In this document: positions 1 to 43,189 of the stretch, in pieces
Position numbering within the stretch: position 1 is the first letter of the stretch
How the letters are laid out: each line of letters begins with the position of its first letter
Virus record (IMG/VR): IMGVR_UViG_3300027898_000018
Coordinates: 1-43,189 of that record
Direction: 5' to 3' (one strand)
Length of the DNA stretch: 43,189 nucleotides
From: a virus
Position numbers and translations under genes: made by a program
Notes under the pieces: model-generated
What the model saw: only the letters and a program-made list of their open reading frames with translations
What the model was told of the DNA's origin: nothing
The model's database searches: none

Positions 1-149
1 ACATTTCCTTGGTGGAGCACGGTAAGAAAAACCCCCGCATTGGTAACGCGATCCGTATTGCAAAAGCGTTGAATATCAATGTGGGGGAACTTTCCAAAAT
101 CGACGAGCGGTTCAAAAAATCGGGCGTTGTGAAAAAGCTGTATGGGTAG
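1..149 (+). CDS. XRE-family regulator, 3' fragment cut by window start
   Basis: This is the C-terminal part of the small helix-turn-helix protein that is complete at 41744-41983. The first complete codon is at base 3 and the stop is at 147-149. The readable residues begin ISLVEHGKKNPRIGNAI, the end of the HTH recognition helix and the following helices. It differs from the right copy by one silent change near the 3' end. The truncation is an edge effect of the window, not a broken gene. It overlaps the next gene's start codon by 8 bases. Confidence 0.9.
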   Translation, partial: ISLVEHGKKNPRIGNAIRIAKALNINVGELSKIDERFKKSGVVKKLYG

Positions 150-396
150 ATTCGTTTCCGAGAAGGACTTGCCCCCGCCCCCGGTCGGGGTGAGCGCGAA
201 GCATTGGAAAGAACGCCAAGCGATCCTCCACGCGCAGGGTGTGCCCTACGATATGATTTTTCGGATTAAATCGTTGAGACAGATGAACCTGCATATTTGG
301 TTGATTTGTATTATGGGACACCCATATAAATGGGTTTTTGATAACGAACATATTTTGATCGACAAGAATTTTAAACGTGCCCCCGGGCAAGCATAA
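142..396 (+). CDS. Small phage protein, 84 aa, allele A
   Basis: I do not recognise a family. The protein starts MGRFVSEKDLPPPP, keeps an SAKHWKERQAILHA block and ends KFKRAPGQA after a lysine/asparagine-containing stretch. The allele at 41976-42236 shares these three blocks, but much of the rest differs, including most of the middle from about residue 37 to 75. The genes on both sides are almost unchanged. It overlaps the xre stop by 8 bases, so it is translationally coupled. The alternation of identical and diverged segments indicates recombination between related phages at this gene. A DNA-binding or regulatory role would be a guess from position only. Confidence 0.8.
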   Translation: MGRFVSEKDLPPPPVGVSAKHWKERQAILHAQGVPYDMIFRIKSLRQMNLHIWLICIMGHPYKWVFDNEHILIDKNFKRAPGQA

Positions 397-405
397 GGAG
401 ACAAC

Positions 406-537
406 ATGCCATTGAAAAAAGGTTCCTCGAAAAAGACCATCAGCAAAAACATCGCCACGGAAGTACGAGCCGGCAAACCTCAAAAGCAGGCCGTAGCTAT
501 TGCTTATTCCGTAGCCCGCAAGAGCAAAAAGAAGTAG
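406..537 (+). CDS. Conserved 43-aa basic phage protein
   Basis: The start is ATG with GGAG eight bases upstream. The product is lysine-rich ([17 protein letters not shown] at the start, RKSKKK at the end), with a central [14 protein letters not shown] motif. Short proteins with this general pattern recur in phages and bacterial genomes, but I know of no established function. The allele at 42661-42792 has the same amino-acid sequence but uses GTG as start, because an HNH gene has replaced its upstream region. The strong protein conservation despite synonymous changes argues that it is a real gene. Confidence 0.75.
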
Positions 538-540
538 CCC

Positions 541-732
541 ATGGCCCATAAGCTCATCTTCGGCGAAGTAAAACATATTACCGATAGGGCCGTTCTCTTT
601 GCCGTGGATGAGAATGGGGAATCTCGGGAACATTGGATTCCCAAGTCTCAAATTGACGAAGGCGACGACGTAACTATCGGCGCTGGAGAATTGTACGTAA
701 CGGTTTGGTTCGCGGAGAAAATGGATCAATGA
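541..732 (+). CDS. Conserved 63-aa acidic phage protein
   Basis: The start ATG lies three bases after the previous stop. The protein is acidic and predicted to be mainly beta, from the motifs KLIFGEV, AVLFAVDE, WIPKSQI and GELYVTVWFAEK. It resembles small phage proteins found next to replication genes, whose function is unknown. The allele at 42796-42987 differs by one residue (I13V). Its last four bases, ATGA, contain the start of the next gene, so the two are coupled. An OB- or SH3-like fold is possible from the strand pattern but is not shown. Confidence 0.75.
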   Translation: MAHKLIFGEVKHITDRAVLFAVDENGESREHWIPKSQIDEGDDVTIGAGELYVTVWFAEKMDQ

Positions 733-908
733 GCTCAGCACGCAATAAAACATTTAAATCGTCTCGTAAACGTATGGCCGACCGGAACACCTGGAACCAG
801 AGTAATACCCGCGCGAAGCCAAATAAGGGAATCCGGGCTTTGGGCGGCGCTCGCGCTAAGCAAGTCTCCACCGGCACGGAAAAACGTACCGGCGGGCGCG
901 GTGAGTAG
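729..908 (+). CDS. Very basic 59-aa protein present in only one allele
   Basis: The chosen start is the ATG at 729, which overlaps the upstream stop as ATGA. The product is extremely rich in Arg, Lys, Ser, Thr and Gly (MSSARNKTFKSSRKRM at the start, EKRTGGRGE at the end), with no predicted hydrophobic core. It is probably unstructured and able to bind nucleic acid. It is absent from the right-end copy, where the 63-aa gene passes directly into the polymerase. Its last codons overlap the polymerase GTG start by eight bases. This is an insertion or deletion polymorphism at the polymerase 5' end. Confidence 0.6.
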   Translation: MSSARNKTFKSSRKRMADRNTWNQSNTRAKPNKGIRALGGARAKQVSTGTEKRTGGRGE

Positions 909-2973
909 TTCGGTTTCACTCGACTTTGAGACTCGCTCCGCTGCTGATCTTCGCAAAGTCGGCCTGCATGTCTACGCCGCCGATACGACCACGAGCGTTC
1001 TTTGCGCGGCCTATGCTTTTGGTGACGAGGAAGAGATTTACCTTTGGCATCCGGGGATGCACCCGCCGGCGAGGCTGCTAGAACACGCGCGCGTCGGCGG
1101 TGAAATAAGGGCTTGGAACGCAGCCTTTGAGCGTCAAATTTGGAATGAAGTTTGTTTTCATTTGGGGTGGGGGCGGCTGACGCGGGAGCAAATGACCTGC
1201 ACCATGGTTCAAAGCTATGCCATGGGCCTTCCCGGCTCCCTCGAGGCCGGTGCCGCGGCGCTCGGTATTACCGAGCAGAAGGACATGGCCGGCGGGCGTT
1301 TGATGATTCAAATGTCGAAGCCCAAGACCGAATACCCCCTTACCTGGTGGGACCGCCCTGACCAGCTCGAGCGCCTCTACGAATATTGCCGCCAGGACGT
1401 ACGGGTGGAAAGGGCCGCCAGCAAGCGACTATTGGCGCTCTCGCCGTACGAGAGGAAGGTTTGGGCACTCGACCAGAAAATCAACGATCGCGGCATCACC
1501 GTGGACGTGGAAGCGGTAACGAAGGCCATAGCGCTCGTGGACGCGGAGAAAGCCCGGCTCGACACCGAGATGCGGGCCATTACCGGAAACCGCGTAGCCG
1601 CGTGCTCCGCGGTGCAACAAATTAAAGATTTTCTCGAATTTTACGGAGTGACGGGTGATGGGTTGGATAAAACGACGGTTGCCGGGCATTTGTCAATGGA
1701 TCTTGACCCGGTTGCCCGCCGAGTGCTCGAGCTCCGCGCTGAAGCCGGTAAGGCGGCAACCTCAAAGTTCGGCCCAATGGTCGCGGGTGCGGGCACGGAT
1801 AATCGCGTGCGGGGGTGCTTCCAGTACAGCGGGGCCAACACGCGCCGGTTCGCGGGTCGCCGGATCCAACTTCACAACTTAAAGCGGCCGACAATTAAGC
1901 ACCATGTGGTTGAGGCCATTATCAACGATATCGCCGCGGGCGCATCCGCCGCCGAGATTGATATGTGTTACGGGCCCCCAATGGGTTTGTTAGGGGATTG
2001 CACCCGCAGTTTCCTTACCGCGGCCCCCGGGCACGAGCTCATGGTAGCCGATTTTTCCGCCATCGAGGCCCGCGTTTTGGCGTGGCTCGCGGGCCAAGAG
2101 GATGTTCTCGATGTGTTCCGAAGTGGAAAAGATATTTATAAGGTCGCTGCAAGCGCGATCTTTGGTGTCGCAGAGAATACAGTTACCGACGATCAACGTC
2201 AGGTTGGCAAGGTCGCAATCCTTGCTCTTGGCTATGGCGGTGGAGTTGGGGCTTTCCAAACGATGGCAAAAGGATACGGCGTCCGAATGGAGCCGGCCTT
2301 CCATAACCTTTGGTTACGCGCCAATCCCGAGCAGCGTATGCGCGCCGAAGCCACTTATGCGTCGGCCCTCGAGAAAGCGCGCAAGGCCGGGAGCGAGCTT
2401 GAAATATCCCGCGAAGAATTTCTCGCGTCCGATATCACCAAAATTTTCTGGCGCGAGGCTAATCCCAGGATCGTCAATTATTGGTCAGAGCTCGAAATAG
2501 CCGCACTCAATGCGACCATGCACCCCGGGCAGTTCTTCGGTAACGGCAATGTGCGATTCAAGAAAGCAGGGTCTTTCCTTTGGTGCCAGCTACCTGGTGG
2601 CGGGGTTATCTGCTACCCATACCCGGAAGTGAAAGAAGTCAAGACGCCATGGGGCAAGCCGAAGCAAGGTTTTACCTATATGGCCGAGGACGGAACGAGC
2701 CGTAAATGGATGCGTTTCACTACCTATGGGGGGTCTTTAGCTGAGAATATCACACAGGCAGTATCTCGGGACTTACTCGTTGATGCGATGCTACGATTGG
2801 ACAAGGTCGGTTTTTCTATCGTGGCGCACGTGCACGATGAGATAATTTGCGAAATGCCAATTGGTGTGGCAGCCTTGCAAAACATGATCGCGGTGATGAC
2901 CGAGAATCCAGCGTGGGCCAAATCCCTCCCGCTCAAGGCTTCCGGATACGTGTCCCGCAGATATCGTAAGTAG
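901..2973 (+). CDS. Family A DNA polymerase with 3'-5' exonuclease domain
   Basis: This is the replicative polymerase of the phage, 690 aa. The N-terminal exonuclease domain shows DFET at residues 8-11 (Exo I, metal-binding D and E). The polymerase domain carries an SGANTRRFAGRR block near residue 304, motif A VADFSAIEAR at about 382-391, motif B R433...K437...GYGGG, and motif C HVHDE at 643-647 with the catalytic Asp. All key residues are present. The start is GTG at 901, overlapping the 59-aa gene. The right-end allele (42984) starts with a GTG at the equivalent place, which supports the choice. It is followed 11 bases later by the primase-helicase and forms a replication module with it. 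Confidence 0.96.
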   Translation: MSSSVSLDFETRSAADLRKVGLHVYAADTTTSVLCAAYAFGDEEEIYLWHPGMHPPARLLEHARVGGEIRAWNAAFERQIWNEVCFHLGWGRLTREQMTCTMVQSYAMGLPGSLEAGAAALGITEQKDMAGGRLMIQMSKPKTEYPLTWWDRPDQLERLYEYCRQDVRVERAASKRLLALSPYERKVWALDQKINDRGITVDVEAVTKAIALVDAEKARLDTEMRAITGNRVAACSAVQQIKDFLEFYGVTGDGLDKTTVAGHLSMDLDPVARRVLELRAEAGKAATSKFGPMVAGAGTDNRVRGCFQYSGANTRRFAGRRIQLHNLKRPTIKHHVVEAIINDIAAGASAAEIDMCYGPPMGLLGDCTRSFLTAAPGHELMVADFSAIEARVLAWLAGQEDVLDVFRSGKDIYKVAASAIFGVAENTVTDDQRQVGKVAILALGYGGGVGAFQTMAKGYGVRMEPAFHNLWLRANPEQRMRAEATYASALEKARKAGSELEISREEFLASDITKIFWREANPRIVNYWSELEIAALNATMHPGQFFGNGNVRFKKAGSFLWCQLPGGGVICYPYPEVKEVKTPWGKPKQGFTYMAEDGTSRKWMRFTTYGGSLAENITQAVSRDLLVDAMLRLDKVGFSIVAHVHDEIICEMPIGVAALQNMIAVMTENPAWAKSLPLKASGYVSRRYRK

Positions 2974-2984
2974 GGGGCGAAGGA

Positions 2985-5123
2985 ATGTCGGCGATTCTCG
3001 ATTGTGCGCTAGAACTAGCGCAGCAAAAAGTGCGTTTCTTTCAGGTACGCCCCGACTCTAAACTTCCCGCCGTTGCGGATTTCTCCACCAAAGCCACCTC
3101 CGATCCCGAAAAACTTTACGAATACTTTGGGCACTCAAGCTTCAATAGCGGTATCGCTTGCGGAAAAGTTTCCGAGGGCGTTTACCTTGTTGGATTCGAT
3201 ATCGACAACAAAGACGGAAGGAACGGATATGAAACACTCGAGCTCTTGGCGGAACTGGGCGAAGAATTTCCCGAAACTTGGTCGCAGAAAACCCCAAGCG
3301 GCGGAGAGCATCGACTTTTCTGGTCGCCAGTTCCCATCCGTCAAGGGGCGAATGTACTCGGCGCAGGAATTGACCTACGTGGTGAAGGTGGGTATTTGGT
3401 TGGTCCGGGTTCTACTATTGGTGGAGTGCCTTATAGTGTGCTACGCCATCTTCCGATTGCTGTGTTTCCTGCTTGGGCGATAGCGAAGTGGGAGAAAAAG
3501 GCCACCGTTCACGCGCTTCCGAAATCCGCGGGCAAACCCGTTGCAAATCAAATCCTCGCGCTCAGCCAATCGGTAGCGTATCTGAAATCGCTCGAGCCCG
3601 TAACGGAGGGCGGCCGGAACGACGCTTGTTATAAAGCTGTTACCCAAATGCGCGATTTTGGACTTGACCAGAGCCAAATGCTCGACATGTTGGTCGCGCA
3701 TTGGAAGTGCGAACCGCTTCTTTCGGATGATGAAATGCTGGCCGTGATCGCCGGGGCCTTCAAGTATCCTAAAACGCCCGCCGGTATTGCCGCTCCTGAA
3801 AACCTTTTTCCCGTAGTTGAAGACCCCATCGAGAAAGATCCGCTCGATCTTATAAATGAAAATCATTTTTATTGCGCTTCGAATGGTATTTCACGGGTGT
3901 ATTGGGAAACCGAACGCCGCGGTAAATTTTATCTTGAGCCCTTCCCGGTTTATGTTTTCCATGAAAACCACGGCGCGGAAACCATGTTGCACCGGGGGAA
4001 AGAGGCTCCCGTTACTCAAGTGTGGATGAAATCTAAAAAGCGCCGTAGCTACGATCGATTGCGTTTTGATCCGGGGAATGGCACCGCACCAAACGAATAC
4101 AACACTTGGAAAGGCTTCGCCGTGAAGCCCAATACCGGCCCCATTGATCCGCGGGGAGAAAAAGCAGTAGAATTATTTTTCGAGCACTGCGAGAAGAATG
4201 TCTGCCGAAAGGACAAGGCCCTTTTCACCTGGCTTGTTACTTTCATGGCCCATATTTTCCAGCGCCCGGAAGATAAACCCGAGGTTTCCCTGGTGTTCCA
4301 AGGGCTCAAGGGCACAGGAAAAACTATTGTGTCCATGATCCTTGACCACCTTATCGGGGACAATTCGGTGATCGTGGCCGACAAAGCCCATGTCCTAGGC
4401 CACTTCAACGCCATGATGGAAGACAAAATTCTCGTCACCATGGACGAGGCCTTCTGGTCCGGAGATAAGCAAATCGAAGGCGTGCTGAAAGACCTGATTA
4501 CGGGTCGAACACGAATCATCACCAATAAGGGCGTGGATTCACGGGCCGCGGAAGTTTTTGACCGCATCATAATCATCGGCAACGAAAAATGGGCTATTCC
4601 TGCATCCTTCGATGAGCGCCGTTTTGCCGTGTTCAAGATGGGCGAAGACCGCCGCCAAGATCGCGCTTTCTTTGGTGCCATGAAAGACGGGCTTTTTAAA
4701 CATGGCGGCGCCGGCCGACTTATGGCCCGGTTCATGGCGTGGGATTTGTCCTCGGCGGATATATTTACCGCCCCACAAACCCGCGGCCTAGAAGAACAAA
4801 AGCTTCTTTCTATGGGCACCTTTGAACAATGGTGGTTCCAATGCCTGCAAGAGGGCCGGATATTAGGTCATGGGCTCGATGAATGGCTTCCGTATCTTTC
4901 CTGCCGTGATTTCTACGATGCTTTTGTTCGCCAAATGGATGCAGATAATAATCGATTTGCTAAGCCCACCCGAATCGGAGCCGGCATGATATTCAAGCAC
5001 CTATCGCCGCTAGCCGGAGGAAGTAAACGCCGCGATGGCAAGCGAGTGTATGAATTTCCGCCACTTGACATATTGCGTGCAGAATGGGACGAACAAACCG
5101 AATTTAAAAATGATTGGAACTAG
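2985..5123 (+). CDS. Primase-polymerase fused to SF3/D5-like helicase
   Basis: This 712-aa protein probably primes and unwinds DNA for the family A polymerase encoded just upstream. The N-terminal part looks like an archaeo-eukaryotic primase (Prim-Pol). It has VGFDIDNKDG (acidic metal-binding pair), then GGEHRLFW (catalytic His) and GIDLRGEGGYLVGPGS. The C-terminal part is an AAA+ SF3-like helicase of the DUF5906 type: Walker A GLKGTGKT near residues 440-447, Walker B ILVTMDEA near 482-489, and a probable arginine finger in DERRFAVF near 543. The start ATG follows AAGGA. It is the last rightward gene, and its TAG shares bases with the stop of the convergent lipoprotein gene. Confidence 0.92.
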   Translation: MSAILDCALELAQQKVRFFQVRPDSKLPAVADFSTKATSDPEKLYEYFGHSSFNSGIACGKVSEGVYLVGFDIDNKDGRNGYETLELLAELGEEFPETWSQKTPSGGEHRLFWSPVPIRQGANVLGAGIDLRGEGGYLVGPGSTIGGVPYSVLRHLPIAVFPAWAIAKWEKKATVHALPKSAGKPVANQILALSQSVAYLKSLEPVTEGGRNDACYKAVTQMRDFGLDQSQMLDMLVAHWKCEPLLSDDEMLAVIAGAFKYPKTPAGIAAPENLFPVVEDPIEKDPLDLINENHFYCASNGISRVYWETERRGKFYLEPFPVYVFHENHGAETMLHRGKEAPVTQVWMKSKKRRSYDRLRFDPGNGTAPNEYNTWKGFAVKPNTGPIDPRGEKAVELFFEHCEKNVCRKDKALFTWLVTFMAHIFQRPEDKPEVSLVFQGLKGTGKTIVSMILDHLIGDNSVIVADKAHVLGHFNAMMEDKILVTMDEAFWSGDKQIEGVLKDLITGRTRIITNKGVDSRAAEVFDRIIIIGNEKWAIPASFDERRFAVFKMGEDRRQDRAFFGAMKDGLFKHGGAGRLMARFMAWDLSSADIFTAPQTRGLEEQKLLSMGTFEQWWFQCLQEGRILGHGLDEWLPYLSCRDFYDAFVRQMDADNNRFAKPTRIGAGMIFKHLSPLAGGSKRRDGKRVYEFPPLDILRAEWDEQTEFKNDWN
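5120..5123. other. CTAG shared by two convergent stop codons
   Basis: The rightward primase-helicase gene ends with TAG at 5121-5123. The leftward lipoprotein gene ends with TAG read from 5122-5120. The two long transcription units therefore meet with no intergenic DNA, and I see no hairpin terminator here. Confidence 0.9.
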
Positions 5124-5554
5124 AGTTGCTCCGCACGTAGTTCTAATCCTAGCGCTTTGGCGCGAGCTCGCGCCCGCTTGGCCACCCTTACCAGTCGATC
5201 ATAATTGGCGCTTACCTTGGCCATTTGCGCGCTTTGAGCGGCGGTGCAGGAGGCTACCGTGCAGAGCTTTTCGATTTCCGCTTTGAGCTGGCTGACGAAG
5301 CATGACGTGGTTTCCATGACGACGCAACCTTGGTCTTCCCACGCTTGTTGGGTCGCTTCCCATTGGTCGGCATCGAGATCGGCGGGAGCGTGATTAAGGA
5401 ACTGGTCGCAGGCAGCCCCAGCCGAACCGCGGCATTGCCCCGGCAAAGTGGGAATGGGGGAACAGAGCGGGCCGTCATGGATTTGCGCGGCACAGGAGCT
5501 AAGAAGTAGTAGCGCCGCCATCGTCATTGGCAACGGCCGAAACGGCATGATCAT
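5120..5554 (-). CDS. Cys-rich outer-membrane lipoprotein, candidate lysis (spanin-type) protein
   Basis: The chosen start is ATG at 5554, preceded by GAGG. It gives 144 aa with a lipoprotein signal ending LLLLSSC; the lipidated Cys is residue 21 and +2 is Ala, which in enterobacteria means outer-membrane sorting. The mature part has seven further cysteines and an alpha-helical C-terminus (KVSANYDRLVRVAKRARARA). It is the last gene of the late operon, next to a predicted holin-like protein, a usual place for an o-spanin. It is longer and more Cys-rich than Rz1-type o-spanins, and no clear i-spanin partner lies beside it, so lysis is an inference. It overlaps the upstream gene by 56 bases. Confidence 0.75.
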   Translation of the reverse strand: MIMPFRPLPMTMAALLLLSSCAAQIHDGPLCSPIPTLPGQCRGSAGAACDQFLNHAPADLDADQWEATQQAWEDQGCVVMETTSCFVSQLKAEIEKLCTVASCTAAQSAQMAKVSANYDRLVRVAKRARARAKALGLELRAEQL

Positions 5555-5897
5555 AGGTAATCCTCGCCGCGGCAATTGCCGCTTGGTTGCCGCTTTGAAG
5601 CGCCCGCATATATGCGGCGCGGGCGGCAACGACGTTTATATTTTCGGTTGTGGTCTGGAGATCGTAGATAATGAAATCGGCGCCGGTTTCAAGATAGACT
5701 GTGATCTTGTTTTCGATGATCGTTTCGATTTCATCAATGAGTTGCTTTACTACCGGAAGGCCAAGAGTGGGAACGGCGGCGATGATCGCAGCTTGAATCT
5801 CGGGCTCGAGAGCCGTTTCAATGCCCTTAATAATGGCGTTCGCCGCCTGTGCCGCCGAATTTGTCGGCAGAGCAGGCGGCGAAGTGGAAGGGGTCAC
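5499..5897 (-). CDS. Unknown 132-aa protein in lysis region
   Basis: No family is recognised. The protein has a Pro/Ser/Thr/Ala-rich start (MTPSTSPPALPTNSAAQ), then amphipathic helices rich in Ile, Glu and Ala (IETALEPEIQAAIIAAVP, IDEIETIIENK), and an Ala-rich tail. There is no signal peptide or obvious membrane segment. It overlaps the 74-aa gene by ATGA and the lipoprotein gene by 56 bases, so the three are probably co-translated. Parts of its helical pattern resemble the 74-aa neighbour (DIIDKEIPAIVAAEV), so the two may be distant paralogues or partners. Confidence 0.75.
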   Translation of the reverse strand: MTPSTSPPALPTNSAAQAANAIIKGIETALEPEIQAAIIAAVPTLGLPVVKQLIDEIETIIENKITVYLETGADFIIYDLQTTTENINVVAARAAYMRALQSGNQAAIAAARITYDHAVSAVANDDGGATTS

Positions 5898-6118
5898 GCC
5901 AGGAGCGCCGCGATTTTAGCGTCAACCATGGCTTCCACTTGGGGGTAGAAACCGCCGACTACGCTTTGAATCATGGGGCCGTAAACGCCGATTTTGGATA
6001 CTTCGGCGGCTACGATAGCAGGAATTTCTTTATCGATAATGTCCAAAAGTAGTTCTTTGGCGGCGGCTTTGGCTTCGGCAGAAAGGGATGCGAGTACGGC
6101 TTGTTCGGCGGGGCTCAT
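5894..6118 (-). CDS. Unknown 74-aa helical protein
   Basis: The start ATG is well placed behind AGGAG, and ATGA overlaps the stop of the upstream reading frame. The product is almost entirely alpha-helical (AEAKAAAKELLLDIIDKEIPAIVAAEVSK, split here by no proline except P32-like kink). It ends VDAKIAALLA and has no charged tail. A candidate promoter lies about 40 bases upstream. Function is unknown. Position among membrane-active genes suggests a role at the end of infection, by context only. Confidence 0.72.
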   Translation of the reverse strand: MSPAEQAVLASLSAEAKAAAKELLLDIIDKEIPAIVAAEVSKIGVYGPMIQSVVGGFYPQVEAMVDAKIAALLA

Positions 6119-6312
6119 TTTGGATTCTCCTGATCTAGGGTTGATTTTTGCACATCCACATATTGTACGGATTTAGCGTGCTTTTGCAATCTTATGCGCA
6201 ATCGGTGAACGATTACGAAGAAAGAAACTCCCAACAGATGCGCGCAGTAAGCAACACAATAATTACCCAAATTACGAAGTCCCGCATATATCACCGCCTT
6301 AATGGCTAACAT
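6115..6312 (-). CDS. Possible 65-aa membrane protein (uncertain gene)
   Basis: This frame fills the gap between the XhlA-like gene and the 74-aa gene. It overlaps the first by 14 bases and the second by ATGA, and AAAGGCG precedes its ATG. The product has a moderately hydrophobic stretch (AHLLGVSFFVIV) and then a basic and polar tail. It competes with an overlapping frame encoding a better transmembrane peptide (6213-6287) and with a candidate promoter. I cannot decide which is used. Confidence 0.4.
   Translation of the reverse strand: MLAIKAVIYAGLRNLGNYCVAYCAHLLGVSFFVIVHRLRIRLQKHAKSVQYVDVQKSTLDQENPK
6162..6189 (-). promoter_or_regulatory. Candidate internal promoter for the last late genes
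   Basis: On the minus strand TTGCAA (6189-6184) and TACAAT (6167-6162) are separated by 16 bases. This gives four of six and five of six matches to a sigma-70 promoter. Transcription would begin near 6155, shortly before the 74-aa gene at 6118. The site lies inside the weak 65-aa reading frame, which may mean that frame is not a gene. Confidence 0.4.
6213..6287 (-). CDS. Possible 24-aa transmembrane peptide
   Basis: An ATG at 6287, preceded by AAGGCGG, opens a 24-codon frame: MRDFVIWVIIVLLTARIC followed by WEFLSS and TAA. It is a nearly ideal single membrane span. It sits in a different frame inside the 65-aa reading frame, directly downstream of the XhlA-like gene. Tiny membrane peptides next to holins can act as pinholins or holin modulators. 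Because 24-codon frames arise by chance, this is only a candidate. Confidence 0.3.
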   Translation of the reverse strand: MRDFVIWVIIVLLTARICWEFLSS

Positions 6313-6484
6313 GGGCGAACGCCTTTGCTACCTCAAAAAGCACGCTTACGGTACCGCTGATGGCGAGGGCCGCGCCCATGAGCATCCAGCGGAATTTCAA
6401 TATTTCGTCTAGCTTAGCGTGTATGCTCTCGAAGCGTTTATCCGTATGCTCGATGTAATAGTCCAACAGTTCCTTGTTGGGCAT
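6299..6484 (-). CDS. XhlA-like holin or holin-associated membrane protein
   Basis: This 61-aa protein has an N-terminal coiled-coil-like part (YYIEHTDKRFESIHAKLDEI), then a basic-aromatic boundary KFRW, then one membrane span (MLMGAALAISGTVSVLFEV). The layout matches the XhlA/haemolysin family of small phage membrane proteins that cooperate with holins and endolysins. The start ATG follows AGGAGA. It begins the lysis cassette at the distal end of the late operon. The endolysin itself is encoded about 28 kb away on the opposite strand. Confidence 0.75.
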   Translation of the reverse strand: MPNKELLDYYIEHTDKRFESIHAKLDEILKFRWMLMGAALAISGTVSVLFEVAKAFAHVSH

Positions 6485-6499
6485 AACGTCTCCTGCTAT

Positions 6500-7036
6500 T
6501 TATTGCTCTTTACAGCTCATGAGCACGGAATAAATCTGCCCCGTAGCTTGAGTCTGAATGCCGGGCCAAGTGGTAGCCGCAAATGTCTGAGAAACGCCCA
6601 TCGGGTTATAGGTGTTGGCCGCCGTTCCGCTACCAAGGCAGTAGTTACCGGCGGCTCCGCAATAGTAGACACCGCCCGTCAGAGAGGACGCGCCGTTGGC
6701 GAACGTGGCCGTCGCCGACACAAGCTGCATGGTGTTGAACGCCTGACCTCCAGCAAACATCAGCGCGGTACAGTACGCGGTCTTGCCGCTCGTTACCTGA
6801 TAGGCGACACCATTCTTCCAGAAAGGATAGAAATCCCCAGCTCCTTCCGAAGCCGAACCCGCCATTACGGTAAAATATCCGCCAGTAGATCCGATATTAG
6901 ATTCCGGAATTACCAAATTTCCGGGATAAGTATCGGCTCCCCCTAGTGTTATGGACGGCACTCCCGAAGGAACGACCGCTTGCGCAGTGATGGAAACGAA
7001 TAAACTAAGGATGATAAGGAAAAAATTCACGCGCAA
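6500..7036 (-). CDS. Secreted small protein with conserved Cys, paralogue 1
   Basis: The 178-aa product starts with a clear Sec signal peptide: basic Arg, a hydrophobic FFLIILSLFVSI core, and cleavage expected after TAQA at residue 20. The mature protein begins VVPSGVP, as does its neighbour. Shared blocks include LGGA, YFTV.AG, FWKNGVAYQV.SGKTAYC, YYCG...YCLG.GTAA, PGI and a C-terminal SCKEQ. The Cys positions are conserved and could form disulfides after export. It is probably a beta-rich domain. No known family is recognised. It is one of five consecutive signal-peptide genes downstream of the virion tail fibre. A receptor- or surface-binding role is inferred from context. Confidence 0.82.
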   Translation of the reverse strand: MRVNFFLIILSLFVSITAQAVVPSGVPSITLGGADTYPGNLVIPESNIGSTGGYFTVMAGSASEGAGDFYPFWKNGVAYQVTSGKTAYCTALMFAGGQAFNTMQLVSATATFANGASSLTGGVYYCGAAGNYCLGSGTAANTYNPMGVSQTFAATTWPGIQTQATGQIYSVLMSCKEQ

Positions 7037-7039
7037 CTC

Positions 7040-7564
7040 CTATTGTTCTTTGCAATTTAGAAATACGGAATAAACCGTAGAGGCCTGGTTAACCTCAATT
7101 CCCGGATAAGTGAGGGCCGAGAACTGATAGGTGGCGCCCATTACGTTAAAGGCAAAGGCGGCGGTGCCCGTACCCAGGCAATAAGAGTTCGAACCCCCGC
7201 ACGAGTAAACGGCCGTCGCCGGCAGCGATCCGACGTTATTACTCCACGAGGTTGTGCTAGAAACAAGCTGATAAGTATTGAACGGGCTGGAGCTAGTGGA
7301 AGAGATGGAAACGCAGTAAGCTGTCTTTCCACTGCTTACTTGGTAGGCCGTGCCGTTCTTATAAAAGACGTAATACGTATTCGCCCCAGAACTCTGCGTC
7401 CCGGCATTGAGCGTAAAATATGTGCTTAAACTAGATTCAGCGATGGCCGCCCCGCCGGACACACCGTTTGCGCCCCCCAGCAACGCCTGAGGCACGCCAC
7501 TAGGCACTACGGCTAAAGCCGGAAGAGAGAATAGGCCGATAAGAAGTACTAGAACACGTTCCAT
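7040..7564 (-). CDS. Secreted small protein with conserved Cys, paralogue 2
   Basis: The 174-aa product has a signal peptide (MERVLVLLIGLFSLPALA, cleavage after residue 18) and the same mature start VVPSGVP as the next gene. It shares the FYKNGTAYQV.SGKTAYC core, the Cys-X-X-X-X-X-X-Cys-Leu-Gly block and the CKEQ end. The pair arose by tandem duplication and has diverged considerably. The start overlaps the 3' end of the fibre gene at 7549 by 16 bases, with GGGAG upstream, so it is coupled to it. Co-translation with fibres suggests a common exported assembly or alternative tips, which is inference. Confidence 0.82.
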   Translation of the reverse strand: MERVLVLLIGLFSLPALAVVPSGVPQALLGGANGVSGGAAIAESSLSTYFTLNAGTQSSGANTYYVFYKNGTAYQVSSGKTAYCVSISSTSSSPFNTYQLVSSTTSWSNNVGSLPATAVYSCGGSNSYCLGTGTAAFAFNVMGATYQFSALTYPGIEVNQASTVYSVFLNCKEQ

Positions 7565-8886
7565 AAAGCGCTCCCGTCAGCGATAAATTCATTGCCCATG
7601 CGAGGCTTGCCGCCCGGCACTAATTGTAAAGTAGTATCACCATCGATTGTATCCGATCCAGCTGCAGTTACATCACACTCAGCCGTGCCGATGTTCTTCA
7701 CGAATAGATCATATCCAGTATTGCTCGCCGCCGGAAGCGTGATGGTCATCAAGGAACTTCCATTGCACTCCACCATAAGGCGCGTTCCGGTAAAATCTCC
7801 GGTAACTACCGTATAGTTCGCAGTCTTGGTAAGGACTGCCATTGCCGAACCGCCCCCGCCGCCCGATCCGTTAGCTGCCGCCGTAATTTGTCCCTGAGCG
7901 TTCACGGTGATATTTGCCGAGGTATAAGACCCAGCGGTTACGGCCGTGTTGGTGATAGCTACGGAAGATCCGGTCACTGTGATACCAGTTCCCGCCGTAA
8001 TGCTCCCCGGACCCGCCGTTTGTGCAAACGTAATGGCGTCGGTACCCATTGTTACTACGTTGGCAGAACTTTGCTGCCAAGTAGTGGCTCCGTTAACCGT
8101 ACCGCTAAGAACGTAAGTGGACGCTCCGGCCAAGGCTTCCGAGGCTTGGTTATAATCGGAAGAACGAGTTAAAACGAAAGCGGCGATCCCACTCCCGGCC
8201 ACAGTTACAACATAGATACCGTTCTGGAAAGTGGATACTTGATTTTTCACGAGTACCCGTTGACCTACCGACGGAGAACCGCCATCCACACTAAGCGCCC
8301 CGGTACCAACTTCGGTGAGGGTAGCGCCAACTCCGCTTGAGCCGTTATTGTAAGTAACAGCCACTAATGCGGCAGTGGTTGCGTAGTTGCTAGCGTCTTT
8401 GGCTACACTCTCATTAGAGATCGCCACGTCCACGTAATTTTTGGTCGCGGCCATCTGCGCCGACGTTGGATCGAGGAGGTTCGTAATGTTGAACGAGCCC
8501 ATGTTAATGGCGCCCGACATTGTTCCGCCCGCCAGGGGTAGATAATTGGCTAAGTTACCGACGATTTTTTGAATGGCCTGAAGGATAGAATCAGTAGCGC
8601 TTACGGTACCAGAGCCCGCGGAATACCCGGTAAGAGCTTGGCCGGTTACCGCGCTGTTGCCGAGAGTCACAACTCCCGTAGAGCTCATCGTGGCCCCGCC
8701 ACTCATAAGCGCCAGCGCGTATGCGGTACCGCCGGCATTACCGATGAGGATTTGACCCGCGGAGGGCACAGTGGATAGTCCGGTACCGCCACCTTTAATT
8801 GTGGTCGGATCGCCTAAAAACGAGGCGAAGGCGAGGGTGGGGATCGAAACCCCCAGAACTATCGTATTAAAAAGTCGCATAAGCAT
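7549..8886 (-). CDS. Fibre-like protein with Sec signal peptide (445 aa)
   Basis: The start chosen is ATG 8886 because GAGGGTGA lies just upstream; a longer TTG-initiated frame is less likely. Residues 1-21 form a signal peptide ending TLAFA. Next come fibre-shaft motifs seen in phage tail fibres: GGTGLSTVPSAGQILIGNAG, PLAGGTMSGAINMG and NITNLLDPTSAQMAATKNYVD, then a glycine linker (SGGGGGS). The C-terminal tip (TITLPAASNTGYDLFVKN, DTIDGDTTLQLVPGG, ALWNVF) matches the ends of the neighbouring fibres and of the gp17-like virion fibre. A tail fibre should stay in the cytoplasm, so the signal peptide is anomalous. Alternatives are a secreted adhesin or receptor-blocking decoy. Confidence 0.85.
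   Translation of the reverse strand: MLMRLFNTIVLGVSIPTLAFASFLGDPTTIKGGGTGLSTVPSAGQILIGNAGGTAYALALMSGGATMSSTGVVTLGNSAVTGQALTGYSAGSGTVSATDSILQAIQKIVGNLANYLPLAGGTMSGAINMGSFNITNLLDPTSAQMAATKNYVDVAISNESVAKDASNYATTAALVAVTYNNGSSGVGATLTEVGTGALSVDGGSPSVGQRVLVKNQVSTFQNGIYVVTVAGSGIAAFVLTRSSDYNQASEALAGASTYVLSGTVNGATTWQQSSANVVTMGTDAITFAQTAGPGSITAGTGITVTGSSVAITNTAVTAGSYTSANITVNAQGQITAAANGSGGGGGSAMAVLTKTANYTVVTGDFTGTRLMVECNGSSLMTITLPAASNTGYDLFVKNIGTAECDVTAAGSDTIDGDTTLQLVPGGKPRMGNEFIADGSALWNVF
8700..8799. repeat. Fibre-gene direct repeat, copy 1
   Basis: This stretch encodes the GGTGLSTVPSAGQ...YALALMSG block of the 445-aa fibre, about 31 identical residues, and is repeated at 9765-9864 in the next fibre gene in the same orientation. 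The nucleotide sequences are similar but carry many synonymous differences, so the copies are not recent. It could allow recombination that exchanges the downstream fibre tips. Confidence 0.85.
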
Positions 8887-8910
8887 GATGTTCACCCTCG
8901 CCAAGAAAAA

Positions 8911-9939
8911 TTATTGAATGTCCCAAGTGCCAGAGGAAGCAAAAGCCGAGCAAATAACCGGCATGGAATCGCCGGGATTGAGCGCTACGCTTGCCGACCC
9001 GTCAATATTATCAGACCCAGCGGCGGTCAGGATAATTTGAAATGTCTGTGCGGGCAAATTCTTTACTTCGTGGCGCTCGCCGATGTTAGAAGCATTGCAA
9101 ACCGGCAGAGTGTAAGCGCGGTTGGCGGTGAGAGTAGTAGTATCCCGCACATGCATGTCCGTCGAAAGAATGGTGTACGCCGCGTTGCCGCCGTCGGTTA
9201 CGGCCCATTTGAGCGGGTCTTTGGCGTTCAATTGGGTTTGAATGGCCGAGGTTACGTTGTGCACATATCCAAGCTCGGTAGCAGTGGTGGAGGAGGCTAC
9301 CGGCAGACCGTTGGAATCAGAAGCCACGGCGCTGTTAGCACTTACGGCCGCGGCTTCCACGATCGCACCACCCGACGATACCATAAACCGATTGCTGTTC
9401 AATGCGGTAGCACTGTTCGTGCCGCCAAGGGCTACGCTTACCGGCGCAGTGATCGAGAATACCGAGCCCGTAAGGGTAAGGCCGGTACCTGCACTATAAG
9501 AAGATCCCGCGGGAGCCGCCCACGTGCCATCCGCGCGAAGGAAATTCGTGCTACCGCCGCCAGAAGCCGGCGCCATACCTTGGAGTGAGGAAGTAAAAGC
9601 GTTCAAATCGGCCGTGAGTTGCGTCGAAGTAATGTCGGCGGGAGCCGCGCTTGATCCCGTGTTATTCCCCTTATAGGTATGGGCGGCCATATTGGCCATC
9701 TTCGCCGAGGTGATCGCGCTGTTGGCGATAGTGAGCGCGCCGGAAGCGGCCAGGGTAGCATCACCACTCATTAGCGCCAGCGCGTATGCGGTGCCTCCGG
9801 CGTTACCGATGAGAATTTGGCCCGCAGATGGAACGGTAGAAAGCCCGGTGCCGCCTTTGGTAATCGGAAATGGGGTTTGCACGTACGCAGCGTTTGCCGC
9901 GGTAGTCAGGATTAAGAACAAGGAAAGAATCAGTTTCAT
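8911..9939 (-). CDS. Fibre-like protein with Sec signal peptide (342 aa)
   Basis: The start ATG follows GGAG. Residues 1-17 are a signal peptide (MKLILSLFLILTTAANA). The mature protein repeats the GGTGLSTVPSAGQ shaft block of the 445-aa fibre almost unchanged. It then shows shaft motifs common in phage fibres: MAAHTYKGNNTGSSAAPADIT, SGGGSTNFLRADGTWAAP, YSAGTGLTLTG and a predicted trimeric coiled segment GYVHNVTSAIQTQLNAKDPL. The C-terminal tip (AYTLPVCNASNIGERHEVKN, DNIDGSASVALNPG, WDIQ) is homologous to the other fibre tips. It is one of three exported fibre-like proteins in a row, and no membrane anchor is seen. Confidence 0.85.
   Translation of the reverse strand: MKLILSLFLILTTAANAAYVQTPFPITKGGTGLSTVPSAGQILIGNAGGTAYALALMSGDATLAASGALTIANSAITSAKMANMAAHTYKGNNTGSSAAPADITSTQLTADLNAFTSSLQGMAPASGGGSTNFLRADGTWAAPAGSSYSAGTGLTLTGSVFSITAPVSVALGGTNSATALNSNRFMVSSGGAIVEAAAVSANSAVASDSNGLPVASSTTATELGYVHNVTSAIQTQLNAKDPLKWAVTDGGNAAYTILSTDMHVRDTTTLTANRAYTLPVCNASNIGERHEVKNLPAQTFQIILTAAGSDNIDGSASVALNPGDSMPVICSAFASSGTWDIQ
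9765..9864. repeat. Fibre-gene direct repeat, copy 2
   Basis: This is the second copy of the shaft block described at 8700-8799, placed near the 5' end of the 342-aa fibre gene. Amino-acid identity across the 31-residue core is complete, while the flanks diverge at once (GGAT versus GDAT). Confidence 0.85.
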
Positions 9940-9952
9940 AAAAAACTCCAGT

Positions 9953-12361
9953 TTAGAATACGGACCAATTTCCGTTTATGGCGCAAAATTCGTTGGCGTC
10001 GTTCAATGTATTTTGTACGAAAGTAGACTGAGTGTCGACAGTTTGAGCTGACGTGGTTCCGTAAGTGGCGTTATTGGCCGGGGAACCGATGTTTTTTCCA
10101 TACACGCAGAAACCCTGTGAAGCCACGGCGTCCGGAAGAGTGATAGCCAGCGCGCCCGAAGTGGTGTTCACGTCGATAATATAGTTTTTCGTAAGCGTAG
10201 GAATCGTAGTATTGGCGGTAACGGTATTCGTCGTGGCCGCTACCGCCGGGGCAGTAAGTGTTCCTTTTACGGTGAGATTATTAACCGTGAGACTACCCAC
10301 CGTGGCTGTTTCATATGGCGCGGAAAAAATATCCAACGCCGATCCCGTTGTACCGTTGCCGTAGTCCGCCATGTAGATGTAACCCCCGCGGGGATCAAAG
10401 GCAATACCCCCGGCCACCGATGGCGCGCCGGGGGTTAACACGCTACTCACATAAACGGGAGAGCTACGGTTAGAAAGATCGTAAATGTCGATTCCGCCAT
10501 TTACGGATTGGCTTAGCCCCGGAACATAGACCAAATTGGACGTGAGAGAGGGAAGGGCCATGAATTGCGAGTTGGTAATTCGGCTCGCTTGAAGGGGAAT
10601 GGTGGAGAGGTTGGTCATGCCCCCGGTAGATACGTTTGTAATGTCCACCACGTCGTACACGTTTTGATTCGTGTCGGTCACGTAGGCGGTGTGCTTCACG
10701 AGATCAAGTGCGATTCCGTTTGCCTTGGTGTTTGCCGGAAGAGTTAGGTTTTGAAGCAGCGTCGGTGAAGTGATCGAACTAGCATAGGAATAAGCTTTTA
10801 ACTGGCGATACGTCCAAGGCGTGGCGGTTGAATAGTTCGATACGTAGACGATTTGGTTCGCCGCGTCCACGTTCACGCCAAAAGATTTACAAGAGTTGGC
10901 GGCGTTACAAATTTGACCTACACCGTTGAGAGTACCCTCGTCGAAAGCGAGAACCGGGGCGCTGATAGTTCCGCCTGATACGCCGTTTCCTACGTCGAGG
11001 ATTCCAAGACCGTGGCTCTGCCCGGCCATGAAAACTAGCCCGTTTGCATAGGCGCAAGAATAAACGGAAGTGGTATTCGCGGCCCAAGAATACGTAGCGG
11101 TAGTGGTGGGGTTGTTGGGGTCCGTAATATTCAGGACCGTGAGCGTTCGGCCACCAGAGGCGGGAACGAAAACGTAGGGCCAAGAGGCGTTAGATCCACA
11201 AGCGCCATAAGTACCCGCAATGGTAACGCTACCACGAGCAACAGGGGCGGCTTGATCGGTTACGTTATAAATGGAAACCGTTTTTGAAGTTCCGCCACCA
11301 ACGATTGCGTAGGTGTTTCCCCCATGCTGGATCATGAGCGGATATAGCATTTTCTGGTTTCCAGAAATGCCCAAGGATTGGGTTAGGTAATTGAATGGCG
11401 CGTTATTTAGCTTCTGAGCGTCGGGGGTAATAAAAGAGCCCCCCGCACCAAGAACTTGACCTAACTCCGCGCTATACTGCGCGGGAGCTGGAACTCCGCC
11501 AGCGAGACCGGCGCTAGTGCCGGTGTCGCCGGTAAAGTTGTTGAGCGAAAATACTCCCGCCGTATCCACCACCGGAAGCGTGGCGCTAACCGCCGCTTGC
11601 GCGCGTGCGTTTGTGAAATAGAGGTTGGTTCCTTCCGCCACCTGGGTGGTGACGTAATCAGAGCTGCCGGATACTACGGCGCCGGTACGGCCGAACACGC
11701 TTTGAACGGGAGCGGCGGCGGAAGCTCGGGCGTTGGTATAGTAGAGGTTGGTGCCTTCGGTAAGATTGGTAGTGGACTTAGCGGCGAAAGCGGCGTCAAA
11801 CCGCGCCTGGGTATAATAGAGGTTGGTAGATTCCGTCACCTGCGCGGTGTTGTAGTCATTGATCGCCGCGGCTACAACGCCAGTACGGCCGAACACGCTT
11901 TGAACGGGAGCGGCAGCGGAAGCGCGAGCGTTAGTGTAGTAGAGATTTGTGGAGCCCTCGGTCAGGTTATCAGTGGTCTTTGCGCCGAAAGCGGCGTTGA
12001 ACCTAGCGGCCGTATAGTACAGATTCCCATTCTCCGGTACCACGGAGGTATCAAGGGTTTGATTGGTGAGATCCGCGCGAAGGTATTGGCTCGAGCCGCC
12101 CACGGTAAGAGACGCTTGTTTACCGTTGAGGGCGGTTTGAAGATCGGTCTGGGAAGAAAGGGTGCCAGTGATGGCGCCCCAAACGGTAGAGCCACCGCCC
12201 CCGCCGGGGATTTGGGAAGCGGGAACTTTGCCTGTACCGTCTAGGGTGGCGATACCATTCGCTACGCCCAAAAGAGAAGGCGACAGAGAGCCCACATCTC
12301 CGGAAGTACCGGCAAAGGCGGTGAGCGGAATGAGAAGTGCGATCAATAGTTGTTTAACCAT
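9953..12361 (-). CDS. Exported fibre with beta-propeller-like domain (802 aa)
   Basis: The start chosen is ATG 12361, giving signal peptide MVKQLLIALLIPLTAFA; the open frame extends further upstream, but that part overlaps the 118-aa gene. Order of parts: GVANGIATLDGTGKVPASQIP and NGKQASLTVGGSSQYLRADLTN shaft motifs; repeats of NLYYTNARASAAAPVQSVFG with TG(V/A)V; a segment at about 350-690 with LVIVD-like blade motifs (VSIYNVTDQAAPVARGSV, LTVLNITDPNNPTT, LGILDVGNG, IDIYDLSNRSSPVYVSS), resembling a seven-bladed propeller; then a tip domain (ALAITLPDAVASQGFCVYGKN, WSVF). Propellers of this type occur in surface proteins and are unusual in phage tail fibres. It may bind a host or surface ligand. 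Confidence 0.83.
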   Translation of the reverse strand: MVKQLLIALLIPLTAFAGTSGDVGSLSPSLLGVANGIATLDGTGKVPASQIPGGGGGSTVWGAITGTLSSQTDLQTALNGKQASLTVGGSSQYLRADLTNQTLDTSVVPENGNLYYTAARFNAAFGAKTTDNLTEGSTNLYYTNARASAAAPVQSVFGRTGVVAAAINDYNTAQVTESTNLYYTQARFDAAFAAKSTTNLTEGTNLYYTNARASAAAPVQSVFGRTGAVVSGSSDYVTTQVAEGTNLYFTNARAQAAVSATLPVVDTAGVFSLNNFTGDTGTSAGLAGGVPAPAQYSAELGQVLGAGGSFITPDAQKLNNAPFNYLTQSLGISGNQKMLYPLMIQHGGNTYAIVGGGTSKTVSIYNVTDQAAPVARGSVTIAGTYGACGSNASWPYVFVPASGGRTLTVLNITDPNNPTTTATYSWAANTTSVYSCAYANGLVFMAGQSHGLGILDVGNGVSGGTISAPVLAFDEGTLNGVGQICNAANSCKSFGVNVDAANQIVYVSNYSTATPWTYRQLKAYSYASSITSPTLLQNLTLPANTKANGIALDLVKHTAYVTDTNQNVYDVVDITNVSTGGMTNLSTIPLQASRITNSQFMALPSLTSNLVYVPGLSQSVNGGIDIYDLSNRSSPVYVSSVLTPGAPSVAGGIAFDPRGGYIYMADYGNGTTGSALDIFSAPYETATVGSLTVNNLTVKGTLTAPAVAATTNTVTANTTIPTLTKNYIIDVNTTSGALAITLPDAVASQGFCVYGKNIGSPANNATYGTTSAQTVDTQSTFVQNTLNDANEFCAINGNWSVF
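11683..12020. repeat. Internal tandem shaft repeats in the 802-aa fibre
   Basis: Two imperfect units begin near 11683 and 11881, about 198 bases apart. Each encodes a module around NLYYTNARASAAAPVQSVFG followed by a TG(V/A)V and NLYYT(Q/N)ARF segment. A further partial unit lies at 11610-11660. Such trimeric fibre repeats expand and contract by slipped recombination. Confidence 0.75.
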
Positions 12362-12710
12362 TTTTCGCCGCCAGCGTGGAAGTGAGCGAGCCAGAGGAAC
12401 CGCCGGTATGCGCGAAGTGCAAGCGCAACCACTTATACCCCATGTTGGAGATGTTGAAAGTGTAACTCCCGGCCGCCGCAATGGTTTGCGCTGTTCCGTA
12501 TGTGTCCCAATGGGTAACGCCGCTATTGGGGTCCGATCCCACGGCGATTATGTCGTTGGACACTTCCAGGTAAAGGGAGCCCGCGGGGGAACCAGAAAAT
12601 ACGGATTGAATTGAACCTAGATCCACTGATCCCAGGTCAACTACGGCGCTGATAATATCGGACGCCATATTTTGCGCCGATATGATTACTTCCTGAGTAG
12701 TGGTGCTCAT
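12354..12710 (-). CDS. Small fibre-locus protein, 118 aa
   Basis: This protein has no signal peptide. It is beta-rich with the pattern IQSVFSGSPAGSLYLEVSND...WDTYGTAQTIAAAGSYTFNISNMGYKWLRL. That pattern resembles small jelly-roll or carbohydrate-binding-like phage proteins that occur beside tail fibres. It lies between the gp17-like virion fibre and the first exported fibre, and overlaps the latter's start by eight bases. It may be a fibre tip or chaperone-like component; this is not established. Confidence 0.7.
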   Translation of the reverse strand: MSTTTQEVIISAQNMASDIISAVVDLGSVDLGSIQSVFSGSPAGSLYLEVSNDIIAVGSDPNSGVTHWDTYGTAQTIAAAGSYTFNISNMGYKWLRLHFAHTGGSSGSLTSTLAAKNG

Positions 12711-12722
12711 GCCTGTGGCTCC

Positions 12723-13577
12723 TTAAATTACGTCCCAAAAACCAACCGCACGGCAAATTAAGGAATAGCTTTTTCCTTGATAGTCCAAGAGCGCGGTAGT
12801 CAATAGCGAAGTGGTTAGAATGTGATCTATACCATTAACTACGATGGTTACGGCGTTGCCGCCGGAATCCACTTTCTTAATTTGAAAAATTTGTCCTACT
12901 GCGGCCAAATTAGCCGCCGGTAGGTTCACGTTCATGGCCCCGGCAGTCGCGTCGCACGGGATGTATTGCTGGTTCACGGGCGAACCCGCGGCCAGAGTAA
13001 CACTAGTAGTTGCGGGCAAAACTACCGAAGATCCCCCCGCAGGCCCTTGGGGGCCGGTAGGTCCGGGGATACCGGCAGTTGCCGCGACACCGTTACCCGC
13101 ACCGTTCACGCCGAGAAGATAGTTTGCCGGCAGGGCCGAGGGAAGATCCGGATTAAAAACCGGCGCATATCCCGGGGGCAATTGCAGACAGCGATTGATT
13201 TGATCTTGAAGGGATTGAATCAGCAGCGTCAAGAAATCGAATTGTTGAACTATAGCCGTGGAGGAGATGATCCCATTCTGGGATAGCGCATATACATTCG
13301 TTTCAATGGGCGTGCGGCTGATGACCACTTTCTGCGTGGCGGGAGGGGCCGCCACCATATTCACAAACCCGCCGGAGGGGTAAAGCCCCTGTGCGTTGGG
13401 GGTGCCACTAACGCTAAAGTTAACGCCCGGGGTTTGCTGTGTGATCGTCAACGCTACAAGATCGTAAATGTAGACGTAAAGATCCAGCGTTTTAAAGAAG
13501 TAGAAGGGAAAGGCGAAGGCGGTAGTAGTGCCGTCCCCGGTATAAATTTCAGTATTGGTAGTCGAAGACACGCCCAT
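12723..13577 (-). CDS. T7 gp17-like tail fibre with virion-attachment domain
   Basis: This 284-aa protein is the best candidate for the fibre attached to the virion. The N-terminal half follows the T7 gp17 N-terminal domain pattern: YTGDGTTTAFAFPFYFFKTLDLYVYIYD, GVNFSV, VVISRTPIETN, and then a coiled segment FLTLLIQSLQDQINRCLQLP. A collagen-like GPTGPQGPAGG follows, then a C-terminal beta tip (MNVNLPAANLAAVGQIFQIKK, FWDVI) related to the tips of the exported fibres. There is no signal peptide. It is short for a full fibre, so the neighbouring proteins may complete it or serve as exchangeable tips. Confidence 0.85.
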   Translation of the reverse strand: MGVSSTTNTEIYTGDGTTTAFAFPFYFFKTLDLYVYIYDLVALTITQQTPGVNFSVSGTPNAQGLYPSGGFVNMVAAPPATQKVVISRTPIETNVYALSQNGIISSTAIVQQFDFLTLLIQSLQDQINRCLQLPPGYAPVFNPDLPSALPANYLLGVNGAGNGVAATAGIPGPTGPQGPAGGSSVVLPATTSVTLAAGSPVNQQYIPCDATAGAMNVNLPAANLAAVGQIFQIKKVDSGGNAVTIVVNGIDHILTTSLLTTALLDYQGKSYSLICRAVGFWDVI

Positions 13578-13579
13578 AG

Positions 13580-16500
13580 TTACTGCCCATTCCCTTTCAC
13601 CACATTCTGAACTGTACCCTTGTGAAAGTCACTCATCATTTGATTGCCCATTTTAGCCATGGAGCCTATTTGGAAAAGCAGGGAATCAAGCTGTTGCCGC
13701 TTCTGATCGTTGGGTAAGTTCGGATTCTCTTGCACATTCTCGTAAGTTTTACGCGCGGTAGTGATCGACTTAGCGATTGAATCGAGCCTTACCTGGAAAT
13801 CGGGGTGGGCGTCTCGAATACGCTCCGCTGCATCGAAGTCGCCCATCTTGGCAGCAGCTTTGGCGGAGTTGTAGGCCGCGTCAGCTTTATCGCGATTCTC
13901 GTAAAAGTCTTGGATGCGCTGATCTTGAAACGACGGATAGCGCGAAACGAAAGAGTGTAGAACCGGGGTGTCCTGCCAAGGATCGGCGCGATCCGGCGCG
14001 CCCGTAGCCTTCGAGATAGCGGTATCAGACAACTTAAGCGCCCAGCCGCCCACAGTGCCGCCCCAGGAGCGGATATAGTTCTCCACCACGGCCGGGCTCG
14101 CGAGAGTATCGGTGCTTGGGCCAATGTCTTTCACGAGCGGCACATAGCCAATAAGTTTACCGATGGCCTTAGCGGTTTCACTTGTATAGGCCGAGTATTG
14201 CATCTCGGGGAGCAATTTCTCTTTATAGAAGGGCACTAACGGTCGGCCCGTGAACGCCTGCTTATTGCTGTACTGATCGAGCACAGGTTGGAACACGTTC
14301 GGCATGACTTCGGGAACCACGCTTTTCATGAGGTTTTCGGCGAAGTGCGGGAGCTCTTGCGGACGGTACTTGAAATACGAATCAAGCGCCGTTTCAACGC
14401 CCGAACCAAATAGAATCCCTGGCGCCCACGGTTTCGGTATCCGCACGATGGTAGCGTCTTGCGCGCCCTTGTAGTCGGGGGAAAAGCGGCTGACGTTGAT
14501 ATTCCAGTACGTATTTTTCTGCCAATCCGGCACGGCGTCGATAGCCTCGTCGCCTTGGTTGAGGTACCAAACCGCGGCGCTCATACCTGAGATAACGCTC
14601 ATGCGGGCCATGGCGCCCACAGGATCGCGCTCAAAAACTTTTTGCATATTATCGAGGGAGTTTATGTGCGCACCAATGAACGCCACCCCTGTGCGTAGCA
14701 CGGATTGCTGTAGGCCCACGTTAGAGTAGTCGGGAGTTACCATGCGGGAGTTTTGCAACGCCTCTTGCGGGCCGGTGGCGCGTGCTTCATCAGGGCCGCT
14801 AATTACGTTTTTCACGTTATTGAGCAATCCCTTAAATCCGCCGCCGGTGGCGTACCCTTCAAGGCTCCGTTGATATTCAGAAAACTTAGTGGCTGTATCG
14901 GTAAGACGGATGAAACCTTCCGACCAATGGAGCGGATTGAGCGCGCTATTCCACGCTTTGCCGTATGTGGGGGCCTTTACATTATCTTCTTTTGCCAACT
15001 CAGAAGTTAAATACCCGCCGTTCTGATCGAGATACCGCCCGCCTCCACCACCTTCGTAAATAAACTTTTTGAAATCGTCCGGATTTCGCATCATATCCGC
15101 GAGAGCCATCGCGGGATGGACAAATGGAACGAGCCCCGTGGTGGAATTTACCCCCGCCATGATTTGACCGCGGATAAAGTGCGCGGCACCAAATGCCGGA
15201 TTACTTACCACGCCCAATCGCACAAGATTGGTAAACCCGCGGAGCACTTGGGAGGTAAGATCCATTGCCCCGGGATTACCATCGAGGCGCTTTAGGGAAT
15301 CTACGAGTAAAGGCGAGCCTTCGTATACCTGGCGCTCACCGTCACGATACACGGCGATTTGGTTCTTCTCGAGAGCGCCCTCTTGGGTTACAACTTTTAA
15401 AACGGGTTGAACGGCGGTTTCCGCCCACTTACCATCCACGTCCACGAGATTACCTTCGAGCATATTGCCCACAAAGGTGCTACGTGATTTATTTATGAGC
15501 ACGTCTTTGACCATGCGCTGCGTATCGGCTAAAGTTTGCGCCAACGGATCTATGATATCGCGCGTGGAACCTACGCGCTCCTTGATGCCGCGGGCGCCGG
15601 GGCCTTGCTCCTCGCCCCACATATCCGCTTCAAAAGCGCGTTTGCGTGGGGAATAGGCGTCATTTGCGCTCCAAGTATCCGCTTGCTCTTGAGTGTACCG
15701 CCCGTTATCCACGCCCCATTGAAGAAGTTGTTTTCGGAACCCATTGAGGCGGTCATTGAACTCTTTGTATTGTGGCTCGTATTTTTGAACAATCCGTTGA
15801 GCGCGGTCTAAATCTAGCCCAGATTCATGCTCGGTATCGGCAAGGGCGTCTGCGGCCATGGCATACCGACGGAACTGGTTTTTATCCAGCCCCGCATTGT
15901 CCATGTCTTTAAAAATTTTATCGGGGCTGTCGCCGGTGAAATTTCCGTCTTTATCTGGTAATCCCTCAGACGTAATTTTGTTGGCGGTATCTCCGAACGC
16001 GCGACCTTGGCGCATTTCATTCACCGAGCTAGTCTCGGGGTTTATATCCGCGCCACGAGATTTAGCGAGTGCTTCCGCTTTTTCCATTGGGAATAAGTAA
16101 TCCACGGCTTTTGTGTAAAACTCGTCGCGGAGCTCGCCCCAAGATTTCCCGGGCGCTTCCCCATTCTTCGCAATCTTGCTGTCGAAGTATTGATCGTCTT
16201 CGGCGTCTTTGGATGCGGTTTCTAGACTAAGATCGGGCGGGCGTTTCGGGGGTAAGCGCTCGGCGCCAACTTCGGCCGCGGTCTTGGGCTCGAGCTCGGT
16301 ATTCGTACCGATAACGGCCGGCTTCTCGGTGCTATCTGCGGGAAGCTCCTCTTGCACGGTTTCGTGCTTAAGATTGGTTGGCGTAGCCTGAGGCGGTTCC
16401 TGCGCATTTCCCGCCACGAGGTCTTGTTGCAGCCCCACATCGGTCTTAGCCTGCTCGGTGATTTCGGCGGGGGTTTCGCCCGTGGCGGCGTAAATATTCT

Positions 16501-17617
16501 GGAGCTTGGTTTCCGGGGCGTTTATTTTGGTTTCGACCGTGCCAACCCGATCCGCAGGGCCAGCCACATGCCCAAGGGTATGAAGGCCTCCCACCATAAG
16601 CGCGCCGTCGAGAAATTCGTGTGGTTGGGGGAGCCGGCCCTCGAGCGCAGCCCCTACGGTAGTCATGGCCACGAGCTCGGACGCGGCGCCCGCCATTTTA
16701 CCTGCTACCGGGGAAACGAGGCCGCCGGTTAGGTTGGCGGCAAGCCCCGTGGCGCCCCCCTTGATCGCTTCCCAAGAGGTCGCCATAAAACGAGCTGCAA
16801 ACTCACGCGCTGGATTATCCGAATCGGCGATGTTCCCGTTGGTGTAGTGGTCGATGTACATTTTGCGGATTGCGGCCGGCAGAGCAAAGGCCCCCGCTGC
16901 TGCCCCGGCGGTTCCTCCGGCGATGCCGCCCGCTATGGCTCCGGGGACGAAACTCACCGCGCCGCCGCCCGCGGCTCCCGCCATGGTCCCGCCAATGCCC
17001 CCCAACGTCATACCCGCGGCCATCGCCGGCAGGTCGCCCGCAAACTGGCCGATCATACTCCCGATACGCATTGCCATGTCGGCGTGCTCAGGAAGAATGT
17101 GATCCGGCAGTTTCCCGCGGAGTTTAAGCCCTTCCACAGAATTTTGAGCCCCGAGGCCGAGACCCCCCACAAGATCGTGGTAGAAGTCTTCCGGCTGTAG
17201 CTCGGTTTGTTGCTGCCCCGGGACTGGCTCCGGCTTCGCCGCGTAATGCGCCTGGAGGTTCGTATCAATCACCTGGCGCATAGGTGAGGCGGGCGGCGCC
17301 GGGGGAGGAGGGCCGTTAGCTTCAGGCGGAGCATTTAGCCAATCATCCCCGGAGGGCGCCGCGGCCGCGGGAGGCGGGGTCTGCTCTGGCGGTTGGGCCA
17401 ACCAATCATCACTAGATGCCGGGGCACGGCCAAGGCTATTGCCTTGATCCTGGGGCTGTTGAGGAGCCGGAGCAGGTTCCGGCGGAGCGGGGGGATTACT
17501 GGAAGGCATCGGCCCCTTGGGCGCTTTAATATCAGCCGCAATGGACGACGCCGCCGGATCAACCGGATGGCTCGGGGCCATCCCCGTAACGTCGCCTGAA
17601 AGCGGAGTACCCGGCAC
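13580..17617 (-). CDS. Giant internal virion (ejection) protein with LPD38-like domain
   Basis: This 1345-aa protein is probably carried in the head and injected with the DNA, like T7 gp16. The N-terminal 130 residues are Pro/Ala-rich and disordered, with repeated DDWL motifs. Residues about 180-250 are a Gly/Ala-rich hydrophobic stretch (GMTLGGIGGTMAGAAGGGAV, AGGIAGGTAGAAAGAFALPA) that could insert in a membrane. A middle part is charged and helical. The C-terminal half resembles the large polyvalent-protein-associated domain LPD38 (WQKNTYWNINVSR, IVRIPKPWAPGILFGSGVE). I see no transglycosylase or protease motif. It lies at the usual place after the other internal proteins. Confidence 0.8.
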   Translation of the reverse strand: MPGTPLSGDVTGMAPSHPVDPAASSIAADIKAPKGPMPSSNPPAPPEPAPAPQQPQDQGNSLGRAPASSDDWLAQPPEQTPPPAAAAPSGDDWLNAPPEANGPPPPAPPASPMRQVIDTNLQAHYAAKPEPVPGQQQTELQPEDFYHDLVGGLGLGAQNSVEGLKLRGKLPDHILPEHADMAMRIGSMIGQFAGDLPAMAAGMTLGGIGGTMAGAAGGGAVSFVPGAIAGGIAGGTAGAAAGAFALPAAIRKMYIDHYTNGNIADSDNPAREFAARFMATSWEAIKGGATGLAANLTGGLVSPVAGKMAGAASELVAMTTVGAALEGRLPQPHEFLDGALMVGGLHTLGHVAGPADRVGTVETKINAPETKLQNIYAATGETPAEITEQAKTDVGLQQDLVAGNAQEPPQATPTNLKHETVQEELPADSTEKPAVIGTNTELEPKTAAEVGAERLPPKRPPDLSLETASKDAEDDQYFDSKIAKNGEAPGKSWGELRDEFYTKAVDYLFPMEKAEALAKSRGADINPETSSVNEMRQGRAFGDTANKITSEGLPDKDGNFTGDSPDKIFKDMDNAGLDKNQFRRYAMAADALADTEHESGLDLDRAQRIVQKYEPQYKEFNDRLNGFRKQLLQWGVDNGRYTQEQADTWSANDAYSPRKRAFEADMWGEEQGPGARGIKERVGSTRDIIDPLAQTLADTQRMVKDVLINKSRSTFVGNMLEGNLVDVDGKWAETAVQPVLKVVTQEGALEKNQIAVYRDGERQVYEGSPLLVDSLKRLDGNPGAMDLTSQVLRGFTNLVRLGVVSNPAFGAAHFIRGQIMAGVNSTTGLVPFVHPAMALADMMRNPDDFKKFIYEGGGGGRYLDQNGGYLTSELAKEDNVKAPTYGKAWNSALNPLHWSEGFIRLTDTATKFSEYQRSLEGYATGGGFKGLLNNVKNVISGPDEARATGPQEALQNSRMVTPDYSNVGLQQSVLRTGVAFIGAHINSLDNMQKVFERDPVGAMARMSVISGMSAAVWYLNQGDEAIDAVPDWQKNTYWNINVSRFSPDYKGAQDATIVRIPKPWAPGILFGSGVETALDSYFKYRPQELPHFAENLMKSVVPEVMPNVFQPVLDQYSNKQAFTGRPLVPFYKEKLLPEMQYSAYTSETAKAIGKLIGYVPLVKDIGPSTDTLASPAVVENYIRSWGGTVGGWALKLSDTAISKATGAPDRADPWQDTPVLHSFVSRYPSFQDQRIQDFYENRDKADAAYNSAKAAAKMGDFDAAERIRDAHPDFQVRLDSIAKSITTARKTYENVQENPNLPNDQKRQQLDSLLFQIGSMAKMGNQMMSDFHKGTVQNVVKGNGQ

Positions 17618-19269
17618 TATTTACCCCCGCGCAATTGTGTGGCTCGCGCGCGTGCGGCATTACGCTGCTCGACACTTAAGCTCGAGGGATTTAATTTACG
17701 GAGATCATCCAGAGACATGGACGCGAAATCCGGCGCTTTTTGCGGCGTGGACGGCGTAGGAATTACGCCCGGTTGGGTTTGAATGTTGGTGGGCGCGACC
17801 GTGGTTCCGCGGGCCTGGTCTGCCTGCGCCGCCAGTATTTGTGTGGGCGAAGCGAGGTACTTTTGAAGTTTGTTCCCAAAGTAATCCTTGGAGGAAGGAT
17901 CGAGGAGAGGCCCGATAGGCTGCTGGCTCTGCAAGGCGTTTTGCTTGGCCATCTGCAAGTCGTTGGTGAACTGCATCAGCTTATAGTGGGCGTTAGGGTC
18001 CGAGGTGCCGAGGGTTTCCTTGGCCCGATTCAGGAGTTGCGCTTCGTTATAGCTATTGACCCTGTTTGCCGGAACCATCCCGATCGCCTGCGTGAGCTTA
18101 TCAAAATCGCCCTTGCCGATATATTGCGAGCCCGGCCCGAGATCCTCTGCGTTTTTCTTCACCATATACGCCAATTGCATGGGATCAGAAATGTGGCCGG
18201 GGGAATTATCGGGGGAGAGAACTCGTTGCATGAGCGAGTTGAAAGCGGCCGGGTTGGAAGGCGATTCGTCGGCGGTTTGCGTATCTGCTAAATGATTAAG
18301 CTTGAGCTGTTCATCGGCGGTGATAAGCCCCGCGCGGAAAGCCTGTACCGATTGTGCGGGATCATATTTCCCGGTGCGAATCTGCTCGTATGCCTGCGAT
18401 TTAAATTGTTCACCTTGCGCATCCACTGCAAGTTTTTTCGCCGAAAGAGCCTGTATACCCGCGGTCTGCGCGGCGCTTTGATTCTGGCGGATTTCCTGCT
18501 CGAGTGCTTTCTTATGGTCGGAATCGAGAAATTCGTCGAAAACGCCGCCGTTGAGTTTTTGAATGGCCGTGTTCATGGCGGGCGTATTGGGATCAATTTT
18601 CCCATCTGAGGAAACTACACCGGCTTTGATATTGTTGTAGTCCGATTGCATGTACCCACGAACGGCGCCCTTGGCGAGTTCTATGCCTGCCGATTTGTGG
18701 AGCTGATCGGCCTGCGTCTGGGTAAGCGCCCCGGATTCCACTTGCGCCTGAATGGCCTCCGTCTGTGCGGAATAAAGATCCGGGAAAGAATTGGGATCTT
18801 TCATGGCCAAATTAGAATTGGTATTGGTCAGTGTCACCAAGTTATCGGCCGCTTTTTTCCCTTGAACCGCCGCGTATCCGCGGGAGGCCGACATAAGGAG
18901 CGCGCCGCCGGTACGTGCCGAAGCGCGAGTGAACGCGTCTTTACCGCCGGGCGTATCATAGGAGTCGTATTGATCCTCTACCCATTTTTGGTAGTCGTCT
19001 TTTACTTTGCCTACATCCAGCGTGCCCTTGGCGGTTTCATCCTGGATGCGATCCATGAATTGGGCGCGTTGTTCCGCGACCGAGGCGTAGGCATCCGAAG
19101 TTTCAGCCTGAGTTTGACGCTGACGAAGAATTGACCCGGCGTCTTGAATATCGCGGCCAGCATCGGCGATCCCGCGCCCAAACATAGAAACTTGCTCGAG
19201 CATCGGGCTCGTTTGCCCGACCGGCCCCTGCGCTTCCTGTTCCGGTGTGTATTCTTGTACTCTAGGCAT
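17617..19269 (-). CDS. Internal virion protein, 550 aa
   Basis: This is a long Gln/Ala/Asp-rich helical protein with no signal peptide. It starts MPRVQEYTPEQEAQGPVGQT and shows a TPGGKDAFTRAS block, repeated AQ- and Q-rich helices, and a Pro/Thr-rich linker before the C-terminal SLDDLRKLNPSSLSVEQRN. The organisation resembles the T7 gp15-like ejection protein seen in podoviruses. It stands between the gp14-like protein and the giant LPD38 protein, and its stop overlaps the latter's start by one base. Assignment rests on position, length and composition rather than on a motif. Confidence 0.75.
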   Translation of the reverse strand: MPRVQEYTPEQEAQGPVGQTSPMLEQVSMFGRGIADAGRDIQDAGSILRQRQTQAETSDAYASVAEQRAQFMDRIQDETAKGTLDVGKVKDDYQKWVEDQYDSYDTPGGKDAFTRASARTGGALLMSASRGYAAVQGKKAADNLVTLTNTNSNLAMKDPNSFPDLYSAQTEAIQAQVESGALTQTQADQLHKSAGIELAKGAVRGYMQSDYNNIKAGVVSSDGKIDPNTPAMNTAIQKLNGGVFDEFLDSDHKKALEQEIRQNQSAAQTAGIQALSAKKLAVDAQGEQFKSQAYEQIRTGKYDPAQSVQAFRAGLITADEQLKLNHLADTQTADESPSNPAAFNSLMQRVLSPDNSPGHISDPMQLAYMVKKNAEDLGPGSQYIGKGDFDKLTQAIGMVPANRVNSYNEAQLLNRAKETLGTSDPNAHYKLMQFTNDLQMAKQNALQSQQPIGPLLDPSSKDYFGNKLQKYLASPTQILAAQADQARGTTVAPTNIQTQPGVIPTPSTPQKAPDFASMSLDDLRKLNPSSLSVEQRNAARARATQLRGGK

Positions 19270-19278
19270 TTAAATTCC

Positions 19279-19860
19279 TCATGCAAACGCCGCCATACTG
19301 GCCGCGTCTCCCGCCCCGGCCCCCGCCTCGCCCATGGACGCGCCTTCGCCGCCGCCCGCGGCAGAGGCATCCGCGCTACTCATATCTAGGCCTGAGCCCT
19401 CGCCGCCTTGTACTTTAGGCGCTGCCGCAGATTGTCCAAAACCGCTCTTGACCATGCCCTGAGAGGCCGCCCCTAGCGCTTGCCAATAGCTACCCAGCTT
19501 CGCGCTTTGAGCACCATAGCGATCCATAGATGCTTGGTTTTCGTAATTGATGGCCCGAATATCGGCGCCATGGAGAATATTCATCCGGTCAAGTTCGGCG
19601 TTTTGGTGGGACGCTTGAATCACATCGAGCGCCGAACCTGAATTTCCCGCAACGCCGCTCGCGCCGTAAGCGGCCACTGACGTGCCGATTTTCTGGCCCG
19701 AAATGAGCTGCTCGCGCATGGCATCGTATTGGCCCTTGGATTCCGCCTCTTTGGCCTGCGCATCGAGATTTTGCGCCTGCGTATTGAGCGTGTCCGAGGT
19801 CATTTGACCTTGTTGGATCGCTCCGTATACGGAAAGCCCGGTTCCGACAATCGCCGCCAT
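19279..19860 (-). CDS. gp14-like internal virion protein, 193 aa
   Basis: The start is ATG 19860, in a TAATG overlap with the gp13-like gene and behind GGGAGGG. An N-terminal hydrophobic segment (AAIVGTGLSVYGAIQQG) leads to a coiled helix (TLNTQAQNLDAQAKEAES) with QLISGQKIGTSVAAYGASGV and a SGSALDVIQASHQNAELDRMNI block. That layout is typical of the small core protein of T7-like phages. The tail is Gly/Ala/Ser-rich and disordered. It probably forms part of the ejected channel with the two proteins encoded downstream. Confidence 0.8.
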   Translation of the reverse strand: MAAIVGTGLSVYGAIQQGQMTSDTLNTQAQNLDAQAKEAESKGQYDAMREQLISGQKIGTSVAAYGASGVAGNSGSALDVIQASHQNAELDRMNILHGADIRAINYENQASMDRYGAQSAKLGSYWQALGAASQGMVKSGFGQSAAAPKVQGGEGSGLDMSSADASAAGGGEGASMGEAGAGAGDAASMAAFA

Positions 19861-20306
19861 TAACCCTCCCTGACCATAGCGTAGAGCACGCAATCTTCGC
19901 CGTTGGGGAGGTATTTGCGGGCCAAATGGCACTCCACTTTGAAGCCCAGCATCTTTGCCCGGCGGTGACCGATTTCAAAACTAAGCGGCACGGCGATCTC
20001 GAGGCGGCGGTAATTCTTCAACTGCTCTTGCAAAAATTTACGGATGCCGCGGAATACGGGAACAAAGCAGCGGCGTGAATCTTCGTTGAACACGGTCCAC
20101 ACGCAACCGCGCCCCTCCCATAACGTGACCACGCCGCCGCAAACCATGGGGACGCCATTCACCAAACCCGTTACCCCGCCACACTTCTCGAGCATCTGCG
20201 CTAGGCCGCCAACATAAGAATCCCGGATATCGCTATTCATCGATTGCTCGATGAGCGGCATAACATGCTCACTACGATACGGAATTAGTTGAAAGGGCGC
20301 GCTCAT
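19860..20306 (-). CDS. T7 gp13-like protein with GNAT-like fold
   Basis: This 148-aa protein resembles the phage family typified by T7 gp13 (DUF2833), related to acetyltransferases but probably structural or assembly-linked. Visible features are the N-terminal FQLIPYRSEHV, a central GLVNGVPMVCGGVVTLWEGRGCVWTVF resembling GNAT strands 2-4, and a later RAKMLGFKVECHLARKY motif typical of GNAT C-termini. The position between tail nozzle and gp14-like gene is the classical one. Start ATGA overlaps the stop of the nozzle gene. Confidence 0.78.
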   Translation of the reverse strand: MSAPFQLIPYRSEHVMPLIEQSMNSDIRDSYVGGLAQMLEKCGGVTGLVNGVPMVCGGVVTLWEGRGCVWTVFNEDSRRCFVPVFRGIRKFLQEQLKNYRRLEIAVPLSFEIGHRRAKMLGFKVECHLARKYLPNGEDCVLYAMVREG

Positions 20307-22855
20307 AAATCAAACTCTTCAAGGAAGGAAGTAATCGACTGGATAGTACCCGGAAGCATGGAAGATTGCTGAAAACAAAGCTGGCTTTCAAAATCGTAGG
20401 CACTCTCGATGCCTTCCCGAATCATGCCGGAAAAGAGAGGAACCGCAGTGTCGGCCTGGTTCTGATCGGCCTGCGCGAAATCAACCGGAATAAGATTACT
20501 GAAAGAGGTGCCAAGGGCCAAATCCCCGATACGATGCATTTGTACGGCGGCGCGCGTGAGCCGACGCGTTTTACCAATGGAGGTGCCATCGGCCGCGCCC
20601 GCTTCCGCCCTAAGAAGCTGGCCTTGGGAATTAAAGCGATATCCGACCTGCACTTTTGAGGCAGAGTAATTCAACGTAATGCTTCCGCCCGATACTACGC
20701 AATCCGGATGTTGGCCTCCATCTGTGAGAACTCCCACCGTTTCGCCTTCCAACCAGCTAAGCCCGGAAATAGTCGTGGTCGGGGCGCCATTATATGTCGC
20801 GCCACAATCTCCCTGAGAGGAGTCGGCCTGTGCAATGGAATCGTCCGAAATCTTGGTCATGTACTCAACGGTGTAAATGGTAGAACCGTTGATATAGCGT
20901 TTTACCACCATCCACATTTGATCGAACGATACGGCGGGATCGGGGATAAAACCGAAATCATGGACCGCGGCCGGGGTTCCTAGAGAATCGGAATTTCCGC
21001 CTAATTGATGGCGGGTCCAACCGACCGATAAAGAAACGTCATCCCGGTTGTAAATGAGAGACGCGAGAATACCGTCACTGCGCAGGCACCAAATGAGGGG
21101 CTGTGTCTCTTTCTGCACTCCGATCTTGGTGAAGCCGGGGAGGGAAATATGCTCCGAAATCTCGGTAAGATCGGAGGAGCGGAAAGTACCGGCATAGAAG
21201 AAATATGTCATCTCGCGCAGCTTCCTGGCCGCGCGCTGTACGTACATCACTGCGTTCCCAATCTTGGCCGGCGCAATGGCGGCCGAACCAAAGAACGAAG
21301 TTTGCTGGGCGTTAAAATTGGTGGGGGTGAGTGCCTCGGCCGCAGTAGAAGGTGTCATCGCCCATTCGGCGGAATAATTGCCCGCGAGTAGTCCTTGGGC
21401 AGTAGAAGCCATCCAGCGAATGGGGTTCAAATCGTCCGAGGAAAGCACAAACGACATGGCGTCGCTATCACGCACATTGAGTGTGGTGCGATCCGAGGCA
21501 GCGAAATTCTCAAAGGAATTAGAGCCGCTGGCGTCCACTTCCTGGGGAGAATTATAGTTGCCGGCATACCAAAGCCGGTTTTGATGAAACGCGGTGCAAC
21601 CGGGGTACCCAAAGCCATTAAACGTGCCGGAAGTGTAATTCCCGCCCCAAGTGCCGAGGAACCATTCCGTGGCGGTGGCCGCGGTGGGGTATGTAACGGG
21701 GGAAGAAATATCCGTACCGCCGGCCGCCACTTGAATAGTGGCGGCGTCATAAACGATGTTTATATAACCCCAATACCGTACACCACTAAGCACCAGTGCG
21801 AACGGTCGCCCAAGGTCTTGTGGAGTACTGCCGGCGGCCTCTTGCGCGGCAGACAGTGCGAAAAGCGCGGGATATACGGTGCCGCCAGAAGAATACGCAT
21901 TAGTGTAAACAGACCCCAATAGCGTGAACGTGGTGGGAGAAGTAACAACTATCGTCCAATACCCCGGGCCGATGCTATTCGTCCGGCCGAAAAAGGAACT
22001 CCAGTTATTGGCTTCTGTGGTGCCGCCAACGCCCGTTAGGAAAACGTTCTGCCCGCTGGTGAGCCCATGCGCAGCAGCGGTCGTGATGCCAATCAAACCG
22101 CCAACGTTACTGGTGCCGGAAACAGACGCCGCCGCTACCGTCATGGCCTGTTCTTGCGCCAAAGAGGGCGTCGCCGTGAGCGATTGCATCTGCGTGCCAA
22201 CGCTATCCCCAATAGATGCGAAAGAATTGGCGGGGAGATAAGGGCCGTCGATCAGATAAATGCGCTGAAGCTTCCATGCGATTTGCGATTGGCGCTGCAA
22301 CTTATACGGCGGGTAATTGGGATGAACAAGGTACAGCGTGTCCCCGTTTTGTGCCCATCGAATGAGGGATACGTCTGCCGCCGCGTATGGCGACGGAAGT
22401 TCTAAAATCGCGCCGGCACTAACCGCGGTGGTAGTGGAAAAAGAAGCCTCATAAGGCTGCGGGTTTGTATTCGCGCGCGTGGCGTAAAAATTGAACCCGA
22501 AAATGCTAGTAATCCCGGAATTACTTATCGAACCCGAAATTCGATAAGACGCGGCCGGATTCACCACTACGCCATTGTTGGCGTAAAAACGAATGTAATT
22601 GGCCCCGAACTCCAGCATGTAGTTCTGCGTGGCAGAGAAAGAAAATGGGATGAGCACCGGAGGATTCGAGGAATCCTTTACGTTCGTAACGTATTTGGTC
22701 CCCGGGCGACGCGTAATCGGCCCTTGGAGAGTGGGGATATAGTTTAGCCCAACCGCGAGCCCTTTTTTGTACCGGGGGTTATCAAATACGCCATAGCACA
22801 GCGGGGAGACTTCCCCCGTGTTAAATCCGGTTTGTGCTAGTGCGGCTTTGGGCAC
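20303..22855 (-). CDS. Tail tubular protein B / tail nozzle
   Basis: This 850-aa protein likely forms the distal tail tube of the short tail. The N-terminus has the family signature: ALAQTGFNTGEVSPL, then KGLAVGLNYIPTLQGPITRRPGT and ATQNYMLEFGANYIRFYANNGVVV. A conserved CTAFHQNRLWYAGNYNSPQEV block lies in the middle. It is followed by DAMSFVLSSDDLNPIRWMAS and AEWAMTPSTAAEALTPTN, all typical of podoviral tail proteins. It is slightly longer than T7 gp12 and has a Gly/Ser/Thr-rich insertion. It follows the tail adaptor gene by three bases. Confidence 0.92.
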   Translation of the reverse strand: MPKAALAQTGFNTGEVSPLCYGVFDNPRYKKGLAVGLNYIPTLQGPITRRPGTKYVTNVKDSSNPPVLIPFSFSATQNYMLEFGANYIRFYANNGVVVNPAASYRISGSISNSGITSIFGFNFYATRANTNPQPYEASFSTTTAVSAGAILELPSPYAAADVSLIRWAQNGDTLYLVHPNYPPYKLQRQSQIAWKLQRIYLIDGPYLPANSFASIGDSVGTQMQSLTATPSLAQEQAMTVAAASVSGTSNVGGLIGITTAAAHGLTSGQNVFLTGVGGTTEANNWSSFFGRTNSIGPGYWTIVVTSPTTFTLLGSVYTNAYSSGGTVYPALFALSAAQEAAGSTPQDLGRPFALVLSGVRYWGYINIVYDAATIQVAAGGTDISSPVTYPTAATATEWFLGTWGGNYTSGTFNGFGYPGCTAFHQNRLWYAGNYNSPQEVDASGSNSFENFAASDRTTLNVRDSDAMSFVLSSDDLNPIRWMASTAQGLLAGNYSAEWAMTPSTAAEALTPTNFNAQQTSFFGSAAIAPAKIGNAVMYVQRAARKLREMTYFFYAGTFRSSDLTEISEHISLPGFTKIGVQKETQPLIWCLRSDGILASLIYNRDDVSLSVGWTRHQLGGNSDSLGTPAAVHDFGFIPDPAVSFDQMWMVVKRYINGSTIYTVEYMTKISDDSIAQADSSQGDCGATYNGAPTTTISGLSWLEGETVGVLTDGGQHPDCVVSGGSITLNYSASKVQVGYRFNSQGQLLRAEAGAADGTSIGKTRRLTRAAVQMHRIGDLALGTSFSNLIPVDFAQADQNQADTAVPLFSGMIREGIESAYDFESQLCFQQSSMLPGTIQSITSFLEEFDL

Positions 22856-22858
22856 GGC

Positions 22859-23509
22859 CTACCACCTCACCAGTATCCAGGCGTCGATCGGCGGCTGTAC
22901 GGGCATTTCCTCGAAGGCGTTACGCTTCTTAGCGAGATTGATCGCGTCGTCGTGCATCTTCTCCGCCGTAGCCATCTTGGTATTGCTCTGCGTGAGCTCC
23001 TCGCAAGTATCCATGGCGAGGCAGGCCGCGAAAGCTTCGGCAAAAGAAGGATCGAAATTGGCCTCGGTGATCGCGCTGCTCACGTACCGCAAGTAGAGCG
23101 GCCCCTGCTGATCGCTAGCGATAGCTTGTCCGCCGGCCGGCATATTCTCAATTTGCCAATCGGTATAGGTCACGCCAGTATTGGGGCCGCCGGGGATCAA
23201 ACCCGCGGGAATGGCCCCGAGGGTGTACGAGGTATACTGATCGGGCGGCGCAATCATGATGAAATCCCCGGGGAGGGAGAAATAATTCGCCTTGCCGAAA
23301 ATGGGCGGCGTGCCCGCGGCCGCGATGATGGCGCGCTTGATCGAGAACGACCAAAAATTCTCGCGCAGCATGGCCTCGAGGACGGGGTAATACGCGCGGT
23401 TCATCGCGCGCGCGCCGCGGTCATTGTCGCTTATGGAACCGACCGGCTTATAGCCTAGAAGCTGAAGGGCGCGATTGATGATCGTGGTCTGAGTTGTGGT
23501 AGACGCCAT
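22859..23509 (-). CDS. Tail tubular protein A / head-tail adaptor
   Basis: This 216-aa protein matches the T7 gp11-like adaptor family. It has the N-terminal IINRALQLLGYKPVGSISDNDRGARAM, the conserved YYPVLEAMLRENFWSFSIKRA block and a later FSLPGDFIMIAPP. It then shows YLRYVSSAITEANFDPSFAEAFAACLAMDTCEELTQSN, the canonical helical end. It connects the portal to the tail nozzle encoded next. All parts of the family are present and the length is normal. Confidence 0.92.
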   Translation of the reverse strand: MASTTTQTTIINRALQLLGYKPVGSISDNDRGARAMNRAYYPVLEAMLRENFWSFSIKRAIIAAAGTPPIFGKANYFSLPGDFIMIAPPDQYTSYTLGAIPAGLIPGGPNTGVTYTDWQIENMPAGGQAIASDQQGPLYLRYVSSAITEANFDPSFAEAFAACLAMDTCEELTQSNTKMATAEKMHDDAINLAKKRNAFEEMPVQPPIDAWILVRW

Positions 23510-23533
23510 GTCCGATCAATGCTCCCTTCCTCC

Positions 23534-23827
23534 TTACGTGTACGCCACCGATACCAGAGAAGCGTAGAGCCCGGCCGCCGTTCCGCCGGCCATTGCCATG
23601 CGATACTGGCCTGCGGGAAGATCGTACACCGTGGAGCTGTCTTGGCTTACGCTAGAGGCCGTAATATTAATCCAGTTCCCGTTCTGCATCTGCAATTGAA
23701 GGTTGCAGGCCGCGGGATACGTGGTTGCGCAAATCACCAAGGTCGTACGTCCACCCACCCATGAAATGGGCGGTTGGTTCGCCACTACGTTGACGTTCAC
23801 ACAAAGTGCTACTCCACCACGAGCCAT
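23534..23827 (-). CDS. Unknown 97-aa virion-region protein
   Basis: The start ATG follows AAGGAG. The protein is beta-rich with three Cys (MARGGVALCVNVNVVANQPP, VICATTYPAACNLQLQM) and an end YRMAMAGGTAAGLYASLVSVAYT. It lies between decoration-like genes and the tail adaptor, in the head-completion part of the late operon. It may be a minor structural protein, but no family is recognised. Confidence 0.7.
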   Translation of the reverse strand: MARGGVALCVNVNVVANQPPISWVGGRTTLVICATTYPAACNLQLQMQNGNWINITASSVSQDSSTVYDLPAGQYRMAMAGGTAAGLYASLVSVAYT

Positions 23828-23836
23828 GATTACTCC

Positions 23837-24061
23837 TTAAGCCGGCGGCCAGTTCGAGCGCGTAATGTACTGCTCGAAAAGTTCCAGAATGAGCAAAACT
23901 TCGTTTTTGGAAATGGTGCGGGTGCTGCCCGAATCGTTCACGATCGCAGACGAAAGGTCCACGGTCAGTTCTACGCCGTGCGCGGTGGTGGCGGAGCCTA
24001 CGGCTTCGGTAACCTGTTCGAGGTTATAATCCGCGTTGGCGCCGTAAAGTCTTGTGGCCAT
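23837..24061 (-). CDS. Unknown 74-aa virion-region protein
   Basis: This 74-residue protein begins MATRLYGANADYNLEQVTEAVGS and has a strand-rich middle (VELTVDLSSAIV) and a helical end (NEVLLILELFEQYITRSNW). The start is preceded by GAGAGGAC. It lies just after a strong terminator following the decoration-like gene, and before the 97-aa gene. No family is recognised; a small head or tail component is plausible from position. Confidence 0.7.
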   Translation of the reverse strand: MATRLYGANADYNLEQVTEAVGSATTAHGVELTVDLSSAIVNDSGSTRTISKNEVLLILELFEQYITRSNWPPA

Positions 24062-24086
24062 ATTTCACTAGTCCTCTCGTAAAAAA

Positions 24087-24123
24087 CGGGCGGTGAAACC
24101 CCTGGAGCCCTTCTCACCGCCCG
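24087..24123 (-). terminator. Rho-independent terminator after the capsid genes
   Basis: On the minus strand CGGGCGGTGA and TCACCGCCCG form a perfect 10-bp stem around a 17-base loop. Six T follow (24086-24081). It lies directly downstream of the decoration-like gene and would lower transcription of tail genes relative to capsid genes. Confidence 0.85.
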
Positions 24124-24136
24124 CGACCCGTAATCG

Positions 24137-24673
24137 TTACTGCTTGGCGTATTTGGCTTTGAGGCTAACGTACCCTTGAGCGGCGAGGATGGTGCTCACG
24201 GTGACCACGATATCGAGATCGATCATCGGGTCGGCCGAGAGACCGATCGCCTGCCAGAGCGGGAGCTCTTGCTTAGCAATGGTGTTGGAGCCCGACTGGT
24301 TCACGATATCCGTGGGACCAGTGGCCGAAGCGGTCGAGAGCGCCGAGGCGAAGAACGCCGCCGAGATGGCCGCACTCGCGTTCGCGGCCGAGAGGCCCGC
24401 GCCCACGGGGATGAACGTCGGCCAGTACACGCCAACGTTTACCGCCGAGCTCGCGCCGAGGCTGTCGCACTGGAAGCTGAGCGAAGATACGCGCGCATTC
24501 GAGGGCACTTGGCAGAGACGATAGGTAGAACCTACCGCGTCCGTCGAAGACCCGGATTGCACGTAACCCTCAGATTCAAGAATTTCGCCCCCGTCAACGT
24601 AGGCATCGGTGAGGATTTTCGGAACCGCGTCCCGGTTCGAGATGACCGTAGATTTTAGATTGAAGCTAGACAT
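24137..24673 (-). CDS. Capsid decoration-like or minor head protein, 178 aa
   Basis: The start is preceded by AAGGAG. The product is Ala/Ser-rich and beta-rich, with STYRLCQVPSNARVSSLSFQCD and ASSAVNVGVYWPTF, and then an acidic DPMIDLDIVVTVSTILAAQGYVSLKAKY end. Proteins of this size and pattern commonly follow the major capsid gene in phages of this capsid type and are decoration or minor head proteins. The strong ribosome site and downstream terminator suggest high expression together with the capsid. Confidence 0.7.
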   Translation of the reverse strand: MSSFNLKSTVISNRDAVPKILTDAYVDGGEILESEGYVQSGSSTDAVGSTYRLCQVPSNARVSSLSFQCDSLGASSAVNVGVYWPTFIPVGAGLSAANASAAISAAFFASALSTASATGPTDIVNQSGSNTIAKQELPLWQAIGLSADPMIDLDIVVTVSTILAAQGYVSLKAKYAKQ

Positions 24674-24696
24674 ATTAAAATTCTCCTTCGCCTAAA

Positions 24697-25599
24697 TTAG
24701 CGAGCCCAAACTTGAACAACTTTTTTCTCTTCGAGGCGCGTGCCGCCGAAGGTGCCCATCACGTACGCTTGGTACGGGAGGGAGCGAAGGTCTTTGCGCT
24801 GGGACACGTCGGTCACCATGTCCATCCAGATACCGGCGTAAGCGCCCGACTTAGCCCACACGGGGAGCATGGTCGAAGTGCCCGACAAATCGTCCACGCC
24901 GGTGCTCACCAGCTCCGTATGGATGAAATCGATACCGAGGAAGCGCGTAATTTTGCCTTCCACCATTACCGGCTTGTCGTTGAACTCGGTGCTGATCACT
25001 TGCACTTCCGCGAGGAGCGAGTCGTGGTTCACGCCGTTGATCGCCATGTAGATGGCGTCGGCGTCGAGGTCCACGTAGTTGCTCATGAGGATTTGCTTGG
25101 CTTTACGAAGCTTGGCCACCGTGAGGTTGGTAGCGGAAGCGGCGCCTTGGGCCACCGATACGATTTGGCTCGAAGGAACCGAAACCGACGTGGTGCCGTT
25201 GTTGCCGGTGTAGTTAGCACCAAGCAGGCCGTTGAGGATCTCTTGGTCCTTAGCGCGACCCATAGCGTAAACGCTGTTGGTCACGTAGGAACTCATGGGA
25301 TCGATCAAGAGGCGAAGCTTGTCGAAAGAATCGAGAAGCTGGGCAAGATCGTAATCCTGGGGGAAAACCCAACGACGGTCGGTAGGAGCGTCCGTGGGGC
25401 TGATCGGCTGGTAGCGGCCGGTCACTTTGTTCGCGTTGATCGCGCCGAACTGGTCAACAGGGGACGCCTGCGAACCGACGTGGTTGCCGCTCATTACCGC
25501 CATCGAAAGGCGGCTGCCTTTTTGCTGGAGCTTGAGTTGGATGTTGGAGCTAAATTGCTCAACGTAGAAGAGCGGAATCCCAGAATTTACACCGGCCAT
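24697..25599 (-). CDS. Major capsid protein
   Basis: The start chosen is ATG 25599, because GGAGG stands five bases upstream; this removes 12 residues of the longer open frame and gives 300 aa. Motifs typical of a podoviral HK97-fold capsid family are visible: YVEQFSSNIQLKLQQKGSRL, then ISPTDAPTDRRWVFPQDYDLAQLLDSFDKLRLLIDP, YAMGRAKDQEILNGLLG, and later VEGKITRFLGIDFIHTE. The end YAGIWMDMVTDVSQRKDLRSLPYQAYVMGTFGGTRLEEKKVVQV fits the C-terminal A-domain of this group. It follows a scaffold gene after a 195-base gap that contains small inverted repeats and no gene. Confidence 0.92.
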   Translation of the reverse strand: MAGVNSGIPLFYVEQFSSNIQLKLQQKGSRLSMAVMSGNHVGSQASPVDQFGAINANKVTGRYQPISPTDAPTDRRWVFPQDYDLAQLLDSFDKLRLLIDPMSSYVTNSVYAMGRAKDQEILNGLLGANYTGNNGTTSVSVPSSQIVSVAQGAASATNLTVAKLRKAKQILMSNYVDLDADAIYMAINGVNHDSLLAEVQVISTEFNDKPVMVEGKITRFLGIDFIHTELVSTGVDDLSGTSTMLPVWAKSGAYAGIWMDMVTDVSQRKDLRSLPYQAYVMGTFGGTRLEEKKVVQVWAR

Positions 25600-25794
25600 T
25601 GTGGCCTCCATTTTTGAAACAATTATTGGTTCCAAAAAGAGGCTTATCCTTGCGGGGCCGACTTTATTCCGCGCATACCGGCGGAGCGGTATCCCACTAT
25701 TCGGGACGGTCAGCCGGGGCGCTTAACCCTTATCGGCTTGAAAGTAAACTCAGGATGAGGCACATCCCCACCCCGAGTCAATAGGCCGCGTGAA

Positions 25795-26736
25795 TTAAAT
25801 ATTTACCGTGCCCTGGTAAGCCTGCTCGTGGAGCCGCTGCCAGGTAGCTTTGGCTTCGGCTTCGCCGTTCATTAAACGCTGGCCGAAATCTTTATCCGCC
25901 ATGAGCTCGGAAATCCTTGATTTGGCCGAAGCGGGCTCGAGCGGCGTATTCGCCCGTTGACCTTGGACGAAAGCGCTTTCCCCGACCGATTTTCCAATCG
26001 AGGCGAGCAGTTTCATGGTGTCGGCGTGTCCAAGAGCGGCCGAGAGAGCATCGATTTTTTTCGCATCCAGCCCCATTCGGCGCGCGGCGTCGGCGGCGAT
26101 GTTCCGATTGCTATCGTAGGCGGCGCCCCACTCTTTCTGGAGGGCGGTTTGCTGGTCGTTGAAAGCGGCGGTGGCTTGGGCCTTTTGCGCCTCCATTACC
26201 TTCTGGATATAGGCGCCATCGGTCGCGGCCAACTTTTGCGCTTGCGCTTTGGTGAGCCCCATTTCATGGGCGGCTTTGAGGAAACCCTCGAGGCGCGCGG
26301 CGTCGCCGCCCTCTTTAGGCATTTCGATTCCGTAATCCTTGGGATCTTTCGGGGCGCCGATACGCTCGTAAATGGCTCGGCCTTCCGCCGTGAGCGCCCC
26401 TTTGTCATCGTAGAAACTCTCCGGTAACTTGAGAAGCCGATCTTGCGGCACGCCTTGGAGCTTCTCGAGGTTGCGATACGCATCGGCGAGGGAACTCGGG
26501 TCTTTGAAGCCCTTATTTCCGAGGTAACCTTTTAAATCGTCGTTGAACCCGGCCATCCAAGAGCCCGGATTCACCGTTTCGGTGGTGGCGGGAGCCGCGC
26601 CGGTAGTAGTGGCCGGCGCGGCCTGGGTGGACGTGGCCGACATAGCGGCACTGGTGGATGCGGGCGTAGCGGGCGCCGCAGGTGACGTGGCAGTAGCAGG
26701 CGTGGCGGGTGCAGCGGGGGTCGCGGTGGTGCTCAT
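25795..26736 (-). CDS. Scaffolding protein
   Basis: This 313-aa protein is probably the internal capsid scaffold. The first 55 residues are a low-complexity Ala/Thr/Pro/Ser region. A structured part follows (SWMAGFNDDLKGYLGNKGF, PSSLADAYRNLEKLQGVP, RLLKLPESFYDDKG, PKDYGIEMP) that is typical of phage scaffolds located before the capsid gene. The second half is charged and helical (AQKAQATAAFNDQQTALQKEW) and ends with a basic segment. It lies between the Bbp19-like gene and the capsid gene. Confidence 0.87.
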   Translation of the reverse strand: MSTTATPAAPATPATATSPAAPATPASTSAAMSATSTQAAPATTTGAAPATTETVNPGSWMAGFNDDLKGYLGNKGFKDPSSLADAYRNLEKLQGVPQDRLLKLPESFYDDKGALTAEGRAIYERIGAPKDPKDYGIEMPKEGGDAARLEGFLKAAHEMGLTKAQAQKLAATDGAYIQKVMEAQKAQATAAFNDQQTALQKEWGAAYDSNRNIAADAARRMGLDAKKIDALSAALGHADTMKLLASIGKSVGESAFVQGQRANTPLEPASAKSRISELMADKDFGQRLMNGEAEAKATWQRLHEQAYQGTVNI

Positions 26737-26760
26737 GATTGGGGCTCCGGGGGTTGGGGT

Positions 26761-27051
26761 TTAGGGTTTTGGGGTTTCTTGCATCGTAACGGGTCGCGCG
26801 TGTTTTTCAAGTAGCTCATCGGCGTTCATGGTCAGAAATTCTTGGATTCGCAGCCACACTTCTCTTCGCCCTTCCATAAGAGCGTGCGCTCGAGGATCGG
26901 TGTGAAAAGTGCTCTCATTGGCCCGGCAGAATTTCGCTAAATCCGCCATAACTATGTCTACGAAGGGGCCTTTGGGGTCGAAAACTCGGCCGAACGCAAT
27001 TCCGCGCTCGTGGTAGTAATCTCGGAGTTTGGATTTTTCCTGGATTCTCAC
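26761..27051 (-). CDS. Bbp19-like phage structural-region protein
   Basis: This 96-aa protein begins with GTG at 27051, four bases before the portal stop, with AGGG upstream. It shows the pattern RVFDPKGPFVDIVMADLAKFCRANESTFH, followed by DPRAHALMEGRREVWLRIQEFL. This is the signature of the Bordetella phage Bbp19 family, a small protein found between portal and scaffold in many podoviruses. Its biochemical role is not established. Confidence 0.83.
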   Translation of the reverse strand: MRIQEKSKLRDYYHERGIAFGRVFDPKGPFVDIVMADLAKFCRANESTFHTDPRAHALMEGRREVWLRIQEFLTMNADELLEKHARPVTMQETPKP

Positions 27052-27054
27052 TCT

Positions 27055-28755
27055 TTATCCCTGCGGGGTTGGGGTGGGGGCCGCTTGTGCTTGCGCCTTC
27101 ATAACCCCGGCCGCCGCCGGCGCGGCCTGAATAGCCTGTTGGATCTTCTGCTGCTTGGCGTGCTCCTCTTTGAGCTTAGCCACATCGTCTTTGGACCGAA
27201 TCCAGCTTGCCGGCGTGCCGTTGATGCTGGCGATTATGGGCGCCGCAATGTCGAAATCGATGTAGAAAAGATAGGATGGATCTTGAGTCGCTTGCGCGAG
27301 CTCCATAAGGGTCTGCACGGTGCGTTGAGCCCCGGCAGCCCATTCGGCTTTTTGCGTGCGCGTGATAGGAGAATCGTAAATTGTCTTATACTGACCCTTC
27401 GCTTCTTTCATCAGACCCGTTTGCGGCGGAAGTTTCCCCATCGCCGAGAGAAGATCGAGCTCCCGATCAATCATCGGCCCAAGATATTCCGATTGCTGAC
27501 GACCAATAGTGGGAGCAAGTAGAATCCCTTTTTCCCGAGTGCGCTCTAGTACTTCTGTTGCTGTCATCTGCGGATTTTCGGTTAACACCTGAAAGAGAGA
27601 AATCAGAAAAGAGTCGTTGATGAGGTTGCGCTCATCTTCCATGACCTCTTTACCCATGGCGAGGTTGCCAGTGGGGAGAGGCTGGATAAGGAGTCGGCCC
27701 TCGGCACTTACGCCGCCCGCATTGATTGCGCCCGGGGCGAGAGAGAAACCATCGATTACGCCGTCATCGTGGGCCAGAAGTACCGGGTCCACCACGCGGT
27801 GCCCTTGCTTGAGCATCGTCTTTTTCTGTTCGTTAAGGGTCTTGAGGCTAGGCAGTACGTCCATAGCAATTGATCGGCCATAAGCTTCATTCGGCGCCTG
27901 ATAGTAGCGAGAAATGGCGTAGGGGAAGTTGGTGTACCCGCCGCGCTTTACGATTTTGCGTCCTTCGATCGAGATGTAGATCGATTGGTACTCCATGCCT
28001 TTGTAATCTCGGCGGTCCATGTCGCGGTCTTCGTTCGGCATGACCCAATGGAGGAAGAAAAACTGGCGGTCGGGAAACCGGTCTTTCACCGTAATAATGT
28101 TCGCCGGGCAATCGTCACCGAACATTTGGTATGCCTGGCGCGCCGTCATCATGAAATGGCGGCAATTGCGGTCTACTAGCCCTTGGTGATTCTCTTGGAG
28201 ATAGCACTCGCCAAGGTGGACATGGCGATAGCGAAGGCCAGGGGTACCAGCAAGACGATCAATAAAAAGCACGCCAGTGCCGTAAGCACCGAGTGAGAGG
28301 TATTGACCCTGGTTTTGAGCGGCGAAGTTACTCTTCGGGCTATAACGTTCCTCAAAGAGGACGTTATTCGCCCGCTCGTACCAGAGACGCGTTGCTTTAT
28401 CTTTGAGAAGGTTATCATCGGATGGTTTGATCTGGTGCCAAAACTGATCGCGTGGAGTAAGAAGAGAATCGAGAATAGCTCCAAAACGTTGCAGAGCCAG
28501 AATACCAGTAGAATCGTATACCTCGAAGTTCCTTTTATCTCCCTGCATGTTTAGTTGGGAGAAGTTCTGAAAGAGCCAGCTCTCCATGGGAAAGATGCGC
28601 TGGGCGATTTCGGTCCAATGGCTATTCCAATTGCCCCGCAGGCCGAAAAGGTACTGCCAATCCGTAATTAACTTACCGACCAATTCGTCGTCTTCGGACG
28701 ATTGGCGGTCAAAAGAACCCGAAGATGGCGGCGCAAGGTAGTCGGCTGTACGCAT
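27055..28755 (-). CDS. Portal (head-tail connector) protein
   Basis: This 566-aa protein forms the DNA entry ring of the capsid. The sequence fits the podoviral head-tail connector family: NWNSHWTEIAQRIFPMESWLF, STGILALQRFGAILDSLLTPRDQFWH, AAQNQGQYLSLGAYGTGVLFIDR, then RYYQAPNEAYGRSIAMDVLPSLKTLN and a long helical MTATEVLERTREKG...LGPMIDRELDLL stem. The C-terminus is Ala/Gln/Pro-rich and disordered. The ATG follows the previous stop directly (TAAATG) behind GGGGAG. Confidence 0.94.
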   Translation of the reverse strand: MRTADYLAPPSSGSFDRQSSEDDELVGKLITDWQYLFGLRGNWNSHWTEIAQRIFPMESWLFQNFSQLNMQGDKRNFEVYDSTGILALQRFGAILDSLLTPRDQFWHQIKPSDDNLLKDKATRLWYERANNVLFEERYSPKSNFAAQNQGQYLSLGAYGTGVLFIDRLAGTPGLRYRHVHLGECYLQENHQGLVDRNCRHFMMTARQAYQMFGDDCPANIITVKDRFPDRQFFFLHWVMPNEDRDMDRRDYKGMEYQSIYISIEGRKIVKRGGYTNFPYAISRYYQAPNEAYGRSIAMDVLPSLKTLNEQKKTMLKQGHRVVDPVLLAHDDGVIDGFSLAPGAINAGGVSAEGRLLIQPLPTGNLAMGKEVMEDERNLINDSFLISLFQVLTENPQMTATEVLERTREKGILLAPTIGRQQSEYLGPMIDRELDLLSAMGKLPPQTGLMKEAKGQYKTIYDSPITRTQKAEWAAGAQRTVQTLMELAQATQDPSYLFYIDFDIAAPIIASINGTPASWIRSKDDVAKLKEEHAKQQKIQQAIQAAPAAAGVMKAQAQAAPTPTPQG

Positions 28756-29010
28756 TTAGCTCCCCAACAGCGTTCGGCTGGTAGTGGTCGGTTGTTCCAA
28801 AACGCCGGCGCCGCCCGAAATAACGGAACTGGTACTGGCTGCCTGCTTTTCTTGGTCTAGGGTTTGGGCCGACGCGGTCGCGCTTGCTTGGGCTTGGGTG
28901 GGGGTTTGAGAAAGGGCGCTCGGGGCTTGAAGCTTAGGCTGCTCCGGGGTGGAGAACAATTGCCCGACGTTGTGAAAGAAATCTCCCACGGCTGATACGG
29001 TGCCACTCAT
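28756..29010 (-). CDS. Unknown 84-aa low-complexity protein
   Basis: The product is rich in Ala, Ser, Thr and Gln (SALSQTPTQAQASATASAQT, then QEKQAASTSSVISGGAGVLEQP) and ends TTTSRTLLGS. It lies between a small membrane protein and the portal; its start overlaps the upstream stop as ATGA and its stop abuts the portal ATG. Short Ala/Gln-rich proteins at this location occur in several podoviruses without known role. Expression coupling suggests a structural or assembly function. Confidence 0.7.
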   Translation of the reverse strand: MSGTVSAVGDFFHNVGQLFSTPEQPKLQAPSALSQTPTQAQASATASAQTLDQEKQAASTSSVISGGAGVLEQPTTTSRTLLGS

Positions 29011-29195
29011 TTTCCGTGGTGCTCCAATTGCTTGGCGGCGTCGTGCTCCAGCTTCACCCGCCGAATGCGATATTTCAAATCGCGTTCATTGTCTTCGCGT
29101 TTAAAATCTCCGCGGACACTTTTAGTGCCAAACCACAAGACGCCGGCGCCCAAAAGTAAAACGGTGGCGGGCCAAACTACAATCGCGATCAACAT
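29007..29195 (-). CDS. Small membrane protein with basic helical tail (62 aa)
   Basis: One N-terminal membrane span (LIAIVVWPATVLLLGAGVLWF) is followed by a strongly charged helix (KREDNERDLKYRIRRVKLEHDAAKQLEHHGK). This resembles i-spanin or holin-type topology, N-in with a cytoplasmic or periplasmic helix. It is encoded between TerL and portal, which is the position of the T7 holin-like gene 17.5 relatives in some phages. It might be the missing inner-membrane spanin or a holin. The start lies right after the TerL stop behind GGGGG. Confidence 0.65.
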   Translation of the reverse strand: MLIAIVVWPATVLLLGAGVLWFGTKSVRGDFKREDNERDLKYRIRRVKLEHDAAKQLEHHGK

Positions 29196-30764
29196 TCATT
29201 TGCCCCCAAAAAGTTTGTAATCTAGGCCACTCGCTACACGGTTCTTGCGAGCCGGATTCTTTCTTGCAAGTTTGGAGTCATATCGGGCGAGCGTCAAGTG
29301 GAAAGTCAAGGCCAATGCATCCGCATGGTTCGGGCTCGCGATTCCGCGCTTCTTCATCTTTTCCTTGCTCTCGAGCTTAATCTTGTCTTCGCGGCCCACG
29401 AACTCATACTCGGGCGCCGCGAGGTCGGTGATTAGGAACTGATTCGAATCGATCATGGCCCCGTTGAGCCATTCTCTCATCTTTGCCCAAATCTCTGTGC
29501 GGTGGTCAACGTATGTGGGATCTTTAGACTCGGTGCCAAACCCGCATTCATGTACCACATACCCCCGCTCACGGAGGCGGTCAATGATCCCCGCCCCCGC
29601 CCCTGAGTCGATGAAAACCCCGTCGGGTTCAAACTCGTCAATCATCTCGGCGACTTTATTCGCTACTCGCATGTTATCGGCAGATTTCATTTCTATCACG
29701 GGATAGCTGCGCGCATCGCGCCCGCGGCGCATACGAATTACGGTTACGTCATCACCGAAGCGCGCGGGGTCCACGCCCATCACCAACGCGGCGTGATCGT
29801 CCATGCGATCTAGCTCGCGTATTTGCGCGTCCGCGATAGCTTGTCTGCTGACAAACTGGCTGTCACCCTGCGAGGGGAATTGCCCGAGGACTTCTACCTT
29901 CGCGGTGTCGGAATCCACCCCGTGCTTGGCGATGATCTCGTCAAAAATGGCGGTATCGAGGCCGTCCACGGTACGGCTGTCGATTTGGCGCGTGTTCCAG
30001 TAGTTCCGGTACTTGTGAAATATCTCAAAAAACGGCCCGGTGTTCTTCCGTGGGTTGGAGAAACAGAAGAAAAACCGATACGGGGTAAGGTCCGTGAAGA
30101 AACCATCGGATACATCAAAAATCTTCTGTGGTATTCCTGACGCCTCGTCGAAAATCAATAGCATTCCAATACTCGAGTGCTCCCCGGCGAAACTATCCGG
30201 GGAATCTTCCGACCAAAGTAGACCTTGGCAAAAATACTTGCCCGAGTCGATTTTGAGTGCCTTGCGAAGTTCCGCCGCAAACCACTCGGTTGGAGTTATC
30301 TTTTTCTGCGTCCGCTCAAAAAAGTAGCTGTTGATGGACATGCTGATCCACTTGCCGATTTCAGCAAAGGTCTTACCGGTAAGCTGGGCATCCGTGTTTG
30401 CGCTGATCACCGACGTTCCGCCCACCACGCAGCTCATGAACCAGCAAGTGACCATGGCCACAAACGCGGATTTACCAATTCCGCGGCCGGAAGCGACGCC
30501 GCACTTATAGACCGTGGGGTTCTCCCCGCGAGCGACTCGCTCCAAGTTTTCCCTAATGTGCGCCCCGAGCTTCTTCAACTCCTCGGTCTGCCATTTGTTG
30601 GGGCCGTCCCGATTGGCTAAAGGCGTGTTCTTAACTCGCCACGGAAATGCGTACATACAAAACGTGTACGGATCGTTTTTTATTTCTGGGCTTAGCAGTT
30701 TTGCTAAAATGCGGGCGGTGTCTTCCGGCCGTACCGTGGGGGTGGAGGTTGTTCTATTAGCCAT
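29196..30764 (-). CDS. terL: Terminase large subunit
   Basis: This 522-aa protein is the DNA-packaging motor. The ATPase domain has Walker A GRGIGKS at 93-99, Walker B LLIFDEA at 202-208 and a coupling motif FSNPRK near 235. The RNase H-like nuclease has D332 in GVDPARFGDD, D386 in FIDSGAGAG and D482 in PNHADAL. All expected residues are present and the length is normal. An HNH gene lies 18 bases upstream and TerS beyond it. The packaging type (pac, cos or terminal repeat) cannot be decided from the protein by eye. Confidence 0.96.
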   Translation of the reverse strand: MANRTTSTPTVRPEDTARILAKLLSPEIKNDPYTFCMYAFPWRVKNTPLANRDGPNKWQTEELKKLGAHIRENLERVARGENPTVYKCGVASGRGIGKSAFVAMVTCWFMSCVVGGTSVISANTDAQLTGKTFAEIGKWISMSINSYFFERTQKKITPTEWFAAELRKALKIDSGKYFCQGLLWSEDSPDSFAGEHSSIGMLLIFDEASGIPQKIFDVSDGFFTDLTPYRFFFCFSNPRKNTGPFFEIFHKYRNYWNTRQIDSRTVDGLDTAIFDEIIAKHGVDSDTAKVEVLGQFPSQGDSQFVSRQAIADAQIRELDRMDDHAALVMGVDPARFGDDVTVIRMRRGRDARSYPVIEMKSADNMRVANKVAEMIDEFEPDGVFIDSGAGAGIIDRLRERGYVVHECGFGTESKDPTYVDHRTEIWAKMREWLNGAMIDSNQFLITDLAAPEYEFVGREDKIKLESKEKMKKRGIASPNHADALALTFHLTLARYDSKLARKNPARKNRVASGLDYKLFGGK

Positions 30765-30782
30765 ATGGCATGATGCCGACTC

Positions 30783-31229
30783 TTAACGGGCGTGGCAATT
30801 GTTTTTGCGTTTATTGGCTTCTCGATGTTTATCCCGGCAAATACGACATTGGCGCATGTTCCGGTACCGGTAGGTGTTTTTCTCGGAGTATTTGTGGCCG
30901 GAGGGGCAATGCGTGATTCGCTGCTTTGCTCCTCGCCCCTTCCTCGCCATGTCTTGGAGGTTGTCTTTACACGTTCCGAGGAACAAATGTTTGGGGTTTA
31001 TGCAGCTTCGCACGTCGCACTTGTGAAGTACTAAAAGCCCCGCGGGAACTTTCCCAACATTATGCTCCCAAGAGTAGCGGTGCGCCTGTCTTGAAGTGCT
31101 GAACGGCGAGCGCACGATTCCATACCCCGTTACGTCGTTTATAAAGTGCGCCCAAATCCAGCATCCGGTCTTTTTGTTTACTTTGTACCGCTCGCTGAAT
31201 GGCGGCGGCTTTGGTCCTTTTTTCTTCAT
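30783..31229 (-). CDS. HNH endonuclease between terminase genes
   Basis: This is a 148-aa HNH endonuclease. The start chosen is ATG 31229, with AAGG upstream; a longer TTG start is less likely. The N-terminal part has a NUMOD-like GCWIWAHF..DVTGYG, then AHRYSWEHNVGKVPAGLLVLHKCDVRSCINPKHLFLGT, which carries the HNH signature (H...C..R.C..P.HL). A C-terminal zinc-finger-like segment follows (HCPSGHKYSEKNTY, CRICR). It shares this tail with the HNH protein at 42236. HNH proteins beside terminases can either assist packaging or be selfish homing enzymes. The 158-base gap to TerS contains no gene. Confidence 0.88.
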   Translation of the reverse strand: MKKKGPKPPPFSERYKVNKKTGCWIWAHFINDVTGYGIVRSPFSTSRQAHRYSWEHNVGKVPAGLLVLHKCDVRSCINPKHLFLGTCKDNLQDMARKGRGAKQRITHCPSGHKYSEKNTYRYRNMRQCRICRDKHREANKRKNNCHAR

Positions 31230-31387
31230 CTGGGCCTTATACCAAAAAATTTTCAAAAATTTTTGGAAACTCGGCTAATCAGAAAAATTAAACATTTGTT
31301 AGGCAAAGGTAAGGTTAATAGGGCAGCGGCCAAAAGCTTGGGGTACGCCCACTACCACCCCCGGGGTCTAAGGATTCCTTCGTGCAA

Positions 31388-31936
31388 TCATATCAAGTCT
31401 TCTAGTTCTGCTGGAATATCGCCGAGACCTTCCAAACTCGAAGAAAGTGACGCTCCAGAATCCTCTACAACCGACGATCTATCTTCCAAAGCTACCTCAG
31501 CATGGGGAACAACGTTGCCCTTTGCTTCTATAACCGACATGACGCGATTCTCGGCAGCCAACAGAACGGAGGATAGGTCTAAATGAGTAACGTTTATATT
31601 AAGGTTGTCGCCATACTTCGAAGGATTCATTTTACTGGCAACCCATTTCGCATTGTCGCTCCAAACGCGGGCCTTTTGCGTGAGCGCAATCGTGTCTGCG
31701 CCGTCTGTACAATGCATAAGCTCATCTACTAATTGATGCGCCCAATACACACGTGCCTGTTGAACATTTTTATCGAATTGGGGGTCTATAGAAGCGGCCC
31801 AATAGTAGTGATTAATCGAAATGCCCAATTTATCGCATAGTTCTTTAATTGGACGACCTTCTACAATGCCGTTGCAGATAAAAGCTTGGGCGTCGGCGTT
31901 TAAAGGTTGAACTCGTTGGGCAGGGGAAGCGGGCAT
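31388..31936 (-). CDS. terS: Terminase small subunit
   Basis: This 182-aa protein should recognise the packaging site. An N-terminal helix-turn-helix region is visible (IVEGRPIKELCDKLGISINHYYWAAS). It is followed by the helical oligomerisation part (VYWAHQLVDELMHCTDGADTIALTQKARVWSDNAKWVASKMNPSKYGDN) that is typical of TerS. The C-terminal third is acidic and Ser-rich. It is the first gene of the leftward late unit. Its promoter is not obvious by eye in the AT-rich divergent region upstream, and its ribosome site is weak. Confidence 0.88.
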   Translation of the reverse strand: MPASPAQRVQPLNADAQAFICNGIVEGRPIKELCDKLGISINHYYWAASIDPQFDKNVQQARVYWAHQLVDELMHCTDGADTIALTQKARVWSDNAKWVASKMNPSKYGDNLNINVTHLDLSSVLLAAENRVMSVIEAKGNVVPHAEVALEDRSSVVEDSGASLSSSLEGLGDIPAELEDLI

Positions 31937-31963
31937 TTAATCAATTTAAAGGACAATCCACGC

Positions 31964-31978
31964 TATTTAAATTTAATT
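31964..31978. promoter_or_regulatory. ATTTAAATTTAATT motif in divergent promoter region
   Basis: TATTTAAATTTAATT lies between the divergent TerS and lipoprotein genes, five bases before a TAGTTG that overlaps the rightward -35 box. The same motif occurs twice near 33.36-33.39 kb. It is a candidate protein-binding site shared by two control regions. Confidence 0.55.
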
Positions 31979-31985
31979 CTTTTAG

Positions 31986-32014
31986 TTGACGTGATGCATT
32001 AAGATTGATACACT
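31986..32014 (+). promoter_or_regulatory. Rightward early promoter
   Basis: TTGACG (31986-31991) and TACACT (32009-32014) are 17 bases apart. They match sigma-70 consensus at five and four positions. Transcription would start near 32021 and first reach the lipoprotein gene at 32039. TAGTTG at 31983-31988 overlaps the -35 box and may be an operator half-site. Confidence 0.65.
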
Positions 32015-32038
32015 GCAACAAGTAAACGGAGAACACGA

Positions 32039-32248
32039 ATGAAACTCTTAATCGTCATTATTAGCTTGCTTTTCACTATCGCTTTAACTTCCTGCGCCGC
32101 CAAACAATCCAAGCCCGAAGTCATCGACGAAGAGTCGGGATATACCCAACGTGAATTGGATGAATGCGCCGTTATCGTCGAATCCAATCAAACGTCTTGT
32201 GATCCGGACGGCGATATCGCTAGTGGCGATATTGACGCTGCAATTTAA
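32039..32248 (+). CDS. Small lipoprotein, first gene of the early unit
   Basis: This 69-aa protein has a lipoprotein signal peptide (MKLLIVIISLLFTIALTSC, lipidated Cys 19). Ala at +2 would send it to the outer membrane in enterobacteria. The mature part is short and acidic (SGYTQRELDECAVIVES...SCDPDGDIASGDIDAAI) with two Cys that may form a disulfide. The start follows ACGGAG and a good promoter. Small, early, outer-membrane lipoproteins in phages (Llp of T5, for example) block receptors and prevent superinfection; that role is inferred here from location and expression only. Confidence 0.82.
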   Translation: MKLLIVIISLLFTIALTSCAAKQSKPEVIDEESGYTQRELDECAVIVESNQTSCDPDGDIASGDIDAAI

Positions 32249-32281
32249 TTTCCCAACCCAAACACAACTAAAACGGAGAAA

Positions 32282-32569
32282 ATGAAAATGAAGACTGTAA
32301 CCCTAGTTATCCTTGCAATTTGTGCTCTTGCTTCCGCCGCTCGCGCTGATTCGAGCGTTCCAAACGATCTATTTTCCGTCGAAGGTCATAACTTCGATTC
32401 TAAAGCGGCGGCTATCCGCTACGTTATCAATTCTGGCAAGCGCTTGCAGATTCTCGAAACACGTTGCCTCATTATGACCAACAAGCTCACTTTCAAAGCG
32501 TGCCCCAAGAACAAAGCGGGCGCTTGGGAAAGCGAACAATTCGCGGGTTTGAAAGTTACCAATAACTAA
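32282..32569 (+). CDS. Secreted small protein, second early gene
   Basis: This 95-aa product has a Sec signal peptide with cleavage expected after ASAARA at residue 22. The mature part is about 73 aa (DSSVPNDLFSVEGHNFDSK, AAAIRYVINSGKRLQI) with two Cys (RCLIMTN, KACPKNK). No family is recognised. It follows the lipoprotein gene with its own GGAG and ends at a strong terminator, so the pair forms a short two-gene early unit dedicated to the envelope. A superinfection-exclusion or periplasmic inhibitor role is plausible but unproved. Confidence 0.8.
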   Translation: MKMKTVTLVILAICALASAARADSSVPNDLFSVEGHNFDSKAAAIRYVINSGKRLQILETRCLIMTNKLTFKACPKNKAGAWESEQFAGLKVTNN

Positions 32570-32588
32570 ATAAAACAATTCGTGGGTT

Positions 32589-32618
32589 GCGCGCCGTGGG
32601 AAACTGCGGCGCGCTTTT
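32589..32618 (+). terminator. Rho-independent terminator after the exported early pair
   Basis: GCGCGCCG and CGGCGCGC form an 8-bp GC stem around TGGGAAACTG, followed by TTTTAT. It ends the two-gene unit of exported proteins. Confidence 0.88.
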
Positions 32619-32643
32619 ATCCATTTAATCAAGGAGAAAAATA

Positions 32644-33015
32644 ATGTCTACCCGAGCCCAGATATGTATCAAACGCGACACGACCGAGTTTCAACAGACC
32701 GGAGGAATCTATATCTACAAGCATAGTGACGGTTATCCGCGCGGAGTTATGCCGACCCTCACAAGTCTCGTAAAGTTTTTCCACGCTGATAGAGGGAACG
32801 ACCCGGAATACTTGCTTGCGCAGATAGTTCGAGCCTTTACAATCGCCGACCTTGCAGAGGATCGAGAGTATGCCACGACTCGCATGACTGGTTGGGGCCT
32901 TGATTGTACCGAGCACGGCGATATCCAATATCTCTATGAGATAGATTCAAGAACGGGAAAAATCTATATCAACGGGAAACCTTATAATCCCGAAACGCCG
33001 GAAACAGCATATTAA
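32644..33015 (+). CDS. Conserved 123-aa protein with SDGYP motif
   Basis: The start follows AAGGAG. The sequence STRAQICIK...GIYIYKHSDGYPRGVMPTLTSLVKFF resembles a widespread uncharacterised phage and bacterial family that begins (G/S)TR(S/A).I.IK and has a Y.H.DGYP block. It ends with IQYLYEIDSRTGKIYIN. The function of that family is not known to me. It stands alone between two strong terminators, so it must be reached by read-through or by a promoter I cannot see. Tight isolation suggests separate regulation. Confidence 0.82.
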   Translation: MSTRAQICIKRDTTEFQQTGGIYIYKHSDGYPRGVMPTLTSLVKFFHADRGNDPEYLLAQIVRAFTIADLAEDREYATTRMTGWGLDCTEHGDIQYLYEIDSRTGKIYINGKPYNPETPETAY

Positions 33016-33066
33016 CCAATTTCGCCGAGGGGTTTTACATCTCTCCGGTCTAAGACTCCCGGCGGC

Positions 33067-33106
33067 GCGGCGATAAAACTCCAACCAGTTTTATCGCCGC
33101 TTCTTT
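33067..33106 (+). terminator. Very strong rho-independent terminator
   Basis: GCGGCGATAAAACT (33067-33080) and AGTTTTATCGCCGC (33087-33100) form a perfect 14-bp stem with a CCAACC loop. TTCTTTT follows. It closes the 123-aa gene and isolates the downstream regulatory region. Confidence 0.9.
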
Positions 33107-33239
33107 TGCCTTAAAACCCCTATTCGAACCTATTCCCGGCCAAGGCTCTTACCATTCTAGGGGTGCCGATGCGGCGGGCGCGCAAATTCCAACCAAGCCG
33201 CACTTTTTAAACGGCCGAGGGGGCGCGGGGCTAATCGTT
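33107..33239. other. Intergenic DNA after terminator, no gene seen
   Basis: No reading frame with a plausible start is visible. TGCGGC at about 33162 and GCCGCA followed by CTTTTT near 33200 could form a second weaker terminator with a long loop. Its TCCAACCA loop segment resembles that of the preceding terminator. Otherwise nothing recognised. Confidence 0.4.
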
Positions 33240-33356
33240 TTCTAGTTGGCAGTTGGCAAATTAGTTGTACTGCGTTAAGTTATTGATATAACTACTATAA
33301 TACAACTATGACTACTAGAACAAGTAAATAGTAGTATTGAGCCATAGCAGTAGTGA

Positions 33357-33391
33357 TATTTAAATTTAATTATAGCCATTTAAATTTAATT
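33357..33391. repeat. Tandem ATTTAAATTTAATT motifs
   Basis: ATTTAAATTTAATT is present at 33358-33371 and again at 33378-33391, 20 bases apart, or about two helical turns. A third copy stands at 31965-31978 in the divergent promoter region. I see no others in the window. Confidence 0.75.
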
Positions 33392-33445
33392 AATATAGTG
33401 ATACAGCGATCTCTATTACTGGCGACTGGAATAAGGTTGTCGCAG

Positions 33446-33474
33446 TTGGCATAGTTGTTCTTGTCAACTATTAT
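33446..33474 (+). promoter_or_regulatory. Rightward middle promoter with overlapping palindrome
   Basis: TTGGCA (33446-33451) and TATTAT (33469-33474) are 17 bases apart, five of six matches each. The spacer holds the inverted repeat TAGTTG-TTCTTGT-CAACTA, reaching into the -10 box, which is a typical operator layout. It would drive the replication genes from 33494 onward. Confidence 0.7.
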
Positions 33475-33493
33475 GTGGAGTTAATTCAATAAG

Positions 33494-33814
33494 ATGAGTC
33501 ACTTTAAAAATCCAGCAACTAGCCAGCAACTAGCTCAGCAACTAGAGCCCGACGATGTACGCGCCCAAGTTCAAGAGATGCGCGCCTTAGAACCGGTGGA
33601 AAAACACATACGGAGGCTTCGATATCATGGGTACCTCCAATTTTCTTGGGGTCAATTTAGTCGCCGCGAGAGGGTTTGGGGGTTTCTCACAGTTTTTAAG
33701 GGTAAAGAACAGTTTTTCACTTCTTTAGAGTCCTTTGAAGCGTTTTGTTTCACCAACGAAATCCCGCTTCTTCCCCCCGGAACTTCAAAGAGCGTTCGTC
33801 TCAAGAACGAATAA
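33494..33814 (+). CDS. Unknown 106-aa protein
   Basis: No family is recognised. The N-terminus is Gln-rich (NPATSQQLAQQLEPDD) because it is encoded by the three CAGCAACTAG repeats. A charged segment (EKHIRRLRYHGYLQFSWGQFSRRERVWGFLTVF) and an end SLESFEAFCFTNEIPLLPPG follow. It is the first gene after the repeat array and promoter. The overlap of repeats with coding sequence may mean that the start of this protein is shaped by a DNA element. Confidence 0.65.
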   Translation: MSHFKNPATSQQLAQQLEPDDVRAQVQEMRALEPVEKHIRRLRYHGYLQFSWGQFSRRERVWGFLTVFKGKEQFFTSLESFEAFCFTNEIPLLPPGTSKSVRLKNE

Positions 33815-33854
33815 AAAGTAGCCAATATCGCTAAGGCAATGATCCACTGGGGCA

Positions 33855-34361
33855 ATGGCCCAACAATTAATTCTCGGAATTGATCCCGGTTTCAGCGGTG
33901 CGCTTGCTTGGTACTGCCCAGAGGATAAGCGGCTTATAGCCGCTGTGCCTATGCCCCTCAAACCGCCTTCCGCCATAGCGCCAGGGGAGCGGCAACGGGC
34001 GGAGATTGACCCAATCCGCCTCGCACAGATTATCCATAGGGCTGGGGTGCCGAGGATTGCCGTGGTCGAAAAGGTTTCCGCGAGCCCGCAGATGGGGGTG
34101 ACCTCCGCATTTCGATTCGGCGAGGGCCACGGAATCATCCTGGGCGTTCTGGCCGCAATGGGGGTGCCGGTGCGGCCAGCGTGGCCGTCGGTGTGGAAAT
34201 CGGGTCTGGGGCTATCGAGTGATAAGAAGGCCTCGTTAAAACTCGCTGTGGAGCTTTTTCCGGAGTGGAGCGTAACTTTCACCCGGGATGCCCGCTCCGC
34301 GGATCTCTCGGAGGCCGCGCTTTTGGCCTATTTTGGGGTGCGGTTCTTACCCACAGAATAA
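33855..34361 (+). CDS. RuvC-like Holliday junction resolvase
   Basis: This 168-aa protein has an RNase H-fold resolvase pattern. The first catalytic Asp is D10 in ILGIDPGFSGALAW, the Glu is E72 in IAVVEKV, and acidic residues are found near the end in TRDARSADLSEAALLAYF (D145, D150, E153). Phage resolvases of this type cut branched replication intermediates before packaging. Length is normal for RuvC-like phage enzymes. The ribosome site is weak. It stands early in the replication and recombination unit. Confidence 0.9.
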   Translation: MAQQLILGIDPGFSGALAWYCPEDKRLIAAVPMPLKPPSAIAPGERQRAEIDPIRLAQIIHRAGVPRIAVVEKVSASPQMGVTSAFRFGEGHGIILGVLAAMGVPVRPAWPSVWKSGLGLSSDKKASLKLAVELFPEWSVTFTRDARSADLSEAALLAYFGVRFLPTE

Positions 34362-34423
34362 AGAAATATTGCCGAGCCTAAAACCGTATTGCAACCCATT
34401 TAAAAATAACCTATACGTAACGA

Positions 34424-34576
34424 ATGTATCCGCTTCACCGCCTTGATTGCGCCCACTGCCGCGCGCGTTGCCATCCCTCCGAGCCGTGGAATAATGGCGT
34501 GCTCGAGCTCAACGGCGCTCGGCTGTGGTTACATCGGTGGTGCATCACGGCATGGTTGGTTTCCCGTAAACAATAA
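34424..34576 (+). CDS. Possible 50-aa Cys/His-rich protein
   Basis: ATG at 34424 opens a 50-codon frame beginning MYPLHRLDCAHCRARCHPSEPWNNG and ending WLVSRKQ. The CxxC....CH pattern plus a later Cys suggests a small zinc-binding protein. It fills the 230-base gap between the resolvase and the endolysin. No strong ribosome site is present, so the gene is uncertain. Confidence 0.45.
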   Translation: MYPLHRLDCAHCRARCHPSEPWNNGVLELNGARLWLHRWCITAWLVSRKQ

Positions 34577-34593
34577 AAAAGAGGACACTAAAA

Positions 34594-35355
34594 ATGGTTG
34601 GTTTTCGCCCCGCAAATAAGTCCGTTCCGCCTCAAGGCTCCGTCGCGCCCGCCGCACCTGCCGCGCCCGCCCCGATTCAACACCCCACGCCGCCGGCAAC
34701 GCCTGCATACGACGTTTCGCATCTTCACGCCATGGACGTATCCCATTACGAGCCCAACATTGATTGGAAGCAAGCCAAGGCCGCCGGGTTTAGCGTGGCC
34801 ATGAGTAAATGCACGGACGGTACAGCCTACGTCGATCCCACATTTCGTTCGGATCGCGACGGAGCGGCCGAGGTTGGCATGGCCTACATGCCCTATCACT
34901 TCTTTCGTTTTGAGCAAAACCCCGTTACGCAAGCCGGGCACTTCGCCCAAACCCTCGGCGCGGTGAAACCCGGGGAGCTCGCGCCGTGTTTGGATCTCGA
35001 GTGGGACAACACCACTACCACTTATGCCAACGGAAAAGAGCTCGACGAAGAGGGCGCTACCCGCGCGCTTGCGTTCCTGCACGCGCTCGAGAACCTGGTT
35101 GGAATGACCCCTTTCGTTTACACGTCGCCAGGATTCTTCCCGGGCAAATGCTCGCCAACCACCGCCGCGCAGTTCGCGCGCTACCCTCTATGGATCGCGC
35201 ACTATAATGTGGCGGCGCCACGAATCCCCAGCCCTTGGAAGACGTTTACGTTTTGGCAGTACACCGACAAAGAGGAAGTCCCCGGCAGCGGTAAGATCGA
35301 TGCCTCTTGGTTCAATGGCGGCGCCGCCGAATTGGCGCGGTTGGTGAAGTCGTGA
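34594..35355 (+). CDS. GH25 lysozyme (endolysin)
   Basis: This 253-aa muramidase cuts the MurNAc-GlcNAc bond of peptidoglycan. Residues 11-40 are a Pro/Ala-rich leader that is neither a signal peptide nor a membrane segment. The GH25 domain follows: MDVSHYEPNIDW (D48), AMSKCTDGTAYVDPTF, MPYHFFRF, the catalytic PCLDLEWDN (D134, E136), WIAHYN and FTFWQYTD near 219-225. All conserved parts are present. The start follows GAGG. Unusually for an endolysin it lies in the rightward, probably early, unit, far from the holin-like gene on the other strand. It may depend on a holin or spanin for timing. Confidence 0.94.
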   Translation: MVGFRPANKSVPPQGSVAPAAPAAPAPIQHPTPPATPAYDVSHLHAMDVSHYEPNIDWKQAKAAGFSVAMSKCTDGTAYVDPTFRSDRDGAAEVGMAYMPYHFFRFEQNPVTQAGHFAQTLGAVKPGELAPCLDLEWDNTTTTYANGKELDEEGATRALAFLHALENLVGMTPFVYTSPGFFPGKCSPTTAAQFARYPLWIAHYNVAAPRIPSPWKTFTFWQYTDKEEVPGSGKIDASWFNGGAAELARLVKS

Positions 35356-35639
35356 CCCCCAAACTCAGCCCCGAGCACGAAGCCTTCCGCCGAAAGAGGG
35401 CACGGGAATACGGCGGAACTTTCGCCGTTAACGGCGTGGATCGAGATAAGTTGGCGGCCTTTGATTTTCTCGCCGGAATGAACGCCGAACACGAGGTGGC
35501 GCGGCTGACGGGGAAAATTGAAGGGCTAGAAGAAATAGTGTGGTGCCGAGCTACCGGAAGCATGGAAGCCCGAATGGCGGCGAACAAAGCATTGCTCGCG
35601 GCGCTCCTAGGCGCGAACGGAAAGGAAAGCGATGGCTAA
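35352..35639 (+). CDS. Unknown 95-aa charged protein
   Basis: The start is GTG 35352, overlapping the endolysin stop (GTGA). The product is charged and helical: PEHEAFRRKRAREYGG, then DKLAAFDFLAGMNAEHEVARLTGKIEGLEEIV. No family is recognised. Coupling to the endolysin might suggest a lysis-related partner, but there is no membrane segment. It begins a run of five overlapping small genes. Confidence 0.7.
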   Translation: MTPKLSPEHEAFRRKRAREYGGTFAVNGVDRDKLAAFDFLAGMNAEHEVARLTGKIEGLEEIVWCRATGSMEARMAANKALLAALLGANGKESDG

Positions 35640-35817
35640 TTTTATTTGCGCTCTAATAAATGGATTCAACCTTGGGATCTTGTCTGTCCTTGTTTTATGG
35701 CGGCTGTGGGGGCGCGATAGTTTCCTGCGTTCGTATGAAAAGTATCGCGAGAAGCACGGGCCGTATCCGCACTACAAGATAGTAACCGACAATGCGAACG
35801 GGAGGGGCGATGAGTAG
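35632..35817 (+). CDS. Small single-span membrane protein, 61 aa
   Basis: The span (ICALINGFNLGILSVLVLWRLW) is followed by a basic and aromatic tail (YEKYREKHGPYPHYKIV). It overlaps both neighbours by eight bases. The location two genes after the GH25 endolysin is suitable for a holin or antiholin, which would give the early unit its own lysis pair. That assignment is tentative because the only evidence is one hydrophobic segment. Confidence 0.68.
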   Translation: MANFICALINGFNLGILSVLVLWRLWGRDSFLRSYEKYREKHGPYPHYKIVTDNANGRGDE

Positions 35818-36025
35818 CTCACTGGTTTGGAGGCCAATCTGCGAATCGAAAACGCTGCCCGACACATTGAAGTTCGTGCTGCGAAAGAGGGGACTGCCCA
35901 GAACTTTCTCGGCCGGAGATTATGACTACGTTCACGCCCTAATGGACGCGGGCGTTGATGGTGCCGAGGAGCTCATGGAACTGATTAATACGCACCACGA
36001 AGTTGAATTGCTGGAGGAGTCATGA
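35810..36025 (+). CDS. Unknown 71-aa protein
   Basis: ATG at 35810, overlapping the previous stop by eight bases, is preferred over an upstream in-frame start. The product starts MSSSLVWRPICESKTLPDTLKFVLRKR and ends with an acidic helix (GAEELMELINTHHEVELLEES). No family is recognised. Its stop overlaps the next start as ATGA. Confidence 0.68.
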   Translation: MSSSLVWRPICESKTLPDTLKFVLRKRGLPRTFSAGDYDYVHALMDAGVDGAEELMELINTHHEVELLEES

Positions 36026-36597
36026 CCGCCCCCCAATCCCTGCAGCATAGGATAGAGGAAGCGGCTGATAAGCACGCGGTTAGTAAAACCGCTGGCCTTG
36101 TCGATCCAGCCAAGTTTTATTCATTTCAGGAAGGCGCCCAATTCGTGCTCGACCTTCTCGCCAAGGGAGAGGGCGAACACCCGCCGCACCTCTGGGTAGG
36201 GTTGCACGTTGGGCATTTTTCTCCCACACCGTCCAGCATCGCCCAAACCGAATACTGCGCAGTGAGTGAACTCCAGGTCGCCCGATCCGAGCTAGGGGCC
36301 GCGAAAGCGGAGGTGGCGTCTCTGGAGATGGCGCTCAACGGCATAGGCGTCGATTACGGTAGCGAGCTAGAGAAGAAGGATGCGCAGTATATTTCTTGCG
36401 TAAAGCAACGGATGGAGTTTCGCGATGCCCTAATGAAGGAGCGCCAGCGCCTCTCCCTGGCCATGGCGGCGCTGGAGAAGATCGCGGACGCCGGAATCAC
36501 GACCTTTGAGCGGGAGCCCGCTTACAACTACCAGTCCATGCTAGCGCGGGAAGCCCTTGAAAAGCTGAGGAGGGGCCATGGCGGAGATATTTCTTGA
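36022..36597 (+). CDS. Unknown 191-aa coiled-coil protein
   Basis: The start follows GGAGGAG and overlaps the upstream stop. The N-terminal part (SLQHRIEEAADKHAVSK, FYSFQEGAQFVLDLL) precedes a coiled-coil centre (ELQVARSELGAAKAEVASLEMALN) and a charged helical end. No catalytic motif is seen. Phage proteins with this pattern occur in replication-region gene runs without known function. Confidence 0.72.
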   Translation: MTAPQSLQHRIEEAADKHAVSKTAGLVDPAKFYSFQEGAQFVLDLLAKGEGEHPPHLWVGLHVGHFSPTPSSIAQTEYCAVSELQVARSELGAAKAEVASLEMALNGIGVDYGSELEKKDAQYISCVKQRMEFRDALMKERQRLSLAMAALEKIADAGITTFEREPAYNYQSMLAREALEKLRRGHGGDIS

Positions 36598-36838
36598 TCT
36601 TTGTTGGAAAGGATTTGAAAAGGTGCTCATGGATTCCACGGGCATGACCGTTTCGGAATTTATAGCTCAACACACTAAAAATATGACACTTGAAACCAAA
36701 ATAGCAGCCCTGATCGAATACCTAAAAGTCAAGACGGAGGAGCGAGATTGGCACGCGGTAAGCGATGCTGCCAATGATTTACGAGTGCTCGAAGCGCAAA
36801 ATAATGCGACAAAAGCATTGAATACGGCAAAACTTTAA
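36578..36838 (+). CDS. Unknown 86-aa helical protein
   Basis: The ATG follows AGGAGGGG and lies within the last 20 bases of the previous gene. The product is helical: MTVSEFIAQHTKNMTLETK, then EYLKVKTEERDWHAVSDAANDLRVLEAQN. The last block fits small phage proteins with a paired-helix fold. No function is recognised. Confidence 0.7.
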   Translation: MAEIFLDLCWKGFEKVLMDSTGMTVSEFIAQHTKNMTLETKIAALIEYLKVKTEERDWHAVSDAANDLRVLEAQNNATKALNTAKL

Positions 36839-36876
36839 TTTACCTTTAGTGCACCCTTCACACATGGAGTATCCCA

Positions 36877-37230
36877 ATGGCTAAACCTGAAACGAATCAA
36901 AGACCCGTTGCCCACGTTCCCCCCGGAAGATCCCTCACCGATCTCCCGCCCCGCGAACCTATCCCGCCGCCTTCGGGAGCTGCGAAGCCGCGTAACGCCG
37001 CATCCACGCTCCGCGAATTTATCAATCAAGACGAAACAAAAAATTATCTTGTGGCGCTCTTGGTGGAGCTAGGCTCGACGAAAAAGAAAGGGCCGTGGCG
37101 GGAATATTTGGAATTTTATCGCGCCAACCTTTCGGGGGATATGGCGTCGTTCAAGCCCGCGGATAAGCTGAAAATCGAGAAAATGAAAAAGGATCTCGAG
37201 GACGCGTATTTTGAGAGCCAAGAACTGTGA
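36877..37230 (+). CDS. Unknown 117-aa protein
   Basis: The start follows GGAG. A Pro-rich N-terminal 40 residues (HVPPGRSLTDLPPREPIPPP) leads into a compact helical part (LREFINQDETKNYLVALLVELG, GPWREYLEFYRANLSGD). It is coupled by a GTGA overlap to the dNTP pyrophosphohydrolase-like gene. No known family is recognised; partnership with the downstream enzyme is possible from coupling alone. Confidence 0.7.
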   Translation: MAKPETNQRPVAHVPPGRSLTDLPPREPIPPPSGAAKPRNAASTLREFINQDETKNYLVALLVELGSTKKKGPWREYLEFYRANLSGDMASFKPADKLKIEKMKKDLEDAYFESQEL

Positions 37231-37769
37231 CTCAACTCGGCGGATTGAAAAATGACGACGAAAAGCCGGATCTATCCCTTTTTTCGGCAACGTGGCTCTT
37301 CGGGGTGGGAAGCGTGCTTACCTTTGGTAAGAAAAAATACGCGGCTCACAATTGGCGTAAAGGCATTAAAATCTCCCGGCTCATGGCCGCCGCTTTACGT
37401 CACATCCTTGCGTTTAACAACGGGGAGGATGCTGATCCTGAGAGTGGGCTATCGCATCTTGACCATGCATCTTGCTGTCTCATGTTCGCCCGAGAATTGA
37501 TCGAAACGCGCCGCAAAGAAGTAGACGATAGGTACCGAATGGAACAATTAGAACTTCCTTTTCCAAAAAATACTGCCGAGACTCAATGGAATGGCCGAGT
37601 GCCCGGCGATAAGAGAGAGCCCGAAAAGCTTCCCGCGCATTGGGATACGGTACCTGAATACCCCGGACATATTTTTGTTCGGCGCCCCGAAGGAGGGTAC
37701 ATTGCGTATCCCTCTCTAGAAGCCGCGCATAAAGACGAGAAATCCCGCGCAGTAATGAATGAAAAATGA
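37227..37769 (+). CDS. dATP/dGTP diphosphohydrolase-like (DUF5664) protein
   Basis: This 180-aa protein starts with GTG at 37227. Residues about 8-90 match the DUF5664-type MazG-related domain: KNDDEKPDLSLFSATWLFGVG, FGKKKYAAHNWRKGI, LMAAALRHILAFNNGEDADPESGLSHLDHASCCLMFA. The His/Asp/Glu residues could bind metal. Members of this domain family hydrolyse dNTPs to the monophosphates and are known from phages that replace adenine by diaminopurine. I find no PurZ or DatZ here, so an ordinary nucleotide-pool role is more likely. The C-terminal half (PEYPGHIFVRRPEGGYIAYPSLEAA) is a separate unknown domain. Confidence 0.8.
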   Translation: MTQLGGLKNDDEKPDLSLFSATWLFGVGSVLTFGKKKYAAHNWRKGIKISRLMAAALRHILAFNNGEDADPESGLSHLDHASCCLMFARELIETRRKEVDDRYRMEQLELPFPKNTAETQWNGRVPGDKREPEKLPAHWDTVPEYPGHIFVRRPEGGYIAYPSLEAAHKDEKSRAVMNEK

Positions 37770-39186
37770 ACCGACCCTTTTCCCTTACCAACGTGAAGGT
37801 GCCGCTTGGCTTGCGTCCAAGAAAACTGCGCTTTTGGCTGATGCCCCTCGAATGGGCAAGGCAGTTCAATCTATCGCGGCATGTGACCTTATCAACGCCG
37901 AGCGGGTTTTGGTGGTCTGCCGAGGCGTGGCCCGATTCAACTGGAGGACGGAATTTGAGACGTGGTCCAAGAGGAAATGGTCCTTCACACTGGTTTTTGG
38001 TCGTGCTGATCGCATTGATTTTGGCCTTCACGGCCCACATTGCGTGGTCTGCAACTACGAAAATCTTGAATCGACCCTCCGACAAATACCCCCCGAGTAT
38101 CGATTCGACGTTGCTATCATCGACGAATCTCACTACGTTAAATCGGTTAATGCGAAACGAACCCGGCTTGTATTTGGTCGAGAGGGGATTCCTTCAAAAG
38201 CTGGCCGAATCTGGTGCACAACCGGTACTCCAACGCCAAACGGACTGGCGAGCGAGCTTTGGAGTACACTCTTTACGTTTGGTGCCACCAAGCTCGACTT
38301 TTGGGCGTTCGCGAAAAAATTCTGCCGAGTGGTGGAAAATGGCTACGGGCCGCAAATCGTCGGCACCCGAGTTAACGAGCCAGAAACGATGGCCGAGCTC
38401 CACGCCCTCATGGCGAAAAAAATCCTCCGCCGAGAAGCAAAGGACGTAGCTGTGCAGTTACCAAAGATGAGTTTCAGCACTGTCATGGTGCCCCCGGGCA
38501 AGGTGGATCTCCGCGCCACTACGATGTGGAAGTGGCAAATACCCACCGATCGTACCGCCGAGCTCAATACGCTTCTCGAGGCAGAGATGGGCATTTTGAA
38601 CGGAATCCTCGACGACAAGACCCTCTCCCATGGGCTGGTTGAAGCGCTCAAAGCGAACGCCAAAAGCATTTCCACCCTCCGCCGATACACGGCGCTGCAA
38701 AAGCTAGATGCCGCTTGTGAGCTCATCGCAGCCGAACTTGAGGCCGGTGCGTATCGTAAGGTCGTCATCTTCGCCCACCACCGCGATTGCATCAACGGAG
38801 CAGCGCAAAGGTTACATAAGTTTAGTCCCGTGACGATGTATGGCGGGAGTAATCCGCTCCGCGTGGCAAAAAACTTAAAAAATTTCCAGAATCCAAAACA
38901 TAAAGTGCGCGTTTGGATCGGTAATATCTCGGCGTCGGGTACATCGATTAGCCTCTCCGCGGCGAACCATATTTTTTTCCTTGAGGAATCGTTCGTACCC
39001 GAAGATAACACTCAAGCAGCCATGCGTTGCGGCGGCGTGAATCAGCCGAACCCAATTTTCGTTCGTACCTTCTGCCTGGAACACTCCTACGATCGCCGAC
39101 TCCAAGATATTATCCGGCAGAAAATGATCGAAAATTCTAAAATTTATCAACAACCCGTACCTAAGGAACTTTTGGATTTAATATGA
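37759..39186 (+). CDS. SNF2-type SF2 helicase with degenerate motifs
   Basis: This 475-aa phage SNF2-like ATPase probably remodels or unwinds DNA. Motif I is DAPRMGKAVQSI (K34, but Ala at the usual Thr/Ser 35). Motif II is IIDESH (122-125) and motif III TTGTPTPNG (about 154-162). The C-terminal RecA-like domain has VVIFAHHRDC near 335 and motif V-like SASGTSISL near 391. Motif VI reads QAAMRCGGVNQ (419-429): the first Arg is present, but the second (usual in RxxRxGQ) is Gly. The fold is complete, yet two catalytic residues differ, so ATP hydrolysis may be altered or lost. Confidence 0.9.
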   Translation: MKNEPTLFPYQREGAAWLASKKTALLADAPRMGKAVQSIAACDLINAERVLVVCRGVARFNWRTEFETWSKRKWSFTLVFGRADRIDFGLHGPHCVVCNYENLESTLRQIPPEYRFDVAIIDESHYVKSVNAKRTRLVFGREGIPSKAGRIWCTTGTPTPNGLASELWSTLFTFGATKLDFWAFAKKFCRVVENGYGPQIVGTRVNEPETMAELHALMAKKILRREAKDVAVQLPKMSFSTVMVPPGKVDLRATTMWKWQIPTDRTAELNTLLEAEMGILNGILDDKTLSHGLVEALKANAKSISTLRRYTALQKLDAACELIAAELEAGAYRKVVIFAHHRDCINGAAQRLHKFSPVTMYGGSNPLRVAKNLKNFQNPKHKVRVWIGNISASGTSISLSAANHIFFLEESFVPEDNTQAAMRCGGVNQPNPIFVRTFCLEHSYDRRLQDIIRQKMIENSKIYQQPVPKELLDLI

Positions 39187-39746
39187 AAAAATATACCGCC
39201 TACTTTGAAGCTGACTCCCAACAAGCCCTCTATGATGTAATGGTCGAATCCCTTGGCCAAGCGGCACAGGGTCGAATCATGATGCGTTCGCCGCCTGCAT
39301 CCCCCGTTGTACCCACCGTGGAACGCCACGACCCCCTTCCCCCCGGCGCGATTACGGTGTCTAATGACCCTTCCGCCCCCAAAAAACGCGGGCGTAAACC
39401 GGGCCAAAAGGTTGGCCCCTATAAGAAGGACGCAAAAGATGAAACGGAAAGTAGTGAAGAAGCATCCGCTGAAACTCAAGATGACGGAGAAGGAGATTCG
39501 GGAGTGCCGGCACCTGCTCATGCACCTGTTGTCGGATCATCTCAAGCTTCACAAACACCATCACAAGCGCCAAAAGTAGCTACTATTGAGGATGCCGTTA
39601 CGGCCCTCAAGCTGGTGAACTCCAAGAAAAACGTGGACGCGGCCCGCGCGGCCCTTGAGCACTTCGGCGTAAAACGCTGCGGAGAGCTCACCGACGCGAA
39701 CCGCGGCCTGTTTATCGCCCATTGCGAGAAGGTCGCCGCGTCGTGA
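39183..39746 (+). CDS. DNA-binding-like protein with AT-hook, 187 aa
   Basis: The start overlaps the helicase stop as ATGA. After a structured N-terminus (KKYTAYFEADSQQALYDVMVES) comes a Pro-rich linker, an AT-hook-like KKRGRKPGQK at about 67-76, then a Glu/Ser/Ala/Pro-rich disordered stretch. A folded C-terminal domain follows (TIEDAVTALKLVNSKKNVDAARAALEHFGVKRCGELT). The C-terminal domain pattern occurs in phage proteins that accompany recombination genes. Binding to DNA is inferred from the AT-hook. Confidence 0.75.
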   Translation: MKKYTAYFEADSQQALYDVMVESLGQAAQGRIMMRSPPASPVVPTVERHDPLPPGAITVSNDPSAPKKRGRKPGQKVGPYKKDAKDETESSEEASAETQDDGEGDSGVPAPAHAPVVGSSQASQTPSQAPKVATIEDAVTALKLVNSKKNVDAARAALEHFGVKRCGELTDANRGLFIAHCEKVAAS

Positions 39747-40849
39747 TCGAGGAAAAGGTACATTCCCGCCTTGGCGCCTCATCGTATGATCGCTGGGGCA
39801 CTTGCCCCGGCGCCGTAGCTGCATCGGAAGGTATCCCGAATATCTCTTCGGAATACGCAGATGAGGGCAATCGTGCGCACGATGCCGCCGCCGCAATTCT
39901 CCTCGGGCGCGAGCCAGTCTTTGATTCGGAAGAGATGGCCGAGGCTGTACAGGTTTACGTCGATTTCATCGAATCCTTGCGCGGGATGCTGCCGGATTTC
40001 GAGGCGGTTGAGCAGCGCCTTGATCTCTCCTCATATCACCCAGCCCTTTTCGGTACCGCCGACTACGTTTGCTACTTTGCCAAATCGAAGACCCTTTACG
40101 TGGTGGACTATAAGCACGGCAAAGGGATTCCCGTAAGCGTCGTGCGGTCGAAACAGCTCATGTATTACGGTATGGGCGCGCTAGTGATGAACGCGTTCCC
40201 CATTGAGAAAATCGTTCTCGTGATCGTGCAGCCGCGTTGCTACCACGTTGACGGGCCGGTGAGGGCGTGGGAAACCGATCCGGTGGATATGCTGGATTTC
40301 GCCGCCCAACTGGTGGATGACGCCCTGGCCACCGAAAAGCCCGATGCCCCGCGGATCGCCGGGGAACACTGCCGTTTTTGCCCAGCGCAACCCACCTGTC
40401 CTAAGCCGCGGGAGCAGGCAATGGCCGTAGCTACGGCGGGTTTCAGCGATTTAAGCGCCGTGGAGCCCACCCTATTGGCCACATACCTAGAGAAGATTCC
40501 GCAAATAAAGGCGTGGTGCGAGGCCGTGCACCAGTACGCTCACGCACAGGCGGCGCTCGGGCACGTGCCCCCCGGGTGGAAGTTGGTGGATAAGCGGGCG
40601 AATCGGAAGTGGATCGAAGGCACGGAAGGCCGTGATTTGATTAAAGCGCTCGATTGGGAAAGCGACATGGGCATTTACGATGTGAAACTTAAAAGTCCCG
40701 CCGCCCTGGAAAAATTGGTTTCCAAAGACAAAAAATTTATTTTGGATCAGTTTGTAGTAAAAGAATCTTCTGGTAAAACTTTGGTACAAACCAACGATGA
40801 TCGCCCCGCCGTGAAGGGCCGCATCGAATCCATGTTCACGGAAGAATAA
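39743..40849 (+). CDS. Cas4/RecB-like PD-(D/E)XK nuclease (DUF2800)
   Basis: The start is GTG 39743, overlapping the previous stop; product 368 aa. Nuclease motifs are EGNRAH (E41, H46), GTADYV (D107) and VVDYKHG (D122, K124), then a Gln motif in RSKQLMYYG. Cys 21 in GTCPG and three later Cys in HCRFCPAQPTC (210, 213, 219) form the usual four-Cys iron-sulfur cluster of Cas4/AddB-like nucleases. It is followed by a DUF2815 protein; this pair is common in phages and probably acts as an exonuclease and ssDNA-binding protein in recombination. Confidence 0.9.
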   Translation: MIEEKVHSRLGASSYDRWGTCPGAVAASEGIPNISSEYADEGNRAHDAAAAILLGREPVFDSEEMAEAVQVYVDFIESLRGMLPDFEAVEQRLDLSSYHPALFGTADYVCYFAKSKTLYVVDYKHGKGIPVSVVRSKQLMYYGMGALVMNAFPIEKIVLVIVQPRCYHVDGPVRAWETDPVDMLDFAAQLVDDALATEKPDAPRIAGEHCRFCPAQPTCPKPREQAMAVATAGFSDLSAVEPTLLATYLEKIPQIKAWCEAVHQYAHAQAALGHVPPGWKLVDKRANRKWIEGTEGRDLIKALDWESDMGIYDVKLKSPAALEKLVSKDKKFILDQFVVKESSGKTLVQTNDDRPAVKGRIESMFTEE

Positions 40850-40865
40850 AACGAGGAAAACGTCT

Positions 40866-41498
40866 ATGTCTCAAGCCGCGCAATTGCAAACGTCTGCCAC
40901 TTCTCCCATCGGCCGTGTATCTTACGCCCACGTATTCAAACCCACGCTGAATAAGCTCTCGGGCAAAATGGAATACAGCTACCAGCACCTCTTTGAAAAA
41001 GGCGCCGATCTTGCCCCAATGAAGCAAGCAATCATGAACGCCTGTATCAATAAGTGGGGTCCGGATAAGGCCAAGTGGCCCACGAAAATGAACTCGCCTT
41101 TCAAACCCCAAAAAGCGCTCATCGATGCCGCCCAAAAGAAGGGCCAAGCTCACGAGCATTTGAATGCCGAAGCTTTTTACGTCACCTTCAAATCCCCCGA
41201 GAAGGACAACAAAGGTAACGTGAAGCCCGCGCCGGTAATCGTGGATAAGAATCCCAAGGCGGTAATCACCGAGGAATCGAAATTCTATTCCGGTTGCTGG
41301 GCCAAGTGTAATTTCAATGCCTTCGCCTATGATAAAGGCGGCAATGCGGGCGTCACCCTCTACATCAACGCCCTACAGTTTTGTAAGGATGGGGAACGCT
41401 TCGGCGGTCGTCCCGACCCAGAGAAGGCTTTTGAAGCCATCCCCGACGACGAAGCCCCCGCGGGCGGCGTTCAAGATGCAACCTCAATGTTTAGCTAA
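40866..41498 (+). CDS. Single-stranded DNA-binding protein (DUF2815)
   Basis: This 210-aa protein matches the phage DUF2815 family, distantly related to T7 gp2.5: GRVSYAHVFKPTLNKLSG, YSYQHLFEKGADLAPMKQAI, MNSPFKPQKALIDAAQK, then SGCWAKCNFNAFAYDKGGNAGVTLYINALQF and GGRPDPEKAFE. The end (AIPDDEAPAGGVQDATSMF) is acidic and ends in Phe, as is typical of SSB interaction tails. It is paired with the DUF2800 nuclease and upstream of DNA polymerase on the circular map. Confidence 0.92.
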   Translation: MSQAAQLQTSATSPIGRVSYAHVFKPTLNKLSGKMEYSYQHLFEKGADLAPMKQAIMNACINKWGPDKAKWPTKMNSPFKPQKALIDAAQKKGQAHEHLNAEAFYVTFKSPEKDNKGNVKPAPVIVDKNPKAVITEESKFYSGCWAKCNFNAFAYDKGGNAGVTLYINALQFCKDGERFGGRPDPEKAFEAIPDDEAPAGGVQDATSMFS

Positions 41499-41510
41499 AG
41501 GAGTTACGAG

Positions 41511-41738
41511 ATGCCCGTAATCGAAACCGAAGAACAGCGCGAGAAGATCGTAGCCGCGATGAAAGACTACTACCACGCTAAGCGAGTCACGGCGAAAGCC
41601 GCGAGCGTTGAGCACGATAAGCTCGGTGTAGTGAAGAATCTTGTCGGCGAATCGAGCAACAATGGCCCCGCGATCGAAGAAGTGGCCCTGAAAATGCTCG
41701 GCCACGTTCAAATCCACGGTCTGCCAGAAAGCCGGTAG
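41511..41738 (+). CDS. Unknown 75-aa charged protein
   Basis: The start is preceded by AAAGGAG. The product is charged and helical: MPVIETEEQREKIVAAMKDYYHAKRVTAKAAS, then EHDKLGVVKNLVGESSNNG. No family is recognised. It precedes the XRE gene by five bases and may belong to the same regulatory pair. Confidence 0.7.
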   Translation: MPVIETEEQREKIVAAMKDYYHAKRVTAKAASVEHDKLGVVKNLVGESSNNGPAIEEVALKMLGHVQIHGLPESR

Positions 41739-41743
41739 TTAGT

Positions 41744-41983
41744 ATGAAGTTTTCCACCATGGTAAGAGAACGACGCATTAAGCAGGGGCTAATAATTAAA
41801 GTCCTTGCCGAGCGCGCCGGCTTTCACCCCTCCTACATTTCCTTGGTGGAGCACGGTAAGAAAAACCCCCGCATTGGTAACGCGATCCGTATTGCAAAAG
41901 CGTTGAATATCAATGTGGGGGAACTTTCCAAAATCGACGAGCGGTTCAAAAAATCGGGCGTCGTGAAAAAGCTGTATGGGTAG
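41744..41983 (+). CDS. XRE-family transcriptional regulator
   Basis: This 79-aa protein is almost only a helix-turn-helix domain of the Cro/CI type: TMVRERRIKQGLIIKVLAERAG (helices 1-2), FHPSYISLVEHGKKNPRIG (recognition helix and turn), then NAIRIAKALNINVGELSKI. There is no cleavage or dimerisation domain, so a Cro-like repressor or antirepressor is more likely than CI. It could bind the CAACTA/TAGTTG sites near 33.24-33.55 kb, a hypothesis from motif content alone. The 3' part is repeated at 1-149. Confidence 0.88.
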   Translation: MKFSTMVRERRIKQGLIIKVLAERAGFHPSYISLVEHGKKNPRIGNAIRIAKALNINVGELSKIDERFKKSGVVKKLYG

Positions 41984-42236
41984 AAGTAGAGTAATCACAG
42001 AGGCCGATCTGCCCCCTCCTCCAGCGGGAGTGAGCGCGAAGCATTGGAAAGAACGCCAAGCGATTCTTCACGCTAGGGGCGTGCCGTGGGATATTCTTGC
42101 GCGCTTGAAAACGCTTCGACAAATTAATTTGTACGTATGGTTGATTTGCGTTATGGGACACGAATGGCGTTTTGTAGCCGACAATGAAGTAACTTTACTT
42201 GACCCAAAATTTAAACGCGCCCCGGGGCAGGCATAA
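41976..42236 (+). CDS. Small phage protein, 86 aa, allele B
   Basis: This is the allele of 142-396. Conserved blocks are DLPPPP.GVSAKHWKERQAILHA and KFKRAPGQA; the middle (ILARLKTLRQINLYVWLICVMGHEWRF) is similar in pattern but changed at many residues. Its stop is immediately reused in TAATG as the start of the HNH gene, whereas in the left copy a normal spacer and ribosome site follow. Confidence 0.8.
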   Translation: MGRSRVITEADLPPPPAGVSAKHWKERQAILHARGVPWDILARLKTLRQINLYVWLICVMGHEWRFVADNEVTLLDPKFKRAPGQA

Positions 42237-42658
42237 TGCCGAATCAGCATCTTTCTCTCGAAGAGAGGTTTTGGATAAAAGTATCTAAGACCAAGAAATG
42301 CTGGCAATGGACCGGCGCGATAAGCCGAGTTGGATACGCTCGGTTCAACCTAAACGGCCATAATCGTTTGGCGCACCGTGTTTCGTACGAGATGCTTGTG
42401 CGAAAAATTCCCAAAGGGAAATTTTTAGACCATCTCTGTCGTAATCGTTCGTGCGTTAATCCTGCGCATCTTGAAGTTGTTACGTTCAAAGAAAACGTAT
42501 TACGCGGGATTGGCCCCGCCGCCATAAATAAGCGAAAGACGCATTGTATGCGCGGGCACAAATTTGACGCCAAAAACACTTATGCCCCGCCAGCGGGCGG
42601 TAGAACTTGTAAAATTTGTAGAAGAGTCAGTGACGCTAAACGTAGACCAAGGAGATAA
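42236..42658 (+). CDS. HNH homing-type endonuclease, present in only one allele
   Basis: This 140-aa HNH protein begins at the TAATG overlap with the 86-aa gene. Order of motifs: [26 protein letters not shown] (NUMOD4-like start), [37 protein letters not shown] (HNH core), then [14 protein letters not shown] and CKICRR (zinc-finger-like tail). The tail is related to that of the HNH protein at 30783-31229, so the two are paralogues. The gene is absent from the left copy; it ends just before AAGGAGATAATC, which provides a new ribosome site for the 43-aa gene. This pattern is typical of a recently moved free-standing homing endonuclease. Confidence 0.9.
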
Positions 42659-42660
42659 TC

Positions 42661-42792
42661 GTGCCGTTAAAAAAGGGAAGCTCGAAAAAGACCATTAGCA
42701 AAAATATCGCCACGGAAGTACGAGCCGGCAAACCCCAAAAGCAGGCCGTAGCTATCGCGTATTCCGTAGCCCGTAAGAGCAAAAAGAAGTAG
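42661..42792 (+). CDS. Conserved 43-aa basic protein, allele B
   Basis: The amino-acid sequence is the same as the left copy at 406-537, with synonymous codon differences near the 5' end (GTG start; ccgttaaaaaag versus ccattgaaaaaa). The GTG start is preceded by AAGGAG. Presence of the same protein behind two different upstream contexts supports it as a real gene. Confidence 0.75.
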
Positions 42793-42795
42793 CCC

Positions 42796-42987
42796 ATGGC
42801 CCATAAACTCATCTTCGGCGAAGTAAAACATGTTACCGATAGGGCCGTTCTCTTTGCCGTGGATGAGAATGGGGAATCTCGGGAGCATTGGATTCCCAAG
42901 TCTCAAATTGACGAAGGCGACGACGTAACTATCGGCGCTGGGGAATTGTACGTAACGGTTTGGTTCGCTGAAAAGATGGATCAGTGA
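42796..42987 (+). CDS. Conserved 63-aa acidic protein, allele B
   Basis: Differs from the left copy (541-732) by I13V and a few silent changes. Its stop overlaps the polymerase GTG start directly (GTGA at 42984-42987), with no 59-aa gene between them. Confidence 0.75.
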   Translation: MAHKLIFGEVKHVTDRAVLFAVDENGESREHWIPKSQIDEGDDVTIGAGELYVTVWFAEKMDQ

Positions 42988-43189
42988 GCTCCGTATCACT
43001 CGATTTCGAGACTAGAAGCGTCGCCGATCTGCGCAAAGTCGGCCTGCATGTCTACGCCGCCGATCCGACCACGAGCGTGCTCTGCGCTGCCTATGCCTTC
43101 GGGGATGAGCCGGAGATTCATCTTTGGCACCCGGGGTTACCCCCGCCCGCGAGGCTGCTAGAACACGCGCGCGTCGGCGGTGAAATAAG
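42984..43189 (+). CDS. DNA polymerase, 5' fragment of allele B, cut by window end
   Basis: The first 68 codons are aligned with the full polymerase at 901. It begins MSSVSLDFETRSVADLRKVG and shows changes such as T to P, E to P, Y to H, and MH to LP relative to the left copy. The exonuclease DFET motif is intact. One fewer Ser at the N-terminus results from the direct fusion to the 63-aa gene stop. The truncation is an edge effect. Confidence 0.9.
   Translation, partial: MSSVSLDFETRSVADLRKVGLHVYAADPTTSVLCAAYAFGDEPEIHLWHPGLPPPARLLEHARVGGEI

What the first reader, a model, noticed from the sequence alone, without database searches (positions are those of the whole stretch)
33240..33545. Iteron-like CAACTA array with phased CAGCAACTAG repeats
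Eight copies of one hexamer (both orientations) occur in about 300 bases, where roughly 0.15 would be expected with even base use. Three are 10-mers spaced 11 and 12 bases, one turn of DNA. Others form inverted repeats of 6-8 bp, one inside the spacer of a strong promoter. The region is AT-rich and lies between a strong terminator and the replication genes. It could be the replication origin, an operator array or both.
Basis: partly seen in the sequence, partly recalled or inferred. Interest (0 to 1): 0.72.

Follow-up and report, generated by a model that had tools for sequence, protein, structure and literature searches.

The report
Probable phage replication start site
A cluster of short DNA repeats around an AT-rich stretch is probably where this phage starts copying its genome, and related phages show that the site keeps its place, and often its layout, while the repeat letters differ from phage to phage.

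Summary
CAACTA occurs eight times in about 300 bp (33243-33544), ten times as CAACTR; no other hexamer in the window is as clustered. Two corrections: the three phased CAGCAACTAG copies lie inside an ORF (33494-33814), not in noncoding DNA, and the 'strong promoter' is no better than chance.

The letters are not conserved. In the nearest relative (Prim-Pol 61% identical) the same place carries CTATGGC repeats. What is conserved is position and, in many relatives, layout. In 29 phage contigs of this family (window included), the stretch upstream of the RuvC gene is enriched for short-repeat arrays and AT-rich DNA (combined p about 1e-23 and 1e-19). In the clearest cases repeats flank an AT-rich core, as in published PICI/SaPI origins.

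The phage's Prim-Pol helicase is modelled with the fold of the NrS-1 and SaPI5 primase-helicases. Its winged-helix-like C-terminus differs strongly between the two nearest relatives. The XRE protein is 91% identical there with an unchanged recognition helix, so it is an unlikely reader.

Best explanation: an iteron-type replication origin, perhaps doubling as the operon's regulatory region. Binding and origin activity are untested.

The parts
33067..33100 (+). Terminator-like hairpin (14 pairs) closing the upstream small-gene unit
33243..33267 (-). Left repeat set: TAGTTG 33243, CAGTTG 33250, TAGTTG 33262
33303..33308 (+). Left repeat CAACTA, forming an 8-bp inverted repeat with 33262-33269
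33341..33405 (.). AT-rich core with GCCATAGCA and two ATTTAAATTTAA copies; partly conserved in G002; lowest GC of the window
33443..33470 (.). Right repeats CAGTTG 33443, TAGTTG 33452, CAACTA 33465; the last two form the inverted repeat TAGTTG-N7-CAACTA
33446..33474 (+). Promoter-like site TTGGCA-17-TATTAT overlapped by the inverted repeat; not above chance as a match
33513..33545 (+). Three phased CAGCAACTAG copies (spacing 11, 12) inside ORF 33494-33814
33494..33814 (+). Unknown 106-aa ORF; orthologue only in G002 and its identical copy, without the repeat-bearing N-terminus; start codon uncertain (in-frame ATG also at 33578)
33855..34361 (+). RuvC-like Holliday junction resolvase, the anchor gene for comparing relatives
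2985..5123 (+). Prim-Pol / SF3 (DUF5906) helicase with winged-helix-like C-terminus; proposed reader of the repeats
41744..41983 (+). XRE-type regulator; unlikely reader because it is 91% identical in G002 while the motif differs

Best explanation
The cluster is an iteron-type replication origin. Two sets of CAACTR repeats flank an AT-rich core at the head of the replication operon. The phage Prim-Pol helicase (2985-5123) binds the repeats, most likely with its winged-helix-like C-terminus, assembles as a ring, melts the AT core, unwinds and primes, and the phage PolA-type polymerase extends. The inverted repeat TAGTTG-N7-CAACTA over the promoter-like site could let the same protein repress the operon, as iteron-plasmid Rep proteins do (from general knowledge). 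Shown by sequence or model: repeats, AT core, position in relatives, layout in the clearest relatives, predicted initiator fold.
For: Repeat cluster far above chance at the window's GC minimum. The 2.6 kb upstream of RuvC is enriched for repeat arrays and AT minima in 29 family contigs (repeat 20/29 and joint 22/29 at p<=0.1; Fisher 1.2e-23 for repeats, 2.2e-19 for AT). Repeats-AT core-repeats plan with different motifs in G005, G013, G010, G019, G024, G027; G005 also has two TTATCCACA DnaA-box-like sites. Prim-Pol model matches NrS-1 CTR (Z 26.3) and SaPI5 primase-helicase (Z 19). Its C-terminal part is only 39% identical between window and G002, against 84% for the primase domain, while the motif changed. 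PICI origins have two iteron sets flanking an AT-rich region (PMC6092414); SaPI Rep reads iterons by its C-terminal domain (PMC7581432).
Against: No binding, coverage or replication data. CAACTR itself is not conserved. The CAACTR array is weaker than most in the family. The C-terminal part of Prim-Pol is variable across the whole family, so its divergence is not specific evidence. Seven of 29 contigs show no joint signal, and some arrays in the interval look like coding repeats (G018) or lie on one side of the core (G016, G038). No DnaA box was seen in the window region.
Confidence: 0.6

Rival explanations
1. Operator array only: a phage regulator (the XRE at 41744, the unknown ORF product, or a host protein) binds CAACTR sites to control the early operon; it is not an origin.
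For: Inverted repeat over a promoter-like site at the head of the operon. Many relatives have a small HTH-like gene between the array and RuvC, and in MW202898 CAACTA ends form an operator-like palindrome. In G028 a GTTGCAT tandem array lies just upstream of that gene.
Against: XRE is 91% identical in G002 with an unchanged recognition helix, although the motif there is CTATGGC. Arrays occur without the HTH-like gene in the window, G002, G005 and G032, and in G010, G016, G019 and G024 they lie 1 kb or more upstream of it. Operators do not need an AT-rich core between two repeat sets.
Confidence: 0.25
2. The repeats are a chance or decaying repeat cluster, and the family signal reflects AT-rich intergenic DNA and unrelated regulatory sites at a variable operon head.
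For: Motifs share no sequence; several were chosen by scanning; the contigs are related, so the combined p overstates independence. The promoter match is at chance level.
Against: Eight copies exceed all simulations, one of three 10-mers is out of the coding frame, and several relatives have very strong symmetric arrays (G005, G013, G024).
Confidence: 0.1
3. Integrase arm sites of an attachment site.
For: G012 and G014 have TGCGACC arrays beside a tRNA-like sequence, which read as arm sites.
Against: The window has no tyrosine integrase (PF00589), and the G012/G014 arrays lie about 12.5 kb downstream of RuvC, not upstream.
Confidence: 0.03

Closest known systems
PICI/SaPI pri-rep-ori origins (PMC6092414, PMC7581432)
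   Same: Two sets of short repeats flanking an AT-rich region; element-specific repeat sequence; primase-helicase with the SaPI5 fold.
   Different: Found in full-size phages with their own PolA, SSB and virion genes; the site is upstream of the operon, about 12.7 kb from the Prim-Pol gene, not just downstream of rep; the primase is of the archaeo-eukaryotic Prim-Pol type.
Phage NrS-1 Prim-Pol helicase (PMC8775771)
   Same: Closest solved fold for the helicase half (6k9c, Z 26.3); NrS-1 recognises a specific 8-nt template sequence.
   Different: Sequence identity only about 14%; there recognition is assigned to the helix-bundle region; NrS-1 has no separate replicative polymerase, this phage has a PolA.
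pRN1 ORF904 replicon and the BIP-1 proposal (PMC4234260)
   Same: Prim-Pol plus SF3 helicase plus C-terminal winged helix.
   Different: There a stem-loop 3' of the replication gene is the (proposed) origin; here phased repeats upstream of the operon, and no strong inverted repeat 3' of Prim-Pol.
Iteron plasmid and lambda-type origins (general knowledge; PMC4980987 as review)
   Same: Phased repeats next to AT-rich DNA; repeats may run into coding sequence, as in lambda O; inverted copy over a promoter.
   Different: No DnaA box in the window region, no Rep_3 or O-like initiator recognised; initiator is a helicase that can load itself.

Membership tests
[quoted passage not shown]
   Window sites on both sides of the 17% GC core; orientation less regular than in G005 or G013
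PICI/SaPI-type origin | initiator is a primase-helicase of the SaPI Rep fold | tested here: met
   Model against 7om0/7ola Z 19, 358 residues
PICI/SaPI-type origin | origin directly downstream of the rep gene | tested here: not met
   Array lies upstream of the operon
PICI/SaPI-type origin | Rep-dependent replication and binding to the repeats | not testable with these tools
   needs bench work
pRN1/BIP-1 stem-loop origin | large stem-loop 3' of the replication gene | tested here: not met
   No exact inverted repeat of 9 bp or more within 600 bp in window, G002, G005 and most others; window fold z -1.3 and 0.1. Imperfect stems could be missed
CI/Cro-type operator region | regulator whose specificity follows the operator motif | tested here: not met
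   XRE 91% identical, recognition helix unchanged, motif replaced
Iteron plasmid origin | DnaA box next to iterons | tested here: not met
   None found by eye or scan in window region; two in G005
attP with arm sites | tyrosine integrase in the phage | tested here: not met
   PF00589 absent; record may be incomplete

The most novel reading that the evidence does not exclude
A whole family of Prim-Pol podoviruses uses repeats-AT core-repeats origins at a fixed gene position whose repeat sequence is rewritten in nearly every lineage, together with the reading domain of the primase-helicase, giving each phage a private origin (incompatibility or exclusion groups).
Probability: 0.38. Interest if true: 0.66.

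Novelty: new variant of a known kind. Interest (0 to 1): 0.52.

Why it matters
Origins of phages with Prim-Pol/SF3 replication proteins are mostly unmapped, and the published proposal for one of them (BIP-1) is a stem-loop. A recurring repeats-AT core-repeats site at a fixed gene position gives a testable origin for a large uncultured phage family and for the cultivable phage BPP-1, and a natural set of candidate initiator-site pairs for studying how such specificity changes.

Tried and rejected
Relatives of the unknown ORF were found only in G002 and its identical copy L015; none in genome contigs. DNA similarity to known phages: only a short match in the RuvC gene. GC skew: no switch at the site. 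Rfam: no family. CAACTA as a motif shared by the family: rejected; among relatives only MW202898 shows it clustered, in an operator-like palindrome. The first scan of loci had the wrong orientation for minus-strand hits and was redone. Fold of the unknown ORF: only partly confident and no PDB match below E 0.001. The NrS-1 origin paper is not held, so its repeat sequence could not be checked. Stem-loop 3' of Prim-Pol: not found.

Full report
The window is one IMG/VR phage record of 43,189 bases. Its replication genes run on the + strand from 33494 over the record's end to 5123: unknown ORF, RuvC-like resolvase, SNF2-like helicase, DUF2800 nuclease, Gp2.5-like SSB, XRE regulator, PolA, Prim-Pol helicase. 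Terminase and virion genes are on the - strand. In relative G002 the SSB, XRE, PolA and Prim-Pol genes follow each other without the break that the window's ends introduce, so the gene order is best read as circular.

Eight CAACTA sites lie at 33243-33544. With the local composition 0.37 are expected, and no simulation exceeded 3. A whole-window test that allows for any hexamer gives a best null of 7 in 200 simulations, against 8 observed. Two CAACTG sites make ten CAACTR sites. The three phased CAGCAACTAG copies are inside the 5' end of ORF 33494-33814; one is out of frame with the other two, so the repeat is a DNA-level feature. The promoter-like site is not above chance.

The nearest relative with the region is G002 (L012; Prim-Pol 61%). 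It has an orthologue of the unknown ORF (60% identical) that lacks the Gln-rich start holding the repeats. Its intergenic region aligns in blocks, including AGCCATAGCA and ATTTAAATTTAA, folds strongly (z -5.3, against -3.4 in the window), and carries CTATGGC repeats in place of CAACTR.

More distant relatives were collected with a Prim-Pol alignment and aligned by their RuvC gene. Directly upstream of RuvC, G005 has two TTATCCACA sites, then GGTCAC repeats at spacings 6 and 12, an AT core, and inverted copies. G013 (TGGGAC), G010 (TGTCCA), G019 (GTTCTA), G024 (ATTCTA) and G027 (AACTGG) show similar plans, each with its own motif. Across 29 contigs, window included, the 2.6 kb upstream of RuvC is enriched in repeat-array score and AT minimum (Fisher 1.2e-23 and 2.2e-19; joint 22 of 29 at p<=0.1).

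Limits of that test: the contigs are related, so the combined p overstates independence; motifs were chosen by scanning, some by eye; some arrays in the interval (for example G018 at -1.7 kb, with a 33-bp period) are probably coding repeats; seven contigs show no joint signal; and in G016 and G038 the repeats sit on one side of the core only. G012 and G014 instead have arrays beside a tRNA-like sequence far downstream, which read as integrase arm sites and were not counted as origins.

What reads the repeats? XRE is 91% identical between window and G002, with its seven differences at residues 6-27 and 64 and none in the putative recognition helix, although the motif changed completely. Prim-Pol diverges unevenly: primase domain 84%, AAA part 67%, helical region 43%, C-terminal winged-helix-like part 39%. 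Its model (pLDDT 88) matches the NrS-1 C-terminal region (Z 26.3) and the SaPI5 primase-helicase (Z 19), and its N-terminus the pRN1 Prim-Pol (Z 14-15). NrS-1 recognises an 8-nt template sequence with the helix-bundle region needed for priming (PMC8775771), so the helical region is a second candidate reader. The C-terminus is variable across the whole family, so its divergence is suggestive, not proof.

Known systems. [quoted passage not shown] This is the closest working analogue. The site here differs in lying upstream of the operon. The pRN1 study proposed stem-loops 3' of the replication gene for BIP-1-like phages (PMC4234260); a search for inverted repeats there found nothing in the window, G002 or G005 and little in the others. 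In BPP-1, a near-identical phage of BIP-1, the GC minimum of the genome holds (GCCTCGTTT)x2, an AT-rich stretch and (AAACGAGGC)x2 at 26609-26708, about 470 bp beyond the 3' end of its primase gene and across the small gene bbp28. That offers a cultivable test.

Conclusion. The most likely reading is an iteron-type replication origin that may also regulate the operon (0.60). An operator array without origin function is the main rival (0.25). Nothing here measures binding or replication.

Noticed in passing
L190 (NC_005357, Bordetella phage BPP-1) 26609-26708: Two 9-bp repeats GCCTCGTTT, an AT-rich stretch and two inverted copies AAACGAGGC at the genome's GC minimum, near the 3' end of the primase gene: a candidate origin in a cultivable phage.
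   Followed up: partly
L111/L132 (G005), upstream of RuvC: Two perfect TTATCCACA sites 12 bp apart next to a GGTCAC array around an AT core, the most plasmid-like candidate origin in the family.
   Followed up: partly
G012 and G014, about 12.5 kb downstream of RuvC (L153, L154): TGCGACCAG arrays beside a tRNA-like sequence, probably integrase arm sites of an attachment site.
   Followed up: no
G028, G027, G013, G034, G010, G016, G019, G024, G026, G029, G038, upstream of RuvC: A conserved small protein with the pattern YRWxYP..GTGGxIP, HTH-like by eye, precedes RuvC in many relatives; one of two tested had no PHROG match, the other a weak one to a transcriptional regulator. Absent from the window and G002.
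   Followed up: partly
L016 (MW202898) 4040-4080: 13-bp-arm palindrome TAGTTGTTGATAATTTATCAACAACTA, operator-like, in a relative that has an integrase nearby.
   Followed up: partly
window 6500-7036 and 7040-7564 (-): Two adjacent similar ORFs with signal-peptide-like starts and matching motifs (AVVPSGVP, CKEQ end), probably a tandem duplication.
   Followed up: no
L010 (IMGVR_UViG_3300006086_000023): A 30.6-kb contig with a 100% identical Prim-Pol, apparently the same phage in another record, without the array region.
   Followed up: no
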